This document shows, one piece after another, positions 1-64,000 of a DNA stretch of 64,000 bases. The translations under genes and the position numbers were made by a program. The stretch is from contig NZ_AWRU01000006.1 of NCBI RefSeq assembly GCF_000523515.1, forward strand, positions 604,253 to 668,252. The letters run 5' to 3'. Source of the DNA: Pedobacter sp. V48. Lineage in GTDB: Bacteria; Bacteroidota; Bacteroidia; Sphingobacteriales; Sphingobacteriaceae. The notes beneath the pieces are model-generated. The model was not told where the DNA came from, ran no database searches, and saw only the letters and a list, made by a program, of their open reading frames with translations. Position 1 is the first letter of the stretch. The number at the start of each line of letters is the position of its first letter.

Positions 1-444
1 AGGTACTTTATCAGCCATATTACTTCCTATGGTTATGATCCTGCCCGCATTTTCCATCTTTTTCGCAGCAATTAGACAGGCCTCCACTACAGCTTTTACG
101 TTTACTGCCATAGTGATATCATAATCAGCGAGGGTATGTTCTTCAAATGGTTTCCCAATGTAAACACCGGCGCTGTTAACCAGTATATCCAGTTTTCCAA
201 AAGTTGCTATAGCCTTTTGTATTGCGGCAGTAATTTCTCCTTCAATAGCGTTATCTGCTTTAATTGCCAGAACTTTTAAACCTATTTCCGTTAGCTCATT
301 AACTAATGCGTCTGCCTTTTCTTTCCCATTTACATAAGTGAAAGCCACAGTTGCACCTTCTTTTGCAAGTCTTTTTACAATCGCAGCTCCTATACCACGA
401 CTTCCGCCGGTTACTACTGCTACTTTGTTTTTCAAATGTTCCAT
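1..444 (-). CDS. Short-chain dehydrogenase/reductase (partial, 3' end beyond window)
   Basis: The first 148 codons of an SDR-family NAD(P)-dependent oxidoreductase are visible; the gene runs off the left edge. The protein begins MEHLKNKVAVVTGGSRGIG, which carries the TGxxxGIG cofactor-binding glycine motif of classical SDRs, followed by a Rossmann pattern and the structural NSAG motif (NNAG in most SDRs) in ILVNSAGVYIGKPFEE. The catalytic Ser-Tyr-Lys would lie beyond the edge, so activity cannot be judged. The gene is divergent from the HxlR regulator at 556, a common arrangement in which the regulator controls a reductase induced by reactive electrophiles. The substrate cannot be told from the sequence. 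Confidence 0.9.
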   Translation of the reverse strand, partial: MEHLKNKVAVVTGGSRGIGAAIVKRLAKEGATVAFTYVNGKEKADALVNELTEIGLKVLAIKADNAIEGEITAAIQKAIATFGKLDILVNSAGVYIGKPFEEHTLADYDITMAVNVKAVVEACLIAAKKMENAGRIITIGSNMADKVP

Positions 445-484
445 ATCCGTTTTCTGTAATAAATTTTAATATTAATACTTATTA

Positions 485-540
485 CAAAGGTATATTTGTA
501 CTTTTACAATTGTATGTACTGATAAAATTGTATAGTACTA
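485..540. promoter_or_regulatory. Divergent promoter/operator region between SDR and HxlR genes
   Basis: Two back-to-back matches to the Bacteroidota -7 element TAnnTTTG overlap here: TATATTTG at 491-498 on the plus strand (towards hxlR) and TACCTTTG at 485-492 on the minus strand (towards the SDR gene). Just downstream on the plus side are an inverted repeat GTACT-N13-AGTAC (516-520 and 534-538) and an imperfect direct repeat of AATTGTATGTACT-like sequence (506-520, 525-540). This is the expected place for an HxlR operator controlling both genes. No good -33 TTTG was found for either promoter, so the promoters are tentative. Confidence 0.45.
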
Positions 541-555
541 ACATAAATGTAAGTA

Positions 556-912
556 ATGAGAAAAGAAAGCTCTACAAATCTTGAAAATGAGGTGCAGATA
601 AATGCTAGTTGTGGTATGGCCTATACTTTAGATTTAATTGGCGGCCGGTGGAAGCCCACTATATTGTGGCGTCTGTTAAATTATGGAAGCTTAAGGTATA
701 GCAAACTTCGTAAATCAATGCCTAATGTTTCTGAGCGGATATTGATTTTACAGCTTAGGGAACTGGAAAACGATGGTTTGGTAAATAGAATGATCTACCC
801 TGAGGTTCCGCCCAGGGTAGAGTATAAGCTTACAGAATTAGGATTGAGGCTTGAGCCGGTTCTCCGGTTATTGTCCGACTGGGGTGATGCTAACCGTCCT
901 ACAGGGGATTAG
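556..912 (+). CDS. HxlR-family transcriptional regulator
   Basis: A 118-residue winged-helix regulator of the HxlR/DUF24 family. The family pattern is clear: an N-terminal Cys (C19, in NASCGMAYTLDLIGGRWKP), the core WKPTILWRLL helix, FxELR-like YSKLRKSMPNVSERIL, then the wing with LENDGLVNRMIYPEVPPRVEY and TELG. In characterised relatives (YodB, HypR, QorR) the N-terminal Cys senses quinones, aldehydes or disulfide stress; C19 sits in the matching place. It is divergent from an SDR gene and probably regulates it and itself. Its 3' end overlaps the 3' end of the convergent GH43 gene by 14 nt. The start at 556 is the only ATG that keeps the whole domain. Confidence 0.93.
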   Translation: MRKESSTNLENEVQINASCGMAYTLDLIGGRWKPTILWRLLNYGSLRYSKLRKSMPNVSERILILQLRELENDGLVNRMIYPEVPPRVEYKLTELGLRLEPVLRLLSDWGDANRPTGD

Positions 913-1876
913 CACCTACACCTTCGAAAGTGATTTTAATAGGTTTGATCAATCCGTTTTCATCAAATTCCATTTTGTCTATGCAGGTAACCCTATGATT
1001 ACCATTGGTTTCACCTAATGGACGACGGTGGTATATAATGTAGTAATCGCCAGTTTTTGGATTCTTGATTATTGAATGATGACCCGCACCTGTAGCGATA
1101 GATGGATCTTGTTTTAAGATTTTATCTATACGTTTAAACGGACCAAGAGGTGAATCTGCTATGGCGTAAGCTACTGAATAATCTGGACCGGTCCATCCGC
1201 CTTCCGACCACATGAAATAGTATTTTCCATCTTTGATAAACATAAAAGGCCCCTCAACATATCCCTTAGGGGTTACCTCTTTATAAGTTGTTCCATCAGG
1301 GAATGGCACAATGCTTTTAAAGTCATCACTTAATTTTACAACGTTGCAGTGAGACCAACCCCCATAAAATAGATAGTATTGTCCGTCTTTATCTTTAAAA
1401 ACATATTGATCAATTGGCTGCGCACCATTATGAAATTTATCGATCAGGGGTTTGCCGATAAGATCTTTAAATGGGCCGTTCGGTTTATCTGAAACGGCAA
1501 CGCCTATACCACCTAATTCATTATCATTTTGAATGTCATTAGCCCCAAAAAAGAGATAATATTTATTTCCTTTTTTAGTTATTGATGGTGCCCATACAGC
1601 TTTTTTTGCCCATTTAACATTGCTGGTATCAAGAATGTGCGGATGTTTTTTCCAGGTAACAAGATCTTTGGAACTATAGGCGTCCATAAATGTCTGTTCT
1701 TCATATTTAGCAGAAAAGGTTGGGTAAACCCAGTATTCTTTACCGAATATAGCTCCTTCAGGATCGGCATACCAGCCTGGAAATATTGGATTTCCAGAAG
1801 TCTCTTTTGATTTTTTTTGTGCGGATAAGGAAAGTGCTATGAACGAAAGGCAAAGCAAAAGTTGATACTTCTTCAT
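899..1876 (-). CDS. Secreted glycoside hydrolase family 43 protein
   Basis: A 325-residue GH43 five-bladed propeller enzyme with a Sec signal peptide (residues 1-19, ending SLSA). The GH43 catalytic triad can be placed: general base D38 in NPIFPGWYADPEG, the pKa-modulating D156 in QPIDQYVFKD, and the acid E208 in GYVEGPFMF. Length is normal for a single-domain GH43 arabinofuranosidase, arabinanase or xylosidase; the substrate cannot be fixed. It is transcribed away from the SusCD operon at 2280 and is not co-transcribed with the PUL at 13423-26473, although that locus has further GH43 domains and it could act on the same glycan. No promoter of the TAnnTTTG type was seen upstream. Confidence 0.92.
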   Translation of the reverse strand: MKKYQLLLCLSFIALSLSAQKKSKETSGNPIFPGWYADPEGAIFGKEYWVYPTFSAKYEEQTFMDAYSSKDLVTWKKHPHILDTSNVKWAKKAVWAPSITKKGNKYYLFFGANDIQNDNELGGIGVAVSDKPNGPFKDLIGKPLIDKFHNGAQPIDQYVFKDKDGQYYLFYGGWSHCNVVKLSDDFKSIVPFPDGTTYKEVTPKGYVEGPFMFIKDGKYYFMWSEGGWTGPDYSVAYAIADSPLGPFKRIDKILKQDPSIATGAGHHSIIKNPKTGDYYIIYHRRPLGETNGNHRVTCIDKMEFDENGLIKPIKITFEGVGANPL

Positions 1877-1980
1877 TTTTTAATGCGTTTGGATAGTATA
1901 ATTTGTTTAAACTTAATTAAAGCCTAAGGTATCGTTTTATATCTTTTTTCACTAATACTCTATTAAATCCATAGATTTTA

Positions 1981-2011
1981 TTTGTTTTTAACAAAAATGC
2001 AATTACATTTG
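1981..2011 (+). promoter_or_regulatory. Bacteroidota-type promoter of the leader peptide/SusCD operon
   Basis: TTTG at 1981-1984 is followed after 19 nt by TACATTTG at 2004-2011, an exact match to the Bacteroidota consensus TTTG-N19-21-TAnnTTTG. Transcription would start near 2016-2018, leaving a leader of about 260 nt before susC at 2280. The leader carries a 31-codon ORF and two hairpins. Confidence 0.7.
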
Positions 2012-2041
2012 CCTTGAATTGATAAGAAACAAAACCAAACA

Positions 2042-2137
2042 ATGAAAAGAATTTTACACTTAAAAAAAGAAATTGCGCTCTGCAGTCTAAATCGATTGAG
2101 ATTTTCTTCTCACTGTTGTTGCTGTTCCATGCAATAG
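2042..2137 (+). CDS. Poly-cysteine leader peptide (candidate attenuator ORF)
   Basis: A 31-codon ORF starting at ATG 2042, about 25 nt after the predicted transcription start, and ending at TAG 2135-2137. The peptide is basic at its start (MKRILHLKKEIALCSLNR) and ends RFSSHCCCCSMQ: codons 25-28 are TGT TGT TGC TGT, with one more Cys at 14. Four Cys codons in a row in a tiny ORF, followed 22 nt later by a stable hairpin and then a large operon, is the classic layout of an amino-acid attenuator: ribosomes would stall when charged tRNA-Cys is scarce. The ORF is too short for database gene finders. That it is translated, and that it senses cysteine, are inferences; the sequence itself is certain. 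Confidence 0.7.
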   Translation: MKRILHLKKEIALCSLNRLRFSSHCCCCSMQ

Positions 2138-2159
2138 CATTTCAAGCTATAAAGAAATA

Positions 2160-2189
2160 ATAAAGACAGGATTAGCATCCTGCCTTTAT
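2160..2189 (+). promoter_or_regulatory. Leader hairpin 1 (candidate attenuator stem)
   Basis: Arms 2160-2172 and 2177-2189 form 12 base pairs with one A-C mismatch around the tetraloop TAGC. The stem begins 22 nt after the stop codon of the poly-Cys ORF. The lower part of the 3' arm is CCTTTAT and the sequence after it is CAAAG, so the U-tract is weak for an intrinsic terminator; it may need a factor or act at translation. Confidence 0.55.
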
Positions 2190-2193
2190 CAAA

Positions 2194-2230
2194 GCATTCA
2201 GTACGCAACGCCAATCACTTACTGAAATGC
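2194..2230 (+). promoter_or_regulatory. Leader hairpin 2 with an alternative partner in the leader ORF
   Basis: GCATTCAGTA (2194-2203) pairs with TACTGAAATGC (2220-2230), giving 10 base pairs and a one-base bulge. The same 3' arm, TGAAATGC at 2223-2230, is perfectly complementary to GCATTTCA at 2137-2144, directly at the stop codon of the poly-Cys ORF. A ribosome stalled on the Cys codons (2114-2125) would cover 2137-2144 and so favour one fold over the other. The pairings are seen; the switch is inference. Confidence 0.45.
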
Positions 2231-2279
2231 CAACTCGTTTCAACCAATAGAATTTTATTAATTAAAACTTTTTAAAGTT

Positions 2280-5200
2280 ATGCAAAATTTTAAAAAGGGT
2301 AAGCATTTGTATAGCGCTTATTCCTTGTTAAAAAAAACACTGCTATTGAAGAGCAGTATCGCGGTAATGATCTTATTGCCACTTATTTCCTTTTCCCAAA
2401 CTCAACCACTTATTAATTCTACTCTTAAAGGCCAAATTATTGACGCCGTAACAAAGCTTGGAATTCCTGGGGTAAGTATCCACATTACCGGTACTACACA
2501 CGTTGTACAAACAGATAAAAATGGGAAATTCGATTTTGTTACCGGTCAGAAATTTCCTTATACTTTAGAGATTACTTATGTAGGTTACGAAAAAAAACAG
2601 GTTGTAGCCAATGGAAGTCCAATTCTGGTTGAATTAAAAGAGAGTGCAAGTCAGCTAAATGATGTAGTTGTTGTGGGGTACGGTGCCCAAACACGTAAAA
2701 GTGTTGTGGGTTCTATTGTTAAGGTAAATGCTGCCGAAACCAAGCAGATTCCTGTAGCCAGTTTTGATGCCCAGTTACAAGGCAGGGCAGCAGGTGTGCA
2801 GGTAGGAACTTACTCTGGTTCCCCTGGTGAAGGTGTAAAAGTACAGGTACGGGGAACTGCTTCTATTAACGCTAGTAACGAGCCACTATATGTTATTGAT
2901 GGTGTATTTGTGAACAACAACTCTTTGTCAACCCTTGATCTTGGAGGTAAAAAAACATCGCCTCTGGCAGATATAAATCCCGCGGATATTGAGAGTATTG
3001 AAGTGCTGAAAGATGCAAGTGCTATTGCAATTTATGGTTCTCGTGGAGCCAACGGAGTTATTTTGGTAACCACTAAAAGGGGAGAGTACCTTTTAGGCAA
3101 AACAAAATATAATTTAGAGATATCACATGGCTGGCAAAAGGCTGATCCTGATAGATTATGGGAACTCACTACTGGTCCCGAGCATGCCATGCTGGTTAAT
3201 GAACAATGGATAAACTCGGGTAAAGACAAACCTAGCCTAAATCAAACCTACGAGAATCGCCCATTCAGACCAGTAACAGATGTTATTAATGGTGTTCCCG
3301 GAAGAGGTAATCCAGAAGATCAGCAAACTTATGATCGATTAAGCAGAGTCTTCAGAACTGCACAGGTTAAGAATTATGACCTTAGCATCCAAGGTGGAAG
3401 TGAGAAGATCCGTTATAATATAGGTGCCGGTTATACCGATCAGGAAGGAATATTAAAACCAGCTGATTTCCAGCGGGGAAGTTTTAAATTGAATCTTGAT
3501 AGTAAACTGAATGATAAAGTAACCCTTAGTTCAAGTAATGGCGTTTATAGAACATTCAGACAGCAAGTTCGAGGTGGCGCTGGTCAGCAGGCCGGACATT
3601 TACTTGCTGCGCTGCATCATCCGACTTATTTGCCTTTATACAACGCAGATGGAACGCCAGCAAGGGGTTCGATTTACGAAAATATTGATAATCTTGTAAA
3701 TACTGATATTACCGATATCTCGACCACAAGTATTCGGTATATAGGTAATCAGTTCATAGAAGTTAATATTTTACCAGGTCTTAAGTTTAAATCTTCGATC
3801 GGTTTAGATTATGATAACTATAATGAACGTGAGTTCTTTAACGATCAAACAATTATTGGTGGCAGCCCTAATCCATTGGGCTATAGAAAAGAGGTGTTTA
3901 GTACCAGCACGATTATTCAGAATGAACAAACCCTATCCTATGTAAGAGCACTTAATTCAAGGCAAAATATTACTGTTTTGATTGGAAATAGTATTCAGAG
4001 TACCGATGTTAAGGTCGCTCAGGAAGTTGGACAAGGTTTCCCAAATAATTTCTTTCAGCAAATCTCTGCCGCTTCTGTGAGGACAGCTGATCAGAGAAGA
4101 TCGAAGTCTACACTTGCTTCATTTTTTGGTAGGCTGAACTACAGTCTTGATAATAAATATTTTCTTGAAGGTGTAATCAGAGCTGATGGTTCATCTAAAT
4201 TTGGTGCCAATAACCGCTGGGGATTCTTTCCTGGTATAGGCGCTTCATGGAGGATCAAACAGGAGGCCTTTCTACAAAATTCTGAAACCATATCTGAATT
4301 CAAACTTAGGCTAAGTGCCGGTTCCGCAGGAAATCAAAATGGCATTAACGACTATGCCGCATTGGGTTTATGGTCTGGCTCAGCGGCGTATCCTGATAAC
4401 CTAACAAGCGGACCTAAACCTGGTGTAGCACCTGCTCAATTAAAAAACCCTGACTTGAAATGGGAGAAAACCACGACCTACAACGCAGGAATAGACCTGG
4501 GTTTATTTAAGGATAGGCTGTTCCTGAATTTTGATGCTTACTACAAGTACACCACAGATGCTTTGCTTTATTTGCCTGTGCCACAATCAACAGGGTATTC
4601 AAGCACATTGGCTAATGCTGGTGAAGTAAGTAATAAGGGAATTGAGCTGGCAATAACCGGAACAATTATAAAATCTAAGGACTTTGAATGGTCAGCAAAT
4701 TTTAACATTTCAAGAAATGTAAACCGAGCTGAAAAACTGGTTAGCCCTATCACCTTTGAAGCCAGAGAGTATAGAAGAACACAGGAAGGGGCTGCGCTGG
4801 GAAGTTTCTGGTTATACAAACAGCTATATGTTGATCCTACAACCGGAGATGCTATATTTCAACACGCCGATGGAACTACAGGAACTACTGTGACTACGGC
4901 AGATCGTCAGCTAATGGGTAATCTCATCCCTGATTTCTTTGGAGGTTTTTCTAATAATATCAGCTATAAAGGATTTGATCTGAACGTATTGTTTACTTAC
5001 CAATATGGCAATAAAGTATTCAATTTTAACAAGTACATTTTGGAAGGTGGGGGTACAAGAGATGCCTCCAGATCCATTTTAAAGAGCCAACTGAACAGGT
5101 GGCAAAAAGAAGGAGACATTACCAATACACCTCGAGTTACCAGTGTGGGTAATAATTATAACATCGAACAGAACAGCAGGTATCTGGAAGATGGATCCTT

Positions 5201-5435
5201 CATCAGACTTAAAGCGGCTTCTTTAGGTTATACTTTACCTGCATCAGTAACCTCAAAAGCAAGGTTGGGCAAAGTAAGGCTGTATGTTTTGGGAACGAAT
5301 CTCTGGCTTAAAACAAAATATTCAGGTGCCGATCCGGAAAGTTCGGGTAGTGCGGGTCAGAATCTCGACGGTTTGGATACAGCTACACCACCGCAACCAA
5401 GAGGAATTCAGTTTGGCGCTAACATCTCATTTTAA
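2280..5435 (+). CDS. SusC-type TonB-dependent outer-membrane transporter (first operon)
   Basis: A 1051-residue SusC/RagA-family receptor. After a signal peptide (about residues 1-40, ending LISFSQ) come a carboxypeptidase-D regulatory-like domain (LKGQIIDAVTKLGIPGVSI, about 48-125), the TonB-box region NDVVVVGYGAQ, the plug with PLYVIDGVFV and EVLKDASAIAIYGSRGANG, and a long beta-barrel ending in the C-terminal aromatic GANISF. There is no STN domain, so no anti-sigma signalling is expected. It is first in an operon with SusD, two DoxX-like proteins and a YeiH-like transporter, and is preceded by a poly-Cys leader. No glycoside hydrolase is in the operon, so its substrate may be a sulfur compound rather than a glycan. 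The latter is inference. Confidence 0.96.
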   Translation: MQNFKKGKHLYSAYSLLKKTLLLKSSIAVMILLPLISFSQTQPLINSTLKGQIIDAVTKLGIPGVSIHITGTTHVVQTDKNGKFDFVTGQKFPYTLEITYVGYEKKQVVANGSPILVELKESASQLNDVVVVGYGAQTRKSVVGSIVKVNAAETKQIPVASFDAQLQGRAAGVQVGTYSGSPGEGVKVQVRGTASINASNEPLYVIDGVFVNNNSLSTLDLGGKKTSPLADINPADIESIEVLKDASAIAIYGSRGANGVILVTTKRGEYLLGKTKYNLEISHGWQKADPDRLWELTTGPEHAMLVNEQWINSGKDKPSLNQTYENRPFRPVTDVINGVPGRGNPEDQQTYDRLSRVFRTAQVKNYDLSIQGGSEKIRYNIGAGYTDQEGILKPADFQRGSFKLNLDSKLNDKVTLSSSNGVYRTFRQQVRGGAGQQAGHLLAALHHPTYLPLYNADGTPARGSIYENIDNLVNTDITDISTTSIRYIGNQFIEVNILPGLKFKSSIGLDYDNYNEREFFNDQTIIGGSPNPLGYRKEVFSTSTIIQNEQTLSYVRALNSRQNITVLIGNSIQSTDVKVAQEVGQGFPNNFFQQISAASVRTADQRRSKSTLASFFGRLNYSLDNKYFLEGVIRADGSSKFGANNRWGFFPGIGASWRIKQEAFLQNSETISEFKLRLSAGSAGNQNGINDYAALGLWSGSAAYPDNLTSGPKPGVAPAQLKNPDLKWEKTTTYNAGIDLGLFKDRLFLNFDAYYKYTTDALLYLPVPQSTGYSSTLANAGEVSNKGIELAITGTIIKSKDFEWSANFNISRNVNRAEKLVSPITFEAREYRRTQEGAALGSFWLYKQLYVDPTTGDAIFQHADGTTGTTVTTADRQLMGNLIPDFFGGFSNNISYKGFDLNVLFTYQYGNKVFNFNKYILEGGGTRDASRSILKSQLNRWQKEGDITNTPRVTSVGNNYNIEQNSRYLEDGSFIRLKAASLGYTLPASVTSKARLGKVRLYVLGTNLWLKTKYSGADPESSGSAGQNLDGLDTATPPQPRGIQFGANISF

Positions 5436-5445
5436 TACTAGAATC

Positions 5446-6771
5446 ATGAATACTAAAAATAAAACACTCCTATTTTTATTGCTGATCAGTTCATCGCTGC
5501 TCTCTTGCAAGAAATATTTAGAAGTTTCACCATACGATACCATACCTGATGAAACTACGATCTATGATAGATCATCAGCAGAAGCTGCCGTAAGAGGAGC
5601 TTACCGCGGATTGGCAAGTCTTAATTATGGAAGCGCTTTCCAGAATACAATACTTCAGTCAGGTGGAGACATTAAATCACTAAACAATGCGCAAACGGAT
5701 TTGAATGTAATCAATTATGATCTGCGGTCAGATATTGCATTCTTATCAACCTATTGGGGAAACTTCTACAATACCATTAATCGCACCAATCATATTATTG
5801 AAAAAGTGCCCTTGGTCACAGATAATAAACTTGGTAATGATCTTAAAAATCAGCTGTTGGGTGAGGCTTACACCATTAGGGCCCTATCTTATTTTGATCT
5901 TGCGCGCGTGTTTGGAAATGTGCAGATATTTTTAACACCAACTAATGTGGTGGCTGATAAACTTGGCGTTAAGCAAAGTATTCAGGCTGAAGTGTTTGCT
6001 CAGGTGCTTGAAGATTTAAATAAGGCGGAGCCCTTGTTGCCTGCTACTGTTGTGAGGAACAGGATAACCAAGCTTGCAGCAATTGCATTGAGAGCCAGAC
6101 TTTACCTATATCAGAAAAAATATACTGAGGCCGAAGCTGATATCAATACTGTTTTGGCAAATCCCGGATATAAATTGATTAAACCTTTTAATCTTGCTGC
6201 GGGAACTTCAGAGTCTGTATTAGAGCTTTCTTACAGTGTAAATGATGTTAATGCGGGGTATTCTCAATGGAATACCAGTAACAGGGCACTTGAACCAAAA
6301 GCAGTAATTCACAATCTTTTGAACGATCCTGCTGTTGGTGGCGATCGTAAAATCCTTTCCGTAAAAAATGCTGCAGGACAATTTATAGGTGGTATTTATC
6401 CCACTAACACTTCTGCTGGATACATTATCAGAACGGCAGAATTATTTCTTAACAGGGCTGAAGCACGTGTACTTAAAACAGTACCTGATTTAAGCGGAGC
6501 AATTGCAGATATAAATGCGGTAAGGGTTAGGTCTAATGTTCCTGAAATAAGCACAAGTCTTAATAAGGATGAAGTCTTGTTGGCTATAGAAAATGAAAGG
6601 CGTGTAGAGTTTGCCCTGGAACCTTTCAGGTGGTTTGATTTGGTCAGAACAGGTAGAGCTTCTGCGGTATTGAACCTGAACGATCCTAATAAGTACATTT
6701 TTCCAATACCGGCAGGAGAGATCATTGCTGATCCATCACTTGTTCAGAATCCGGGTTACGGCAGAAATTAA
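5446..6771 (+). CDS. SusD/RagB-family surface lipoprotein (first operon)
   Basis: A 441-residue SusD-like substrate-binding lipoprotein partnering the SusC at 2280. Start chosen at ATG 5446, 10 nt after the susC stop, because it gives a lipoprotein signal peptide MNTKNKTLLFLLLISSSLLSC with the lipobox Cys followed by KKYLEVSP; the frame stays open upstream but that part overlaps susC and lacks such a signal. SusD hallmarks are present: a TPR-like N-terminal half (EAAVRGAYRGL, AYTIRALSYFDLARVFG) and the C-terminal NERRVEFALEPFRWFDLVRTG followed by IFPIPAGEI. At 441 residues it is shorter than typical starch-type SusD proteins and nearer to the RagB range. Ligand unknown. Confidence 0.95.
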   Translation: MNTKNKTLLFLLLISSSLLSCKKYLEVSPYDTIPDETTIYDRSSAEAAVRGAYRGLASLNYGSAFQNTILQSGGDIKSLNNAQTDLNVINYDLRSDIAFLSTYWGNFYNTINRTNHIIEKVPLVTDNKLGNDLKNQLLGEAYTIRALSYFDLARVFGNVQIFLTPTNVVADKLGVKQSIQAEVFAQVLEDLNKAEPLLPATVVRNRITKLAAIALRARLYLYQKKYTEAEADINTVLANPGYKLIKPFNLAAGTSESVLELSYSVNDVNAGYSQWNTSNRALEPKAVIHNLLNDPAVGGDRKILSVKNAAGQFIGGIYPTNTSAGYIIRTAELFLNRAEARVLKTVPDLSGAIADINAVRVRSNVPEISTSLNKDEVLLAIENERRVEFALEPFRWFDLVRTGRASAVLNLNDPNKYIFPIPAGEIIADPSLVQNPGYGRN

Positions 6772-6800
6772 AATTTTAACATCATTAAAATATATTTGTT

Positions 6801-8162
6801 ATGAGCAAAATAACAACCAACACAAATAAGGAATCACGGGAGTGGAAGCCCTGGGAAAAGAATTTGTTTAGGTTCTTCTTTATCTTCCTGGTGATCCAGA
6901 TCATTCCGATCGATTGGAAATTTTACAAAGAACTATTCTCTATCAATTGGCTTCACCTGCATTTCCACGATCTGTTTAAGTTAACTAAGTATCAAGCTCA
7001 ATTTTTTTCTGATAATCAAATTGCCGAATGGGGTATAGGAGGTTTTGCAAACTGGGTAGTATTTATAATTATTGCCGCTATAGGCGCTGTGATTTGGAGT
7101 AAAACAGATGCCAACAGAAAGGAATATACCAAGCTATACTACTGGTTAAGGGTATTGGTGAGATATCGCCTTGCGTTTGTACTGGTTACTTATGGCTTTA
7201 TCAAATTTTTTCCGTTGCAGATGCCTTATCCTTCGTTAAGTAATCTGCTGACTAATTATGGAGATTACTTTGCCTGGAAAATCTATTTCCAAACGGTAGG
7301 TATAGCACCTAAGTATGAATCTTTTTTGGGTTTTGTTGAAATACTTGCTGCCTTCTTGCTTTTTAACAGGAGGACTGTCACGTTTGGTGTAGGACTAATA
7401 TTCGGTTTTTTAGGGAATGTGGCGGTAGCAAACGGATTTTATGATATAGGTGAGCAGGCGCTAAGTACTTTTATTGTGCTCTTAGCAACTTTCTTATTTG
7501 TATACGACATTCCCAGACTATATGATCTGCTCATTAAAGAAACACCGGCTTATGCCAATAAATTTATCCCAAAATTTACTGACAGTCGCTTAAGAAATGC
7601 ACGGAAAGGATTAAAAATAGCGTTTGTGGCCTTTGTTGTACTCTTTGCATATAAGGCTTATGATAATTACACAAATGATCCTTATAAAATACCTCATACA
7701 CCAGGGTTAAGTAAAGCATTTGGGTATTATAATGTAAAGGAGTTTGTATTAAATAAAGACACTATACCATACTCTAAAACTGACCCTAACAGATGGCAGG
7801 ATGTGGTTTTCGAAAAATGGTCGACTTTAACGATCAAAGTGAATCGCCCGGTTAAGATAGACTTGTCGAGTGGCGAAGAAGTTCATGAAAAAGATATTGA
7901 TAGAAACTATGAACTGGCGGGATATGCAGGTCGCCACTATTTCTACTATGATGCCGATACTGTAAACCATACGCTTTCATTGCAGAATAAGAACAAAAAT
8001 CAACGGAATGAAAAGCTTCAGCTCAAGTATGAGCGGCCAAATGATTCAACAATAGTACTGTCGGGTATTAACGAAAACAGAGATTCGATACATGTGGTTC
8101 TTGCCAAAATAAATAAGAAGTATATGATGTTCGAAGGTCGCCGTAAACCTGTAAAAATCTAG
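6801..8162 (+). CDS. DoxX-like integral membrane protein, copy 1
   Basis: A 453-residue protein with a membrane-embedded N-terminal two thirds (about seven hydrophobic segments, e.g. around residues 23-43, 82-102, 124-142, 168-212, 218-236 and 270-290) and a soluble C-terminal part with the pattern GYYNVKEF...RWQDVVFEKW...FYYDADTVNHTLSLQNKNKN. The membrane part resembles the DoxX/DoxD family, whose best-known member is a subunit of thiosulfate:quinone oxidoreductase in archaea; other DoxX relatives have other or unknown roles. The next gene is a clear paralogue with the same architecture. The pair sits between susD and a TIGR01777 gene. Function as a redox or transport complex for a sulfur compound is inference. 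Confidence 0.75.
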   Translation: MSKITTNTNKESREWKPWEKNLFRFFFIFLVIQIIPIDWKFYKELFSINWLHLHFHDLFKLTKYQAQFFSDNQIAEWGIGGFANWVVFIIIAAIGAVIWSKTDANRKEYTKLYYWLRVLVRYRLAFVLVTYGFIKFFPLQMPYPSLSNLLTNYGDYFAWKIYFQTVGIAPKYESFLGFVEILAAFLLFNRRTVTFGVGLIFGFLGNVAVANGFYDIGEQALSTFIVLLATFLFVYDIPRLYDLLIKETPAYANKFIPKFTDSRLRNARKGLKIAFVAFVVLFAYKAYDNYTNDPYKIPHTPGLSKAFGYYNVKEFVLNKDTIPYSKTDPNRWQDVVFEKWSTLTIKVNRPVKIDLSSGEEVHEKDIDRNYELAGYAGRHYFYYDADTVNHTLSLQNKNKNQRNEKLQLKYERPNDSTIVLSGINENRDSIHVVLAKINKKYMMFEGRRKPVKI

Positions 8163-8184
8163 TTATCACTTAAAAGAAATTAAA

Positions 8185-9711
8185 ATGTCCACATTAGAGA
8201 TAAACCTGGATGCTCCTGCAGAAACAGCAGCAGTAGACAAACAAGAACAGGAAGTAATTAAAGAATCGCCTAAAACAGGTAAATGGAAGAACTATCAGAA
8301 AATAGCATTTCGGATAGGCTTTTTGTATATGCTTTTCTTGTGTATTCCCACTTATCCAAAGTTTTATGAGGAGCTTTTCGCTTTAAAGTTTTCAAAGATT
8401 ACCTATCATGATTTTCAAGCCATAGTCGCATTCTGGCCTCCACAGATTGTAACTATTGAATCAGAAGAAGGGGTGTTTGGGCTACTAAACTATATTAACT
8501 TGATTCTGCTATTTGCAGGGTCTGTTGTTGGAGGATTGATCTGGACTGCTCTTGATCAAAAATCCACAGAATATAGTAAGCTTTATTATTGGATAAGGGT
8601 ACTTGCTCGCTATCGCCTGGCTTATGGTATGATTGGATGGGGATTAAAGAAAGCTTTTCCGATGCAAATGGTTTTTCCTACAGTTGGGATGCTAAATACG
8701 CCATTTATTGATATGGCAGAGAAGAAGTTATACTGGTCGCACGTTGGTGTTTCTTTCTGGTATACTGTATTTCTTGGATTTGCCGAAATCCTTCCCGGAC
8801 TGTTGTTGTTAAATAGAAAAACTTCTCCTTTGGGAGCGGCACTAGCGGCTGTGGTAACGTTTAACATCTGTATTGCCAACCATGCTTATGACGCTGGTGT
8901 AGCAGTTCCCGCGGCTTATTTTGCCATTATTGGTATATTTATAGTGTGGTACGATTTACCTAAAATCTGGAACCTGCTGGTAAATGAAAAAGATATTCTG
9001 CCTTATCGATATCAGCCAGTTATCTCTGAAAAATGGCAGCGCAATCTCGCCGCAGGTGTAAAATGGACTTTTAATTTCTTGTTTGTTCCGGTTGCAGCTG
9101 GTTTGTGGGCATATGGTTTTTTTAACGGAAACAATTATAACATCCCCAGCACTCCAGGATTAGCGGGAGCAAAAGGCTATTATAACGTAACAGAATACAG
9201 GTTAAATAACAAGGTAGTTCCTTTTACTCCTCAAGACTCCATACGCTGGCAGGATGCAACATTTGAAGGTTGGTCGTCATTAAGCTATAAAACCAATCGT
9301 GGTGCAATTGCCGACCGCATGATCGGTTATTCTCCACTCCGAGTAAAGAATGATAAAAAGAATAACAGACTTAATCAGGTAAATACTCAAGATTCTGATC
9401 AATTAGACAAGCTAAAGAAAAACCGTGACCTTGGAGTAACAAGATGGGAAGTCGGTGGTATGGCCGGTGAACGCAGGTACTTTTTCTATAAGGCAGATAC
9501 AGTAAACCATATCCTTTATTTGCAGAATAAAAACAAGAATCATAAAGAAGAAACACAAGTTTTACACTACAGCAGGCCTACGGCAAATAGAATTATTCTT
9601 AATGGAATTAATGAATTTAGAGATTCTATTTACGTAGTCTTAGACAGATCTGATAAAAAGTATCCCTTAGTTGAAGGCCGATATAGTTCGGTAAGGGAGT
9701 ATAAACCTTAA
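8185..9711 (+). CDS. DoxX-like integral membrane protein, copy 2
   Basis: A 508-residue paralogue of the preceding protein. It has the same order of membrane segments and matching landmarks: KLYYWIRVLARYRLAYGM, YTVFLGFAEILPGLLLLNRK, and in the soluble tail GYYNVTEYRLNN, SIRWQDATFEGWSSLSYKTN, YFFYKADTVNHILYLQNKNK and LNGINEFRDSIYVVLDRS. It is longer because of an N-terminal acidic extension of about 30 residues and an insert of about 40 residues near residue 375-420. Starts 22 nt after copy 1. Two diverged copies side by side suggest a heterodimer. Assignment to the DoxX family rests on the membrane region; biochemical role unknown. Confidence 0.75.
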   Translation: MSTLEINLDAPAETAAVDKQEQEVIKESPKTGKWKNYQKIAFRIGFLYMLFLCIPTYPKFYEELFALKFSKITYHDFQAIVAFWPPQIVTIESEEGVFGLLNYINLILLFAGSVVGGLIWTALDQKSTEYSKLYYWIRVLARYRLAYGMIGWGLKKAFPMQMVFPTVGMLNTPFIDMAEKKLYWSHVGVSFWYTVFLGFAEILPGLLLLNRKTSPLGAALAAVVTFNICIANHAYDAGVAVPAAYFAIIGIFIVWYDLPKIWNLLVNEKDILPYRYQPVISEKWQRNLAAGVKWTFNFLFVPVAAGLWAYGFFNGNNYNIPSTPGLAGAKGYYNVTEYRLNNKVVPFTPQDSIRWQDATFEGWSSLSYKTNRGAIADRMIGYSPLRVKNDKKNNRLNQVNTQDSDQLDKLKKNRDLGVTRWEVGGMAGERRYFFYKADTVNHILYLQNKNKNHKEETQVLHYSRPTANRIILNGINEFRDSIYVVLDRSDKKYPLVEGRYSSVREYKP

Positions 9712-9716
9712 ATTCA

Positions 9717-10649
9717 ATGAATAATAAAATAATTATAGCTGGTGGAACAGGTTTTTTAGGATCTGCAATAATAAAAGCTTTTCCTGATAATGAAATTGTT
9801 GTGCTGACCAGAACGATAAGGAAAGATGAACAGAATATCAGATATGTACTTTGGGATGCCAAAAACATAGGCAATTGGACCCAGGAACTGGAAGGTTGCA
9901 AGGCAATAATTAATCTGGTAGGGCGATCTGTAAACTGCCGTTACACAAATGTTAATAAACAGGAAATCATTAACTCGAGGGTGGATGCAACATTAAATAT
10001 TGGAAAGGCAATAGGAGAATTGAACAAACCACCTGAGGTATGGATTAATGCGGGTTCTGCAGCTATTTTTGGAAATTCTGGCGATGAAGTGAAAGTTGAA
10101 GATTCAGTTACAGGAAATGGTTTTTCTCCTGAAGTCTGCAAGGCCTGGGAGAAAGCTTTTACTAAATATGATACTCCAAAAACACGAAAAGTATTTTTAA
10201 GAATAGGGATGGTTTTGCAACAAAATGGTGGCATTTTAAAACCATTCCTGAATATGGCTAAGTTTGGACTAGGCGGCAAAATAGGTAAAGGTAACCAATA
10301 CATGACCTGGATACACGAGCAGGATTTCACGGATCTGATAAGATATACAATCCTAGACGCTGATTTTAAAGGAATTGTTCATGCAGCCAGCCCTTTTCCG
10401 GTAACTAATAAAGAATTTATGAAAACCATCAGACAGTCTATTAACATTCCATTTGGGTTACCCAACCCTGCTATATTTATAAAAATAGGTGCTGTTTTTA
10501 TCGGCACAGAGGCAGAACTTGTTCTTTCAGGAAGAAGAGTGGTATCGTCAGTTTTGGAAAAGAATGGATTTAAATTCAAATATCCCTACCTTCACGATGC
10601 AATAATAAGGTTGTTAAACGAAAATAAATTATCATTAAGTAAGAAATAA
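9717..10649 (+). CDS. TIGR01777-family epimerase-like oxidoreductase
   Basis: A 310-residue extended-SDR protein of the TIGR01777 (YfcH / SDR39U1) family. The N-terminal cofactor motif is IIIAGGTGFLGSAII (glycines 9, 10, 12 and 15). Family landmarks include INLVGRSVNCRYTNVNKQEIINSRV, WINAGSAAIFG, RIGMVLQQNGGILKPF, YMTWIHEQDF and a C-terminal DUF1731-like tail (VLSGRRVVSSVLEKNGFKFKYP). The usual catalytic YxxxK of SDR epimerases is not obvious, as is common in this family, whose function is not established. It starts 5 nt after the second DoxX-like gene, so it is surely co-transcribed. Confidence 0.88.
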   Translation: MNNKIIIAGGTGFLGSAIIKAFPDNEIVVLTRTIRKDEQNIRYVLWDAKNIGNWTQELEGCKAIINLVGRSVNCRYTNVNKQEIINSRVDATLNIGKAIGELNKPPEVWINAGSAAIFGNSGDEVKVEDSVTGNGFSPEVCKAWEKAFTKYDTPKTRKVFLRIGMVLQQNGGILKPFLNMAKFGLGGKIGKGNQYMTWIHEQDFTDLIRYTILDADFKGIVHAASPFPVTNKEFMKTIRQSINIPFGLPNPAIFIKIGAVFIGTEAELVLSGRRVVSSVLEKNGFKFKYPYLHDAIIRLLNENKLSLSKK

Positions 10650-10655
10650 ATTATA

Positions 10656-12089
10656 GTGGGAAAACCAGATTTTGATGCAGTAGTGGTTGGTTCAGGACCA
10701 AATGGTTTAGCAGCTGCCATAGCATTACAACAGGAAGGCCTGTCGGTATTGATTATAGAGGGAAAGAATGAGATAGGAGGCGGATTGAGGTCTGCCGAGT
10801 TTACCTTGCCTGGCTTTGTACATGATGTTTGTTCCGCTATTCATCCTCTTGCAATTGGCTCGCCATTTTTTAATACGCTCCCGCTACAGGATTATGGATT
10901 GTTTTATACATTTCCAGATCTCGCTGCTGCTCATCCATTTGATGACGGTACGGCGGCCGTCCTGGGTAGTTCTATTGAAGAAACCGCAAGATTGCTTGGC
11001 GATGATGAGCAAGCCTATCTTAAATTATTAAAGCCACTAGTTAACGACTGGCCGGATATAGCAGCTGATGTTCTGGGGCCTTTGCATTTTCCTAAACACC
11101 CTATTGCTATGGCTAAATTTGGATTAAATGCACTTAAATCAGCCACTTTCCTGGCCAAAAGGTTTAAAACTAAAGCTGCAAGGGGATTATGGGCTGGAAT
11201 GGCAGCACACTCCCTTCAACCCCTCTCTAACTTAACCACATCGGCAATAGGACTAGTATTAATGGCTGCGGCACATCTAAAAGGATGGCCTATTCCCGTA
11301 GGGGGATCTAAAGAAATCGCAAATGCATTGTCGTCTTATTTTGTTGCTTTAGGGGGTAAAATCGAAACCGGACGTTTTATAAAATCTTTAGACGAATTGC
11401 CTTCTTCCAGAACAGTATTATTTGATGTAACACCTAAGCAATTGCTGCAAATAGCTGGTCATAAGTTTTCTTCCATTTATAAATGGCAATTAGAAAGATA
11501 TCGCTATGGAATGGGTGTTTTTAAAGTGGATTGGGCTTTAGATGAAGCTATTCCCTTTACTGCAAAAGAGGCACGCCGCGCAGGAACAGTGCATATTGGT
11601 AATACATTGGAAGAAATTGCCTTATCTGAAAAGCTTAGCTGGCAGGGCAAACATGCCGACAAACCTTTTGTATTACTTGCGCAGCAAAGTTTATTTGATA
11701 CATCGAGGGCTCCGGAAGGGAAACATACAGCATGGGCTTACTGTCATGTGCCAAATGGATCGCTAACAGATATGACTGAAACTATTGAAAAACAAATAGA
11801 GCGCTTTGCCCCTGGTTTCAGAGATAGAATATTAGCCAAACACACCATGAACACTGCACAAGTGGAGGCTTACAATCCAAATTATATAGGAGGAGATATT
11901 AACGGTGGCGTAATTGACCTTGGACAGATTTTTACAAGACCGGCTTTACGCAGTTCACCTTATCGAACTTCTGCAAAGGGTCTATATCTGTGCTCCTCGT
12001 CAACTCCCCCAGGAGGAGGGGTACATGGAATGTGTGGTTATCATGCTGCAAAACGCGCTTTAAAAGACATTTTTTCCATCTCAATTTAA
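10656..12089 (+). CDS. Phytoene-desaturase-like FAD-dependent oxidoreductase
   Basis: A 477-residue flavoprotein of the phytoene dehydrogenase/PYROXD2 group. It starts with GTG at 10656, 6 nt after the stop of the preceding gene; no ATG lies closer to the N-terminal dinucleotide-binding motif VVGSGPNGLAAAIALQQEG (G12, G14, G17), so GTG is the likely start. The C-terminal FAD motif is GLYLCSSSTPPGGGVHGMCG, typical of the family. Despite the family name it need not act on carotenoids: no crtB or crtE is in the operon. In this context it may oxidise or reduce a product of the SusCD/DoxX uptake route; substrate unknown. Confidence 0.88.
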   Translation: MGKPDFDAVVVGSGPNGLAAAIALQQEGLSVLIIEGKNEIGGGLRSAEFTLPGFVHDVCSAIHPLAIGSPFFNTLPLQDYGLFYTFPDLAAAHPFDDGTAAVLGSSIEETARLLGDDEQAYLKLLKPLVNDWPDIAADVLGPLHFPKHPIAMAKFGLNALKSATFLAKRFKTKAARGLWAGMAAHSLQPLSNLTTSAIGLVLMAAAHLKGWPIPVGGSKEIANALSSYFVALGGKIETGRFIKSLDELPSSRTVLFDVTPKQLLQIAGHKFSSIYKWQLERYRYGMGVFKVDWALDEAIPFTAKEARRAGTVHIGNTLEEIALSEKLSWQGKHADKPFVLLAQQSLFDTSRAPEGKHTAWAYCHVPNGSLTDMTETIEKQIERFAPGFRDRILAKHTMNTAQVEAYNPNYIGGDINGGVIDLGQIFTRPALRSSPYRTSAKGLYLCSSSTPPGGGVHGMCGYHAAKRALKDIFSISI

Positions 12090-12128
12090 AACAAAACAAA
12101 CACAATACACAAATCAAACTAAATTCAA

Positions 12129-13385
12129 ATGTCAGAAACTAAAAAACTAAACATTCATGAAGATTGGGTAGTAGTTATCCTTGGGGCCCTAACAATTATT
12201 TTAACACTTTCCGGACTGCTATTGCCCGTTCCCGTATTTAACTGGTCCAGCATTGCTGATCTTACCTCATCAGTACTAACTGCTTCAAACCTGGGGTACA
12301 TTGGATTGCAATTTATATTGGTAATCATCATAGCAGCATTAGGTTCTTTTTTAACAGGTAAATCTGTTAAAAGTGCCGTGCTAACTTTTCCCTCTGTATA
12401 CGTATTAACCATGATAGCGCTTGTGCTTGCAGGTAACAGCCAGGTTAAAGCATTAAATCTGGAAGCGGTAATTTTTAGTCTGGCTATTGGTTTAGCAATC
12501 AGTAACTTTTTTAAACTACCGGAATGGTTTAAATCAGCTTTATCTACTGAGCTATTTGTTAAAATAGGATTAGTGCTATTAGGTACAAGTGTAATCTTTT
12601 CAGATGTATTAAAGGCGGGCTCTCTGGGCTTAATCCAAGCCTTGGTCGTAGTGCTTTCTGTTTGGTATTTCGCATTTTGGCTGTGTAAAAAAATGAAGAT
12701 AGACGACGAGCTAACCATGATGATTTCAAGTGCAGTTTCTATTTGCGGCGTATCAGCAGCAATAGCAACATCAGGGGCCATTAAAGGGGATTCAAAAAAA
12801 CTATCTTATGTGATATCTATGGTGCTTATTACAGCAATACCAATGATGATCTTTATGCCATATATCGCGGCGTACTTTCATTTTCCACAGGCAGTTACAG
12901 GAGCATGGTTAGGTGGTAGTATAGACACAACCGGAGCAGTAGTTGCATCAGGGTCTTTGGTAGGAGAGGAAGCGCTAAAAATCAGTACTATTGTTAAGTT
13001 CTCGCAGAACGTATTGTTAGGGATTGCAGCATTTGCAATTTCAGTATACTGGACTTACACACAACATCCTGCCGGAAAAGATAAAGAAAGCAAACCGACG
13101 CTTAAGGTGATTTGGGAGCGTTTCCCTAAATTCGTAATCGGCTTTATTGCAGCCTCATTATTATTTTCTTTCTTCATTACACCGGAGGTAAATGCAGAGG
13201 TTAAAGGTAGCTTAAAGAACTTACAGGGGCTTTGGTTTGTACTGGCCTTTACCAGTATCGGATTAGAAACCAACTTTGCAGATCTGTTCGGTAAAAACAG
13301 TAAAAAACCTTTCTATGCCTTTTTAATTGCTCAAGGTTTCAATATTATCATTACTTTAATTATTGCATTTATACTTTTTAGGTAG
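12129..13385 (+). CDS. YeiH/PSE-family ('putative sulfate exporter') membrane protein
   Basis: A 418-residue protein with about ten or eleven hydrophobic segments. It carries the signature blocks of the UPF0324/YeiH (TIGR00698) family: SICGVSAAIATSGAIKGD, WLGGSIDTTGAVVASG and LAFTSIGLETNFADLF. The family is called putative sulfate exporter by inference from relatives; no substrate is firmly proven. It starts 39 nt after the flavoprotein with no terminator between, so it is taken as the last gene of the SusCD-DoxX operon. A sulfur-linked family at the end of an operon headed by a poly-Cys leader is mutually supporting evidence. Transcription ends at the palindrome 13405-13438. Confidence 0.88.
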   Translation: MSETKKLNIHEDWVVVILGALTIILTLSGLLLPVPVFNWSSIADLTSSVLTASNLGYIGLQFILVIIIAALGSFLTGKSVKSAVLTFPSVYVLTMIALVLAGNSQVKALNLEAVIFSLAIGLAISNFFKLPEWFKSALSTELFVKIGLVLLGTSVIFSDVLKAGSLGLIQALVVVLSVWYFAFWLCKKMKIDDELTMMISSAVSICGVSAAIATSGAIKGDSKKLSYVISMVLITAIPMMIFMPYIAAYFHFPQAVTGAWLGGSIDTTGAVVASGSLVGEEALKISTIVKFSQNVLLGIAAFAISVYWTYTQHPAGKDKESKPTLKVIWERFPKFVIGFIAASLLFSFFITPEVNAEVKGSLKNLQGLWFVLAFTSIGLETNFADLFGKNSKKPFYAFLIAQGFNIIITLIIAFILFR

Positions 13386-13404
13386 TACAGAAGGATATTA
13401 TTGC

Positions 13405-13438
13405 TGAAGGTGTATCATAAATTTATGATACACCTTCA
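13405..13438. terminator. Perfect 34-bp palindrome, bidirectional terminator overlapping a stop codon
   Basis: Positions 13405-13421 and 13422-13438 are perfect reverse complements with no spacer (outer part TGAAGGTGTATC, centre AAATTT). It lies 20 nt after the YeiH stop codon and also contains the last four codons and TAA of the convergent hybrid sensor gene (stop at 13423-13425). It can fold in both transcripts. There is no long T-run on either side. Confidence 0.7.
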
Positions 13439-16400
13439 CTACTAACCAGGTGTTTTGATCCTGCATATTCAGATGGGGTCATTCCAAACTGTTTAACAAA
13501 ACATCTTCCAAATTGCGCTTGCGAGCTAAACCCTGTCATAGAAGCAATTTTTAATATTTTGTAGTTTCCTTCAACTAACAATTCTGCTGCTTTTTTGAGC
13601 CTTGTTATATTAATCAGTTCATGTGGCGAAAGATTAGAGATCGCCTTTATCTTTCTGTATAGTGTTGGTCTGCTCATGTTCATGGCATCTGCCAGCAGAT
13701 CTACATCCAGAGATTTATTGTCAATGTTTTTATTTATAATTTCATTTAATTTTTCAAGAAATGCTTCGTCTGCCTTATTGTAAGCCATACTTTTAATATG
13801 CACCAAAGGAGAGCTGGCAAAGTAATTCTTAATCTTATCACGACTTGCAAGCAGATTTGAAATCTGGGTAAGCAAATGATCCGGAGAAAATGGTTTTTCC
13901 AGATAAGCATCAGCACCAACTTCCAGACCTTCTATTTTAGATTGCAGTGTGTTTTTAGCTGTTAACAGGATAATCGGGATGTGTGTGTATTCAAGATTAT
14001 CTTTAACGGCCTTACACAATTCATAACCATCCATTACGGGCATCATAATGTCACTGATAATTAAATGAATACTTTTTTGTTTTAAAACATCCAACGCTTC
14101 CTCTCCGTTGCCAGTCTGGATTACCTGAAAATCTTTAATCAATTTATCTGTTATAAATTCCCTGATCTCAATATTGTCTTCAACCAGTAAAATAACCGGC
14201 GATTCTATGTTTTTATTCTCATGGAGAACCTCTCTAGCTACTTGTAATTCATCCGATAAGTCGTCATTTATTTTAAATTCCCTTTCATGATGTTTAGGTA
14301 AAACAAGAGAAAATACATTCCAAATACCATCGTCAGTTCTGAGCTGCAATGTTCCTTCATGTAGTTCTGCCAGTGAGCGCGCTAATGGTAAACCTATTCC
14401 TGTGCCCCTCTGATTTTTATTGCTTTCCATTCTATAGAATGGCTCAAAGATTTTTTTGTGCATGTTAATTGGAATAAGATCTCCATCGCTTTTTACTTGG
14501 ATATCAAAATTATCCAGATCGGAATTTAAAATAATAGCAATCTGCCCAGAAGCATATTTAACTGCGTTGTCAATCAAATTACTTAGTATTTTATTTAACG
14601 CTTCAGGGTCTGCATATGCATAAAGTGGTTTCTCTGGTAGGTTAACGCTCAACCTAAGCCCTTTTTGTTCCATCGCAGACTTATACCTTAGGCAATTTTC
14701 TTCCAATAACTTACTTACATTAATGTTTACAAAATTGAGGTTAAACCCTTTAATCTCTGTTTTTCTGAAGTCGAGTAATTGATCCGTTAACTCAATAAGC
14801 CGATTGGTATTCTTCTTCATGATCACCAGGTTGTCTGTAATAGCAGGTATCTCTTCGGCTTTTTTCATTACCTCCTCTAATGGTCCTTTAATCAAAGTTA
14901 GCGGAGTGCGAATCTCATGGGTAACATAAGTGAAGAATTCAATCTTAGCGTGGTATAATTCTTTTTCTTTTTTCGATTCCCACAATTCAATTTTGCGTTT
15001 ATTTTTGTTGCTGATGCGTTGATGGTAATAACGGATCGCATAATATATCGCCACTGCAATTACTAGGGCATAAAATAAAAAGGCAAACGGACTGGCCCAT
15101 ATCGGCGGTTTTATAATGATCTTTAGCTCGGTAACTTTGTTGCTCCACACACCGCTACTGTTTGCTGCCTTTAACTTGAATACATAGGTGCCCGGAAACA
15201 AGTTTGTGAAATATACCTTTCTGTTGGTTTTTAAATAAGTCCAGCTTTTATCCAACCCTTCCATTTTAAAGGTATATTCAGTCATTTCGGGTGCTGTATA
15301 CCCCAAAGCGGCAAAGTCTATACTAAAGGTCGATTGGTCATGAGCCAGTTCAATCTCGTTTGTAAAATTGATGGAGCGGATTAAAGGAGAATTCTTCTTA
15401 TTAATCTCTATCTCTTTATTATAAACCTGAAAGCCGGTAATATAAACCGGCGAGACAAATTTATTCTGCCTGAACTGATCCGGCAAGTAGCTAATCAATC
15501 CTTTTACACTGCCAAAATACATCCTGCCATTCGTATCTTTAAATGCAGAGCTGTAATTAAATTGATCACTAAGAAGCCCATTTGCCTTCGTGTATGATTT
15601 AATTCGATTGGTTGCAGGGTTAAAGCATACCAGGCCTCTAGAGGTACTTATCCACAGATTATTATTCTTGTCTTCCAGAATTTTGTAGAATACATTACTC
15701 AAAAAACCGCTTTTGCTGTTATACCTCTTAAAGGCTCTTTCCTTCTCGTTAAACTGATTTAAGCCATTTTCGGTTGCCACCCACAATCCTCCCTTTGCAT
15801 CTACAAACGTGCTGTTTATGGCATTAGAACTTAAGCTTTTTCTGTTGTTTTCTTCGTATTTGTAATAGCCAGATGTTCTGTTGGTCGGATTATAAAAGTA
15901 TAAGCCATCTCGTAAAGAACTCGCCCAAATTGTACCATGGTTATCTTCAATCAAATTTGAATAATGCAGGTTGCCCGGTACCTCATTTAACAAAGTGAAA
16001 TCATTGCCAGCTCTATTGTAGCGGTACAAACCAAATGATGTGCCCACAAGAATTTCACCCGACCGGGTTTTAAGCAGGCTTTCAATAAAATTGCTTTTTA
16101 ATTCATTTGGGGCTTGCCCGGCACGATAATGCCTGATCACTTTTGATGTTTTTATATCCATTACATCCAGTCCGCGCTCAAAAGTTCCAATCCACAGCTC
16201 ATCATCCACAACGAGTAACCCGTGAATGTTTGTGTGAGATATGCTTGACTTATCTCCGGTAGGCTTAAAATGCTCAAAAACACCTGTTCGATGGTTCAAT
16301 TTATTTAGACCCCCATCTTCAGTACCTATCCAGATATTACCTTCTTTGTCATTACAAATCTCTCTGACCGCATATCCGCTTAAACTGTTGCCTCCACCCT

Positions 16401-17415
16401 GAGGGAAGAATTTGTCGAACGACGTGTATTGATTTGGATAATAGTTTACCCCTCCAAAATATGTTCCTGCCCATATTCCTCCTTCTTTATCCCGGGCTAA
16501 TGTATATACCGCGTTATCCGAAATTGAATATGGGTCGTTAAATTTATTGCGCAGGTTGGTGTATTTGCCTGTTTTTATGTTGTAAAGGAACAGACCAGAT
16601 TCTGTAGCTATCCAATATTCACCGTCATCTTTAGCAATAAAATCTCTTGCATAAATTGGTGTTTGATCAGGGTTGGTAACTAAAATATCCTTGTAAGTAA
16701 GGGTGTTGACATCAAATGTTTTTATACCCTGGTTAGATGTCCCAATAAAAAAGAAACCTTTTCCCGTGTCATACAGTTTTTCTATCCAGGACGAGATGGT
16801 TGGTTTAGAATTAATAAATACATTATAATTTTCAAACGTATTTTTTTTATCGTCGTATTTCTGAATAAACCCGTCAGTTGTCGAAACCCAAACCTCATCA
16901 TTTGCAGTAATACTTAAAGATGTAGCTCCTGAGTGTACCCTTGGCTCAAATATGTTTAGCTTTTTAGATTTCTCATTATACCTGCAAAGCGTTAAGCCTG
17001 CTATATACCAGATATTACCTTTACTGTCTAGCTTAATATCTCTTATATCCCTGTTTTTTGTAGCTTCAACAAGGTCAAAGCTTTCATTTAGTGGATTGTA
17101 TTTGTATAGACCGATCAGCGTGCCCACCCAAATGTTCTCATTCTTATCTTCGTACAGGCTGTGTATAAAGTTATTGCCTATGCTTTTAGGATTGTCAGGG
17201 TCATTCCTGAAAATTTTAAAGGTATAACCGTCAAACCTGTTTAGACCATCTTTAGTTCCAAACCATAAAAATCCTTTTCTGTCCTGTAAACTGCAGATTA
17301 CAGAATTATAAGACAAGCCGTTTTCAACCTGATAATGTCTGAAGGTATATGACTGTGCGAATGTTGAAACGACCCCACCAATGAGTATGGATAATATCAA
17401 TAAAAACTTGTTCAA
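13423..17415 (-). CDS. Hybrid two-component system protein (HTCS), PUL regulator
   Basis: A 1330-residue one-protein sensor/regulator. Order: signal peptide (1-20, ending STFAQ); Reg_prop two-bladed propeller repeats (about 25-640, e.g. GFLWFGTKDGLNRFDG); Y_Y_Y domain (about 700-765); one membrane helix (about 770-795); HisKA with phospho-acceptor H833 in THEIRTPLTLI; HATPase_c with NLIDNAVKYA and GTGIGLPLARSL; receiver with D1122 in IISDIMMPVMDGYE; and a C-terminal AraC-type HTH (about 1225-1325, SPHELINITRLKKAAELL). In this family the periplasmic propeller binds a released oligosaccharide and the AraC domain activates the PUL. It is divergent from the SusCD operon at 17615, its likely target. 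Confidence 0.97.
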   Translation of the reverse strand: MNKFLLILSILIGGVVSTFAQSYTFRHYQVENGLSYNSVICSLQDRKGFLWFGTKDGLNRFDGYTFKIFRNDPDNPKSIGNNFIHSLYEDKNENIWVGTLIGLYKYNPLNESFDLVEATKNRDIRDIKLDSKGNIWYIAGLTLCRYNEKSKKLNIFEPRVHSGATSLSITANDEVWVSTTDGFIQKYDDKKNTFENYNVFINSKPTISSWIEKLYDTGKGFFFIGTSNQGIKTFDVNTLTYKDILVTNPDQTPIYARDFIAKDDGEYWIATESGLFLYNIKTGKYTNLRNKFNDPYSISDNAVYTLARDKEGGIWAGTYFGGVNYYPNQYTSFDKFFPQGGGNSLSGYAVREICNDKEGNIWIGTEDGGLNKLNHRTGVFEHFKPTGDKSSISHTNIHGLLVVDDELWIGTFERGLDVMDIKTSKVIRHYRAGQAPNELKSNFIESLLKTRSGEILVGTSFGLYRYNRAGNDFTLLNEVPGNLHYSNLIEDNHGTIWASSLRDGLYFYNPTNRTSGYYKYEENNRKSLSSNAINSTFVDAKGGLWVATENGLNQFNEKERAFKRYNSKSGFLSNVFYKILEDKNNNLWISTSRGLVCFNPATNRIKSYTKANGLLSDQFNYSSAFKDTNGRMYFGSVKGLISYLPDQFRQNKFVSPVYITGFQVYNKEIEINKKNSPLIRSINFTNEIELAHDQSTFSIDFAALGYTAPEMTEYTFKMEGLDKSWTYLKTNRKVYFTNLFPGTYVFKLKAANSSGVWSNKVTELKIIIKPPIWASPFAFLFYALVIAVAIYYAIRYYHQRISNKNKRKIELWESKKEKELYHAKIEFFTYVTHEIRTPLTLIKGPLEEVMKKAEEIPAITDNLVIMKKNTNRLIELTDQLLDFRKTEIKGFNLNFVNINVSKLLEENCLRYKSAMEQKGLRLSVNLPEKPLYAYADPEALNKILSNLIDNAVKYASGQIAIILNSDLDNFDIQVKSDGDLIPINMHKKIFEPFYRMESNKNQRGTGIGLPLARSLAELHEGTLQLRTDDGIWNVFSLVLPKHHEREFKINDDLSDELQVAREVLHENKNIESPVILLVEDNIEIREFITDKLIKDFQVIQTGNGEEALDVLKQKSIHLIISDIMMPVMDGYELCKAVKDNLEYTHIPIILLTAKNTLQSKIEGLEVGADAYLEKPFSPDHLLTQISNLLASRDKIKNYFASSPLVHIKSMAYNKADEAFLEKLNEIINKNIDNKSLDVDLLADAMNMSRPTLYRKIKAISNLSPHELINITRLKKAAELLVEGNYKILKIASMTGFSSQAQFGRCFVKQFGMTPSEYAGSKHLVSSEGVS

Positions 17416-17518
17416 TGCTATTTTATATTGGTTGTTATAAAGATAGGTCGAAAACCCCCAAAAAGGAACATGAATTCCTTATTTCTGCCAATATGCCAAG
17501 AATTGAGACAAAATGAAC

Positions 17519-17545
17519 AACGTTTGATCAGTAAGATCAAATGTT
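17519..17545. promoter_or_regulatory. Inverted repeat between HTCS and SusC genes
   Basis: AACGTTTGATC (17519-17529) and GATCAAATGTT (17535-17545) form 11 pairs, one of them G-T, around AGTAA. The site sits midway in the 199-bp divergent intergenic region, about 70 bp before the susC start, where the AraC domain of an HTCS would be expected to bind. It could equally be an RNA hairpin in the susC leader. No TAnnTTTG promoter was found here, which fits an activator-dependent promoter. Confidence 0.45.
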
Positions 17546-17614
17546 AATTCCTCAATTAGCATAACAATTCACCCGGTTACGGAATGGATTGAACCAACCA
17601 AATATAAATTGTAA

Positions 17615-20600
17615 ATGAGCATGAAAAAAAAATTACACTTTAGCAAAGAGTTAAAGCTCTGCTTTATTCTTAGTTCATTATTTATCCTCTGTTGCCAGGC
17701 AGTATTTGCTCAGAGCAACATAACTGGAACCGTATCAGATAAATCGGGACCATTAATAGGAGTTGGGGTGCAGGTCAAGGGTACATCTGCATCTACCACA
17801 ACAAGTCAGAATGGTGTTTATACCATTTCAGTGCCCAATGCCGGAAATGCAGTTCTTGTGTTTTCTTATATTGGTTACACTACTCAGGAAGTTCTGGTTA
17901 ACGGCCGATCAACCGTTAATGTATCTTTAGTTGAATCAGCTTCTGATCTAAGTGAGGTAGTAGTTGTTGGTTATGGAACGCAGAAAAAGAAGGACCTCAC
18001 AGGTGCTATCTCTATTGTAAAGGCATCAGATGTTCAGAAAAGACAAGGAACTACTGTTGCAGAATCATTACAGGGTTTAGCTACCGGTATCAGAGTAAGG
18101 GGCGGTGGACAACCGGGATCGGAAGCCCAGATCCAGATCAGAGGATTGAAGAACTTCGGGGCTAACAATCCGCTGTATGTAATTGATGGCTTGGTTACCA
18201 GTGCCAACCGCGATTTTAATCCAGCCGATATTGAATCCATACAAATTCTTAAAGATGCATCTGCGGCAGCCATCTACGGGTCAAGAGCAGCGAATGGCGT
18301 AATTATCATTACTACCAAAAGAGGTCTTGATGGTCCTATGAAAATAGAATTTTCAGGAAAAAGTAGTTTGCAAACTATTCCTAGATATGATCTTGCCGAA
18401 ACAGAAGAGTTTTCGAGATTAAATTTTATGGCTTATGATAATGCCAAAATAAACCGCCAACAGCTGGATCTGAATACAAATACAGATTGGCAGGATGTAG
18501 CATTTAGAACAGGAAATGTACAGGATTATAACCTAAGTTTCTCTGGTGGAAGTAAAGATGCTACCTATTTTGTTTCAGGTGGTTATTTTGGAAACAAGGG
18601 TACGGTAATCAGTACTGATTTTGACAGACTTAGTTTTAGAGTTAATACAAAAGGTACCAAAGGTATATTTACCATTGGTGAAAATCTGGCAATAAGCAGC
18701 TCCAAAAACAACGAGATGTCGGGTAACCCAGTACTTGATGTGGTTCGTATGTTACCTACTATACCAGTTTATGATGCTGGCCATCCTGGAGGGTATGGTT
18801 ACGGAGACGAAGCCAAAGCCAGAACATTTGGAACCAATCCGCTTGCTATAGCGAACCTTGAGGATCGTATAAATCAAAATTTAAGAATCAGAGGTAATTT
18901 ATTTGCTGAATTGCAATTACTTAAGCCATTAAAGTTCAGAACTAGTCTTGGATACGAGACCAGCAGAGATCATTATACTTATTTGAAAAAGGACGGATTC
19001 TGGACGCTCAATCAAGCTTATGACCCTGCAATACTAAATGAGAATAGGGGAGAGTCATCCACAGTCCTTATAGAAAATACACTTACTTTCAATAAAGAAT
19101 TTGGTAAACATTCATTAACAGTTATTGGGGGGCAATCTTATCAAAAGGATAATTATGCTATGATATGGGGTACGAAGCGTAATATTTTACAGAACTCTAC
19201 CACTGGTCACTATTATGATGTTTTAGATCAGGGTAATGAAGCCCTTACCGGCGGTTATAGAAACCGTTCAGATCTGATTTCTTACTTCGGCAGGTTAGAA
19301 TACAATTATGCCGATAAGTATTTGCTAAATGCAGTTATCAGAACTGATGGTGTTTCCAGGTTTGGTCCTGATTACAAATTTGGTAGTTTCCCATCTGTAT
19401 CAGGTGCATGGCGTATTAGCAAAGAAGATTTTTTCAAATCATCCTGGATTGATGATCTGAAAATAAGAGCTAACTATGGAACTTTAGGAAGCAGTGATAT
19501 TGGCGCATATGAATATATGGCTTTTGTTAATACCTTCTCTACAATTCCTATGGGGCCAAACCAAAATCTTCAGTCAGGCTCGACTCAGGTTCAGCTTGCA
19601 AACAGAGATTTGCATTGGGAAGAAGTAACTCAGCAAAATTATGGTATTGACGCTGCTTTTCTTCACAACAAACTTTCAATCAGTGCCGAATACTTTATTT
19701 CGAAAACAGACGGAGTATTAATCCGCTATCCATTACTTATTTCTACTGGTAATGATGGTGGAAATCCTTTTGTAAACGGGGGGATATTAGGTAACAGAGG
19801 TTTTGAGTTTACTGCAACATATGCCGAAAACTCAACGGAATTTAAATACAATGTTACTGCAAACTTAACCACGCTAAATAACAAAGTACTGGGTTTAGGC
19901 TATAACAAAAACAAAACTTTTGTTGGCAATACAGTTACCGAGGTTGGCCAGCCAATTGGTATGTGGTATGTACTGCAAACAGATGGTTTATTCCAGAACG
20001 CTAATGAAGTTGCCAGTTATAAAAATGCTAGCGGTAAAGTTATTCAGCCTGCCGCTCAACCTGGCGATATTCGTTATAAGGATAATGATGGTGACGGTGA
20101 AATCACAAACAAGGATAAAGTAGTTGTTGGAAGTCCATGGGCCGATTATGAGTTGGGTCTAAACATCGGAGCTTCATATAAAGGGTTTGAATTTTCTATG
20201 GACTGGTTTGGTTCTTTTGGATCAAAAGTGTTTAACGGGCCAAGAAGTGTAATGGATAATTTCTCAGACAATTCTAACTATCGTGCCGGTGTTCAACCAT
20301 GGACACCGGAAAATCCTAACACAAGTGTACCCCGTGCTTTTTATAGCAGTACCATCAATGCCAGAGGCGATACCGATCGTTGGCTGGAAAATGGAAGTTT
20401 TGCACGTATGAAATACATTGGTATCTCTTATAACATCCCAAATACACTGTTAAAAAGAATAGGATTTAATAATGCCAAGGTGATCCTTTCCGGACAAAAT
20501 CTGATCACTATCACTAAGTATACAGGCCTTGATCCTGAATTTAGTAACGGAAGTGTTTTTGAAAAAGGATTTGACTTTGGTGCATTCCCTAATTTAAGAA

Positions 20601-20632
20601 CAGTATCTCTTGGTTTAAACTTCGGATTTTAA
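17615..20632 (+). CDS. SusC-type TonB-dependent outer-membrane transporter (PUL)
   Basis: A 1005-residue SusC-family receptor. It has a signal peptide ending AVFAQ (about residue 33), a carboxypeptidase-D regulatory-like domain (ITGTVSDKSGPLIGVGVQVK), the SEVVVVGYGTQKKKDLTGA segment before the plug, plug motifs PLYVIDGLVT and ILKDASAAAIYGSRAANGV, and a barrel ending LGLNFGF. ATG 17615 is followed by another in-frame ATG two codons later (MSMKKK); either could be used. It is the first gene of the PUL operon with SusD, GH43, sialidase-fold/GH43 and GH5-like genes and should import oligosaccharides released at the surface. Confidence 0.97.
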   Translation: MSMKKKLHFSKELKLCFILSSLFILCCQAVFAQSNITGTVSDKSGPLIGVGVQVKGTSASTTTSQNGVYTISVPNAGNAVLVFSYIGYTTQEVLVNGRSTVNVSLVESASDLSEVVVVGYGTQKKKDLTGAISIVKASDVQKRQGTTVAESLQGLATGIRVRGGGQPGSEAQIQIRGLKNFGANNPLYVIDGLVTSANRDFNPADIESIQILKDASAAAIYGSRAANGVIIITTKRGLDGPMKIEFSGKSSLQTIPRYDLAETEEFSRLNFMAYDNAKINRQQLDLNTNTDWQDVAFRTGNVQDYNLSFSGGSKDATYFVSGGYFGNKGTVISTDFDRLSFRVNTKGTKGIFTIGENLAISSSKNNEMSGNPVLDVVRMLPTIPVYDAGHPGGYGYGDEAKARTFGTNPLAIANLEDRINQNLRIRGNLFAELQLLKPLKFRTSLGYETSRDHYTYLKKDGFWTLNQAYDPAILNENRGESSTVLIENTLTFNKEFGKHSLTVIGGQSYQKDNYAMIWGTKRNILQNSTTGHYYDVLDQGNEALTGGYRNRSDLISYFGRLEYNYADKYLLNAVIRTDGVSRFGPDYKFGSFPSVSGAWRISKEDFFKSSWIDDLKIRANYGTLGSSDIGAYEYMAFVNTFSTIPMGPNQNLQSGSTQVQLANRDLHWEEVTQQNYGIDAAFLHNKLSISAEYFISKTDGVLIRYPLLISTGNDGGNPFVNGGILGNRGFEFTATYAENSTEFKYNVTANLTTLNNKVLGLGYNKNKTFVGNTVTEVGQPIGMWYVLQTDGLFQNANEVASYKNASGKVIQPAAQPGDIRYKDNDGDGEITNKDKVVVGSPWADYELGLNIGASYKGFEFSMDWFGSFGSKVFNGPRSVMDNFSDNSNYRAGVQPWTPENPNTSVPRAFYSSTINARGDTDRWLENGSFARMKYIGISYNIPNTLLKRIGFNNAKVILSGQNLITITKYTGLDPEFSNGSVFEKGFDFGAFPNLRTVSLGLNFGF

Positions 20633-20642
20633 TATTAGAAAC

Positions 20643-22172
20643 ATGAAAAAGATAATTTCAAAAATATTAGTGCTTAGTGCACTCGTCCTGATGTTCTCCT
20701 GTAAAAAGTCGTTGTTAGATCAGGACAACCCAAATACACTAACAGTTGACCAGTTCTGGAAAACTGAAAGCGATGCCCAAAAGGGAGTAAATGCTGCATA
20801 TGCCATGTTTTATCAAAATGGCGGATGGAACAGGTGGATCTATTTTAGGCTCGATTTAACTTCTGATGAAGGATGGAGCAATAGTCCTTGGACTGAGCTT
20901 GGCGATTGGACTCGTTTCCAGTATATCAATTACAATTTCTGGGAAGGTAATGTAAACACTTACAGAGATACATATAAAGCGATTTTCAGATGTAATCAGG
21001 TATTAACCTATGTGCCGGATATTCCTTTTGCTGATGCCAAAAAGAAAGCAGAAATACTTGCACAGGCTAAGTTCCTAAGGGGATTTTATTATTACTACGC
21101 GGCGATATTGTGGGAGAACTTTCCTATTGTAACTACCATTCAAACACCAACAGATTTACCTGAACAAAGCTCTTTAGCTCAGGTGTGGGGACAGGTAGAA
21201 AAAGACCTTACAGAGGCAAGTGCCGACCTCCCTGAACAGTGGACAGGAAATGAGACAGGCCGTGCTACAAAAGGCGCAGCACAAGCATTATTGGGTAAAG
21301 CACTGATGCAGCAACATAAATGGGCCGATGCTAAAACTGCTTTTGACTATCTGGTTACTGGTGCAGGTAAAAATTATTATGATCTTGTTGATTATAAAGA
21401 TAACTTCAGGGCAGAAAACGAAAATAACAAAGAATCTGTTTTTGAAATTCAATTTTCAGATGTCAATAAGTCTGCAGAAGGAGACGGACCTAGTGCAAAT
21501 GTGGGTAGTAACCGTGCGCAGTTTTTTGCACCTAGAAGTATAGGATGGTCAGATGGACAAGCCAGATTCTGGTTGGTTAATGAGTTTAAAAAAGAGAAAA
21601 CTACTGATAACAAAATTGATCCAAGGTTAAGATATACATTATTCTACCCTGGCCTTGAAGCTGATTTTGGCGACAAGACTTATGGCAGAAGTTGGGCGTG
21701 GGGTGCCGATGAAGCCTGGTTCAAAAAATACTCACGTGACTATATGCGCAGTAATGAAGATTATTTTAATCAGGTTAACAACAGGGTAATTCGCTTTGCC
21801 GATGTTTTACTGATGTATGCAGAAGCATTGAATGAGCTTGGGCAAACAGCCGATGCTTATCAATACGTAAACCGTGTACGCAGCAGGGTAAATATGGCTG
21901 GCCTGGCTACTGCTTACCCTGCAATTGGCAACAATAAAGACCTGTTCAGAGAGCGATTGAAGGTGGAAAGAAGCTTAGAGCTTTGTGGTGAAAGTGTTAG
22001 ATGGGCCGATTTAAAAAGATGGGGCGATCTTGACAACAAAGCGAATGTAGATAAAGTTGCATTACGCGATCCTGACTTTAAGAACTTCGTTGTAGGAAAA
22101 CACATCAGACTGCCATTGCCACAGGTCGAAGTAGACAATAACACTAATCTTTCACAGAACCCCAATTATTAA
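20643..22172 (+). CDS. SusD/RagB-family surface lipoprotein (PUL)
   Basis: A 509-residue SusD homologue, 10 nt after the PUL susC. The N-terminus MKKIISKILVLSALVLMFSC is a lipoprotein signal with Cys20, followed by KKSLLDQDNPNTLT, the usual SusD opening. TPR-like segments (AQAKFLRGFYYYYAAILWENFP) and the C-terminal RERLKVERSLELCGESVRWADLKRWG plus RLPLPQVEVDNN tail are typical. It forms the lid over the SusC barrel and binds glycan. The exact ligand is unknown; the neighbouring GH43 enzymes suggest an arabinose- or xylose-containing polymer. Confidence 0.97.
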   Translation: MKKIISKILVLSALVLMFSCKKSLLDQDNPNTLTVDQFWKTESDAQKGVNAAYAMFYQNGGWNRWIYFRLDLTSDEGWSNSPWTELGDWTRFQYINYNFWEGNVNTYRDTYKAIFRCNQVLTYVPDIPFADAKKKAEILAQAKFLRGFYYYYAAILWENFPIVTTIQTPTDLPEQSSLAQVWGQVEKDLTEASADLPEQWTGNETGRATKGAAQALLGKALMQQHKWADAKTAFDYLVTGAGKNYYDLVDYKDNFRAENENNKESVFEIQFSDVNKSAEGDGPSANVGSNRAQFFAPRSIGWSDGQARFWLVNEFKKEKTTDNKIDPRLRYTLFYPGLEADFGDKTYGRSWAWGADEAWFKKYSRDYMRSNEDYFNQVNNRVIRFADVLLMYAEALNELGQTADAYQYVNRVRSRVNMAGLATAYPAIGNNKDLFRERLKVERSLELCGESVRWADLKRWGDLDNKANVDKVALRDPDFKNFVVGKHIRLPLPQVEVDNNTNLSQNPNY

Positions 22173-22182
22173 TTCAGAAACT

Positions 22183-23247
22183 ATGTTTTTAAGAAGTGTA
22201 ACCGTTATTCTGCTATTGCAAGCTATAGTTGGTTGTAGCAAGAGCCAGAAAAAATCTGTGCCTGATAAAGACAAGCCTGCGCCTGCTATAACCACATTCA
22301 CAAATCCCTTGCTTAGCAGTGGACCGGATCCATGGGTTATCCGAAAGGATGGGTATTACTATTATATGAATACCCAGGGAACCCAGGTTTCTATACGTAA
22401 AACAAAAGCCCTTTCGCAGTTAAACAGGGCGGAGGTTACGGTGGCTTATAAGGCCCCTGCATCAGGTGCAGATTCGAAGAATATATGGGCACCAGAACTA
22501 CATTTTCTGAACAACAAATGGTACATCTATTATACCGCCGGATCGTCCGGAGATTTATCTACCCAGCGCATGTTTGTTCTCGAAAACAGTAATACCGATC
22601 CTACAAAAGGCACCTGGATAGTAAAGGGACAGATAAGGGATAACAATGCTGATTTTTTTGCCATTGATGCTACGGTGTTCTCTAACAATGGTAAAAATTA
22701 CATTATCTGGAGCGGACATATCTCAGCAACTGATAATACCCAGCGGTTATATATTGCACAGTTAGCCGATCAACCATGGAAGATGGCTACAGCAAGAGCA
22801 GAGATTTCTACTCCAACCTACGACTGGGAAAAGATAGGTTTACCTCATGTAAATGAAGGGCCCGAAATTCTAACCAACAAGAATGGCAGAACCTTTCTGA
22901 TATTTTCGGCCAGTGGTTGCTGGACAGATGATTATTCCTTGGGTATGATCAGTTTAAAAGAGAATGGCGATCCGCTGAAGCCGGCAGATTGGACCAAAAC
23001 AGATAAACCGGTGTTTACTAAGAAACCGGAAAGCGGAGCTTACGGACCGGGCCATAATAGCTTTTTTAAATCACCCGATGGAACGGAAGACTGGATTCTC
23101 TACCATGCTAATCCCAGAGCGGGGTTAGCATGTTCTAACGACCGTAGTCCAAGGATGCAGAAGTTTAGCTGGAATGCCGATGGAACACCAAATTTTGGTG
23201 AACCTGTAAAGATCGATACGCCAATCCTAAAACCTTCAGGTGAATGA
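22183..23247 (+). CDS. GH43 lipoprotein, probable arabinofuranosidase/arabinanase
   Basis: A 354-residue GH43 enzyme with a lipoprotein signal (lipobox AIVGC, Cys18), so likely tethered to a membrane surface. Catalytic residues: general base D49 in SSGPDPWV, pKa modulator D162 in FFAIDATVFSNN, and general acid E225 in HVNEGPEIL. Other GH43 blocks include KNIWAPELHFLNNKWYIYY and GHNSFFKSPDGTEDWILYHA. The GPDPWV form and NIWAPELH block resemble the group often called extracellular exo-arabinofuranosidases, but specificity cannot be proved from sequence. Starts 10 nt after susD; its stop overlaps the start of the next gene by 4 nt (ATGA), implying translational coupling. Confidence 0.93.
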   Translation: MFLRSVTVILLLQAIVGCSKSQKKSVPDKDKPAPAITTFTNPLLSSGPDPWVIRKDGYYYYMNTQGTQVSIRKTKALSQLNRAEVTVAYKAPASGADSKNIWAPELHFLNNKWYIYYTAGSSGDLSTQRMFVLENSNTDPTKGTWIVKGQIRDNNADFFAIDATVFSNNGKNYIIWSGHISATDNTQRLYIAQLADQPWKMATARAEISTPTYDWEKIGLPHVNEGPEILTNKNGRTFLIFSASGCWTDDYSLGMISLKENGDPLKPADWTKTDKPVFTKKPESGAYGPGHNSFFKSPDGTEDWILYHANPRAGLACSNDRSPRMQKFSWNADGTPNFGEPVKIDTPILKPSGE

Positions 23248-25304
23248 AAGTAGCTGTCCAAATCTGTACTATAGCACAGTTCTGCGCACTGTTGTCTTAT
23301 GGCTGCGGTAAAAAGAACGAAACGGTTGGTGTTCCGCAAAAGCCATCTGTTAAAAGCCATATCGAATGGGATTATAATACCTTAAAAAAAGTTTCATCAT
23401 CTGATGCAGGCGAAAGGTATTGCGGATATGCCAGGATGATTCAATTGCAAGATCAATCGCTGTTAGCCATATATGAGGCCGATGGAAATATTGTTACTGT
23501 TAAAAGTGCCGATCTGGGAGCTACCTGGTCGGCACCTGTTTCAGTTGCCCAACGTGCCAATGGCACAAATATGTCTGTCCCGGATATATTGGAATTAAAA
23601 GATCATTCTTTGCTGGCTTGCTATAATCCAAGACCATATGATATTTCGCCTTCCAGAAAATTCGGTATCCGCACCAAGAAAAGCTATGATGGCGGACTAA
23701 CTTGGAAAGACGAGAAGCTGCTTTATGAAGCAGGATATGAATTTAAGAATGGATGTTGGGAGCCATCAGCTGTGCAACTGCCCAATGGAGAGATTCAGTT
23801 ATACTTTGCAAATGAAGGAGACTATCTAAATTCCGATGAGCAGAATATCTCCATGCTACGTTCCAGTGATAACGGAAAAACATGGACTGAAAAACCTCAA
23901 ATTGTAAGTTTCAGAACAGGGAAACGAGATGGCATGCCGGTGCCCTTATTGCTTAATAATGGAAAAGAAACTGTATTTGCTATAGAAGACAACGGATTTG
24001 ATACTTTTAAACCTTATATCATCAGAAATACTTTAAAAGACAATTGGGCAAACACTGTAGATGCTGGCAGCCCCAACCGAAGCTATGCGCTGGCAGATAA
24101 AATTGCCGATAATATCTATGCAGGCGCGCCTTATTTAAGGCAATTAAAAACCGGAGAAACCATACTTTCCTATCAAGGTACCGAAGGCCGTACCAATAAA
24201 ATGGAATTTGCAGACATGAAGGTGGTTATTGGAGATGATCAAGCCCGTAATTTTAATAGAAAATCTACACCATTCATAATCCCGGCAAACAAATCGTGCT
24301 TATGGAGTAGTGTAGCTATTTTAAACGACAATACTATTGTTGCGGTAACCAGCACAAATGCCTATTCTAACCATTCTGAAATCTGGATGATCAAAGGACG
24401 TTTGGTGCAAGACCCGATAGCACTTGCCGATCCTACTATATTTCTGGATAACGACAAGTATTACTTGTATGGCACGAGTAGTGATATGGGCTTTGAGGTA
24501 TATGAATCATCGGATTTAAAGAACTGGAAAGGTCCTGTAGGTAAAAACAAGGGTTTCGCTCTTGTAAAGGGAGAATCTTTTGGGAGTAAAGGCTTTTGGG
24601 CTCCGCAGGTTTTTAAACATAAAAATGCTTATTACATGGCCTACACCGCTGATGAACAGATTGCAATAGCAAAAAGTGATAGCCCACTGGGGCCTTTTAA
24701 GCAGGAGCAAATAAAGTCGCTATCGGGTATTGGTAAACAGATAGATCCCTTTGTGTATTTTGATACCGATGGTAAAACCTATATGTACCATGTAAAGCTC
24801 AAAGAAGGCAACAGGATTTTTGTTTCTGAGATGAAACCTGATCTTTCTGATGTATTGCAGGAAACTACCAAGGAGTGTATCAGTGGCGTACTTGCATGGG
24901 AAAACACAGAGAAAACAGATTGGCCGGTTACCGAAGGGCCAACGGTAATAAAACATAAGAATTTGTATTACCTGATCTATTCTGCAAACGATTTTCGCAA
25001 TAAGGATTACGCAGTAGGTTATGCCACTTCAACTTCGCCTATGGGCCCATGGAAAAAATATGCAGGCAGCCCGATCATAAGCAGAGAGAAATTAAAGCAA
25101 AACGGAACAGGACATGGCGATTTGTTTACCGATAAATCGGGAAATTACAAATATGTAATGCATACTCACCATTCTGCTACAAAAGTCTCGCCGCGGTCAA
25201 CCGGAATTATAGATGTAAAGTTTGCCAGAGGCGATGAAGCTGATGTGCTACAAGCCGATGAATCGACATTTAAACTTCTTTTTACTGATGCTGAAACCAA
25301 ATAA
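23244..25304 (+). CDS. Two-domain enzyme: sialidase-fold (GH93-like) plus GH43
   Basis: A 686-residue fusion. The N-terminal half (about 30-380) is a six-bladed sialidase-fold domain with three Asp boxes (KSADLGATWS, KSYDGGLTWK, RSSDNGKTWT). The C-terminal half (about 385-680) is GH43 with D396 in IALADPTIF, D501 in QIDPFVYFD and E564 in VTEGPTVIK. GH93 exo-arabinanases have a sialidase fold, and pairing one with GH43 in a PUL rich in GH43 would suit arabinan breakdown; identification of the first half as GH93 rather than another BNR-repeat family is inference. The N-terminus has a hydrophobic stretch ending SYGC (Cys near residue 17), a possible lipobox. Overlaps the upstream gene by 4 nt. 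Confidence 0.85.
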   Translation: MKVAVQICTIAQFCALLSYGCGKKNETVGVPQKPSVKSHIEWDYNTLKKVSSSDAGERYCGYARMIQLQDQSLLAIYEADGNIVTVKSADLGATWSAPVSVAQRANGTNMSVPDILELKDHSLLACYNPRPYDISPSRKFGIRTKKSYDGGLTWKDEKLLYEAGYEFKNGCWEPSAVQLPNGEIQLYFANEGDYLNSDEQNISMLRSSDNGKTWTEKPQIVSFRTGKRDGMPVPLLLNNGKETVFAIEDNGFDTFKPYIIRNTLKDNWANTVDAGSPNRSYALADKIADNIYAGAPYLRQLKTGETILSYQGTEGRTNKMEFADMKVVIGDDQARNFNRKSTPFIIPANKSCLWSSVAILNDNTIVAVTSTNAYSNHSEIWMIKGRLVQDPIALADPTIFLDNDKYYLYGTSSDMGFEVYESSDLKNWKGPVGKNKGFALVKGESFGSKGFWAPQVFKHKNAYYMAYTADEQIAIAKSDSPLGPFKQEQIKSLSGIGKQIDPFVYFDTDGKTYMYHVKLKEGNRIFVSEMKPDLSDVLQETTKECISGVLAWENTEKTDWPVTEGPTVIKHKNLYYLIYSANDFRNKDYAVGYATSTSPMGPWKKYAGSPIISREKLKQNGTGHGDLFTDKSGNYKYVMHTHHSATKVSPRSTGIIDVKFARGDEADVLQADESTFKLLFTDAETK

Positions 25305-25369
25305 AAACACCACATTTAATAAACATACAGAATGAACAAATCACTAAATTATAACTAGAACCTTTTAAA

Positions 25370-26473
25370 ATGAGAAATCTAAGAACCTATTATCTAGCAC
25401 TATGCTTGCTTGGGCTCACGTTTCAGTCGTGCGTACAAAAACCTGCAGATCAAACATCACAAACAGAACAAAAGCCAAGAGAAATATGGACTGTAGAACA
25501 GGCCAACAAATGGTACGAGCAATGGGGCTGGTTAAGAGGCAGCGACTTTATACCAAGTACTGCAATCAATCAATTAGAAATGTGGCAAAAGGAAACTTTT
25601 GACCCGACAACTATTGATAAGGAATTAGGTTATGCTGAAGGAATTGGAATGAACTCAATGCGTGTTTACCTGCACCATGCTGCCTGGCAACAAGATAAAG
25701 ATGGCTTTAAAGGAAGGGTAAAACAGTATCTGGATATCGCCGATAAGCACCACATCTCTACCTTGTTTGTGCTATTTGATGATTGCTGGAACCCAACTTT
25801 TAAAACCGGAAAACAACCGGAACCAAAAATTGGTATTCACAATTCCGGTTGGGTAAGAGACCCGGGAGATTTATATTATCAGGACTCTACGCTTGTAGAT
25901 ACGCTTGAAACGTATGTTAAAGATGTATTGACAACGTTTAAAGACGATAAACGCATTGTACTTTGGGATCTTTATAATGAGCCTGGAAATTCAAACTATG
26001 GAAACAAAAGCATGGATTTGCTTAAAAAAGTATTTGAATGGGGTCGCACGGTTAACCCTAGTCAGCCACTTTCTGTAGGAGTATGGAAATTAGATTTGAA
26101 AGAACTTTCAGATTATCAGATTCAGAATTCTGATGTAACCACTTATCATAATTATGGCGATGTAAAGGATCACCAAAAATGGATTGATACACTTAGAAGT
26201 GTTTCTAAACGCCCACTTATCTGTACTGAATATATGGCAAGATCGAGAAACAGCTTATTCAGTAACATTATGCCTATCCTTAAAAAAGAAAATATTGGTG
26301 CTTACAATTGGGGCTTAGTTGCAGGAAAAACCAATACTATTTATGCATGGGATAGCCCAATGCCTGATGGAAAAGAACCTAAACTATGGTTTCATGATAT
26401 TTTCAGAAAAGACGGAAGCCCATATAAAAAAGCAGAGATCGATTCTATAAAAATGCTTACTGGAAAACAGTAA
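25370..26473 (+). CDS. GH5-like (clan GH-A) glycoside hydrolase lipoprotein
   Basis: A 367-residue TIM-barrel hydrolase with a lipoprotein signal (LLGLTFQSC). Clan GH-A catalytic residues fit: acid/base E204 in WDLYNEPGN and nucleophile E287 in LICTEYMARS, with the substrate-binding HHAAW and TTYHNYG segments between. Related Bacteroidota proteins are often labelled 1,4-beta-xylanase or cellulase-family, but the subfamily cannot be told here. It is the last gene of the PUL, 65 nt after the fusion enzyme, and probably attacks a backbone or side chain of the target glycan. A large hairpin at 26499-26538 follows. Confidence 0.85.
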   Translation: MRNLRTYYLALCLLGLTFQSCVQKPADQTSQTEQKPREIWTVEQANKWYEQWGWLRGSDFIPSTAINQLEMWQKETFDPTTIDKELGYAEGIGMNSMRVYLHHAAWQQDKDGFKGRVKQYLDIADKHHISTLFVLFDDCWNPTFKTGKQPEPKIGIHNSGWVRDPGDLYYQDSTLVDTLETYVKDVLTTFKDDKRIVLWDLYNEPGNSNYGNKSMDLLKKVFEWGRTVNPSQPLSVGVWKLDLKELSDYQIQNSDVTTYHNYGDVKDHQKWIDTLRSVSKRPLICTEYMARSRNSLFSNIMPILKKENIGAYNWGLVAGKTNTIYAWDSPMPDGKEPKLWFHDIFRKDGSPYKKAEIDSIKMLTGKQ

Positions 26474-26498
26474 GCGCTTATTAAAATTTAGTTACCAT

Positions 26499-26538
26499 GG
26501 TCGTCATTCCCTTTGGTTATCCAAAGGAGATGACGACC
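26499..26538. terminator. Large hairpin after the PUL (terminator or REP-like element)
   Basis: Arms 26499-26516 and 26521-26538 pair at 17 of 18 positions (one T-G wobble, one C-A mismatch) around a TTAT loop; the outer part is GGTCGTCAT/ATGACGACC. It stands 25 nt after the GH5-like stop codon and can end the PUL transcript. The rest of 26540-26688 has no gene that I can support; the GTCGTCAT motif and the later GGAGCAGATTGCTTCGG look like pieces of dispersed REP-type repeats, which is an impression only. Confidence 0.55.
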
Positions 26539-26688
26539 TTTAAGCTACCTCTTGTTGGGCTTAATCAAGGCAGATTAATGATTTGGAGCAGATTGCTTCG
26601 GAAAACACGCATTTTTCCCCAAACCAGTCTCGAGCCAGGGTTAACGCAGGCCATACCGAGCTCGATAAAAGGACCATTGTTGATCAGA

Positions 26689-26730
26689 AAATAAATACAC
26701 TTATAAAGCAAATAAATGCACTTATAAAGC
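26689..26730. repeat. Tandem 21-bp direct repeat
   Basis: Two adjoining copies of AAATAAATRCACTTATAAAGC (26689-26709 and 26710-26730), differing at one base, followed by a partial third (ATAAATT). They end 45 bp before the start of the MutS-like gene at 26776, where an operator or promoter would lie. Two 21-bp units would place protein-binding sites on the same face of the helix. Confidence 0.7.
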
Positions 26731-26775
26731 ATAAATTATTGTATGTTCATTGATGAAAATCAACATGTTTTGTAA

Positions 26776-28119
26776 ATGGTTCCATTTGACATCGATAATC
26801 AAACTTTAAACGATCTGGAGATATTTGAAAAAGCCACAAGTGAAAAGTGCATTTTCTCGTTTTTCGACTTCAGCTCAACAATAGGAGGGAAAGAGAAGTT
26901 AAGGAGCCTTTTTAATCATCCTCAAACTGATATTCAGATAATTGAAGAGAGAAAAAATCTTATTCAATATCTGTTGAAGTATAATAAAACTATAACCTTC
27001 GATAAGGAAGCACTTGATTTCATTGAATTTTACTTCCGTCAAAATGATAAACCCAATCGGCCGAGAGCTTTAGATATTATAGGGATTACTTCCAGATTTT
27101 TCTTTAAGAACAGTCAGCAACAGTATTTAAGACAACGCGGGGCTCAGGAAGTATTAAAGCTGATCCATTTATTATATGATTTTTGTAGCGAATTAGTTAT
27201 TGAGAACGCTCCTGAACTACTAAAATTACTCCACAATAAAGTTCATGGAATTATAGACAGGCAGCCCGGCATTAAGCACCATAATCAATTAAGACCTGGC
27301 GCTTTTAAACTTTTGGATTTAGAGAAATATGATTTTATAATCAGAAATTCAGAGGTTACAGAAATTAAGGAACTTCTGGAAATTTGTTATTCGTTAGATG
27401 CCTATTTATCCGTTGCAAAATCTGCAAGAACTTACGGTTTGTCATTTCCGGTATTCAATTCTTCAAAGGACAGATCCATTGTCATAAAAGGGGTATTTCA
27501 TTTATTTGTGAAGCACCCAATACCCAACAACATCGATTTCAGTACTGATAAAAATGTTTGTTTCATTACAGGAGTAAATATGGCAGGGAAATCGACCTTG
27601 CTAAAATCTATTGCAATATCCATATATCTGGCCCATTTGGGCTTTCCTGTTCCTGCAGAAAGTATGGAGACAAGCATTTTTGATGGCCTCATTACTACTA
27701 TCAATCTTTCAGATAATTTGAATCAGGGATATAGCCACTTTTATAATGAGGTGTTAAGGGTAAAGCAAGTTGCACAAAAAGTAACCACATCTAAGAATAT
27801 GGTGGTTATATTTGATGAGCTGTTTAGAGGAACGAATGTAAAAGATGCCTACGATGCTTCACTTTCCATCATAACAGCGTTTAGCCAGATCAGAGGGAGT
27901 TTTTTTGTTATTTCAACACATATTATTGAAGTGGCTAAAGAGCTAAATGATAACAGTAATATTAATTTCCGGTTTTTGGAAACTAGAATAATAGATGGAA
28001 AACCCATGTTTACTCATGAGCTGAAAGAAGGTATAACTGATGAACGCATGGGCATGTGGATAATTGAAAATGAGGGGATAATGGAAATATTGAACAATAT
28101 GACAGATTGTAACAAATAA
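26776..28119 (+). CDS. Short MutS-family ATPase
   Basis: A 447-residue protein of the MutS superfamily that keeps the core/lever region and the ATPase but lacks the N-terminal mismatch-recognition domain of MutS. Walker A is GVNMAGKST (residues 266-274), matching the MutS signature TGPNMxGKST, and Walker B is VVIFDELFRGTN (D347, E348), followed by the switch STHIIEVA. The N-terminal 240 residues are helical (IGGKEKLRSLFNHPQTDIQIIEERKNLIQYLL resembles MutS domain III). Such short MutS-like proteins are widespread in Bacteroidota and their role is not established. Standing alone between the PUL and fabF, it gives no operon clue. Confidence 0.85.
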   Translation: MVPFDIDNQTLNDLEIFEKATSEKCIFSFFDFSSTIGGKEKLRSLFNHPQTDIQIIEERKNLIQYLLKYNKTITFDKEALDFIEFYFRQNDKPNRPRALDIIGITSRFFFKNSQQQYLRQRGAQEVLKLIHLLYDFCSELVIENAPELLKLLHNKVHGIIDRQPGIKHHNQLRPGAFKLLDLEKYDFIIRNSEVTEIKELLEICYSLDAYLSVAKSARTYGLSFPVFNSSKDRSIVIKGVFHLFVKHPIPNNIDFSTDKNVCFITGVNMAGKSTLLKSIAISIYLAHLGFPVPAESMETSIFDGLITTINLSDNLNQGYSHFYNEVLRVKQVAQKVTTSKNMVVIFDELFRGTNVKDAYDASLSIITAFSQIRGSFFVISTHIIEVAKELNDNSNINFRFLETRIIDGKPMFTHELKEGITDERMGMWIIENEGIMEILNNMTDCNK

Positions 28120-28146
28120 ATGCCCGCCAGATTTAAGTATTTATGG

Positions 28147-28154
28147 TAATTTTG
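28147..28154 (+). promoter_or_regulatory. Possible -7 promoter element for fabF
   Basis: TAATTTTG fits TAnnTTTG, 104 nt before the chosen fabF start. No TTTG was found 19-21 nt upstream, so it is weak. Confidence 0.3.
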
Positions 28155-28257
28155 CAAGCAAGCATCAGGTGGTTATTGCCCGTGCCGGAACAATTAATAA
28201 CGAAATAACTCGGTGAGTTTAAACAAACGCACCGCTAAATATAAAATAGAAGTGAAT

Positions 28258-29508
28258 ATGAAAAGAGTAGTAGTAACAGGTTTAGGTGCTGTAACCCCGG
28301 TGGGAAATACAGTAAAAGAATTTTGGGACAATATAGTTGCCGGTAAAAGTGGCGCAGCTAAAATAACAAAATTTGATACCTCAAAATTCAAAACCAACTT
28401 TGCTGCTGAAGTGAAAAACTTTGATGCCGAAGCCTATATTGATAAAAAGGAAATCAAAAAATATGATTTGTATACTCAGTTCGCTATTGCAGCCAGCGAT
28501 CAGGCCATCAAAGACTCAGGATTAGACTTTACAACAATGCCTGAAATTGATCGCTATGAAGTGGGGGTGATTTGGGGATCTGGAAATGGTGGTATTGGTA
28601 CTTTTGAAGAGCAATTGAAAGAGTATCATCTTGGTGATGGAACGCCTAGATTTAGCCCGTATTTTATCCCTAAAATGATTGTTGATATTGCCGCTGGTGT
28701 AATTTCAATACGCAATAAGCTTCATGGCCCAAACTATGCTACTGTTTCGGCCTGCGCATCTTCTAACACTGCAATTATCAGCGCTTTTGATTCTATCCGT
28801 TTAGGCAAGGCCAACATTATGGTAGCAGGTGGTTCTGAGGCTGGTATTACTGAATCTTCCGTAGGTGGTTTTAACTCAGCACATGCTTTATCAAAAAGAA
28901 ACGATGATCCTGAAACTGCTTCGCGTCCGTTTGATGTAGACAGAGATGGTTTTGTGATTGGTGAGGGTGCCGGTGCTTTGATTTTAGAAGAACTGGAGCA
29001 TGCTCAAAAAAGAGGTGCGCATATCTATGCGGAAATTGTTGGTGGCGGTATGGCAGCTGATGCTTATCACCTTACAGGTACTCCACCGGATGGTTTAGGT
29101 GCATCTTTAGGTATTTCTAAGGCACTTGCTGACGCAGGAATAACTCCTGATAAAATTGATTATATCAATGCCCATGCAACTTCTACAGGTTTAGGAGACT
29201 CTGGAGAATTGAACGGAATTAAAAAAATATTTGGCGATTTGCCAGTTAAAATTAGTGCAACCAAATCTATGACCGGCCATTTGCTGGGTGGTGCAGGTGC
29301 TATTGAAAGTATAATCAGTATTCTTGCCATCAGAGACGGAATTATTCCGGGAACTATCAACACTAAAAATCTTGATCCTGCAATTCCTGAAGGTTTAAAT
29401 ATTGTATTAGGTAAATCTATTCACCAGCCTGTTAATTACGTACTGAACAACACATTTGGTTTCGGTGGTCACACTGCAACTTCTGTGTTTAAAAATTATG
29501 AGGCATAG
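28258..29508 (+). CDS. fabF: Beta-ketoacyl-ACP synthase II (FabF)
   Basis: A 416-residue condensing enzyme of fatty acid elongation. Start chosen at ATG 28258 (MKRVVVTGLGAVTPVG), the normal FabF N-terminus; the frame opens earlier from a GTG at 28213 but that adds residues absent from the family. The Cys-His-His catalytic triad is C166 in VSACASSNTA, H306 in NAHATSTGLGD and H341 in MTGHLLGGAG. It lies apart from other fab genes. A second, more diverged FabF-like ketosynthase sits at 58915 in the polyketide cluster, so this copy is the likely primary-metabolism enzyme. A strong hairpin follows at 29550-29590. Confidence 0.95.
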   Translation: MKRVVVTGLGAVTPVGNTVKEFWDNIVAGKSGAAKITKFDTSKFKTNFAAEVKNFDAEAYIDKKEIKKYDLYTQFAIAASDQAIKDSGLDFTTMPEIDRYEVGVIWGSGNGGIGTFEEQLKEYHLGDGTPRFSPYFIPKMIVDIAAGVISIRNKLHGPNYATVSACASSNTAIISAFDSIRLGKANIMVAGGSEAGITESSVGGFNSAHALSKRNDDPETASRPFDVDRDGFVIGEGAGALILEELEHAQKRGAHIYAEIVGGGMAADAYHLTGTPPDGLGASLGISKALADAGITPDKIDYINAHATSTGLGDSGELNGIKKIFGDLPVKISATKSMTGHLLGGAGAIESIISILAIRDGIIPGTINTKNLDPAIPEGLNIVLGKSIHQPVNYVLNNTFGFGGHTATSVFKNYEA

Positions 29509-29549
29509 TAAATAATTAATTGTCTTTTACGTAGCGTGGTATTTCCAAC

Positions 29550-29590
29550 TTAACAATAATCGTCTTTCTTGTAAAGACGATTATTGTTAA
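29550..29590. terminator. Perfect 18-bp hairpin after fabF
   Basis: Arms 29550-29567 and 29573-29590 are perfect complements (TTAACAATAATCGTCTTT on the left) around CTTGT. A T6 run follows at 29598-29603. Likely intrinsic terminator of fabF. Confidence 0.8.
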
Positions 29591-29624
29591 AATTGTCTTT
29601 TTTATGAAGATAGTTTTGTGTATT

Positions 29625-29966
29625 ATGAAAGAGACCTTAAAAGAGGTATTAATTCAAAACCAAGAAAGAAACCTTTCTAAAGGGCTTAGGTCGCGCAACA
29701 CAGGTATATCATTGGACCTTGAAAAAATACAAGCTATCATTGGTCCCCGGCGTGTAGGTAAAACTTGAGCAATGCAGTTAGCCATTGAAGAATTAAAGAA
29801 AACCCGCGGTGTATCGCCAGGACAGATTATCTATTTCAATTTTGAAGATGAGCGTTTAACACGGTGTACATATTCTAATAATGCCAGCTTGGAAATGGAT
29901 GTTAAACTGTTAACTCTGTACCAAAGCCCGAATTGGACTTTTGTTCTCCTAAAAATAAAGATTTAA
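29625..29966 (+). pseudogene. Broken AAA_14/DUF4143-type ATPase gene
   Basis: From ATG 29625 the reading frame gives MKETLKEVLIQNQER..., then IQAIIGPRRVGKT followed at once by TGA (29766-29768), and continues in the same frame with AMQLAIEELKKT and GQIIYFNFEDERL. This is the start of a P-loop ATPase of the AAA_14/DUF4143 group (Walker A GPRRVGKT, then the YFNFEDERL strand), normally about 380-400 residues. Here only some 114 codons remain, with a nonsense codon just after Walker A and loss of everything after DERL; the last 35 residues are not recognisable. It is a decayed remnant, perhaps with a large internal deletion. Readthrough of the TGA is very unlikely given the missing remainder. Confidence 0.8.
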
Positions 29967-29975
29967 CTTGCCTGT

Positions 29976-31604
29976 ATGAACATAGAATTCAATAAGAATG
30001 AAGACGTTAATAAACAGTCAGTTTATGACTTAAAAACACGGCTCAAAAAGATATATAAAGGTGGGGGAGAGAAGAACGCGGCTAAACAAAAGGACAAGGG
30101 TAAATTATTGGCAAGAGAACGGATCTCTTACCTAATAGATAAAGAGAGCCAGTTTCTGGAAATTGGAGCTTTTGCTGCAGATGAAATGTATGCTGAGCAG
30201 GGTGGTTGTCCATCGGCCGGTGTGGTTTGCGGTATCGGATATGTATCGGGCAGGCAATGTATGATTGTAGCCAACGACGCGACCGTAAAAGCAGGTGCCT
30301 GGTTTCCTCTGACTGCTAAGAAAAATCTTAGGGCGCAGGAAATTGCAATGGAAAACAGACTGCCGGTAATCTATCTGGTTGATAGTGCAGGTGTTTATTT
30401 ACCTATGCAGGATGAGATTTTTCCTGATAAGGAACATTTCGGACGAATGTTTAGAAACAACGCCATCATGTCGGCCGATGGGATTGTACAGATTTCGGCA
30501 ATAATGGGCTCTTGTGTAGCTGGTGGTGCTTATTTGCCAATCATGAGCGATGAAGCAATGATTGTTGATGGTACAGGTTCTGTGTTCCTGGCAGGGTCTT
30601 ATCTTGTTAAATCAGCAATTGGCGAAGACGTAGATAATGAAACCCTGGGTGGGGCTACTACCCATTGCGAAATATCAGGCGTTACCGACTATAAGCATCC
30701 TAATGATCAGGCTTGTTTAGATAGCATTCGTAACATCATGAGCATGCTGGGTGCACCTCAGGTAGCCGGATTTGATAGGATTAAGCCCGCTTTACCTAAA
30801 CTCGATCCGGAACAAATTTACGGGATACTGCCAGAAAACAGAGAAAAACCTTATGATATGCTCGAGGTAGTTCATCGTTTGGTAGATAACTCTGAATTTG
30901 AAGAATATAAGAAATTGTATGGACAGAGCATCATCTGCGGATTAGGGCGTATTGATGGATGGGCAGTTGGTATAGTTGCCAACCAGCGAAAAGTTGTTAA
31001 ATCTAAAAAAGGGGAGATGCAGTTCGGAGGGGTAATTTATTCGGATAGTGCCGATAAGGCAACACGGTTTATCATGAACTGCAATCAGAAAAAAATCCCT
31101 TTGGTGTTTTTACAGGATGTAACAGGCTTTATGGTAGGCAGCAGATCTGAGCATGGAGGCATCATTAAAGATGGTGCAAAAATGGTAAACGCGGTTGCGA
31201 ACTCAGTTGTGCCTAAGTTTACCATTGTAATAGGAAACTCTTATGGTGCCGGTAATTATGCGATGTGCGGTAAAGCATATGATCCGCGATTGATTTATGC
31301 CTGGCCAAGTGCTAAAATTGCAGTTATGGGTGGCTCGCAGGCTGCTAAAGTATTGCTGCAGATTCAGGAAGCGTCGCTAAAAGCAAAAGGAGAGTTGATT
31401 ACGCCTGAAAAAGAAGAAGAATTGTTAAAAGAAATCACCGATAGGTATAACAGTCAAACTACTCCTTATTATGCTGCGGCAAGGTTATGGGTTGATGGTA
31501 TTATTGACCCTTCAGAGACTAGAAAAGTAATTTCTATAGGTATAGAAGCGGCCAATCAATCGCCTATAAAAAAGCAGTTTAACGTAGGTGTTATCCAGAC
31601 CTAG
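29976..31604 (+). CDS. Acyl-CoA carboxylase carboxyltransferase (beta) subunit, MCC-like
   Basis: A 542-residue biotin-dependent carboxyltransferase. It has both crotonase-fold halves: LVDSAGVYLPMQDEIFPD and GIVQISAIMGSCVAGGAYLPIMSDEA in the first, and VFLQDVTGFMVGS, IGNSYGAGNYAMCG and WPSAKIAVMGGSQAA in the second. The DEIFPDKEHFGRMFRNNAIMSA stretch resembles methylcrotonyl-CoA carboxylase beta more than propionyl-CoA carboxylase beta. This suggests leucine catabolism, though acceptors such as geranyl-CoA or propionyl-CoA are not excluded. No biotin carboxylase (alpha) gene is in the window. It begins 10 nt after the pseudogene remnant. Confidence 0.9.
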   Translation: MNIEFNKNEDVNKQSVYDLKTRLKKIYKGGGEKNAAKQKDKGKLLARERISYLIDKESQFLEIGAFAADEMYAEQGGCPSAGVVCGIGYVSGRQCMIVANDATVKAGAWFPLTAKKNLRAQEIAMENRLPVIYLVDSAGVYLPMQDEIFPDKEHFGRMFRNNAIMSADGIVQISAIMGSCVAGGAYLPIMSDEAMIVDGTGSVFLAGSYLVKSAIGEDVDNETLGGATTHCEISGVTDYKHPNDQACLDSIRNIMSMLGAPQVAGFDRIKPALPKLDPEQIYGILPENREKPYDMLEVVHRLVDNSEFEEYKKLYGQSIICGLGRIDGWAVGIVANQRKVVKSKKGEMQFGGVIYSDSADKATRFIMNCNQKKIPLVFLQDVTGFMVGSRSEHGGIIKDGAKMVNAVANSVVPKFTIVIGNSYGAGNYAMCGKAYDPRLIYAWPSAKIAVMGGSQAAKVLLQIQEASLKAKGELITPEKEEELLKEITDRYNSQTTPYYAAARLWVDGIIDPSETRKVISIGIEAANQSPIKKQFNVGVIQT

Positions 31605-31654
31605 GCGGAATTATAATCTGGAAATCACAATGTTGCCTTTGTTGTGTGCCAGCG

Positions 31655-31686
31655 TTTGACGGATAGCGGGATAAAGCGTAATTTTG
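31655..31686 (+). promoter_or_regulatory. Bacteroidota-type promoter of trxB
   Basis: TTTG at 31655-31658 is followed after 20 nt by TAATTTTG at 31679-31686. The predicted transcription start near 31692 leaves a leader of about 20 nt before ATG 31711. Confidence 0.65.
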
Positions 31687-31710
31687 TACTTTAATAAGAA
31701 AGAAACATAT

Positions 31711-32673
31711 ATGTCAGAAGAAATAGAACACGTTCAATGTTTAATTATAGGTTCAGGTCCGGCAGGATATACTGCTGCAATTTATGCGGCCCGTGCTGAT
31801 CTTAAGCCGGTTATGTATACCGGTATGGAACCTGGTGGTCAATTAACGCAGACTACTGATGTTGATAATTTCCCAGGTTACCCAGGTGGCATTATGGGGC
31901 CTGAGATGATGGAAGATTTCCGTAAACAGGCAGAACGTTTTGGAACTGATATCCGTTTTGGATATGTAAGTTCTGTAGACTTTTCATCTTTGCCTCATAA
32001 GGTAGTTGTTGATGAGATTAAAACCATCACAGCTGATACTGTAATTATCTCCACAGGTGCCACAGCTAAATGGCTTGGTTTACCTAGTGAACAACAATAT
32101 AATGGTTTTGGTGTATCTGCATGTGCGGTATGCGACGGCTTTTTCTTTAAAGGACAGGACGTGGCTATAGTTGGTGCTGGTGATACTGCTGCTGAAGAGG
32201 CTACTTACCTTGCAAAGCTTTGTAAAAAAGTATATATGATTGTGCGCAGAGATGAGTTCAGAGCTTCAAAAGCTATGGTACACAGGGTATTAAATACGCC
32301 AAATATTGAAGTGATTTATAACTCTGAAACCAAAGAAATTCTGGGTAACGGTAAAAATGTTACTGCGGTAAGAATAGTAAACAACCAATCTGGTGCAGAA
32401 ACTGATTTGCCGGTTGAAGGTTTCTTTGTAGCTATTGGCCATAAACCAAATACCGATATCTTTAAAGGATGGTTGGATATGGATGAAACAGGTTATTTAA
32501 AAACAATCCCTGGAACTTCGAAAACCAACATAGAAGGTGTTTTTGCCAGTGGAGATGTTCAGGATCATTACTATCGCCAGGCGGTTACAGCTGCGGGTTC
32601 TGGTTGTATGGCTGCTTTAGATGCAGAGCGTTATCTGGCGGCAAAAGAGCATGAAGTAAAAGAAGTGTTGTAA
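31711..32673 (+). CDS. trxB: Thioredoxin-disulfide reductase
   Basis: A 320-residue flavoenzyme that reduces thioredoxin with NADPH. Start at ATG 31711 (MSEEIEHVQCLIIGSGPAG); an earlier TTG in the same frame falls inside the predicted promoter and is discarded. FAD motif GSGPAG near the N-terminus, redox pair C138-A-V-C141 followed by DG (the CAxCDG motif), NADPH motif VGAGDTAAEEA and the C-terminal FAD motif GVFASGDVQD. Length is normal for low-molecular-weight TrxR. It has its own promoter and a strong terminator, so it is monocistronic. Confidence 0.96.
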   Translation: MSEEIEHVQCLIIGSGPAGYTAAIYAARADLKPVMYTGMEPGGQLTQTTDVDNFPGYPGGIMGPEMMEDFRKQAERFGTDIRFGYVSSVDFSSLPHKVVVDEIKTITADTVIISTGATAKWLGLPSEQQYNGFGVSACAVCDGFFFKGQDVAIVGAGDTAAEEATYLAKLCKKVYMIVRRDEFRASKAMVHRVLNTPNIEVIYNSETKEILGNGKNVTAVRIVNNQSGAETDLPVEGFFVAIGHKPNTDIFKGWLDMDETGYLKTIPGTSKTNIEGVFASGDVQDHYYRQAVTAAGSGCMAALDAERYLAAKEHEVKEVL

Positions 32674-32695
32674 GTAACATTTTAATGAAAATATG

Positions 32696-32725
32696 GGCAG
32701 AATCGCATGGTTCTGCCTTTTTTTT
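32696..32725 (+). terminator. Intrinsic terminator of trxB
   Basis: GGCAGAA (32696-32702) and TTCTGCC (32711-32717) form a 7-bp stem with an 8-nt loop, followed directly by eight T residues (32718-32725). Confidence 0.9.
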
Positions 32726-32791
32726 GCCCATCTTTCTCTAAGATTTTTTTATCTTGGGGCTTGATTTAAAATAAATTATTTAACCTAACAC

Positions 32792-34699
32792 ATGAAAAGA
32801 TTATTATCAGTTGCTCTCGTGGCATTTATGTCTGTGGGTGCATTTGCACAAACAGATGCCAATATGGGCATTATTCCTGCACCCGTATCTGTAATAAAGA
32901 AAAGCGGAGCCTTTAAACTGGACAAAACTGTTGTATTGTTGTCTGCAGATGCAGCTAATGCAAAGATGGCCGATTTGCTAAACGCTTCTATTACCACGAA
33001 GGCAGGATTTGCGCTTAGAGAAACAAATGCTTTAAAAGCAAATGAAAGAGCAATTGTATTGACCTCGGCAGGCGCTGAGAAATTACCTGCAGAAGGTTAT
33101 ACGATTGATATTACTGATAAAAAAATCACGGTAACGGGTAAAGATGCAGGATTGTTCTATGCAGTTCAATCTATGATCCAGTTGATGCCTGAAAAGAAAA
33201 ATAATGAGTTAACGATAAGTGCAGCAGAGATTAACGATTATCCTCGTTTTAAATACAGAGGAATGCACCTTGATGTTGGGCGCCATATGTTCCCGGTAGC
33301 TTTTATCAAGAAGTATATCGATTTAATGTCTCAATATAAATTAAATAATTTCCACTGGCATTTAACCGAAGATCAGGGGTGGAGAATTGAGATCAAGAAA
33401 TACCCTAAACTAACCACAGTTGGTGCAACCAGAAGCGGTACCATTATTGGTCACCACCCTGGAGTAGGTACAGATAACAAAGAGTACAAAGGTTTTTATA
33501 CTCAGCAAGAGGCTAAAGAGGTTGTTGCTTATGCAGCAGCAAGATTTATTAACGTAATTCCTGAGATTGAACTTCCGGGCCATGCTTCAGCAGCAATTGC
33601 GGCTTATCCGGAATTAAGTTCATTCCCTAACAGAGATACTTTTGTTGATGCGAAAACACCTTGGTCTGGTTCCAGAAAAGGAAAGCAAGTGCAACAACAA
33701 TGGGGTGTATTTGATGATGTATTTGTTCCTAGCGACAATACCTTTAAATTTTTAGAAGATGTTTTGGATGAGGTAATCGCGATTTTCCCTTCTAAATACA
33801 TTCATATCGGTGGTGATGAGAGCCCTAAAGAATACTGGAAAGAAAGTGAGTTTTGCCAGAACTTAATCAAAAAACTTGGGTTAAAAGATGAACACGAGTT
33901 ACAAAGCTATTTTATCCAGAGAATTGAAAAACACATCAATGCAAAAGGCCGTTCTATAATTGGATGGGATGAGATTCTTGAAGGAGGTTTAGCACCTAAC
34001 GCTACCGTAATGTCGTGGAGAGGCACAGAAGGTGGTATTGCTGCGGCAAAACAAAACCATGATGTGATCATGACCCCAGGCGGACCTATTGGACTTTACT
34101 TTGATCATAAACAATCTAATTCTGTTGATGAGCCAACAAATATTGGTGGTTTAGCACCTTATTCTTTAGCATATGCTTACGATCCAATGCCAAAAGAATT
34201 AACTGCTGATCAGCAGAAACATATTGTAGGTGTACAGGCTAACCTGTGGACTGAGTATATTCAAACTCCTGAAAAAGTGGAGTATATGATTTTACCAAGA
34301 ATGTTCTCATTATCAGAGATTGCCTGGAGCAAGCTTGATCGTAAGGACTTTAAAAACTTCTCTGAAGAACGCATTCCTGTGCATTTGGCCAGATTAGATA
34401 AAACCAATACCAACTACTGGGTTCCAACTCCGCTTGGCTTAACAACCGAGAAGGTAGTGAATGGTGAAGAGTTTAGTCTTGATTTGAAAGCACCAATACC
34501 AGGTTCAAAAGTATTTTATACTTTAGATCTTACGCGTCCTTCTGAAACCGCTACCTTAGTTAACAGCCCTGTTAAAGTGATTGTTCCTAAGGGAGAAAAA
34601 CGTGTTTTAAAAACTATTGTAATTACTCCAAGTGGTAAACGCAGTGTTGTTACAGAAACAATTTTGAACAATGGTGCTTCGGATGTAAAAACTAAATAG
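32792..34699 (+). CDS. GH20 beta-N-acetylhexosaminidase
   Basis: A 635-residue secreted enzyme that removes terminal N-acetylglucosamine or N-acetylgalactosamine. Signal peptide 1-20 ends VGAFAQ. Then a GH20b N-terminal domain (about 25-155), the GH20 TIM barrel starting YKFRGMHLDVGRH-like FKYRGMHLDVGRHMFP with NNFHWHLTEDQGWR, the substrate-assisted catalytic pair D342-E343 in HIGGDESPKEYW, and a C-terminal chitobiase-like domain (FYTLDLTRPS). Residues for the family mechanism are intact. It is monocistronic or paired with the lipoprotein downstream, and would serve chitin, peptidoglycan or host-glycan turnover. Confidence 0.95.
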   Translation: MKRLLSVALVAFMSVGAFAQTDANMGIIPAPVSVIKKSGAFKLDKTVVLLSADAANAKMADLLNASITTKAGFALRETNALKANERAIVLTSAGAEKLPAEGYTIDITDKKITVTGKDAGLFYAVQSMIQLMPEKKNNELTISAAEINDYPRFKYRGMHLDVGRHMFPVAFIKKYIDLMSQYKLNNFHWHLTEDQGWRIEIKKYPKLTTVGATRSGTIIGHHPGVGTDNKEYKGFYTQQEAKEVVAYAAARFINVIPEIELPGHASAAIAAYPELSSFPNRDTFVDAKTPWSGSRKGKQVQQQWGVFDDVFVPSDNTFKFLEDVLDEVIAIFPSKYIHIGGDESPKEYWKESEFCQNLIKKLGLKDEHELQSYFIQRIEKHINAKGRSIIGWDEILEGGLAPNATVMSWRGTEGGIAAAKQNHDVIMTPGGPIGLYFDHKQSNSVDEPTNIGGLAPYSLAYAYDPMPKELTADQQKHIVGVQANLWTEYIQTPEKVEYMILPRMFSLSEIAWSKLDRKDFKNFSEERIPVHLARLDKTNTNYWVPTPLGLTTEKVVNGEEFSLDLKAPIPGSKVFYTLDLTRPSETATLVNSPVKVIVPKGEKRVLKTIVITPSGKRSVVTETILNNGASDVKTK

Positions 34700-34739
34700 T
34701 AGTTTGCATTGTATAAATTGTATTTACATTAAAAAGTAA

Positions 34740-35363
34740 ATGATGAAATTGATGAAATACTTAATAAAGCAGCCTCTTCTATTTGCGGGGCTGCTTTTAT
34801 TGGCTTCCTGCAGCGACTCTTCTAAGAAGGATACAGATGTAAAACAGAGTGAACCTGTTGCGGCTAAGCAAAAAGGTCAGTTTGTTTTTTACAAGGATAT
34901 AGCAATAAGACCAGGTATCAATTTTGAGGTAGTAAGCTGGGGTAAAGGGGTTGATAGTGTAGGTGGTTACCTGATACTGATGTCCGATTCGCTTAAAAGC
35001 AATTACAAATCGTTTTCTAATGAACGTACTGGCATTATAACTGACGCATGGAACATGGATTTAGATAACGATGGCAATCCGGAAATTTACATCGAGCTAT
35101 TAAGCAAGAAGAATGTTCTGGATCTTAACGTTTTCGAATATTCGGATGGCAATTTTAACAAGATCACTTTCCCGGCATTAAGCGATAGAGCTAAAAAAAC
35201 CTATGCAGGTAATGATAAATTCGTGATCAAGAATGGCGACCTATTCCGCACTTATCCTATCGTAAATTCAAAAGATACTACTCAAAAGGATGGTACTTTA
35301 AAAACATTACAATATAGACTTAGCGGTAATAGCTTCTCTATATCTGAAATAGAGAGTGAATAG
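34740..35363 (+). CDS. Lipoprotein of unknown function with an EF-hand-like loop
   Basis: A 207-residue protein with a clear lipoprotein signal (LLFAGLLLLASC, Cys about residue 24). The mature part is beta-rich and contains DLDNDGNPEIYIE, an Asp-rich calcium-binding-type loop seen in FG-GAP and dockerin-like modules. No enzymatic motif is visible. It starts 40 nt after the hexosaminidase stop with no clear terminator between, so the two may be co-transcribed. I do not recognise the family. Confidence 0.8.
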   Translation: MMKLMKYLIKQPLLFAGLLLLASCSDSSKKDTDVKQSEPVAAKQKGQFVFYKDIAIRPGINFEVVSWGKGVDSVGGYLILMSDSLKSNYKSFSNERTGIITDAWNMDLDNDGNPEIYIELLSKKNVLDLNVFEYSDGNFNKITFPALSDRAKKTYAGNDKFVIKNGDLFRTYPIVNSKDTTQKDGTLKTLQYRLSGNSFSISEIESE

Positions 35364-35365
35364 GC

Positions 35366-35998
35366 TTATATCAGCTTATTGGTTCTTGCCACATTTATGG
35401 CGTCAGCTTTCGAGTTGACGTCTAATTTAATGTAAATGTTCTTTACATGAGTTTTAACCGTTTCTACGTCTATAAACAATTGAGTGGCGATCTGGCCACG
35501 ATCTTTTCCCTCAGCAATTAATTCCAATATCTGCGTTTCTCTTTTGGTAAGCGGCGAGTGCTGGTTTTTTTGGAGAGACATAATTACTTTCTTTGAAACA
35601 TCGGGGCTCATGGGGCCGCCGCCGTGCATTACCTCTTTAATTGCGTCAATTATTTTTGATGAAGGCGTATTCTTGGTGAAATAGCCCGAAGCACCATTTG
35701 CCAATGCGTCCAGTATTATTTTTTCGGTTTCATATACGGTAAGCATAATGATGTAAACATTAGGCAGCATCTTTTTTAGCTGGGGTAAAGCTTCAATGCC
35801 GCTTGTACCAGGCAGCTGTATATCCAATATGATCACATCCGGGTTGTCTTTTGCAATTTTAGGCTTTGCAACATCAAATGAAGGATAAGCATTTACCACG
35901 GTATATGGAGAGGTATTGTCTATCAGGTAGTGGTAGCCTTCTCTGATGGTTTTATCATCTTCAATAATTACAATTCTTGCGGCTTCCTGATTAGGCAT
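35366..35998 (-). CDS. NarL/LuxR-family response regulator
   Basis: A 210-residue two-domain regulator. The receiver has the acidic pair in IVIIEDDKT, phospho-acceptor D59 in VIILDIQLPGTSG, and the conserved Thr and Lys (IIMLTVYE, GYFTKNTPSSK). The C-terminal LuxR-type HTH reads PLTKRETQILELIAEGKDRG...VETVKTHVKNIYIKL. It overlaps the 3' end of the upstream kinase by 8 nt, so the two are translationally coupled and are surely partners. Its target genes are not evident; the divergent AraC gene region at 38940 is one candidate. Confidence 0.95.
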   Translation of the reverse strand: MPNQEAARIVIIEDDKTIREGYHYLIDNTSPYTVVNAYPSFDVAKPKIAKDNPDVIILDIQLPGTSGIEALPQLKKMLPNVYIIMLTVYETEKIILDALANGASGYFTKNTPSSKIIDAIKEVMHGGGPMSPDVSKKVIMSLQKNQHSPLTKRETQILELIAEGKDRGQIATQLFIDVETVKTHVKNIYIKLDVNSKADAINVARTNKLI

Positions 35999-38876
35999 CT
36001 TTAAAATGTTTTAAGGTCGAAAAATTAACAAGTAACAATACACTGGTACCATTGTCATTAGAAATGATCTTTAAATCGGCATTTATTCTTTTAGCCCTTA
36101 CATACATGTTATTCATGCCGTGTCCGTCTTTAGCATGTGCTACATCAAAGCCGATTCCATCGTCCTGAAGGGTGATCAACAGCATACCGTTGTTTAATTT
36201 GGCCTCAAAATTTATCACCTTAGCTTTGGCATGTTTCAGCGAGTTATGTATCGACTCCTTAAAAATCATCAATATGTTTCTGCTCATATCTAATGATAAT
36301 TTGGTGTATTTATTATTGAGATCAATATCAAATTTAAAGAGAATAGGGGTTTCGTTAACCATTTCCTGACCGAAATCTTTAATGTGGTTTAATACCTGAT
36401 CTAAGGAATCATTTTTTGGATTTAACGACCATAATATATCTTTAGTTCCATTGTACAGTTCATCAACATTGCAACGGATCTTTTTTAAGATATTTCTTTT
36501 TTCGGTATCATCTTTATCGATCATGCTCCCCAATACTTCCGAAAGAACTGTTATTCTGGTTAGCTTGTTGCCCAGGTCATCGTGAAAATCTTCTGCAGTT
36601 TGTTTTCTGATCTTAAATTGTTCCTCCAGCTTTATTTTTAGTCTTAACTTGCGCCTACGCTCATTCAGCATCAGGATAATGTATACTATAAACAATATCA
36701 GCAGGATAATAAGTATCACTACAAAGAACTTAAAGAGAGGTGTTTGGTAGTATGCTGGCAGTATTTCAAATGCAACTGAGGCGGTATTAACCGAAAAAAG
36801 CCCGTCTTTGGTAATCACTTTCACTTCGAAAGTGTATTTTCCGGGAGGGATAGCAGTGAAATTCATGGACGAATTACTGCTTGGCAGACTGAATTTATTA
36901 TCTAATCCAATTAGTCGGCACCTGTACATAACGGCGTCAGGATTTTTCAGATAAATTCCAGTATAGCTGATATTGATGTGATTGTGGTTATACGGTAGCG
37001 TAAGCACACCATCAACATATTCAGGCTTGTAGTTTGGCGTTACGTTTACTGAATTGATGTAGATGTAGGGGTTTACTTTTTTTTCTGAACTAGGATTTAC
37101 TCCATAAACAATAACACCTCTAGTTGTGCCAATCCATACATTGTTGTCGTGTTGGAGTATGGCATTCTGATTGCATTCTACCAGGAGTTCATCCTCACTT
37201 TGTGGCGGTATAATTGTAAAGTTTTTTGGGTCAATCCTATCAATACCTCTTCCGGTTCCAACCCATATTGTTCCCTTTTTGTCTTCTAATAAGCTATAGA
37301 TATGATCAGATGCAATGCCAGACTTTGTGTTTAAAAATTTTGTTGCCCCGGTTTTAATATTCCAGATCACCAAGCCATAATCTGCGGTCCCGAAAAGCAC
37401 ATAATCCTTATATTTAAGCATGCAAAGTATGTTTGAGCCAGATAAGCCCTTAATCTTTAACGGAGTAACTGTTTTCTTATTTACAATTAACCGTGCTCCA
37501 TCCTGGGTGCCTAAAATTACTGAATCGCGCCCCAGTTCCATTAATCCACCACCAAACTGTTGGGTAATTCCAGTGAGTTTTCTGGTGTTCACATCAAAGG
37601 TTAAGCATCCGTGATTAGTTGATAGCCATATGGTACCACCACTATCCTCGATCATTGCATTGTACGCTATATGCTCGTTTTCCGTATCCATACGCTCCAA
37701 GCGCTGCCCGTTATGCCTCCAGAGGCCACCACCGGGTGTGCCTAACCAAAGATTATTTTTGCGGTCGTTATATAAGAAATTAATGCGGTAGGAATCTGGA
37801 TTTTGAGAGGGTATTTTAACGCTTATTATCTTTTGATTCTGTTTGTATTCATACAAGCCACCATATGAGCCTAACCATATTGATCCGGGATTAGGACCTT
37901 TGGCAATGGCCATTACAATTCGGCTTTCTATTCCTTGTGTTTCATCAAATGTTACGTAGCTGTTATTGGTAAATCTGAATAAGCCTGAACCATCTGTGCC
38001 AAGCCAGATGTTGTTCTCTATGTCTTTAAATATCTCATTAACAACATTATCTGTAAATCCATTTTTGGAGTTGAAATGGATGATGCTGGCAGAGGTAATG
38101 TAGTAGGCACCCTTATTTGTACCTATCCATATTGATCCTTTGCCATCCTGAGCTATGGTATTGCATTTACTTGTAATTTCGTTATAGACTTTATTAATGG
38201 TATGGTTCTGGGCAATATAGATCCCTTCGGGCGTTAAAAACCATACCTTTCCTTTGTTAAGCTTGTCTACTAAAATATTAGTAACTACCAGGGTTTTTAT
38301 TTTTTCATCTAATGGCCATAGTATCCACTTACCCCTTTCAAGATGATATAATCCTTTGCCATGAACGGCTACCCATATTTTACCTGAATAGTCTGTTTTA
38401 AGAGCAGTAACTATTTCTGTGGTATCATTTGAAATGGTTATTAGCCCATCTTTGCTGGCGTTGTATAAACGTTTGGCTTTTATGCAATAGGTAGTTCCAT
38501 CTTTATCGGTAGCCAGTGCACCAACCCATTTTTTTGTATCCGCCGAATTGCTGAAACTCTTGCCATCGTATTTTGATAAACCTTTGGCAGATCCTATCCA
38601 TATTTCCTCATTTTTTCCTGCTGCCAGTGCAAGAATGAAGTTGCTGCTTAGACCACGTGTCTTGGTGTAATCGGTAAACTGTTTGCCATTAAAACAGCTG
38701 AGCCCTCCAAGGGTCGAAATCCACAAGCGACGCTTGTTGTCCTGCGTAATAGCAGTTACCTGCGATTGCGTTAGACCATCCTCTATATCATATTGTTCAA
38801 AGTTATACCGCTGGGAAAAACCATCGAGACAATAGCTGAAAAGGATGAGAAAAAGTAACGATATCTTTTTGCCCAC
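35991..38876 (-). CDS. Propeller-type sensor histidine kinase (HisKA_3)
   Basis: A 961-residue sensor. The start is uncertain: I chose GTG 38876, which gives a clean signal peptide MGKKISLLFLILFSYCLDGFSQ; a TTG at 38930 would add 18 residues. Order: Reg_prop propeller repeats (about 25-630, e.g. RRLWISTLGGLSCF), Y_Y_Y domain (about 640-700), one membrane helix (about 712-738), HisKA_3 with phospho-acceptor H765 in EDFHDDLGNKLTR, and HATPase with ESIHNSLKHAKA and DDGIGFD. Unlike the HTCS at 13423 it has no receiver or AraC domain; its partner is the NarL regulator that overlaps it. No SusCD or hydrolase genes adjoin, so its signal may not be a glycan. Confidence 0.93.
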   Translation of the reverse strand: MGKKISLLFLILFSYCLDGFSQRYNFEQYDIEDGLTQSQVTAITQDNKRRLWISTLGGLSCFNGKQFTDYTKTRGLSSNFILALAAGKNEEIWIGSAKGLSKYDGKSFSNSADTKKWVGALATDKDGTTYCIKAKRLYNASKDGLITISNDTTEIVTALKTDYSGKIWVAVHGKGLYHLERGKWILWPLDEKIKTLVVTNILVDKLNKGKVWFLTPEGIYIAQNHTINKVYNEITSKCNTIAQDGKGSIWIGTNKGAYYITSASIIHFNSKNGFTDNVVNEIFKDIENNIWLGTDGSGLFRFTNNSYVTFDETQGIESRIVMAIAKGPNPGSIWLGSYGGLYEYKQNQKIISVKIPSQNPDSYRINFLYNDRKNNLWLGTPGGGLWRHNGQRLERMDTENEHIAYNAMIEDSGGTIWLSTNHGCLTFDVNTRKLTGITQQFGGGLMELGRDSVILGTQDGARLIVNKKTVTPLKIKGLSGSNILCMLKYKDYVLFGTADYGLVIWNIKTGATKFLNTKSGIASDHIYSLLEDKKGTIWVGTGRGIDRIDPKNFTIIPPQSEDELLVECNQNAILQHDNNVWIGTTRGVIVYGVNPSSEKKVNPYIYINSVNVTPNYKPEYVDGVLTLPYNHNHINISYTGIYLKNPDAVMYRCRLIGLDNKFSLPSSNSSMNFTAIPPGKYTFEVKVITKDGLFSVNTASVAFEILPAYYQTPLFKFFVVILIILLILFIVYIILMLNERRRKLRLKIKLEEQFKIRKQTAEDFHDDLGNKLTRITVLSEVLGSMIDKDDTEKRNILKKIRCNVDELYNGTKDILWSLNPKNDSLDQVLNHIKDFGQEMVNETPILFKFDIDLNNKYTKLSLDMSRNILMIFKESIHNSLKHAKAKVINFEAKLNNGMLLITLQDDGIGFDVAHAKDGHGMNNMYVRAKRINADLKIISNDNGTSVLLLVNFSTLKHFKDA

Positions 38877-38939
38877 TTGATACGGAAATACAAGGTTAAT
38901 CCGATTGTAAATATATTTATCAATATACAATTAAAAAAT

Positions 38940-38992
38940 CACCCCTGAAGGGGTATTTTTTTCATTTACCTCAAAATACCCCTTCAGGGGTG
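38940..38992. promoter_or_regulatory. Perfect 20-bp inverted repeat between kinase and AraC genes
   Basis: CACCCCTGAAGGGGTATTTT (38940-38959) and its exact reverse complement (38973-38992) are separated by 13 nt. Each arm is itself a near-palindrome, ACCCCT-GA-AGGGGT. Read on the minus strand the structure is followed by T6, so it looks like an intrinsic terminator aimed at the kinase gene; read as DNA it is a pair of operator-like sites between two divergent regulatory genes. Confidence 0.7.
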
Positions 38993-39015
38993 AAAAGAAA
39001 CACGATATCCCGGTT

Positions 39016-39023
39016 TAATTTTG
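39016..39023 (+). promoter_or_regulatory. Possible -7 promoter element for the AraC-family gene
   Basis: TAATTTTG fits TAnnTTTG and lies 60 nt before ATG 39084. No TTTG was found at the right distance upstream; the space is occupied by the inverted repeat 38940-38992. Confidence 0.35.
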
Positions 39024-39083
39024 ATTAGAAACTTTGGACATTGAAGTTGACTGATTTGAGTTAAACACGCTAATTTAATTGTG

Positions 39084-39938
39084 ATGAGTACTACTAGAAT
39101 ATTTGTTGGTAATAATGAAATTATAAATCAAAATTCTTGTGCCAGCAGCTTCACTGGCTTAACAGGAAAGTATTCAATTAACATGGTATTTAACGGCGCT
39201 GCCGACTATAAATTAGGCAAAAGGGAGCTGCGGCTGCATCCAGAAAACTTTATATTTTTAAATAGCCATACCAACTATTCCAGCAGAATTGATTCAGCAA
39301 TACCGGTAAATGCGCTTTCTGTTTTCTTTGATCCCCGTTTCGTTCAGGATTTCGAATATTCGAGAAAAAATCACGCTGTTTTGCTGGATAACCCATTTGA
39401 TTATAAATATGAGAACCCGGTTTTTGTAGAATCTATTTATCCTTTGCATGGTGCACTAAAAGACAATCTGTTAAATCTTGGAGCACTTCTCAATAGCAAT
39501 ACAACTGATCAGCTGCTCTTGAATGACTGCTTGCATAATTGCTTGTTAAATTATTACGGCATATACAACATTGAAGTTGTCAGCAGAACTGCATCGTTAA
39601 AGTTTCTTAGTCATGTAACCAAATCCGAAATATTAAGACGCCTGTCTATGGCTAAGGATTATATCATTAGCAATTACAATAAGAACATCCGACTGGATGA
39701 TATTGCACAAATGGCTTGTTTGTCGATAAACCATTTACTCAGAACTTTTAAACAAGCTTATCAGCAGTCGCCGCACCAGTTTTTAACAACATTCAGACTT
39801 CAGCAAGCCAAGTACTACTTAAGAAATACAGACTATCCGGTTAGTGAGATTGTAGATATGGTGGGCTTTGAATGCCCAAGTTCCTTTATCAGGTTATTTA
39901 GAAGTTCCTTTAACGTTACTCCCGGCCAGTACAGGTAA
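39084..39938 (+). CDS. AraC-family transcriptional regulator
   Basis: A 284-residue regulator. ATG 39084 is preferred over the GTG directly before it. The N-terminal 170 residues are a cupin-like sensing domain (YKLGKRELRLHPENFIFLNSHTNYSS) with no membrane segment. The C-terminal 100 residues hold two HTH motifs: IRLDDIAQMACLSINHLLRTFKQAYQQSPHQF and YPVSEIVDMVGFECPSSFIRLFRSSFNVTPGQYR, typical of AraC/XylS. The gene is divergent from the propeller kinase and is followed by a small secreted NTF2-like protein. Ligand unknown. Confidence 0.93.
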   Translation: MSTTRIFVGNNEIINQNSCASSFTGLTGKYSINMVFNGAADYKLGKRELRLHPENFIFLNSHTNYSSRIDSAIPVNALSVFFDPRFVQDFEYSRKNHAVLLDNPFDYKYENPVFVESIYPLHGALKDNLLNLGALLNSNTTDQLLLNDCLHNCLLNYYGIYNIEVVSRTASLKFLSHVTKSEILRRLSMAKDYIISNYNKNIRLDDIAQMACLSINHLLRTFKQAYQQSPHQFLTTFRLQQAKYYLRNTDYPVSEIVDMVGFECPSSFIRLFRSSFNVTPGQYR

Positions 39939-40002
39939 TCTGTACCGTATACGATGCTTTTAGAGTACACGATATGTGTTTAGTTTAAAAAAAATTAAAA
40001 AA

Positions 40003-40443
40003 ATGGTTATGAAAAGAAAAATCCTGTTGTGTATGGCGATACTGGGTATCTCCTTCACTGTTGCATCCGCTGATACAGATAAACCAGCGGCAAGTGTAAA
40101 TTTAAAATCAAACTCTGTAATAGAAGCTTACATAGATGCAAATGTTCACTGTAATGCAGCATTACTCAATCAGGTGATGGGTAATGAGGCTGTGCTAAAA
40201 ATAACCAGGCAAGGTAAAATTGTAGAACAAAACAAAAGGGATCTGGTAGATTTTTATAAAAAAAGAGGCGACATTACGCTAAACTGTACCTCTAATTTTG
40301 AGATCTTATCTACTAGTGATTGCGTAGTAATGGTAAGAGTGGATTTTAAATATCCGTTGTTTACCCAAGAGAACTATGTAACTGTTGTAAAAGATCAAAA
40401 CGGCATATGGAAAATAAGCCAGATCCACAGATTTAACGGATAA
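40003..40443 (+). CDS. Small secreted NTF2-like protein
   Basis: A 146-residue protein (146 from ATG 40003; ATG 40009 is an equally good start) with a signal peptide MKRKILLCMAILGISFTVASA. The mature part, SVIEAYIDANVHCNAALLNQVMGNEAVL...WKISQIHRFNG, has the length and ending of the nuclear-transport-factor-2/lumazine-binding-like fold often found as secreted proteins in Bacteroidota. No catalytic residues can be assigned. Two Cys in the mature part (NVHCN, LNCTS) might pair. It follows the AraC gene by 64 nt and ends at a clear terminator. Confidence 0.75.
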   Translation: MVMKRKILLCMAILGISFTVASADTDKPAASVNLKSNSVIEAYIDANVHCNAALLNQVMGNEAVLKITRQGKIVEQNKRDLVDFYKKRGDITLNCTSNFEILSTSDCVVMVRVDFKYPLFTQENYVTVVKDQNGIWKISQIHRFNG

Positions 40444-40553
40444 AAAGAATTGGTGAGTTTCGCTTATTCATAGTTAAGCCCTAAACCTATATTTGAACCA
40501 GGAAGCCCAGCAATAAGTTTGGATAAATTTAAATTTGGGTTAGTTAATAATAG

Positions 40554-40584
40554 AAGTCATCCAATAGGTAGGATGACTTTTTTT
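40554..40584. terminator. Terminator between convergent genes
   Basis: AAGTCATCC (40554-40562) pairs with GGATGACTT (40571-40579), loop AATAGGTA, and T7 runs from 40578 to 40584. It ends the NTF2-like transcript and overlaps the stop codon of the minus-strand gene at 40583. Confidence 0.85.
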
Positions 40585-41182
40585 ATGGCTGCTCTTTGAA
40601 CTGGCTGCTGATGCGTTCAAACTTCTCTATTAAAAGATCTAAGCGCTCTTTCTCTCTTTTTAAATAAGCTTTGCGCAAAAAGGTTGCACATAATGCCATC
40701 CAGAAAACAGAGAAGGAAGTTATCCCGATCTGAAACCATAATTCCAGATTGTCGAGCATTTCGTAGAAATAAAGGACAAAGCCAAGGCATATTGCTGCGG
40801 CATAAAACCAATATAGCTTGTTGTATATGGAGAACTTATTTAACTGGTAGATCTTTAGTTGTGATAAAAACTCATTAGGATGCTGCGTAAAGTCATTCCT
40901 CGATATTATTTTGTAATCCTTATATAGAATAAAGGTAGATACAGCTATAGCTATAATAATGATGCCTAATCCAGCAGGTGTTGTCCATGATGTGAATGGA
41001 TAAAATATCAAAAGTGCAACAAGGGATGCAAAAGAAATCAACATTCCGGCGATGTTCAGTAGAGATCTTGTTTTGATGCCTGATACTTCTTTTTTTGCCT
41101 GCGAAAGCATTTCATCAGAAGAGATTTTTACCTCAACTGAATGTGATTGCCAAAGCGATTGTATATGATCAAATTCTTGCAT
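40583..41182 (-). CDS. Membrane protein coupled to an ECF sigma factor
   Basis: A 199-residue protein with an N-terminal cytoplasmic helix (MQEFDHIQSLWQSHSVEVKISSDEML...), four predicted membrane segments (about 42-60, 68-87, 122-142, 149-168) and a charged C-terminal tail. It overlaps the upstream sigma factor gene by 14 nt, so the two are translationally coupled. The place and the short N-terminal cytoplasmic part are what one expects of an anti-sigma factor, but I see no zinc-binding HxxxCxxC motif and do not recognise the family; the anti-sigma role is inference. Confidence 0.75.
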   Translation of the reverse strand: MQEFDHIQSLWQSHSVEVKISSDEMLSQAKKEVSGIKTRSLLNIAGMLISFASLVALLIFYPFTSWTTPAGLGIIIIAIAVSTFILYKDYKIISRNDFTQHPNEFLSQLKIYQLNKFSIYNKLYWFYAAAICLGFVLYFYEMLDNLELWFQIGITSFSVFWMALCATFLRKAYLKREKERLDLLIEKFERISSQFKEQP

Positions 41183-41666
41183 GTTGATTGTATAGTTCTG
41201 TAAGTTTTTGTTTAATGCGATGAATTTTTACTCTCAGATTCCCTTCACTGATGCCAGATATATCGGCTATTTCATTGTAGGGTAGTTCATCGAGTACCAT
41301 TGTAATTATGAGGCGATCGTTTTCTTCTAGTTTTGATATTGACTTATAAAGTAGTGCAACCTGTTCGTTTTTTTCTGACAATTCCTCTGGCCTGTTTTCG
41401 ATAATATTGTCTGTTAGCTCATCTTTTGCCTGCCTTTTTTCCGACCTTAAATAGGTTAGGCAAGTATTGACTGCGATACGGTAGATCCATGTCGAGATCA
41501 AAGATTTATTTCGGAACTTATCCAGATTCTGCCAAACTTTTAAAAATGTTTCCTGAAGAAGATCGTTTGCCGAGTCTTCGTCGCCAGTATAGCCATAACA
41601 TAAATGGAAGATTTTCTTGGAATTTGTGTCGAAAATTTGTTTAAATAGCTGATCCTTTTGTTCCAT
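41169..41666 (-). CDS. ECF-type RNA polymerase sigma factor
   Basis: A 165-residue sigma-70-family protein with region 2 (FHLCYGYTGDEDSANDLLQETFLKVWQNLDKF; ISTWIYRIAVNTCLTYLR) and region 4 (LEENDRLIITMVLDELPYNEIADISGISEGNLRVKIHRIKQKL). It is co-transcribed with the membrane protein that overlaps its 3' end. The palindrome TTGTAA-N10-TTACAA at 41695-41716 is directly upstream. Regulon unknown. Confidence 0.95.
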   Translation of the reverse strand: MEQKDQLFKQIFDTNSKKIFHLCYGYTGDEDSANDLLQETFLKVWQNLDKFRNKSLISTWIYRIAVNTCLTYLRSEKRQAKDELTDNIIENRPEELSEKNEQVALLYKSISKLEENDRLIITMVLDELPYNEIADISGISEGNLRVKIHRIKQKLTELYNQHARI

Positions 41667-41694
41667 TAATTAACGGCTGATGGTAGTTTGATCG

Positions 41695-41716
41695 TTGTAA
41701 TCTTTAATTGTTACAA
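41695..41716. promoter_or_regulatory. Palindrome upstream of the ECF sigma gene
   Basis: TTGTAA (41695-41700) and TTACAA (41711-41716) are perfect inverted repeats with a 10-nt spacer, 29 bp before the sigma factor start and 29 bp before the symporter's -33 element. It could be an operator for either divergent gene. Confidence 0.4.
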
Positions 41717-41744
41717 GCGGTTGCGGTATCAAAAATAATAAATG

Positions 41745-41775
41745 TTTGCGGGCTTACCACAATTAATTACTTTTG
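41745..41775 (+). promoter_or_regulatory. Bacteroidota-type promoter of the dicarboxylate symporter
   Basis: TTTG at 41745-41748, a 19-nt gap, then TACTTTTG at 41768-41775: an exact fit to the consensus. The start of transcription near 41781 leaves a very short leader before ATG 41796. Confidence 0.7.
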
Positions 41776-41795
41776 TTGCCACTAAAAACTAATTT

Positions 41796-43223
41796 ATGAA
41801 ACAAAACCGCATCGGGCTGATTACATTGATATTTATTACAATTGCAACTTTGCTCGGAGTTTTGAAAGATTTTGATGTTGTTGCCATTCCAGATAATCTG
41901 ATGATGGCCGTGCGTTGGATTCTTGCAGCGGAATTGTTTGTTTATGCCCTTATTAAAAAGAATCTAACTACCTGGATATTGGTTTGTATGATTTTAGGAG
42001 TTTTTATTGGGATAGATTATCCACATGTAGCTATAGCATTGCAGCCACTAAGCAAAGGTTTTATTAAGCTGGTAAAAACTATAGTTGGTCCAATATTATT
42101 TGCAACCCTGGTTTATGGTATTGCTGGTCATTCTGATTTGAAACAAGTAGGTAGAATGGCCTGGAAATCTATGCTGTACTTCTATTGCGCTACCACAATG
42201 GCATTATTTATTGGATTGGCGGCAATAAATATTTCTCAAGCAGGAGTAGGGGTTAATATTGAAAATATGCCTCATAATGAATTGCCAAAACCGGTGAAGG
42301 ATTTGACTGATGAGAGCATTCTGCAAAGTTTACCACATAGCATACATTGGTTGTATAAAACCCTTGCCTTTTTTAGAAACGTTTTCCCTGAGAATATTGC
42401 AAAATCTATCTATGATGCCCAGATTTTACAGATTGTGATCTTTTCAGTGATCTTCGGAATTGGTCTGGCGATGGTAGACGAAAAGAAAAGGAAGCCTATG
42501 GTTGATTTTTGTGAAAGCTTATCTGAAACCATGTTCAAGTTCACAAATGTGATCATGTACTTTGCTCCAATTGGAGTAGGAGCAGCTATGGCTTACACCG
42601 TCGGGCATATGGGGGTAGACATCCTAAAGCATTTGTTCATGCTGGTGGCAACCCTATACGTGGCATTGTTGGCTTTTATCCTCATAGTATTGCTGCCGGT
42701 GGCTTTATACATCAAGTTGCCTATTAGGAAGTTTATTAGCGCGATAAAAGAACCGGTATCCATTGCTTTTGCAACAACCAGTTCTGATGCGGCATTGCCT
42801 AAAGCAATGAGTGCAATGGAAAAATTTGGGGTTCCCCGCAAAATTGTATCATTTGTAATTCCAACCGGTTATAGTTTTAATTTAGATGGAACAACATTAT
42901 ATCTCTCATTAGCGGCTATTTTTGTGGCTCAGGCTGCGGGAATGCATCTGTCGTTTGGCGATCAGTTATTGATTGTTTTTACGCTTATGATTACCAGTAA
43001 AGGGGTGGCTGCAATACCAAGGGCATCTCTAATTATATTGATAGCTACCGCAGATCAGTTTGGTCTTCCAACCTTTATTATTGCTGCAATTTTAGGAGTT
43101 GATGAATTGATGGATATGGGAAGAACATCATTAAACGTAATAGGAAACTGTTTAGCAACAGTTGTAATCGCAAAATGGGAGGGTGAATATAATCCTGACT
43201 ATGAGGCACCAATAGAAGCATAA
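41796..43223 (+). CDS. Dicarboxylate/amino acid:cation symporter (DAACS family)
   Basis: A 475-residue inner-membrane carrier of the GltP/DctA type. It has extra N-terminal hydrophobic segments before the usual core (IGLITLIFITIATLLGVLKD). Family landmarks: LVKTIVGPILFATLVYGIAG, the serine-rich re-entrant loop AFATTSSDAALPKAM (ATSSSEAALP in relatives), PTGYSFNLDGTTLYLSLA (the NMDGT motif is NLDGT here) and the C-terminal DELMDMGRTSLNVIGNCLATVVIAKW. It imports C4-dicarboxylates or acidic amino acids with Na+ or H+; which one cannot be said. It has its own promoter and is followed after 3 nt by a small anchored protein. Confidence 0.93.
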   Translation: MKQNRIGLITLIFITIATLLGVLKDFDVVAIPDNLMMAVRWILAAELFVYALIKKNLTTWILVCMILGVFIGIDYPHVAIALQPLSKGFIKLVKTIVGPILFATLVYGIAGHSDLKQVGRMAWKSMLYFYCATTMALFIGLAAINISQAGVGVNIENMPHNELPKPVKDLTDESILQSLPHSIHWLYKTLAFFRNVFPENIAKSIYDAQILQIVIFSVIFGIGLAMVDEKKRKPMVDFCESLSETMFKFTNVIMYFAPIGVGAAMAYTVGHMGVDILKHLFMLVATLYVALLAFILIVLLPVALYIKLPIRKFISAIKEPVSIAFATTSSDAALPKAMSAMEKFGVPRKIVSFVIPTGYSFNLDGTTLYLSLAAIFVAQAAGMHLSFGDQLLIVFTLMITSKGVAAIPRASLIILIATADQFGLPTFIIAAILGVDELMDMGRTSLNVIGNCLATVVIAKWEGEYNPDYEAPIEA

Positions 43224-43226
43224 TTT

Positions 43227-43739
43227 ATGACTAACAAAGGGAAAAAGATTTTTTTAGCGCTAAGTATTGTAGTGCCGTTCTTGATTTATTGCATAGTATA
43301 TTATACCCCAATGATAAAGAATGCACCTTTCAGGTCAGCAGACTTTGTTTCATTTGAATACAAGTGGGGGGTAGGGAAAACTCTTGCTAATAGTTATAAT
43401 TCTGCTACCGGCGATTATCAATACCTTGATGATAAAGACTCGCTGGTTAAGACCCATGTAAAGCTTAGAAAAAATGACATGATCTATTTACACAGTAAGG
43501 CGAATGAATTAGGTTTGTGGAATTTTCCAAGTGTAATCGCAAATAACGGATCGGATCTAAATTCGCCTAAGATACTGCGTTATGAGATCCAGTTTAACTA
43601 CAAAACAAAATCAAAGAAAGTGATCTATTTGACTGATTACAACGAAATACCTAAGCTAAGAGATGTTGCAGCTCAAATGCAAAAGCTTATCGGACAAAGC
43701 ATAAATGACGCTGAAGAACGTTACGGGAATAAAAAGTAA
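43227..43739 (+). CDS. Membrane-anchored protein of unknown function
   Basis: A 170-residue protein with one N-terminal hydrophobic helix (residues 7-27, IFLALSIVVPFLIYCIVYYT) and a soluble part facing outward. It starts 3 nt after the symporter and is surely in its operon. The soluble part (SFEYKWGVGKTLANSYNSATGDYQYLDDKDSL; LYEIQFNYKTKSKKVIYLTDYN) has no motif I recognise. The VGKT string is too short to count as a P-loop. Confidence 0.75.
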   Translation: MTNKGKKIFLALSIVVPFLIYCIVYYTPMIKNAPFRSADFVSFEYKWGVGKTLANSYNSATGDYQYLDDKDSLVKTHVKLRKNDMIYLHSKANELGLWNFPSVIANNGSDLNSPKILRYEIQFNYKTKSKKVIYLTDYNEIPKLRDVAAQMQKLIGQSINDAEERYGNKK

Positions 43740-43744
43740 TTCTG

Positions 43745-43776
43745 TTGTGGATTTAGAAAAATTAATTCTATATTTG
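43745..43776 (+). promoter_or_regulatory. Promoter of the rplU-rpmA operon
   Basis: TTG at 43745-43747, a 21-nt gap, then TATATTTG at 43769-43776. It starts 6 nt after the preceding stop codon and leaves a leader of about 40 nt before rplU. Confidence 0.6.
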
Positions 43777-43820
43777 CACCTCGATAAAAATAAACAATTT
43801 AAAATAATAAATATTTAACA

Positions 43821-44132
43821 ATGTACGCAATAGTAAATATAGCAGGACAGCAATTCAAAGTTGCAAAAGACCAGCACCTTTTTGTACACCGTTTACAAGG
43901 AGATGAAGGCGCTAGTATTGAATTTGACAATGTATTGTTGGTTGAAGATGGTGGTAAAATCTCTGTAGGAGCACCTACATTGAAAGGCGCTTCAGTTTCA
44001 GCTAAAATCGTGTCTCATTTAAAAGGCGATAAAGTAATCGTGTTCAAAAAGAAACGTAGAAAAGGTTACAAAAAGAAAAACGGTCACCGTCAGTATTTCA
44101 CCAAAATCCAGATTTCTGGTATCAGTTTATAA
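43821..44132 (+). CDS. rplU: 50S ribosomal protein L21
   Basis: A 103-residue ribosomal protein L21: [22 protein letters not shown] at the start and the family signature [21 protein letters not shown] with FTKIQISGI at the end. It binds 23S rRNA with L20. The gene order rplU-rpmA is conserved in most bacteria and kept here. Confidence 0.98.
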
Positions 44133-44190
44133 TTAGTTGTTAAACAAAGATTACCAGGTTAATCAGGTAATTAATAAAATATAAAACAAG

Positions 44191-44610
44191 ATGGCACATA
44201 AAAAAGGAGCCGGTAGTTCGAGAAACGGACGCGAGTCGCATAGCAAACGTTTAGGTATCAAAATATTTGGTGGTCAGGAAGCTATCGCTGGAAACATTTT
44301 AGTACGTCAGCGTGGTACAAAACATCATCCAGATAAAGGAGTAGGTATTGGTAAAGACCATACTTTATTCGCTTTGGTTGATGGTACTGTAATCTTCAAA
44401 AAGAAACAAGATAACAAATCATACGTTTCTGTATTACCTACAGTAGCTAAAGAAGTTGTAGAAAAAGCACCTGTTGTTAAAAAAGCACCTGCTAAGAAAG
44501 CTGCTGCTCCTGCAAAGGAAGTTGCTGCTGAAAAAGCACCTGCAAAAAAAGCACCTGCAAAAAAAGCTGTTAAAGCTGAAGCAGAAACTAAAGCAGAATC
44601 TGCAGAATAG
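44191..44610 (+). CDS. rpmA: 50S ribosomal protein L27 with a long Lys/Ala C-terminal tail
   Basis: The first 85 residues are a normal L27: [20 protein letters not shown], then [33 protein letters not shown]27 reaches into the peptidyl-transferase centre with its N-terminus. The protein is 139 residues long because of a tail of about 50 residues made of KKAPAKKA-type units and ending in an acidic stretch ([11 protein letters not shown]). Typical L27 ends near residue 85. The tail resembles histone-H1-like C-termini and the protein encoded at 54569. Whether the tail is removed or binds RNA is unknown. Confidence 0.95.
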
Positions 44611-44627
44611 TAAGTTATTTACTTTAC

Positions 44628-44664
44628 AAAAAAGGGTTTCAGCATATGTTGAAACCCTTTTTTT
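44628..44664. terminator. Bidirectional terminator between rpmA and the XRE gene
   Basis: Core arms AAAGGGTTTCA (44631-44641) and TGAAACCCTTT (44650-44660) extend by three A-T pairs to 44628 and 44663; the loop is 8 nt. T runs on the plus strand and A runs on the left make it work in both directions. Confidence 0.9.
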
Positions 44665-44680
44665 GTAGTAATATTTTTGT

Positions 44681-45070
44681 TCATCTTTCTGTATGTCTAT
44701 TCGATTGGTTGCCTTTGAACTTGTCGATTTTAATTTCAATGAGCTCCTGCTCAAAGTTCTCTATTGCCTTTTTAATGCCTGCCAAAGATTTTTCGAGATT
44801 ATTGATTAGAGACTGAGTCTTGTTAACTGATTGCTGACCATCAGAATCTTGTTCCTTACCATGTAAAATCCATTCATAACTCTTGCTATAATATCTGGCG
44901 ATTAAGTGCAGTGTATCAAAAGAAGGGAACTGGTTTCCTAATTCTATTTGGGAATAATTACTTCTGGATATATTTAGTATGTTAGCGATGGCCGCTTGTG
45001 ATAAATTGTGCTCCAATCGCAAGTTTTTAATCCTTTCTCCGATGCTTACTTTTGACAGTATTTCTTGCAT
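44681..45070 (-). CDS. XRE-family transcriptional regulator with coiled-coil tail
   Basis: A 129-residue protein. Residues 8-65 are a lambda-repressor-like HTH (IGERIKNLRLEHNLSQAAIANILNISRSNYSQIELGNQFPSFDTLHLIARYY). Residues 85-120 (TQSLINNLEKSLAGIKKAIENFEQELIEIKID) are a likely coiled coil for dimerisation. No enzymatic or signal domain. It is convergent with rpmA and divergent from the PAS-DHp-receiver gene at 45281; the palindrome at 45110-45131 between them is a good operator candidate. Confidence 0.9.
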   Translation of the reverse strand: MQEILSKVSIGERIKNLRLEHNLSQAAIANILNISRSNYSQIELGNQFPSFDTLHLIARYYSKSYEWILHGKEQDSDGQQSVNKTQSLINNLEKSLAGIKKAIENFEQELIEIKIDKFKGNQSNRHTER

Positions 45071-45109
45071 AACTGATTTATATTGTGTTGATTTGTATAT
45101 GGTCAGAGC

Positions 45110-45131
45110 TGCAACCTATTGCCAGGTTGCA
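45110..45131. promoter_or_regulatory. Palindrome in the XRE / PAS-receiver divergent region
   Basis: TGCAACCT (45110-45117) and AGGTTGCA (45124-45131) are perfect inverted repeats with a 6-nt spacer (ATTGCC), 40 bp before the XRE start. The rest of this 210-bp gap holds only a smaller palindrome, TAAGCC-AA-GGCTTA, near 45200. Confidence 0.5.
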
Positions 45132-45280
45132 AATTCTAAACCATAAAAAAATTGGGCTAATTATTAAGGTAGAATTGCACCATAGACGTTCCGAGTATTA
45201 AGCCAAGGCTTATGAAATAATTAAAAAATCCGTTAAAAAAATGAGACCTGGGCAATATAATAGTTTAGATAAGATTAACA

Positions 45281-46243
45281 ATGCTGATTAGTAGTGTGTG
45301 GGAGCATTCATCTTGTTCATTTTTTCTGATTGATAGAAAATTTGAATTATTATTTTTCAAAATCGTTCCTGAAAATAATTTACGGGAATTTATTACTGGC
45401 TCACCTAAAATTGGGGACAATGTTGAGGAAATAATTACGCAAATTTATAAATATAAATTCCTAAAACTACTTGAAAAATGTTTTAACAATAAATGTTTCA
45501 GTATAGAGGTAAGAATTCCTTCAGCCTATGAGGGGATAGACTCATCCTTTCAGATCGTGTTTACTCCTTTAATGAAAGATAAGATTGAAAGCGTTGTTTG
45601 CACCATTATAAAGAATCACGAGCGCCTGGATCATTTAAGGAAACTTAATGATTATTCTCACCTTACTTCTCATCAACTACGCTCCCTTACTGCTAACGTA
45701 TCGAGCCTGTTTAACGTTACAAACTATAGCCGATTGGGAGGTTATGATATTTCAAAAATAAATCGGTTACTAAGCGATGTTAATCATCAGGCAAAAAAGC
45801 TGGATAGTGTAATTAGGGAACTTTGTATTTCCCTTAGCAGGCCCGGAACTGAATATCTGTCAGAAAATGATGCCTTAGAACCGGAGAAAAAACATGTGGT
45901 ACTTGTTGATGATGACCTAATGACCATTAAAGTGCATCAGGCTTTGATAAGAAATCAGCATAGAGAAAAGCAGGTCGTTTTGTTCAATAATCCTGGAAAT
46001 GCACTTGATTACATCAAGCAGAATAATCCCGATCTTATTCTATTGGATTTAAATATGCCTAATATTAATGGTCTCAGATTTCTGAAGATGTTAGACGAAA
46101 ATGAGATTTCTATTGATGTTGTTATTATCTCATCATCAGTTGATCCAATAGATAGAACAATTGCAAAATCATTTCCCTTTGTAAAAGCTTTCATTGCTAA
46201 GCCACTTACCGACGAAAAGGTAAGATCAATATTTGATCATTAA
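45281..46243 (+). CDS. PAS-like/DHp-like/receiver protein lacking a kinase ATPase domain
   Basis: A 320-residue signalling protein. Residues 1-115 look like a degenerate PAS domain (SSCSFFLIDRKFELLFFKI ... SSFQIVFTPLMKDKIESVVCTIIKN). Residues 120-190 resemble a HisKA dimerisation helix pair: YSHLTSHQLRSLTANV with H131 in the place of the phospho-acceptor (SHELR in kinases) and NHQAKKLDSVIRELC as the second helix. Residues 207-320 are a receiver with acidic pair VLVDDDL, D256 in LILLDLNMPNINGL, then ISSS and the Lys in FIAKPLT. There is no HATPase domain between. It may act as a phosphorelay intermediate or phosphatase-type receiver. It overlaps the convergent polyprenyl synthase gene by 4 nt. 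Confidence 0.8.
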   Translation: MLISSVWEHSSCSFFLIDRKFELLFFKIVPENNLREFITGSPKIGDNVEEIITQIYKYKFLKLLEKCFNNKCFSIEVRIPSAYEGIDSSFQIVFTPLMKDKIESVVCTIIKNHERLDHLRKLNDYSHLTSHQLRSLTANVSSLFNVTNYSRLGGYDISKINRLLSDVNHQAKKLDSVIRELCISLSRPGTEYLSENDALEPEKKHVVLVDDDLMTIKVHQALIRNQHREKQVVLFNNPGNALDYIKQNNPDLILLDLNMPNINGLRFLKMLDENEISIDVVIISSSVDPIDRTIAKSFPFVKAFIAKPLTDEKVRSIFDH

Positions 46244-47208
46244 TGTTCTCTGCTCATTAGCTCCTCAGCTAATTTAATAATTTCAGATTTTCTTGATTCA
46301 GCTATCGTAATCTTGTTTAAGGCCGTAAATGCTTTGTCAAGATAACTTTTCATTTCCTGAGTGGCCAACTCTCTAATCTTATAGCGGTGATATAAATCGG
46401 TAATATGTTTGATTTTATCTTCCGTGTTCTTGTTGGTAAATTGATCGGTAAGTTTAGCGTGATCCTCTTTGCTTACCAATTCCTGTAATTTTAGCAGTAG
46501 AAAAGTTTTTTTGTTTGCTATAATGTCGCCGGCTATTTGTTTTCCAAATTTCTCCGGATCGCCAAACACATCCAGAATATCGTCTTGCAATTGAAAAGCA
46601 ATACCCAGATTTTCTCCAAACACATAAATAAGCTCGGCCTCTTCTGGTTTTGCTTTTGCAACAATCGCGCCCAGTTTCATTGCACCACCTAATAAAACAG
46701 CTGTTTTAAGGCGTATCATATCTATGTATTCGGGAATGCTTACGTCGCTACGGTTTTCAAACTCCATATCGAGTTGCTGACCCTCACAAACACCCTGTGC
46801 GGTAGTATTAAAAGTATCAAGAGCAGGCTTTAAAATGCTTACATCCACATTTGTAATGTGTTTGTTTGCTTCAACCATCATCACATCACCACTTAGTATA
46901 GCAGTGTTTGTTCCCCACTTTTCATGTACGGTTTGCTTCCCTCTTCTAAGAGGAGCATTGTCCATAATGTCATCGTGAATAAGTGTAAAGTTATGGAATG
47001 TTTCAATTGCCATTGCCGCGGGCAAAGCCTTAAAAATATCGCCACTAAATAAATCTACTGACATTAATAGCATAGTAGGTCTTACTCTTTTGCCACCTAA
47101 GCTCATAATATAGCTTATGGGCTCATATAGGTTACCAGGATATGTTGGGTATTGGATTTTGCTTATTGCTTGCTCTACGTGCTTTAATAATTCTGAAGGA
47201 GAATGCAT
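46240..47208 (-). CDS. Polyprenyl synthetase (short/medium-chain prenyl diphosphate synthase)
   Basis: A 322-residue trans-prenyltransferase with both aspartate-rich motifs: FARM in LIHDDIMDNAPLRRG and SARM in FQLQDDILDVFGD. GGKRVRPTMLL at the N-terminal side is also typical. It condenses IPP with allylic diphosphates to FPP, GGPP or longer chains. The residues before the FARM (ETFHNFTLIHDD) have Phe at the fifth upstream position, which in relatives tends to limit chain length, but I would not fix the product. It lies 18 nt after rnr and is co-transcribed with it. Confidence 0.93.
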   Translation of the reverse strand: MHSPSELLKHVEQAISKIQYPTYPGNLYEPISYIMSLGGKRVRPTMLLMSVDLFSGDIFKALPAAMAIETFHNFTLIHDDIMDNAPLRRGKQTVHEKWGTNTAILSGDVMMVEANKHITNVDVSILKPALDTFNTTAQGVCEGQQLDMEFENRSDVSIPEYIDMIRLKTAVLLGGAMKLGAIVAKAKPEEAELIYVFGENLGIAFQLQDDILDVFGDPEKFGKQIAGDIIANKKTFLLLKLQELVSKEDHAKLTDQFTNKNTEDKIKHITDLYHRYKIRELATQEMKSYLDKAFTALNKITIAESRKSEIIKLAEELMSREH

Positions 47209-47226
47209 TCTTTTTATTGTTGTTAT

Positions 47227-49359
47227 CTAATCCTGTACTAAAATGAAATCTATTTGACGTTTAGCCAGATCTACTTTCTTTACTTTTACCTTTACCTCGT
47301 CGCCCAATTGGTACTTTTTCTTTTTACGTTGCCCCACAATACAGTAGTTTTTTTCATCGAGCACATAGAAATCATCAGATATATCACGAAGTCTTATCAT
47401 GCCCTCGCACTTGTTTTCAATGATCTCAACATACATTCCCCATTCCGTAACTCCGGATATAATGCCAAGGAAAGTATTTCCTATGTTTTCTTCAAGATAT
47501 TCGGCCTGCTTATATTTAATAGAAGCACGCTCTGCATCGGCCGCACGTTTTTCCATTGTTGAAGAATGAGAAGATGCTATTTCATATTCTTCTTCATTTG
47601 CAGACTTTTCATTGTTTAAATAAGCAGCCAGAAGTCTGTGTACCATAACATCCGGATATCGTCTGATAGGGGAGGTGAAATGGGTATAGTGGTCAAAAGC
47701 CAATCCGTAATGACTTGTCTTTTTTGTGGTATAAACAGCTTTCGCCATAGAGCGGATGGCAAGTTGTGTTAATACATTCTGTTCCTTTTTTCCCTCAACA
47801 TCTTCCATCAGGTAGTTCAGAGATTTTGCAATCTCCTTATCCGATTTCATATTTATCTTATAACCAAAACGGGCTGCAAAAAGCGCGAAATTACCCAGGT
47901 TTTCGAGGTTAGGGGAGTCGTGAGAACGATACACAAAAGTATATTTCTGCTTTCCTTTTCCTTTTTTGGCGATGAACTCAGCTACTTTTTTGTTGGCAAG
48001 CAGCATAAAGTCTTCTATAAGCTTATGGGCATCTTTACGTTCTTTAACATACACGCCAATTGGTTTACCTGTTTCGTCAAGTTTAAATTTAACCTCAGTA
48101 CTTTCAAAACTGATAGCGCCATTTTTAAATTTCCTGTCGCGAAGTATATAGGCCAGCTCATTGAGTTTCAGGATTTCATCAGCGTAATCACCTTCTTTAT
48201 TTTCAATAACTTCCTGAGCCTCTTCATAACTAAAGCGTCTGTTCGAATGGATAACCGTACGACCAAACCATTCCGTAATGATATTTGCTTTATCATCAAG
48301 TTCAAACACCGCTGCAAAGCACAGCTTGTCCTCATTTGGGCGTAATGAACATACACCATTGCTTAAACGTTCGGGAAGCATAGGAATCACGCGATCTACC
48401 AGGTAAACTGAGGTGGCTCTTGAATAAGCTTCTTTATCGAGATGACTATTAGGGATAACATAGTGAGACACATCAGCGATGTGTACACCTATCTCAAAAT
48501 TTCCGTTTGGTAATGTTTTAAAAGATATGGCATCGTCAAAGTCTTTGGCATCAGCCGGGTCAATGGTAAATGTAACTGTTTCCCTAAAATCCTTGCGCCC
48601 TTTTAAGTCGGCAACAGTAATTTCTTCAGGTATGGCATTAGCTTCTTTTTCAACCTCAGGAGGAAATACCAAGGGAAATCCAAATTGAGCTAGAATGGCA
48701 TTCATTTCAGTATTATTCTCACCCTGCTCGCCAAGTATAGTCGTTATTCTTCCAATTGGGTTCTTAGCCCCTTCTGGCCAATCAGTAATGCTTACCTGTA
48801 CTTTTTGTCCGTTTTTAGCGCCGTTTAGGTCGCTTAAAGGGACAAATATATCATGCAGCATTTTACGGTCATCGATATTTACAAAAGCAAAGCGATCAGA
48901 GATCTTTATCACTCCAATGAAATCAGTTTTTGCGCGGGTAATGATCTCAACTACTTCGCCTTCATTTTTACGACCACTTTTTTTGGCGTAGATGTAAACC
49001 TTTACGGTATCGCCATTTAGTGCATTATGAAGTTTGCGTGCCGATACAAAAATGTCTTTTTCAAATTCATCTTCGGGAACTACAAATGCAGAACCATCAG
49101 CGGTCATGTCTACTTTACCGATAACGAAAGTTTTCAAATCCTTTAAGCGGAATTTGCCCTTTTCTGGTTCTAAAAAAACACCCTTTCTTGATTGTTCTTT
49201 GAGTACCTCAAGAATTGTTTCTCTTGCTTCTGGATCTGTTATATTTAATTTAGCTGAAACCTGTTTGTAGTTCAGAGCTTCATTACTGTTTTTTTCCAAT
49301 ACATCACTAATCAATTGTATTAAAACAAGTTCTAAGTGCGATGTTTTCTTTTTTGCCAT
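47227..49359 (-). CDS. rnr: Ribonuclease R
   Basis: A 710-residue 3'-5' exoribonuclease of the RNB family. Start at ATG 49359 (MAKKKTSHLELVLIQLISDV); the frame is open further upstream but that part crosses the divergent promoter and has no family match. Order: winged-helix (about 5-75), two cold-shock/OB domains (KGKFRLKDLKTFVIGKVDMTADGSAFVV...), the RNB catalytic domain with the metal-binding Asp cluster DPADAKDFDDAISF, and a C-terminal S1 domain (GIISGVTEWGMYVEI...KRQIDFILVQD). It degrades structured RNA. Upstream partner of the polyprenyl synthase gene. Confidence 0.96.
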   Translation of the reverse strand: MAKKKTSHLELVLIQLISDVLEKNSNEALNYKQVSAKLNITDPEARETILEVLKEQSRKGVFLEPEKGKFRLKDLKTFVIGKVDMTADGSAFVVPEDEFEKDIFVSARKLHNALNGDTVKVYIYAKKSGRKNEGEVVEIITRAKTDFIGVIKISDRFAFVNIDDRKMLHDIFVPLSDLNGAKNGQKVQVSITDWPEGAKNPIGRITTILGEQGENNTEMNAILAQFGFPLVFPPEVEKEANAIPEEITVADLKGRKDFRETVTFTIDPADAKDFDDAISFKTLPNGNFEIGVHIADVSHYVIPNSHLDKEAYSRATSVYLVDRVIPMLPERLSNGVCSLRPNEDKLCFAAVFELDDKANIITEWFGRTVIHSNRRFSYEEAQEVIENKEGDYADEILKLNELAYILRDRKFKNGAISFESTEVKFKLDETGKPIGVYVKERKDAHKLIEDFMLLANKKVAEFIAKKGKGKQKYTFVYRSHDSPNLENLGNFALFAARFGYKINMKSDKEIAKSLNYLMEDVEGKKEQNVLTQLAIRSMAKAVYTTKKTSHYGLAFDHYTHFTSPIRRYPDVMVHRLLAAYLNNEKSANEEEYEIASSHSSTMEKRAADAERASIKYKQAEYLEENIGNTFLGIISGVTEWGMYVEIIENKCEGMIRLRDISDDFYVLDEKNYCIVGQRKKKKYQLGDEVKVKVKKVDLAKRQIDFILVQD

Positions 49360-49417
49360 AATAAAAATATGAATCACCCGAAGGTAACAATTTGAAGCGA
49401 TAGATTGTTGTATTTTG

Positions 49418-49425
49418 TACCTTTG
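49418..49425 (+). promoter_or_regulatory. Possible -7 element for the MscS gene
   Basis: TACCTTTG fits TAnnTTTG, 44 nt before ATG 49470. The nearest TTTG (49391-49394) is 23 nt upstream, slightly too far. Confidence 0.35.
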
Positions 49426-49469
49426 CTTAGGCAGAGTAATGTCAAACTTATTCTTATTTATAGTATAAA

Positions 49470-50372
49470 ATGATAGAAGACAGAGAAAGAAAAACCGGAA
49501 AGGAATTGCTGATGATCCTGATAAAGGCATTGATTTATTCGCTGTTGGTTTATTTTTACGTCAACAAGCCGCAAATTTATGTTGAGTATCCACGGTTAGC
49601 AAGAATCACAAGTGGCTTTATGATCTTTCTAGGGCCAAGTCTGGCAATTTCTATCATCAGATGGGTGGTTATTTACTGGTACATCAAAAAACATAAATTT
49701 AAGAGCAACATTAAGGATAATTTCATTCTGGGTATTAACCGGATTGAGTCGATATTAAACACTGTGTTTTTTATGCTGGCATTAACCTCATTCTGGGATG
49801 TAAAATTACAGGATTTGGTATTTAGCATTTCCATTGTTGCGGCAGCCTTAGCCGTTACGTTCAAAGACTATGTTGCCAATATGATCAATGGTTTAATTAT
49901 CATGTTTTCCGATAGACTTTCATTAGGAGATCACATCAAAATAGGCGATCATGAGGGTAAGATATTAGACATCACACTAATCAATATGATCTTGCAAAAC
50001 GAAGATAGCGATATGGTGATAATTCCCAATTCACTTGCTTTTAGCTCTGTTATTGTAAACCAGTCTAAGCAAAATACCAAAAAGCTAAGCATCGAATTTG
50101 ATATGTCGCTAACTAATGGTTATACCCCTGAATTTATAGAAAACCAATTAAATAAGGTTATTGAAAATTATGCCGACAATGTGATGCCGGGAGGCCTTAC
50201 TGTTAAAACCATAGCCATCAATAAAGACGTTGTTATCTTTAAGGCAATGATCTTATTGAAAAGATACGATAAGGTCAAAGAAAGGGAGATCAGGAGGGCA
50301 ATAAATACTGCATTGATAAGATTGTCGGCCGTTCTGAAAACCGATAAACAAACAACGCCTGCAACCCTCTAA
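49470..50372 (+). CDS. MscS-family mechanosensitive channel
   Basis: A 300-residue inner-membrane protein with N-terminal hydrophobic segments (about 12-28, 45-66, 90-110) and the pore-lining third helix IVAAALAVTFKDYVANMINGLIIMFSDRLSLGDHIKIG, which is the MscS-family core, followed by the beta domain (IPNSLAFSSVIVNQSK). It releases solutes under hypo-osmotic shock. Divergent from rnr; its end is 8 nt from the convergent ABC gene. Confidence 0.92.
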   Translation: MIEDRERKTGKELLMILIKALIYSLLVYFYVNKPQIYVEYPRLARITSGFMIFLGPSLAISIIRWVVIYWYIKKHKFKSNIKDNFILGINRIESILNTVFFMLALTSFWDVKLQDLVFSISIVAAALAVTFKDYVANMINGLIIMFSDRLSLGDHIKIGDHEGKILDITLINMILQNEDSDMVIIPNSLAFSSVIVNQSKQNTKKLSIEFDMSLTNGYTPEFIENQLNKVIENYADNVMPGGLTVKTIAINKDVVIFKAMILLKRYDKVKEREIRRAINTALIRLSAVLKTDKQTTPATL

Positions 50373-50380
50373 TTAAACAA

Positions 50381-52096
50381 TCAAATTAAAGATTTTGCAC
50401 CTGGAATGGCTGCTATTAATTTGCGTGTATACTCAGCTTGCGGATTGTTATAAATGTCTTCAGGATATCCTTGTTCCTCAATTTTTCCTTTATTCATCAC
50501 AATCATTCGATCAGAAATGTGTTTTACAACGGCAAGATCGTGAGAGATAAAAATGTAGGTAAGTCCGAATTCCTGTTGCAACTGACGCAACAGATTCAAT
50601 ACCTGGGCCTGTACAGAAACATCCAGTGCAGATACCGATTCATCGCAAATAATAAATCGAGGTTGTAAGGCAAGTGCCCTGGCAATTACAATACGTTGGC
50701 GCTGACCACCCGAAAACTCATGTGGATACCTGTTGAAATGCTCGGCTTTTAGATCCACACGTTCAAGTAAATTTAATACATGAGCTTTTCGTTTGGCGTC
50801 ATTATCAAATACCTGATGTACCTGTAATGGTTCCATTAAGGCATTGCCAATGGTAAGCCTCGGATTTAAAGAGGAGTATGGATCCTGAAAAATTATTTGT
50901 ACATCTTTTCTCATCCCGCGCAGATCTCGTCTGTTAAGGGAGGTGATGTTGTTGCCATCAAAAATGATCTGTCCTGAGGTAGGCTCAACTAGTCTTAAAA
51001 TACTACGGCCTAAGGTGGTTTTTCCACATCCCGATTCACCTACAAGCCCAAGCGTTTCACCAGGAAAAACATCGAAGTTAATATGGTCAACCGCCTTTAC
51101 GTAATCAGTGGTTTTGCCAAACAAGCCATTCCTTATGGGATACCAGGTACACAAGTCCTTAATCTCTAATAGCGGTCTTTGGCTATAAAGATGAGCTCTT
51201 CGCTGTTCGATTTCAGAATCAGTATAACTATTTTGTGCCATCAGATGTGCAATGGCCTGATCCGAGTCTTCATTTAAAAAGTCGGCCACAACGGGTAATT
51301 TTTTTAGTAACCTATTTGGTGCAGGTCTGCAGGCAAGCAAACCTTTAGTGTACGGATGTTGTGGATGATGAAAAATCTGATCTGCTGAACCTTGTTCAAC
51401 AATTTCTCCCCTATACATAACGGCAACTTCATCTGCAATTTCGCTAATTACGGCAAGGTCATGAGATATGAATATCATGGCCATATCACGTTCCTGTTTA
51501 AGTTTTAGTAATAACTCCAGGATCGTTTTTTGAACCGTTACGTCAAGTGCTGTTGTAGGCTCGTCTGCTATTAAAAGTTCCGGATTGCAGCTAAGCGCCA
51601 TTGCAATCATCACCCTTTGCTTTTGTCCTCCAGAAAGTTGGTGAGGGTAACTGTCAAATATGTGTTCAGGACGGGGAAGCTGAACTTCCTTAAAAAGGGC
51701 TATGGTTTTATTTTTTGCCGTATACTTATCAAGCTTTTGATGTAGTACAATCGCTTCTTCAACCTGTGCACCGCAAGTAAACACCGGATTTAAAGAAGTC
51801 ATGGGCTCCTGAAAAATCATGGCAATTTTATTGCCTCTATATCCTCTGATTTCTTCGGGTGTTAAATTTAGCAGATCGATGTTATCAAATTCCACTTCAC
51901 CGCCGATCATTGTGCTTTGCGGATCATGAAGCCTCATAATAGAGAAAGAAGTTACAGATTTTCCTGATCCGGACTCTCCAACAATACCAAGTACCTTGCC
52001 CTTATCAATGGAGAAACTCACATTGTTAACTGCTTTAAGCCAGGATTTGTCCTCTTTGTTTAAGAATTGTATGTCGAGGTTTTTAACGTTCAGCAT
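50381..52096 (-). CDS. Dipeptide/oligopeptide ABC transporter ATP-binding protein (two fused ATPases)
   Basis: A 571-residue fusion of two ABC ATPases that are separate (DppD and DppF, OppD and OppF) in many bacteria. First half: Walker A GIVGESGSGKS, signature LSGGQKQRV, Walker B LLIADEPTTALD. Second half: Walker A GLVGESGCGKTT, signature FSGGQRQRI, Walker B FIICDESVSALD. The oligopeptide-family segment HPQHPYTKGLLACRP lies between them. It powers peptide or nickel-type import; no permease gene is in the window, which is usual for Bacteroidota where the parts are scattered. Confidence 0.95.
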   Translation of the reverse strand: MLNVKNLDIQFLNKEDKSWLKAVNNVSFSIDKGKVLGIVGESGSGKSVTSFSIMRLHDPQSTMIGGEVEFDNIDLLNLTPEEIRGYRGNKIAMIFQEPMTSLNPVFTCGAQVEEAIVLHQKLDKYTAKNKTIALFKEVQLPRPEHIFDSYPHQLSGGQKQRVMIAMALSCNPELLIADEPTTALDVTVQKTILELLLKLKQERDMAMIFISHDLAVISEIADEVAVMYRGEIVEQGSADQIFHHPQHPYTKGLLACRPAPNRLLKKLPVVADFLNEDSDQAIAHLMAQNSYTDSEIEQRRAHLYSQRPLLEIKDLCTWYPIRNGLFGKTTDYVKAVDHINFDVFPGETLGLVGESGCGKTTLGRSILRLVEPTSGQIIFDGNNITSLNRRDLRGMRKDVQIIFQDPYSSLNPRLTIGNALMEPLQVHQVFDNDAKRKAHVLNLLERVDLKAEHFNRYPHEFSGGQRQRIVIARALALQPRFIICDESVSALDVSVQAQVLNLLRQLQQEFGLTYIFISHDLAVVKHISDRMIVMNKGKIEEQGYPEDIYNNPQAEYTRKLIAAIPGAKSLI

Positions 52097-52178
52097 CGAT
52101 TTAACGGAACAGATTTTCTATATGAAAATAATTGGCATCAATATAGGGATTTTATCGTCTAAATCCATCTGATTGTGC

Positions 52179-52186
52179 TATTTTTG
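52179..52186 (+). promoter_or_regulatory. -7 element very close to the start codon at 52191
   Basis: TATTTTTG fits TAnnTTTG but ends only 4 nt before ATG 52191, so a transcript from it would begin at or near the A of the start codon, i.e. be leaderless. No clear -33 element was seen. Confidence 0.3.
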
Positions 52187-52190
52187 CAAA

Positions 52191-53501
52191 ATGGAAAGAG
52201 AAATCCTTGATACTAAGCGTAAAGCTTTAAAGATTAACTTAAACCCTAAAATTTACGGAACATTTGCAGAGATAGGTGCTGGACAGGAAGTGGCTCGTAA
52301 TTTCTTTACCGCAGGTGCCGCATCGGGTACGGTTGCAAAAACAATGTCGGCGTACGACATGACATTTAGTGATGCAATTTATGGTGTTGAAGAATCTGGC
52401 AGATATGTGAGCAAATCCAGACTATTGAAAATGTTAAACCACGAGTTTGGTTTATTAACTGAAAGACTGAGTGGCGAGAAGTATGATGACAGGACTTTTT
52501 TCGCTTTTGCAGATACAGTAACTACACTTAACTACAATAAATCTAATGACCCGCATGGTTGGATCGGACTTCGCTTTCAATCAGAGCCGGGGGGAGAACC
52601 CAACGAAATATTTTTCCATGTTCGTTTGCTTGATACGGATGCCGCTTTACAACAAAATGTATTGGGGATAATTGGTGTCAACCTTGTTTATGCAGCATTT
52701 TATTACAATCAGGACCGCAGGGCAATGATTGAATCACTGGCAGATAATTTAACTGTTGGATCAGTTGAAATAGATCTTATTTCTGTAAACGGGCCAGTAT
52801 TTAAAGGTGCAGATAATATTTTGTTAAACCTTTATCTGATCGTTAAGGACTTCTCTGATGCAGCTATTTTTGATTCTCAAGGTCAGCCTTGCTTGCCTAA
52901 AGATTTGCTGTATAAAAAAGATATCATGATTCTGCGTACAAAATATGCGCAAAAATCTCATCCAAATTTTAGCATGCTCAACAAGGCTGTTGATCAGTTT
53001 GTGAAAACAGAAAATGTACAGGAAGACAACCTCAGTGTGCTTATAGAGGTGTTGATGTCTAACTTATTGTCGACCGGAGATGACCTGCATGAAGTAGATT
53101 TGAGGGCCGTTGCAAAAAGGGCAGAAGAGATGTGTAAAACCGGAAATAAGGTAATAGTATCCAACTTTTCCAGACACAATAAACTGGCTAAATATCTGGA
53201 TCGCTGCAGGCCAAAAAGTGTAGGTATATCTACCAATATCAATAACCTGAAATTTGTATTTAACTCAAATAACTTTGGCGAAGATTACAGCAGCCTGTTG
53301 TTGAGTTATGTGAGCGATATGTTTAGCAAAAACGTAAAGCTTTTCGCTTATCCTTTCCTTGATAAGAAAACAAATGAAGTGGTTACTTCGGCAAATATGC
53401 CGGTAACTCCAGATGCCAAACCCTTGTTCGATTTTCTGATCTTAAATGGATATATTACAGATATTCAGGATTATAGCGATGATGATGTAAAAACAGTTTA
53501 A
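52191..53501 (+). CDS. Conserved protein of unknown function
   Basis: A 436-residue soluble protein. Start at ATG 52191 (MEREILDTKRKALKINLNPKIYG); the frame opens a little earlier at a TTG that lies before the -7-like element. Conserved-looking blocks are GTFAEIGAGQEVARNFFTAGAASGTVAKTMSAYDM-type sequence near residue 25-60, DTVTTLNYNKSNDPHGWIGLRFQ (about 115) and IGVNLVYAAFYY. There is no signal peptide, membrane helix or known nucleotide-binding motif. I believe it is a Bacteroidota-wide family but cannot assign a function. It is divergent from the ABC ATPase gene and stands alone. Confidence 0.8.
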   Translation: MEREILDTKRKALKINLNPKIYGTFAEIGAGQEVARNFFTAGAASGTVAKTMSAYDMTFSDAIYGVEESGRYVSKSRLLKMLNHEFGLLTERLSGEKYDDRTFFAFADTVTTLNYNKSNDPHGWIGLRFQSEPGGEPNEIFFHVRLLDTDAALQQNVLGIIGVNLVYAAFYYNQDRRAMIESLADNLTVGSVEIDLISVNGPVFKGADNILLNLYLIVKDFSDAAIFDSQGQPCLPKDLLYKKDIMILRTKYAQKSHPNFSMLNKAVDQFVKTENVQEDNLSVLIEVLMSNLLSTGDDLHEVDLRAVAKRAEEMCKTGNKVIVSNFSRHNKLAKYLDRCRPKSVGISTNINNLKFVFNSNNFGEDYSSLLLSYVSDMFSKNVKLFAYPFLDKKTNEVVTSANMPVTPDAKPLFDFLILNGYITDIQDYSDDDVKTV

Positions 53502-53520
53502 AAACTGTTTTTACAAAACA

Positions 53521-53961
53521 TTACAAGTCTTTATAAGGATTCTTAATTGCTATTCCCATTAACCTGTCAGGATGTTCAATTGGTTTAAAACCAAATTGGG
53601 CATATAAGCCATGGGCATCCTGGGTGGCCAGCATATATCTTCTTAATCCCTGCAGATCTTTATGGAAAAGCATTAGCGACATCAGCTTTTTTGATAAGCC
53701 TTGCCCTCTGTATATTTCTTCAACATATACATCAGCAAGGTATGCAAAAGTAGCCTTGTCCGTTATCCATCTGGCAAAACCAATTTGTTTGGTGTCTTTG
53801 TAAATTCCAAAGCACAATGAGTTATCTATGGATCTTTTAACAGTGTCTAACGGAATATTCTCTGCCCAGTAAGATTGGGTACTCAGATAGTGATGAATAG
53901 CAACAGGATCTATTTTATTCTTATCATCTGAAAAGATAAAACCATGATCTTCAATTTCCAT
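53521..53961 (-). CDS. GNAT-family N-acetyltransferase
   Basis: A 146-residue GCN5-related acetyltransferase. Motif A is ADVYVEEIYRGQGLSKKLMSLML, with the acetyl-CoA-binding R/QxxGxG/A form RGQGLS; motif B is YAQFGFKPIE near the end. Acceptor unknown. Its ATG overlaps the last base of the yajQ stop codon, so it is translationally coupled to yajQ. Confidence 0.9.
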   Translation of the reverse strand: MEIEDHGFIFSDDKNKIDPVAIHHYLSTQSYWAENIPLDTVKRSIDNSLCFGIYKDTKQIGFARWITDKATFAYLADVYVEEIYRGQGLSKKLMSLMLFHKDLQGLRRYMLATQDAHGLYAQFGFKPIEHPDRLMGIAIKNPYKDL

Positions 53962-54452
53962 TAGTTCCTCATGTTAATGAATTGCAAAGGTTGCCCGAAA
54001 TCTTCTTTTCGGCAAAGTGAAATCACAGCTTGCAGGTCATCAATGCTTTTGCTTTGCACACGAACCTGATCATCCATCATAGATGCCTGTACTTTTAGTC
54101 CACTTGCTTTTATTTTTGCAACTATTTTCTTTGCTGTCTCTTTATCTATGCCTTCTTTAACCGTAATTTCTTTACGGATCATGTTGCCTGATGCATATTG
54201 TTCTTTACCAAAATCCAGGCTCTTTGCATCAAGATTCTGCTTTACCATTCTGGAAATAATAGCATCTTCAATAGCTTTTAAGCGCATATCATCCTCCGTA
54301 ACTATGGTAATTACATTGGTTTTTTTATCGTGGTCAATGGTACTTTTTGAAGTGCTGAAATCATAACGGTTAAGGATTTCCTTTTTTGCGTTATTCATTG
54401 CATTATCAAATGTTTGAGCATCTACTTTGCTTACAATATCGAAAGTGGGCAT
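53961..54452 (-). CDS. yajQ: YajQ-family nucleotide-binding protein
   Basis: A 163-residue YajQ/UPF0234 protein: MPTFDIVSKVDAQTFDNAMN at the start, YDFSTSKSTI, and the C-terminal VRVQSKSIDDLQAVI...FGQPLQFINMR. The family has two RRM-like folds; some members bind cyclic di-GMP and act with transcription factors, others bind RNA or tRNA. No GGDEF or EAL genes are in the window, so the c-di-GMP role cannot be supported here. First gene of a two-gene unit with the GNAT gene. Confidence 0.95.
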   Translation of the reverse strand: MPTFDIVSKVDAQTFDNAMNNAKKEILNRYDFSTSKSTIDHDKKTNVITIVTEDDMRLKAIEDAIISRMVKQNLDAKSLDFGKEQYASGNMIRKEITVKEGIDKETAKKIVAKIKASGLKVQASMMDDQVRVQSKSIDDLQAVISLCRKEDFGQPLQFINMRN

Positions 54453-54568
54453 GATTATAGCTTTATAGTAAAAAATATATTAGATTTAAGTAAATATTGA
54501 TTTCTCTGTACAAAAAAGCGAAATTATTATGAACCATTCATAAGCTGTTACACTAAAACTTATAACAT

Positions 54569-55162
54569 ATGAAAACCAATAACTCAAAGGTGCAAAAAAA
54601 AGACTCAAAAAAGGCGGTTAAAAAAGAATTAGAGAAAAGTTTGAGAGAGAAGTTTCTGGAAGTTGTACAACATCTGGGACATGATGCGGAAAGGATAGGT
54701 AAGGATATTGAGATTGCCAGTAAGTTTGTTGCCAAAAAATTATCGAAGAAATTTAAAGAGGTAAAGTCAGTTGTAGAAAATAAAATTGACGAAGCAACCT
54801 CATCAAAGGCACCCGTAGCTAAAAAGGTTGAAGAGGTGAAGAAAAGTACAATAAAAGGAGCTAAAAATGCCAAAAAGGTAGTTCAGAAAGCGGTTGCAAA
54901 AGCTAAACCGGTAGCACAAAGTGTTAAGGTGGCCGCAATTGCAACAGAAGAGAAGGCAGCTAAAGCAATTTCGAAATCAGTACAAAATACAGCTACCAAA
55001 GTAGCCGAAAAAACAGCGCCAAAACCTGTAGTTAAAGCCGTTGTTAAAGCTGTGGCTAAACCAGTAACTATGGCGGCGCCTGCAAAACCTGCAAGTAAGG
55101 CTCCTGTTAAGAAAGCCACAAAGCCAGCCGCGCCAAAAACACCGCCCCAAAAGACTAAATAG
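54569..55162 (+). CDS. Histone H1-like Lys/Ala/Pro-rich protein
   Basis: A 197-residue very basic protein. Residues 15-75 are helical and charged (KKELEKSLREKFLEVVQHLGHDAERIGKDIEIASKFVAKKL), and the remainder is low-complexity Lys/Ala/Val/Pro (AKPVTMAAPAKPASKAPVKKATKPAAPKTPP). Such proteins resemble the C-terminal tail of eukaryotic histone H1 and the bacterial Hc1/AlgP-type proteins and probably bind DNA or polyphosphate without sequence preference. It lies upstream of ppk1-ppx, 100 nt away, which makes a link with polyphosphate attractive but unproven. Confidence 0.8.
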   Translation: MKTNNSKVQKKDSKKAVKKELEKSLREKFLEVVQHLGHDAERIGKDIEIASKFVAKKLSKKFKEVKSVVENKIDEATSSKAPVAKKVEEVKKSTIKGAKNAKKVVQKAVAKAKPVAQSVKVAAIATEEKAAKAISKSVQNTATKVAEKTAPKPVVKAVVKAVAKPVTMAAPAKPASKAPVKKATKPAAPKTPPQKTK

Positions 55163-55262
55163 GGCAGGTAAGATTAAGAGTTAAGTTTAAACCTATTAAT
55201 TGAGTAATAATTAACAATTACTTAACAATAGAATTTGCAGTTTTGAGGACCAATAATATTTA

Positions 55263-57317
55263 ATGAAAAAAAAGGCGCCGTTTCTAAACAGAGAGATCAG
55301 TTGGTTATATTTTAACGAACGGGTTTTACAGGAAGCTGCCGATGAAACCGTACCGCTCATAGAACGGATAAAGTTTTTATCTATCTTCTCGTCAAACCTT
55401 GAAGAGTTTTATCGAGTAAGGGTAGCCACATTGAGCAGGTTATCTAACCTAAATGATAAAGCCAAAGCGTTATTGGGCTTTAACCCTAAGAAGATTTTAA
55501 ACGAGATAAAGAATATTGTTGTAAAACAGGAACGCAAGTTTGAACAGCTTTTTCAGGCAACACTAATTAATGAGCTAGCACAGAACAGGATCTTTATTTT
55601 AAACGAAACGCAACTTAACGTTTCGCGTGGAGAATTTGTTCGCAACCATTTCAGGGACAGAATACTTTCTACTCTTGTTCCTATTATGATTGATCTGGAG
55701 AAGCCCTTTCCAGAACTTAAAGATCGATACTTATATTTCTTTGTTCGGCTTTCAAAAAAGACATCCAAGAAAAGTGAGAAGTATGCACTAATAGAACTGC
55801 CTCCGGACTTGCCAAGGTTCCTTGTACTGCCTGAAACGAACGGACTTAAATTTATTATCCTTGCAGAGGATATAATTAAGTATTGTTTAGACGATATCTT
55901 CTATGTTTTTAACTACGATGTGATAGATGCATATTCGATTCAGCTCACCAGAGATGCGGAGCTGGATATAGATAAAAATATCAATGATAAATTTGTTGAA
56001 GACTTGAAAACCAGTCTCGATAAGCGTAAAAAGGGTAAGCCAATGCGTCTTCTTTACGATACCGAAATGCCGTTTGAGATGCTTACCGTTTTGATTTCTA
56101 AACTTAAGATAGAGGCTGAAAGTTTAATCCCAGGAAACAGATATCATAAATTCGGAGATTTTATTGCCTTTCCAAATGTTGGTTCTAAAGACCTGGAGTA
56201 TGCAAAAAATGCACCGTTGAAAGTAGCGGGTTTACACCGTACTGAAAGTATTTTTAATAAGCTAAGTGAACGGGATTATCTGATCAATTTACCTTATCAG
56301 TCATACGATTATATCATTTTGTTTTTACGTGAGGCCGCAATTGATCCTAAGGTAACAGAAATCAATATTACCCTTTACCGACTGGCAGAAAACTCAAGGG
56401 TTGTAAATGCCCTGATAAATGCAGCAAAAAATGGTAAAAAGGTTCACTGTCTGGTAGAATTAAAAGCCAGGTTTGATGAGCAGGCAAACATATTCTGGAC
56501 AAGCAAATTAGAAGAAGAAGGTGTACATGTTAATTACGGCCTAACGGATTATAAAGTACACTCAAAAATCTGTTTGGTGAAAAGAATGGAGAAGGGGAGA
56601 GCAGTTTATTATGCCAATCTTGCTACCGGTAATTTTAACGAGAAAACAGCTAAACTCTATTGCGACCACAGTATTTTTACTGCTAAAAAAGAAATTACAC
56701 AAGACTTGCTTAAGCTCTTTAATGCCTTGAACAAAAGGATGGTCATAAAAGGATTTAAGCATCTGATTGTTTCGCCACTCGAATCCAGAACCAAAATCTA
56801 TGGTTTGATAGATAGAGAAATTAGGTTTGCGAAGCAAGGTAAAACAGCCTATTTGATTTTTAAGGTTAATAGCCTTGCAGACGAAGGGATAGTGGAGAAA
56901 CTTTATGAAGCAAGTAATGCAGGCGTAATTGTTAAACTCATCGTTCGCGGCATCTGCACGCTTGTTCCCGGCATAGAAGGCTTTAGCGAAAACATCACAG
57001 TTATTAGCATCATTGACAAATTTCTGGAGCATGCCAGGGTATTCATATTTGGTAATAATAATAAAGAAGAAATGTTTCTTTCATCTGCAGATCTGATGAG
57101 CAGGAACTTTGAACATAGGGTAGAAGTGGGCTTTCCGGTTTTAGATGAAGAAGTGCGACAGGAAATAAGAGATATCATTGAGTTTCAATTACAAGATAAT
57201 GTGAAGGCCCGGGATATTACTCGCTTAAACAACAACAAATACCATAAAAACAGACTCACAACAAAAGTTAGGGCGCAGGTGCAAACCTATAATTACTTAA
57301 AAAATAAACACCAATAG
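55263..57317 (+). CDS. ppk1: Polyphosphate kinase 1
   Basis: A 684-residue PPK1, which reversibly makes polyphosphate from ATP. Start MKKKAPFLNREISWLYFNERVL is the normal PPK1 N-terminus (NREISWLxFNxRVL). Active-site histidines: H433 in DYKVHSKICLV (equivalent to E. coli H435) and H590 in FLEHARVFIFG (equivalent to H592). Other landmarks are LATGNFNEKTAKLYCD and RGICTLVPGIEG. Length is normal. It is followed after 4 nt by the exopolyphosphatase gene, a classic ppk-ppx pair. Confidence 0.97.
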   Translation: MKKKAPFLNREISWLYFNERVLQEAADETVPLIERIKFLSIFSSNLEEFYRVRVATLSRLSNLNDKAKALLGFNPKKILNEIKNIVVKQERKFEQLFQATLINELAQNRIFILNETQLNVSRGEFVRNHFRDRILSTLVPIMIDLEKPFPELKDRYLYFFVRLSKKTSKKSEKYALIELPPDLPRFLVLPETNGLKFIILAEDIIKYCLDDIFYVFNYDVIDAYSIQLTRDAELDIDKNINDKFVEDLKTSLDKRKKGKPMRLLYDTEMPFEMLTVLISKLKIEAESLIPGNRYHKFGDFIAFPNVGSKDLEYAKNAPLKVAGLHRTESIFNKLSERDYLINLPYQSYDYIILFLREAAIDPKVTEINITLYRLAENSRVVNALINAAKNGKKVHCLVELKARFDEQANIFWTSKLEEEGVHVNYGLTDYKVHSKICLVKRMEKGRAVYYANLATGNFNEKTAKLYCDHSIFTAKKEITQDLLKLFNALNKRMVIKGFKHLIVSPLESRTKIYGLIDREIRFAKQGKTAYLIFKVNSLADEGIVEKLYEASNAGVIVKLIVRGICTLVPGIEGFSENITVISIIDKFLEHARVFIFGNNNKEEMFLSSADLMSRNFEHRVEVGFPVLDEEVRQEIRDIIEFQLQDNVKARDITRLNNNKYHKNRLTTKVRAQVQTYNYLKNKHQ

Positions 57318-57321
57318 AGCA

Positions 57322-58200
57322 ATGTTAAGATACGCTGCAATAGATATAGGGTCAAATGCTGTAAGGTTACTGATAGCTGATATCTCAAAAACAGAAAAGG
57401 GCTATAGTTATAAAAAGAACACCCTGGTAAGGGTGCCATTAAGGCTAGGAGATGATGCGTTTCTAGATCATAGGTTATCAGATCGTAAAGTTGAAGACCT
57501 TGTTAAAACAATGAGTGCCTTTAAAAATCTGATGGATGTTTATCACGTTTCAGAATACCTGGCTTGTGCTACATCTGCAATGCGCGAAGCGGAGAACGGA
57601 GCTGAGGTGATAAAAAGAATTAAAGAAGTTGCCGATCTTGATCTGGAAATTATTGAAGGACAGCGAGAAGCAAATATCATTTACGCTAACCATATTGAAG
57701 AAAACCTGGATGCTAAAAAGAGCTATCTGTATATAGACGTAGGCGGAGGTAGTACAGAGCTTTCGGTTTTTGTGAACAAAGAGCCAGTAGCTTCTAAATC
57801 CTTCGATATAGGTACCATTAGAATCCTCGACAACCAGGACAAGGATGAGACCTGGGAAGATATGCGACTTTGGGTGAAGGAAAATACTAAAAACCTTAAA
57901 AATGTAGCAGGCATTGGAACGGGCGGAAACATCAATAAGCTGTTCAGAATGTCGGACGAAAAGGACGGGATGCCTCTATCATTCCTGAAATTAAAAGGGT
58001 TGTACAATCAATTGAACGGGCATTCATTAAAAGAAAGGATTAGCGTATTTGGCCTTAATCCGGATAGGGCAGACGTAATTATTCCGGCCTGCGAAATCTA
58101 CATTACTTTAATGAAGTGGACAGGTATTAAACAGATCTATGTACCTAAAGTTGGATTGGTAGATGGGATAATTAACCTGTTGATTGAAGAGAATTTATAG
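57322..58200 (+). CDS. ppx: Ppx/GppA-family exopolyphosphatase
   Basis: A 292-residue phosphatase of the actin/hsp70 fold. It starts MLRYAAIDIGSNAVRLLIAD (phosphate 1 motif AIDIGSNxxRL), has LACATSAMREAENG, and the phosphate 2 motif LYIDVGGGSTELSVF. At 292 residues it holds only the two N-terminal ribonuclease-H-like domains and lacks the C-terminal HD-type domain of E. coli Ppx (513 residues); short forms of this type are common. It hydrolyses polyphosphate or pppGpp. Its last 6 nt overlap the end of the convergent PPTase gene. Confidence 0.93.
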   Translation: MLRYAAIDIGSNAVRLLIADISKTEKGYSYKKNTLVRVPLRLGDDAFLDHRLSDRKVEDLVKTMSAFKNLMDVYHVSEYLACATSAMREAENGAEVIKRIKEVADLDLEIIEGQREANIIYANHIEENLDAKKSYLYIDVGGGSTELSVFVNKEPVASKSFDIGTIRILDNQDKDETWEDMRLWVKENTKNLKNVAGIGTGGNINKLFRMSDEKDGMPLSFLKLKGLYNQLNGHSLKERISVFGLNPDRADVIIPACEIYITLMKWTGIKQIYVPKVGLVDGIINLLIEENL

Positions 58201-58659
58201 ATAAACTAAGGCAAGGTAAGCGCCATGGTGACTTACTGATGCCGGTTTGGTCTTTTTATAATCAAACAGTGCACGGTCGGTTATTTTTATTTCAACCTTT
58301 TCCAGTTCTTCCAGTTTTGTTGAGGCTATGGTATGAATGTAATTTTCATCAAAAAAGCTTGCGGTATGGTATAGTTCATTTTCGTAAGAGACATTTCCGG
58401 TAGCAGTATCGTTATGAATGATCAGGTTGCTGCATTGAAGTTTAAGCGGGGCAAACTCGCGGAGTTTAGCCTCCCTTGAATATATTTTATAGGCCGATTC
58501 TTTCATACTCCATAGCAACCATATGATCATAGAAGGATGAATACCAGAGGTGATCATAAATTGCTCTTCGGTGTTAAAGATCTTATCCAGATAACCCTTC
58601 CGTTTCCAGTTACTATCTATTGCTGCCTGTACAAGATCTACTATGTCGTTGCCTATCAT
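58195..58659 (-). CDS. 4'-phosphopantetheinyl transferase
   Basis: A 154-residue PPTase. Motifs: MIGNDIVDL (GxDIVxxxR type, Asp metal ligand) at the N-terminus, WSMKESAYK (WxxKES/AxxK) in the middle and SVSHHGAYLALVYL at the end. It attaches the phosphopantetheine arm to an acyl carrier protein, most likely the one encoded by the gene that overlaps its start by 4 nt. A dedicated PPTase next to its ACP implies that this cluster's ACP is distinct from the primary fatty acid synthase ACP. Confidence 0.9.
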   Translation of the reverse strand: MIGNDIVDLVQAAIDSNWKRKGYLDKIFNTEEQFMITSGIHPSMIIWLLWSMKESAYKIYSREAKLREFAPLKLQCSNLIIHNDTATGNVSYENELYHTASFFDENYIHTIASTKLEELEKVEIKITDRALFDYKKTKPASVSHHGAYLALVYL

Positions 58660-58910
58660 TTTGATTTCAGTTTATCTTCAATGATTTCCATTGCAGCGCT
58701 AACATTCAGCATTCGTTCCATCGATACGTTGTCAATCTCGATATCAAATTCCTCTTCAACATCTAAAACTACGTCAACAAGGTTTGCAGAATTGATCTTC
58801 AGATCTTTAATGAAATCAGTGTTTTCGTTTATTGAGGCTACAGCATCTTTATCTTGCGCATAGGTAGCAATAATAGGCGTAAGCCTTGCTATTAATTCTG
58901 CTCTGTCCAT
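58656..58910 (-). CDS. Acyl carrier protein of the polyketide cluster
   Basis: An 84-residue ACP with the four-helix pattern. The phosphopantetheine site is S41 in LKINSANLVDVVLDVEEEFD. Most ACPs have DSL or DSM here; this one has NSA, an unusual form, but the downstream helix (VDVVLDVEEEFDIEI) is typical. It would carry the acyl chain elongated by the neighbouring ketosynthase and dehydratase. It is 4 nt before the ketosynthase stop in gene order and overlaps the PPTase gene by 4 nt. Confidence 0.93.
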   Translation of the reverse strand: MDRAELIARLTPIIATYAQDKDAVASINENTDFIKDLKINSANLVDVVLDVEEEFDIEIDNVSMERMLNVSAAMEIIEDKLKSK

Positions 58911-58914
58911 ATAT

Positions 58915-60189
58915 TTATTTAGCGTATTTTTTTAAGATAATACAAGCATTTACATCGCCAAATCCAAAGCTTGCTTTAGCCACAATATTAACATTTGTGT
59001 TCAATAATTGTTGCGGAATTCTATTGAAATCTATCATTTCGTTAATCTCCGGATTTAGATCTTCACAATTGATATTCGGAAATATAAAGTCATGATGCAA
59101 TTGTAAGATTGAGGCTATACATTCGATGCTTCCGGCGGCACTTAGGCAATGGCCGATAGTAGATTTTAAAGAGTTGATATAAGGAAAATCTGACCCTTTT
59201 CTATTCAAAGCAATACTCCAGTTCTGGATTTCTGTAGCGTCTTTAGAGGTTGCCGTAAGGTGCCCGTTAATGGCGTCCACTTGGCTGGCTTTAATGCCTG
59301 CATTTTGTAAGGCTCCTTTTATGCAGCGCTGAACAGCAATACTATTTGGAGCTGTCATTGTTCCGGTGCCCCTTTGTCCACCAGAATTGATATGGCCTCC
59401 TAGTATTTCCCCATAAATTGTTGCTCCCCGTTTAAGGGCGCTATCCAGTGATTCCAAAACCATAGCTCCCGCCCCGCTTCCGGGTACAAAGCCACTTGCA
59501 CTGGCACTCATTGGTCTCGATCCTTGTTCAGGAGATGGGTTGTGTTTGTAAGTGCAAACTTTCATTGCATCAAATCCGGCCCATATATAAGGTCCGCTGT
59601 CACTTGTGCTGCCAGCGAGCATCTTTGTTGCCTGCCCGGTTTTAATTCGTTCATAGGCCATTAAAATGCTTTCTGTGCCCGTAATGCAGGCCGATGAGTT
59701 GGTGGTTGTCTGATTTCCAAATCCGAGCTTGCCACCCAGATAAGCGCTGATTCCGCTTGCCATGGTTTGCACCACCACGGTGCTGCCAAGTTTCCTAAGC
59801 TGCAGATCGTCAACTTTATAGATAGACTCTCTGAACTTATCAATGCCCGAAGTGCCGGTTCCAAATATTGTTCCACTGTCCCAATCAGGTTCATCACCTT
59901 CAGTAATGGTTAAACCTGCATCTTTCCAAGCATCCATACCGGCAATAACGCCATATAGGATGCCTGTACTGTTAAAATTTCTTAATTCTAAGGCTGTAAA
60001 ATATTGTGCAATAAAATCATCAGACAGTTCAGGTTTACCAGCTATCTGACAAGAAAACTGCAGTTGTTCTAACTGAGAATCGTGCTTAATACCCGAAGTG
60101 CCGTTTTTTATGGCATCCGTAAATGCAGTTAAGCCAACTCCATTTGGGGCAATAACACCTAATCCTGTTACAACAACTCTGTTATCCAT
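58915..60189 (-). CDS. Beta-ketoacyl-ACP synthase (FabF-like) of the polyketide cluster
   Basis: A 424-residue ketosynthase. Catalytic residues are present: C168 in TNSSACITGTES, H310 in AINGHLTATSKDA and H347 in TIGHCLSAAGS. The usual NAHGT is NGHLT, and the TACATG-like nucleophile motif is SACITG, so it is well diverged from FabF at 28258. This fits a KS for a specialised acyl chain, as in aryl-polyene and flexirubin clusters. It overlaps the dehydratase gene by 8 nt. Confidence 0.93.
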   Translation of the reverse strand: MDNRVVVTGLGVIAPNGVGLTAFTDAIKNGTSGIKHDSQLEQLQFSCQIAGKPELSDDFIAQYFTALELRNFNSTGILYGVIAGMDAWKDAGLTITEGDEPDWDSGTIFGTGTSGIDKFRESIYKVDDLQLRKLGSTVVVQTMASGISAYLGGKLGFGNQTTTNSSACITGTESILMAYERIKTGQATKMLAGSTSDSGPYIWAGFDAMKVCTYKHNPSPEQGSRPMSASASGFVPGSGAGAMVLESLDSALKRGATIYGEILGGHINSGGQRGTGTMTAPNSIAVQRCIKGALQNAGIKASQVDAINGHLTATSKDATEIQNWSIALNRKGSDFPYINSLKSTIGHCLSAAGSIECIASILQLHHDFIFPNINCEDLNPEINEMIDFNRIPQQLLNTNVNIVAKASFGFGDVNACIILKKYAK

Positions 60190-60628
60190 TCATTTTATTG
60201 GTTACCATTCCGGCTATTGTACCTTTGCATACCACTTCATGCTGCTCATTTAGCATTTGTACAGTACAGTTTAGTTTTTTGAAGCGGAAATATACTTTTT
60301 CAGCAACAACCTTTACTTTTTCTCCCGGGAATACCGGTTTCATAAAATCAATAGCAGTAGATGTTAGCATTACATGTCCCGGTACTCCACCTTCAGCACT
60401 TCCTGTAAGGTATATGCCCAAACAAACCAATCCAATTTGGGCCATTGTTTCAGTTAAAATTACACCTGGTGTAACCGGGTGATCCTTAAAATGACCTTTG
60501 TAAAAGTCGAGATCTTTATCAAATGTGAAAGTTCCGCTTGATCCGTTTTCATCGATATGAAGTATTTCATCTACAAATAAAAACGGTTTGGAGTAAGGCA
60601 AGTGGGCTAAAATTTCTTCTTTATTCAT
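60182..60628 (-). CDS. FabZ-like 3-hydroxyacyl-ACP dehydratase
   Basis: A 148-residue hotdog-fold protein. The FabZ active-site pair is kept: H46 in YKGHFKDHPVTPGV and E60 in ILTETMAQIG, 14 residues apart as in FabZ. LPYSKPFLFVDEI matches the FabZ opening LPHRYPFLLVDRV. It should dehydrate 3-hydroxyacyl chains bound to the cluster ACP. No ketoreductase or enoyl reductase is visible in the cluster, so these steps must come from primary metabolism or from genes elsewhere. Confidence 0.9.
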   Translation of the reverse strand: MNKEEILAHLPYSKPFLFVDEILHIDENGSSGTFTFDKDLDFYKGHFKDHPVTPGVILTETMAQIGLVCLGIYLTGSAEGGVPGHVMLTSTAIDFMKPVFPGEKVKVVAEKVYFRFKKLNCTVQMLNEQHEVVCKGTIAGMVTNKMNG

Positions 60629-60680
60629 GTTAAGCTATTCTTTATTAATATGAGTGTAAAACTAGTTGAAATCGATCGTC

Positions 60681-60756
60681 ATGCTGAATTTATTTCAGCA
60701 TTCCACATCTGTGGAGATTGACTTTCTCTTTCGGGATGCTGAAATAAATTCAGTAT
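60681..60756. repeat. REP-like inverted repeat inside the polyketide cluster
   Basis: ATGCTGAATTTATTTCAGCAT (one 21-bp near-palindrome, 60681-60701) recurs inverted at 60736-60756 with one mismatch; the spacer holds CCACATCTGTGG. The pair can fold into a long hairpin or two small ones. This is the look of dispersed REP-type elements of Sphingobacteria. It divides the cluster into the type III PKS half and the FAS-like half, and could end transcription of the first. Confidence 0.65.
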
Positions 60757-60768
60757 GCGGTAAGGTCA

Positions 60769-61821
60769 CTACCATTTCAACAATATTCTTTGCGCTGAAA
60801 ACCCGGGGCCAAAACTTAACATCAGTCCCAAATCTCCGGCCTTTTGCTCTCCCTCCATAAAGCGTTCTAAAACATACATAACCGTGGCGCTCGACATATT
60901 TCCAAATAACCTTAAAACCGCTTTAGTATCTTCTATATTCTTACCTAATTTACCAAATAAGTCATCAACAAGCTGTACAATTTTTTTTCCTCCTGGATGA
61001 AAGATCAGATGATCAATGTCATCTATTGTTAAATTGTGTTTCGCTAAAAACGGATGAATAATATCAGGGAAATGGCTTTCTATCTTATCCGGCACTGCAA
61101 CATCCAAAACCATTTGCAAACCGCTGTTTACCAATTTAAATCCCATCATCTCTTCTGCATTGTAAAAGTGATACATTTCATCGGCCACAATTTCCGGGCC
61201 CTCATCATCCTGATGAGACGAAAGTAATGTACAAGCCACACCATCCCCAAAAATTGCAGCACTAACAATGTTGGCCATGGAAAAATCGTTTACCTGGAAT
61301 GTAGCTGTGGGCGATTCGTATGCCACAACAGCAGCCCGTTTCCCAGGATTGGCTTTCAGAAAATTATTGGCGTATATCATACCCGAAACACCAGCCGCGC
61401 AACCCATTTCTGTAACCGGTAAGCGAACTATATCTTGTTTCAGATTTAAGGTATTGATGAGGTATGCATCTAACGAAGGAATCATAATGCCCGTGCAGCT
61501 CACTGTAATTATATAATCCAGATTTTCAGGCAGCCATGTCGCTTTTTCTAAAGCATTTTTTAAGCATTTGGTAGCAAGATTTACACCCTCTCTTACATAA
61601 ATATTGTTCCTTTCTTCAAAAGTCAGAACGCTAAATACCTCTTCGGGCGACATGATCGAATAGCGCTGATCAACCCCTGCGTTTTCAAATATCTTTTTTA
61701 CTTTTCTAATGAAACGTTCATCCTGTCCGCTTAACCATAAATCTAAAAAAGGTATAATCTCTTCAGTTTTTCTTGAGTATTGGGGCAGCAGCTTAGCAAT
61801 GGTTTTGATCTTTACGCTCAT
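60769..61821 (-). CDS. Type III polyketide synthase
   Basis: A 350-residue chalcone/stilbene synthase-type enzyme. The catalytic triad is complete: C141 in VTEMGCAAGVSG, H275 in IFHPGGKKIV and N308 in LFGNMSSATVMY. It extends an acyl starter with malonyl-CoA and cyclises the product without an ACP. Bacterial enzymes of this length make alkylresorcinols, alkylpyrones or tetrahydroxynaphthalene. A methyltransferase and a flavin oxidoreductase directly upstream match the organisation of the srsABC alkylresorcinol-quinone operon of Streptomyces griseus. A long acyl chain from the KS/ACP/dehydratase genes could be its starter; that link is inference. Confidence 0.95.
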   Translation of the reverse strand: MSVKIKTIAKLLPQYSRKTEEIIPFLDLWLSGQDERFIRKVKKIFENAGVDQRYSIMSPEEVFSVLTFEERNNIYVREGVNLATKCLKNALEKATWLPENLDYIITVSCTGIMIPSLDAYLINTLNLKQDIVRLPVTEMGCAAGVSGMIYANNFLKANPGKRAAVVAYESPTATFQVNDFSMANIVSAAIFGDGVACTLLSSHQDDEGPEIVADEMYHFYNAEEMMGFKLVNSGLQMVLDVAVPDKIESHFPDIIHPFLAKHNLTIDDIDHLIFHPGGKKIVQLVDDLFGKLGKNIEDTKAVLRLFGNMSSATVMYVLERFMEGEQKAGDLGLMLSFGPGFSAQRILLKW

Positions 61822-61833
61822 AAATGGTTTTTG

Positions 61834-62565
61834 TTAATTGGAAGTTGGAATTATCCATTGATATCGAAATGCCCATTTCCATTTTACCGTATATTTTTTA
61901 AAATCCAGTTCCCTGGAATAGGATTGCAGGTCAGCCTTCTTAAAACCCCTAAGTATCGAAACCAATCCATCATCTTTCGACATTTTATTGAGCCTGAAAA
62001 CAAAGCATATCGCCAAAAACAGGTAATAAGCAACAGCACTTCTATGTAAATCGTTAACCACAATACCCATCTCTGCCTGATTTCTAAAGCCGTTCATCAG
62101 CGTCAGTATTTCCGGATCTTTGAAATGGTGAAGGGTTAATGTACAAAGGATAACATCGTAAGTGCTTTGTTGTTCAATTCTATTGAAAATATCTGCACAT
62201 ACGTAGCTTATGTTTGGGTAGTTTCCGGATAACTGCTGCGCATGACCAATGGTATAATTGTTGGCATCAATTCCAATTAGTTTAAACTTTAAATTATTTT
62301 TAACAGCATAGTTAGCAAGGGCTCTCAGCATATCACCATTGCCACAACCTACATCTAAAATCCTAATCTCTTTCGAAGTATTATTGCTAAATGCCCTACT
62401 GTTTTTTATCAAGGTTGTTACGCCCTGCAAGGTCACTTTGTTCCCGCCCAGTAGCCTGTTTATACTTGCAATTTTGTCTAAAGCATCCCTTAGTATTTCT
62501 CCTTCCATAGAGAAATTATCCATTATTTCAGGTGCTTCGCTTCTTCGACTGGTGTTTACAAGCAT
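61834..62565 (-). CDS. SAM-dependent methyltransferase
   Basis: A 243-residue class I methyltransferase. The SAM motif I is ILDVGCGNGDMLRAL, motif II is FKLIGIDANNYTIGHA, and the post-motif YDVILCTLTLHHFKD is typical of methyltransf_11/25 proteins. A C-terminal hydrophobic stretch (VAYYLFLAICFVF) suggests a membrane-near or lipid substrate. It abuts the oxidoreductase gene with no gap and lies 12 nt before the type III PKS, so it probably methylates the polyketide ring or a hydroxyl. Confidence 0.9.
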   Translation of the reverse strand: MLVNTSRRSEAPEIMDNFSMEGEILRDALDKIASINRLLGGNKVTLQGVTTLIKNSRAFSNNTSKEIRILDVGCGNGDMLRALANYAVKNNLKFKLIGIDANNYTIGHAQQLSGNYPNISYVCADIFNRIEQQSTYDVILCTLTLHHFKDPEILTLMNGFRNQAEMGIVVNDLHRSAVAYYLFLAICFVFRLNKMSKDDGLVSILRGFKKADLQSYSRELDFKKYTVKWKWAFRYQWIIPTSN

Positions 62566-63693
62566 TTAAATTATTGGTTTTCCGTGAGTCTTTTTAATGA
62601 TTTTGGGCAAAATAGAAGGGAATTTAGTCAATAGATTTAACAATGGAGCAAACAGTTTTTCTTTTCTTATAATCCCCGACAGGAGGTTCCCCACGGCCAG
62701 TCTATTTTTGAAATTTAGGTTCCATTCTTTTTTATATTTTTCTTCTAACAGAGTCCTTGATGAGATACTGCCTTTCAAAAATTGAATGGTTAATTCCGCA
62801 CAAATCTTGGCGCTATGGATGGCCATTGCCATCCCGTTTCCACACAAAGGATGGATTAAACCTGCAGTATCTCCAACCATTACAATATGGTTATAAACAG
62901 GTTCTTTTTTCTCAAAAGAGATCTGACTTATGGTTAGTGGCTGATCAAACAATGGAGTGCAGTTTTCAAATACTTCTCTTAGATGAGGGTTTTTATAAAG
63001 TACCTGTTTTTGAAAATCTGTAATGTTTTTATACGCTTTAAAGCTTTGGTAATCTGTAAGGTAACAGATGTTAATACGATCGTTTTCTACTTTTGAAACC
63101 CCGCAGTAACCTCCTTTAAAATTATGAAGTGCAACCAGATCATCCGGAAAATCACCCTTATAGTGTCCTTTTACCGCAAGCCATGGCGATTTTTTTTGAA
63201 TAAATCCGCGTTCCATTTTTTGATCTAATGATGATCTTTTTCCAAAAGCGCCAATTGTAATTTTTGCATTAAGTAAACCAGTTTTGGCTGTGCTAATGCT
63301 AAACAAATCGTCCTTAAAATCAATAGTGTTTACAGTGTCGTTTATGAAGATGCAGCCATTTTGCAACGCATTTTCGTAAAGAAAATGATCAAGCGCAAAG
63401 CGGCTAATTCCAAAACCGCCGAGCGGCAATTCTGTGTTTATTGTTTTGCCTCTTGCAGAAGAAATAGACAATCGGGTAATTTCTGTTGGATCCAGCCCGG
63501 CCGGATCAGCATCAAGCCACTTCAAATACGGAAGCACCTCATTTGAAATGTATTCGCCGCAAACCTTATGTTGCGGGTAATGGGCTTTTCCTATTAGGGT
63601 AACACCGAATCCTGACTTTAGCAAATGTATTGCACAGGTTAACCCAGCTAAGCCACCACCAACTATAATTATATCTTTTTTTTCTGGTTTCAA
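62566..63693 (-). CDS. FAD-dependent oxidoreductase (geranylgeranyl-reductase/hydroxylase-like)
   Basis: A 375-residue flavoprotein. FAD motif IIIVGGGLAGLTCAIHL at the N-terminus, then HKVCGEYIS, which is the PxxKxCGE motif of the geranylgeranyl reductase/tryptophan-halogenase-like group, and the second FAD motif VGDTAGLIHPLCGNGMAMAI (GD motif). First gene of the minus-strand cluster. In the analogous srs operon a flavin monooxygenase oxidises the resorcinol to a quinone; this enzyme may do that or reduce a double bond. Which of the two cannot be told. Confidence 0.88.
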   Translation of the reverse strand: MKPEKKDIIIVGGGLAGLTCAIHLLKSGFGVTLIGKAHYPQHKVCGEYISNEVLPYLKWLDADPAGLDPTEITRLSISSARGKTINTELPLGGFGISRFALDHFLYENALQNGCIFINDTVNTIDFKDDLFSISTAKTGLLNAKITIGAFGKRSSLDQKMERGFIQKKSPWLAVKGHYKGDFPDDLVALHNFKGGYCGVSKVENDRINICYLTDYQSFKAYKNITDFQKQVLYKNPHLREVFENCTPLFDQPLTISQISFEKKEPVYNHIVMVGDTAGLIHPLCGNGMAMAIHSAKICAELTIQFLKGSISSRTLLEEKYKKEWNLNFKNRLAVGNLLSGIIRKEKLFAPLLNLLTKFPSILPKIIKKTHGKPII

Positions 63694-63762
63694 AGCAGGT
63701 ACCCAACTTTAGTGATTACATAACAGTATAAAACTCGTTATTGTTCGTTAAAAGTCATAGTT

Positions 63763-63803
63763 AATTTATGAGCCGATTAGCAAAAATAATCGGCTCATAA
63801 ATT
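63763..63803. terminator. Perfect 17-bp hairpin before the right-edge gene
   Basis: AATTTATGAGCCGATTA (63763-63779) and its exact complement (63787-63803) enclose a 7-nt loop. It lies 35 nt beyond the stop codon of the minus-strand gene at the right edge and so probably ends that transcript, shielding the polyketide cluster. Confidence 0.6.
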
Positions 63804-63838
63804 TGCCATATTTGAGTCGATTATATTTTTTTATTAAC

Positions 63839-64000
63839 CTAAACTTTAAACTCATCTAAAGAATAGGGCAATTCTTCGCAAATAAAACCATATCTCATTA
63901 AAATTTTTCTGATGGCAGGTACATAGGAACTGGCGCTAACTACCCTAAGGATTTTATCTTCATCCTCTAGTGCAAAAGTCCAGTTTTTTGTGCCAAGCAG
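63839..64000 (-). CDS. Unrecognised protein, C-terminal fragment
   Basis: The last 53 codons and the TAG stop (63839-63841) of a minus-strand gene entering from the right edge. The visible peptide includes TKNWTFALEDEDKILRVVS, then YVPAIRKILMRYGFICEELP and ends LDEFKV. There is no family signature that I recognise and the start lies outside the window. It is upstream of, and separated by a hairpin from, the polyketide cluster. Confidence 0.6.
   Translation of the reverse strand: MLGTKNWTFALEDEDKILRVVSASSYVPAIRKILMRYGFICEELPYSLDEFKV

Follow-up and report, generated by a model that had tools for sequence, protein, structure and literature searches.

A poly-cysteine leader ORF and a predicted antisense RNA upstream of a probably sulfur-scavenging SusCD operon in Pedobacter sp. 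V48

SusCD systems are mostly viewed as importers of carbon in the form of glycans. The window analysed here, a stretch of 64,000 nucleotides from Pedobacter sp. V48 (contig NZ_AWRU01000006.1, positions 604,253 to 668,252 of the forward strand), contains a SusCD operon that extends from susC to a gene for a YeiH-type putative sulfate exporter (Table 1). The two membrane-protein genes behind susD also adjoin susCD in relatives; the label DoxX, which the original prediction gave to their products, was not confirmed by Pfam or NCBIfam.

Upstream of susC, the 31-codon ORF and the promoter described in that prediction are both present. The ORF encodes the peptide MKRILHLKKEIALCSLNRLRFSSHCCCCSMQ*, carries TGT TGT TGC TGT as codons 25–28 and ends 142 nt upstream of the susC start. 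The promoter-like TTTG-N19-TACATTTG, assigned by what is taken to be the Bacteroidota promoter consensus, is also conserved at the congeneric locus L333. Its −7 box ends at 2011 and the leader ATG lies at 2042, which places the ORF approximately 25 nt past the predicted transcript start, so that it does not qualify as leaderless. A putative operator adjoins the −33 element, and 17 of the 31 leaders have loosely similar sites (TACTAAATCTATAGATTT) 20–35 nt 5′ of a TAnnTTTG −7 box, a count that rests on a loose pattern without a control run. A second V48 copy of this operator-like site precedes another CCCC leader, that of a TonB receptor gene; a candidate copy 5′ of the V48 sulfite-reductase operon showed partial resemblance only and was rejected. 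An Rfam scan of positions 1880–2400 returned sxy alone, at 26.4 bits against a cut-off of 70. Neither plasmid copies of positions 1900–2700 nor tRNA genes within the window were found.

Table 1. Features of the SusCD operon and its upstream region, in window coordinates.
Feature	Position	Strand	Basis
Putative operator CTATTAAATCCATAGATT, directly 5′ of the −33 element	1960..1977	+	Loose motif likeness in relatives
Promoter-like, Bacteroidota-type: TTTG (1981–1984), 19 nt, TACATTTG (2004–2011)	1981..2011	+	Sequence
Poly-Cys leader ORF, 31 codons	2042..2137	+	Read from sequence; Cys-rich-ended leaders in relatives
Putative regulatory Cys codons, TGT TGT TGC TGT (codons 25–28)	2114..2125	+	Sequence
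U-rich tract past the antisense terminator hairpin	2149..2156	−	Terminator scan
Predicted antisense RNA, ~115 nt, both ends inferred	2150..2265	−	Folds, terminator, promoter signals
Hairpin 1, read as intrinsic terminator of the predicted antisense RNA	2157..2191	−	−19.6 kcal/mol, 15 bp
Hairpin 2, stem-loop B of the predicted antisense RNA	2194..2230	−	Fold
Conserved loop word ATTGGCGTT	2207..2215	−	Comparison with relatives
5′ stem-loop A of the predicted antisense RNA	2237..2268	−	Fold of L039; covarying pairs in A2
Predicted antisense −7 box TAACTTTA, reaching base 1 of the susC start codon	2273..2280	−	Fixed offset in relatives
susC (TonB-dependent SusC/RagA family)	2280..5435	+	TIGR04056
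susD, likely start 5446	5446..6771	+	PF07980, PF14322
Two related membrane proteins (6801–8162, 8185–9711)	6801..9711	+	No family above cut-off
TIGR01777-type epimerase	9717..10649	+	Family match
FAD-dependent oxidoreductase	10656..12089	+	Family match
YeiH-type putative sulfate exporter	12129..13385	+	PF03601; TIGR00698 below its cut-off

A SusC family search delimited a clade approximately 43–55% identical to the window SusC, which was extended with contigs of Sabulibacter, Hymenobacter, Spirosoma, Aquirufa, Parapedobacter and Pedobacter, among the matches listed. Upstream regions were searched for an ORF of 3–90 codons, within 420 nt of susC, with at least three Cys in its last eight codons. 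Short Cys-run ORFs of the predicted kind recur upstream of these genes: they were found in 29 of 62 subfamily regions (window included; among the matches listed), compared with a mean of 1.08 and a maximum of 4 in 100 dinucleotide shuffles of the same regions and with 3/62 on the opposite strand, it being understood that locus counts are not independent events because many of the sampled genomes are closely related. The same search found a leader for two of five SusC of intermediate distance and for 6/77 distant SusC; four of these six are the Flavobacterium loci L128, L129, L130 and L162, which carry a second ORF as well, ending CCCK, CCSK or SCCK. Among the 33 subfamily regions without such an ORF, some have shorter forms (AMCCR, or a bare M-C-stop). 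Of the 63 subfamily rows, 62 entered these counts, L124 being a duplicate of L041, as did 5/8 intermediate and 77/79 distant rows, the others having less than 300 nt upstream; the V48 paralogue L006, whose upstream region is partly masked, was excluded.

A later search of 19 congeneric genomes gave matches in six, at seven loci (L333–L339) that lie outside the 29/62 count. CCCC is present in L333 and L335 and shorter forms occur in L337 (MCNC) and L338 (CC), while nothing passing the leader test was found at L334, L336 or L339. At L333, where SusC is 52% identical, the peptide is largely different and ends TDYCCCCPM. What is conserved is chiefly the Cys run and its position, and little else of the peptide is kept. 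Searching 201 genomes for homologues of the leader sequence itself returned chance-level matches only (best non-self E value 0.02). The last Cys codon adjoins the stop codon in 23 of the 31 leaders and lies at most three codons away in all, a distance that is partly set by the search, which itself demanded Cys in the last eight codons. The poly-Cys leader is real and far from chance.

Several relatives contain, as judged by eye, an M-C-stop or M-x-C-stop mini-ORF such as ATG TGT TGA (L048, L050, L051, L053, L065–L068 and L120), possibly a minimal form of the leader. In L048, L050, L051 and L053, the mini-ORF follows a Shine–Dalgarno-like AGGAGG or GGGAGG, which is unusual for Bacteroidota.

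Within the window operon, YeiH is the only recognised sulfur gene, and YeiH-like partners occur in operons of the SusC clade. SoxC sulfite dehydrogenase scored above its cut-off in L120, L274, L278 and L279, in L120 together with cytochrome c, and Flavobacterium L129 contains sulfatases and a rhodanese-thioredoxin. Two further proteins fell below the NCBIfam cut-offs, one being sulfatase-like (L277) and the other a luciferase-type monooxygenase closest to SfnG/SsuD (L276). L122, a locus without a leader, has an O-acetylhomoserine/serine sulfhydrylase (cysteine synthase or OAH/OAS sulfhydrylase). No sulfur gene was recognised downstream of the leaders in L105 (a V48 paralogue), L119 or L131. 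The presence of a poly-Cys leader on a SusCD clade often accompanied by sulfite dehydrogenase, sulfatases or YeiH suggests that the clade comprises sulfur importers and offers a simple test of what they carry; the window operon is probably sulfur-scavenging. The leader Cys codons likely sense cysteine or sulfur supply. Of what was originally proposed for a Cys leader ahead of a SusCD operon, sensing is supported by a run conserved where the peptide is not, by the sulfur partners and by the leaders of sulfite-reductase operons described below; the attenuator built from sense-strand hairpins is not.

The two hairpins between the leader and susC are best read on the minus strand, as parts of a predicted DonS-like antisense RNA whose promoter would overlap the susC start codon. 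In that orientation, the A·C mismatch of hairpin 1 becomes a G·U pair and the hairpin runs into a U-rich tract. Among 42 loci, terminators of −8 kcal/mol or better numbered 29 antisense versus 14 sense, and at −10 kcal/mol or better the subfamily gave 36/63 antisense versus 7/63 sense, the loci of both counts not having been picked for an antisense terminator; one further strand comparison took only loci chosen for that feature and is biased. Furthermore, a TAnnTTTG −7 box (at least 5/6 match) stands at one fixed offset, by the susC start codon, in 65% of 48 loci with the antisense terminator, compared with 11% of 100 other loci and at most 7% at other offsets. The original prediction asked for a covariation test of the two hairpins; in the antisense fold of one loop class, A2, 9 of 22 consensus pairs show two-sided changes. 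A second, poorly aligned loop class has five consensus pairs only, two of them with two-sided changes.

Among relatives, the loop word occurs in either orientation, GATTGGCGTT or CAACGCCAATTG, as though flipped within the hairpin, and variants are found in L042, L044, L045, L063 and L068. Plasmid antisense RNAs have similar loops, the UUGGCG U-turns, and a U-turn-like loop might explain why either orientation works. Across the V48 genome, ATTGGCGTT has 71 sites, compared with 74 for the reversed control; because the loop word lacks genome-wide enrichment, there is no evidence of a trans-acting network.

In Bacteroides polysaccharide utilization loci (PULs), the available text on the DonS family describes cis-antisense RNAs of 78–128 nt that are divergent to susC homologues and lower their expression (PMC7366714). 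The RNA predicted here would match these in place, size, orientation and possession of its own promoter and terminator; unlike the Bacteroides examples described there, it would accompany a Cys leader on operons linked to sulfur, and its hosts are Pedobacter-like bacteria and others. Strong antisense terminators were also seen directly 5′ of distant susC genes in diverse Bacteroidota (L139, L141, L146, L151, L156 and L165), which suggests a wide distribution of DonS-like antisense RNAs across the phylum.

Taken together, the conserved Cys run with its place by the stop codon, the sulfur context of relatives and the antisense terminator and promoter signals make it quite probable that the region is a two-part leader, in which a Cys-run ORF and a DonS-like antisense RNA precede a probably sulfur-scavenging SusCD operon. 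With the Cys run at or next to the stop codon, the time a translating ribosome dwells at the leader end would depend on charged tRNA-Cys. When cysteine is ample, the ribosome would clear the leader and expose untranslated RNA (142 nt here, 57–293 nt in relatives), on which the antisense RNA and early termination, perhaps by Rho, could then act, leaving the operon off. When cysteine is scarce, the ribosome would linger at the leader end and the operon would be transcribed and translated. The proposed switch of leader and predicted antisense RNA thus probably turns the operon on when cysteine is short, and induction by low tRNA-Cys charging, as originally suggested, is plausible.

Because the run is at or adjoins the stop codon, the positions of starved and terminating ribosomes nearly coincide, and because these stand within a few codons of one another, dwell time rather than position is likely the signal. 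A dwell-time signal likely fits blocking of Rho better than a Yanofsky-type switch. Ribosome blocking of Rho is known from TnaC. In the 70 nt past the leader stop, C exceeds G (0.235 versus 0.160), as expected of a Rho site, a weak bias found in 15/31 leaders compared with 16/67 distant and 10/34 leaderless relatives. More tentatively, part of the Bacteroidota may run a cysteine-tRNA regulon in which one sensor, a terminal Cys run in a very small ORF, has two outputs: a classical terminator at sulfite-reductase operons and, at SusCD operons, an antisense-RNA circuit in which the ribosome on the leader would determine whether Rho or the conserved antisense RNA can shut down susC.

That leader and antisense RNA work independently, the former through reinitiation or coupling at susC and the latter in answer to another signal, is somewhat unlikely, and would not exclude the two-part arrangement. 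One candidate for the other signal is carbon priority, reportedly proposed for DonS. The two modules are separable between loci: L040, L057, L060, L062 and L119 have a leader and no antisense terminator at −10 kcal/mol, and L042, L045 and L122 have the terminator and no leader. Similarly, 21/85 other SusC genes are preceded by an antisense terminator of −10 kcal/mol or better, compared with 6/85 on the sense strand, and most of the 21 lack a Cys leader. Direct coupling at susC is, however, disfavoured by the long and variable gaps between leader and susC. In L042, L044, L046 and L055, a AAAGGAGG-like motif was seen beyond the antisense terminator, viewed from susC, and is not followed by any clear leader ORF.

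Attenuation on the sense strand, as first proposed, would make hairpin 1 the terminator and the pairing of the ORF end with the 3′ arm of hairpin 2 the antiterminator, and is improbable at this locus. Hairpin 1 does comprise 12 pairs on the plus strand, but as two sets of six around one A·C mismatch rather than an uninterrupted 12-bp stem. Its sole U-rich part (CUUUAU) sits in the 3′ arm; the doubt voiced originally about its U-tract was justified, as none follows the hairpin on the sense strand and the tract lies on the side of the strong antisense terminator. The second hairpin is present as claimed, appearing also in the plus-strand MFE structure (z −2.86), and the ORF end can pair with 2222–2230 through an 8-bp match in the window, but this pairing is not conserved. 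Among 19 loci (window included), no conserved pairing between the leader end and the antisense target was found, z-scores ranging from −1.8 to +1.9 except for −4.0 at L238, whose tested stretch runs into the hairpin. The varying leader-to-gene distance likewise argues against a sense attenuator. The window thus lacks the sense intrinsic terminator, exclusive with a conserved antiterminator, that defines a classical amino-acid attenuator.

Other loci lend sense attenuation more weight. In L230, L250 and L253, hairpin 2 has a T-rich sense tail, so some sense termination is possible there; these are three of the seven subfamily sense terminators. By eye, a hairpin of −6 to −7 kcal/mol at the leader end of L247 is followed directly by TTTTTC, and a strong hairpin (−17.8) in L041/L124 has a T-run starting some nucleotides later, although neither L041 nor L247 was flagged by the terminator scan at −10. 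Given the sense hairpin and T-run at the leader end of L247 and, less clearly, of L041/L124, outputs may differ between lineages.

Sense attenuators with Cys-run leaders do exist in the genus, 5′ of sulfate-assimilation operons headed by sulfite reductase, where leaders similar to that of the window occur in the same genus and in other families. Examples are MNFNFIPNKLIAMQIMCCCKTQ (L302), MINQNKMMCCCCKSTERWKW (L311, another family) and, from two further families, a seven-Cys leader (L313) and one with CCCCC (L332). At 48 sulfite-reductase loci, ORFs with a Cys pair numbered 20 on the sense and four on the antisense strand, and an intrinsic terminator lay in the last 60 nt of 21 on the sense strand versus one on the antisense. 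Antiterminator-like hairpins form just past the leader stop in L297, L300 and L305 when folded without the 3′ arm of the terminator. Correspondingly, the sulfite-reductase leaders of several families are apparently classical cysteine attenuators. The V48 sulfite-reductase leader, MKTVNCSFNYMIMQCMKG, has scattered Cys and Met codons only, with a strong terminator, and none of ten sulfite-reductase loci in family f20 has the device. The loci in which Cys/Met leader peptides go together with antiterminator-like folds and strong terminators on the sense strand are L283 (2400–2560) and L285–L332.

Leader-peptide attenuation has been reported 5′ of amino-acid biosynthesis operons in Flavobacterium psychrophilum, and Cys leaders are not mentioned for this species in the available part of that report (PMC9723704). 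Measured against the attenuators described there, the window shares a short ORF ahead of genes and differs in lacking a sense terminator and conserved antiterminator, whereas the sulfite-reductase leaders fit the classical type.

Equally poor are the prospects of a peptide sensor, in which metal binding or thiol chemistry of the nascent Cys-rich chain would govern stalling, with no readout of tRNA charge. The precedent is CruR, a DUF2946 uORF that senses copper 5′ of the bfrG TonB-transporter operon and, according to the sections available, acts by stalling and Rho (PMC9426467). The window likewise places a Cys-rich uORF ahead of a TonB-linked target, with control that would be comparable, and CCCC contains C-x-x-C. 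CruR as described there has CXXC and RAPP motifs and a recognisable family, whereas the window leader peptide matched neither DUF2946 nor any other Pfam or NCBIfam family and has no RAPP motif. Moreover, leaders can be as short as MKNFCCSC or MCCCAFA, with a run at the very end that would still be in the ribosome tunnel at termination, and both the sulfur partner genes of relatives and the same run ahead of sulfite-reductase operons argue against a peptide sensor. Selection of the run as RNA (UGYUGY repeats, for example a binding site) with an incidental ORF is very improbable, for although such repeats are common in the V48 genome (87 matches to TGYTGYTGYTGY versus 11 for the reversed pattern), the run shares its frame with a start codon upstream, mostly abuts the stop codon, uses both Cys codons (70 TGT, 45 TGC), is rare on the opposite strand and in certain leaders alternates with Met (RMCMCC, RMCMCMC, MCMC), keeping the amino acids rather than the repeat.

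The Cys-run leader also has a counterpart in Actinobacteria, where short ORFs with a Cys-codon run near the stop precede cysteine genes; the available text notes no conserved sense terminator and suggests Rho (Seliverstov 2005, PMC1262725). Leaderless Cys-leader ORFs are the subject, by title, of Canestrari 2020 (Mol Microbiol 114:93). The window resembles these systems, as far as the accessible text describes them, in its short ORF with a Cys run near the stop and in the sulfur genes of its relatives; it differs in host phylum, in heading an import operon rather than cys or cbs operons, in an ATG about 25 nt into the transcript rather than a leaderless ORF, and in the predicted antisense RNA. 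Cysteine-codon leaders in Actinobacteria and PUL-type antisense RNAs are thus each known; what appears new, as read from sequence, is that both are joined on one SusCD operon. No poly-Cys leader in Bacteroidota was found in the literature searched, and absence elsewhere is not claimed; cysteine-codon leaders, met only in Actinobacteria in that literature, would extend to Bacteroidota. Leader translation and a predicted cis-antisense RNA would also meet here on one 5′ UTR, which makes the locus a natural system for studying the two together.

Elsewhere in the V48 genome, 73 sites matched the Cys-stop pattern TGYTGYTGYTRA, from which TAG stops were left out, and 30 match loci and 20 chosen stretches were looked at. 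Two ORFs end in CCC: no gene was found behind the first (L093), and the second (L095, partly masked) lies 192 nt 5′ of a 104-codon ORF. Three further CCCC leaders precede a susCD paralogue, the TonB receptor gene whose leader has the operator-like site, and a PhyH dioxygenase. The last of these, near 421.5 kb of C32 (L101/L272), lies 72 nt 5′ of the PhyH-type dioxygenase gene, which is thereby a candidate addition to the sulfur regulon.
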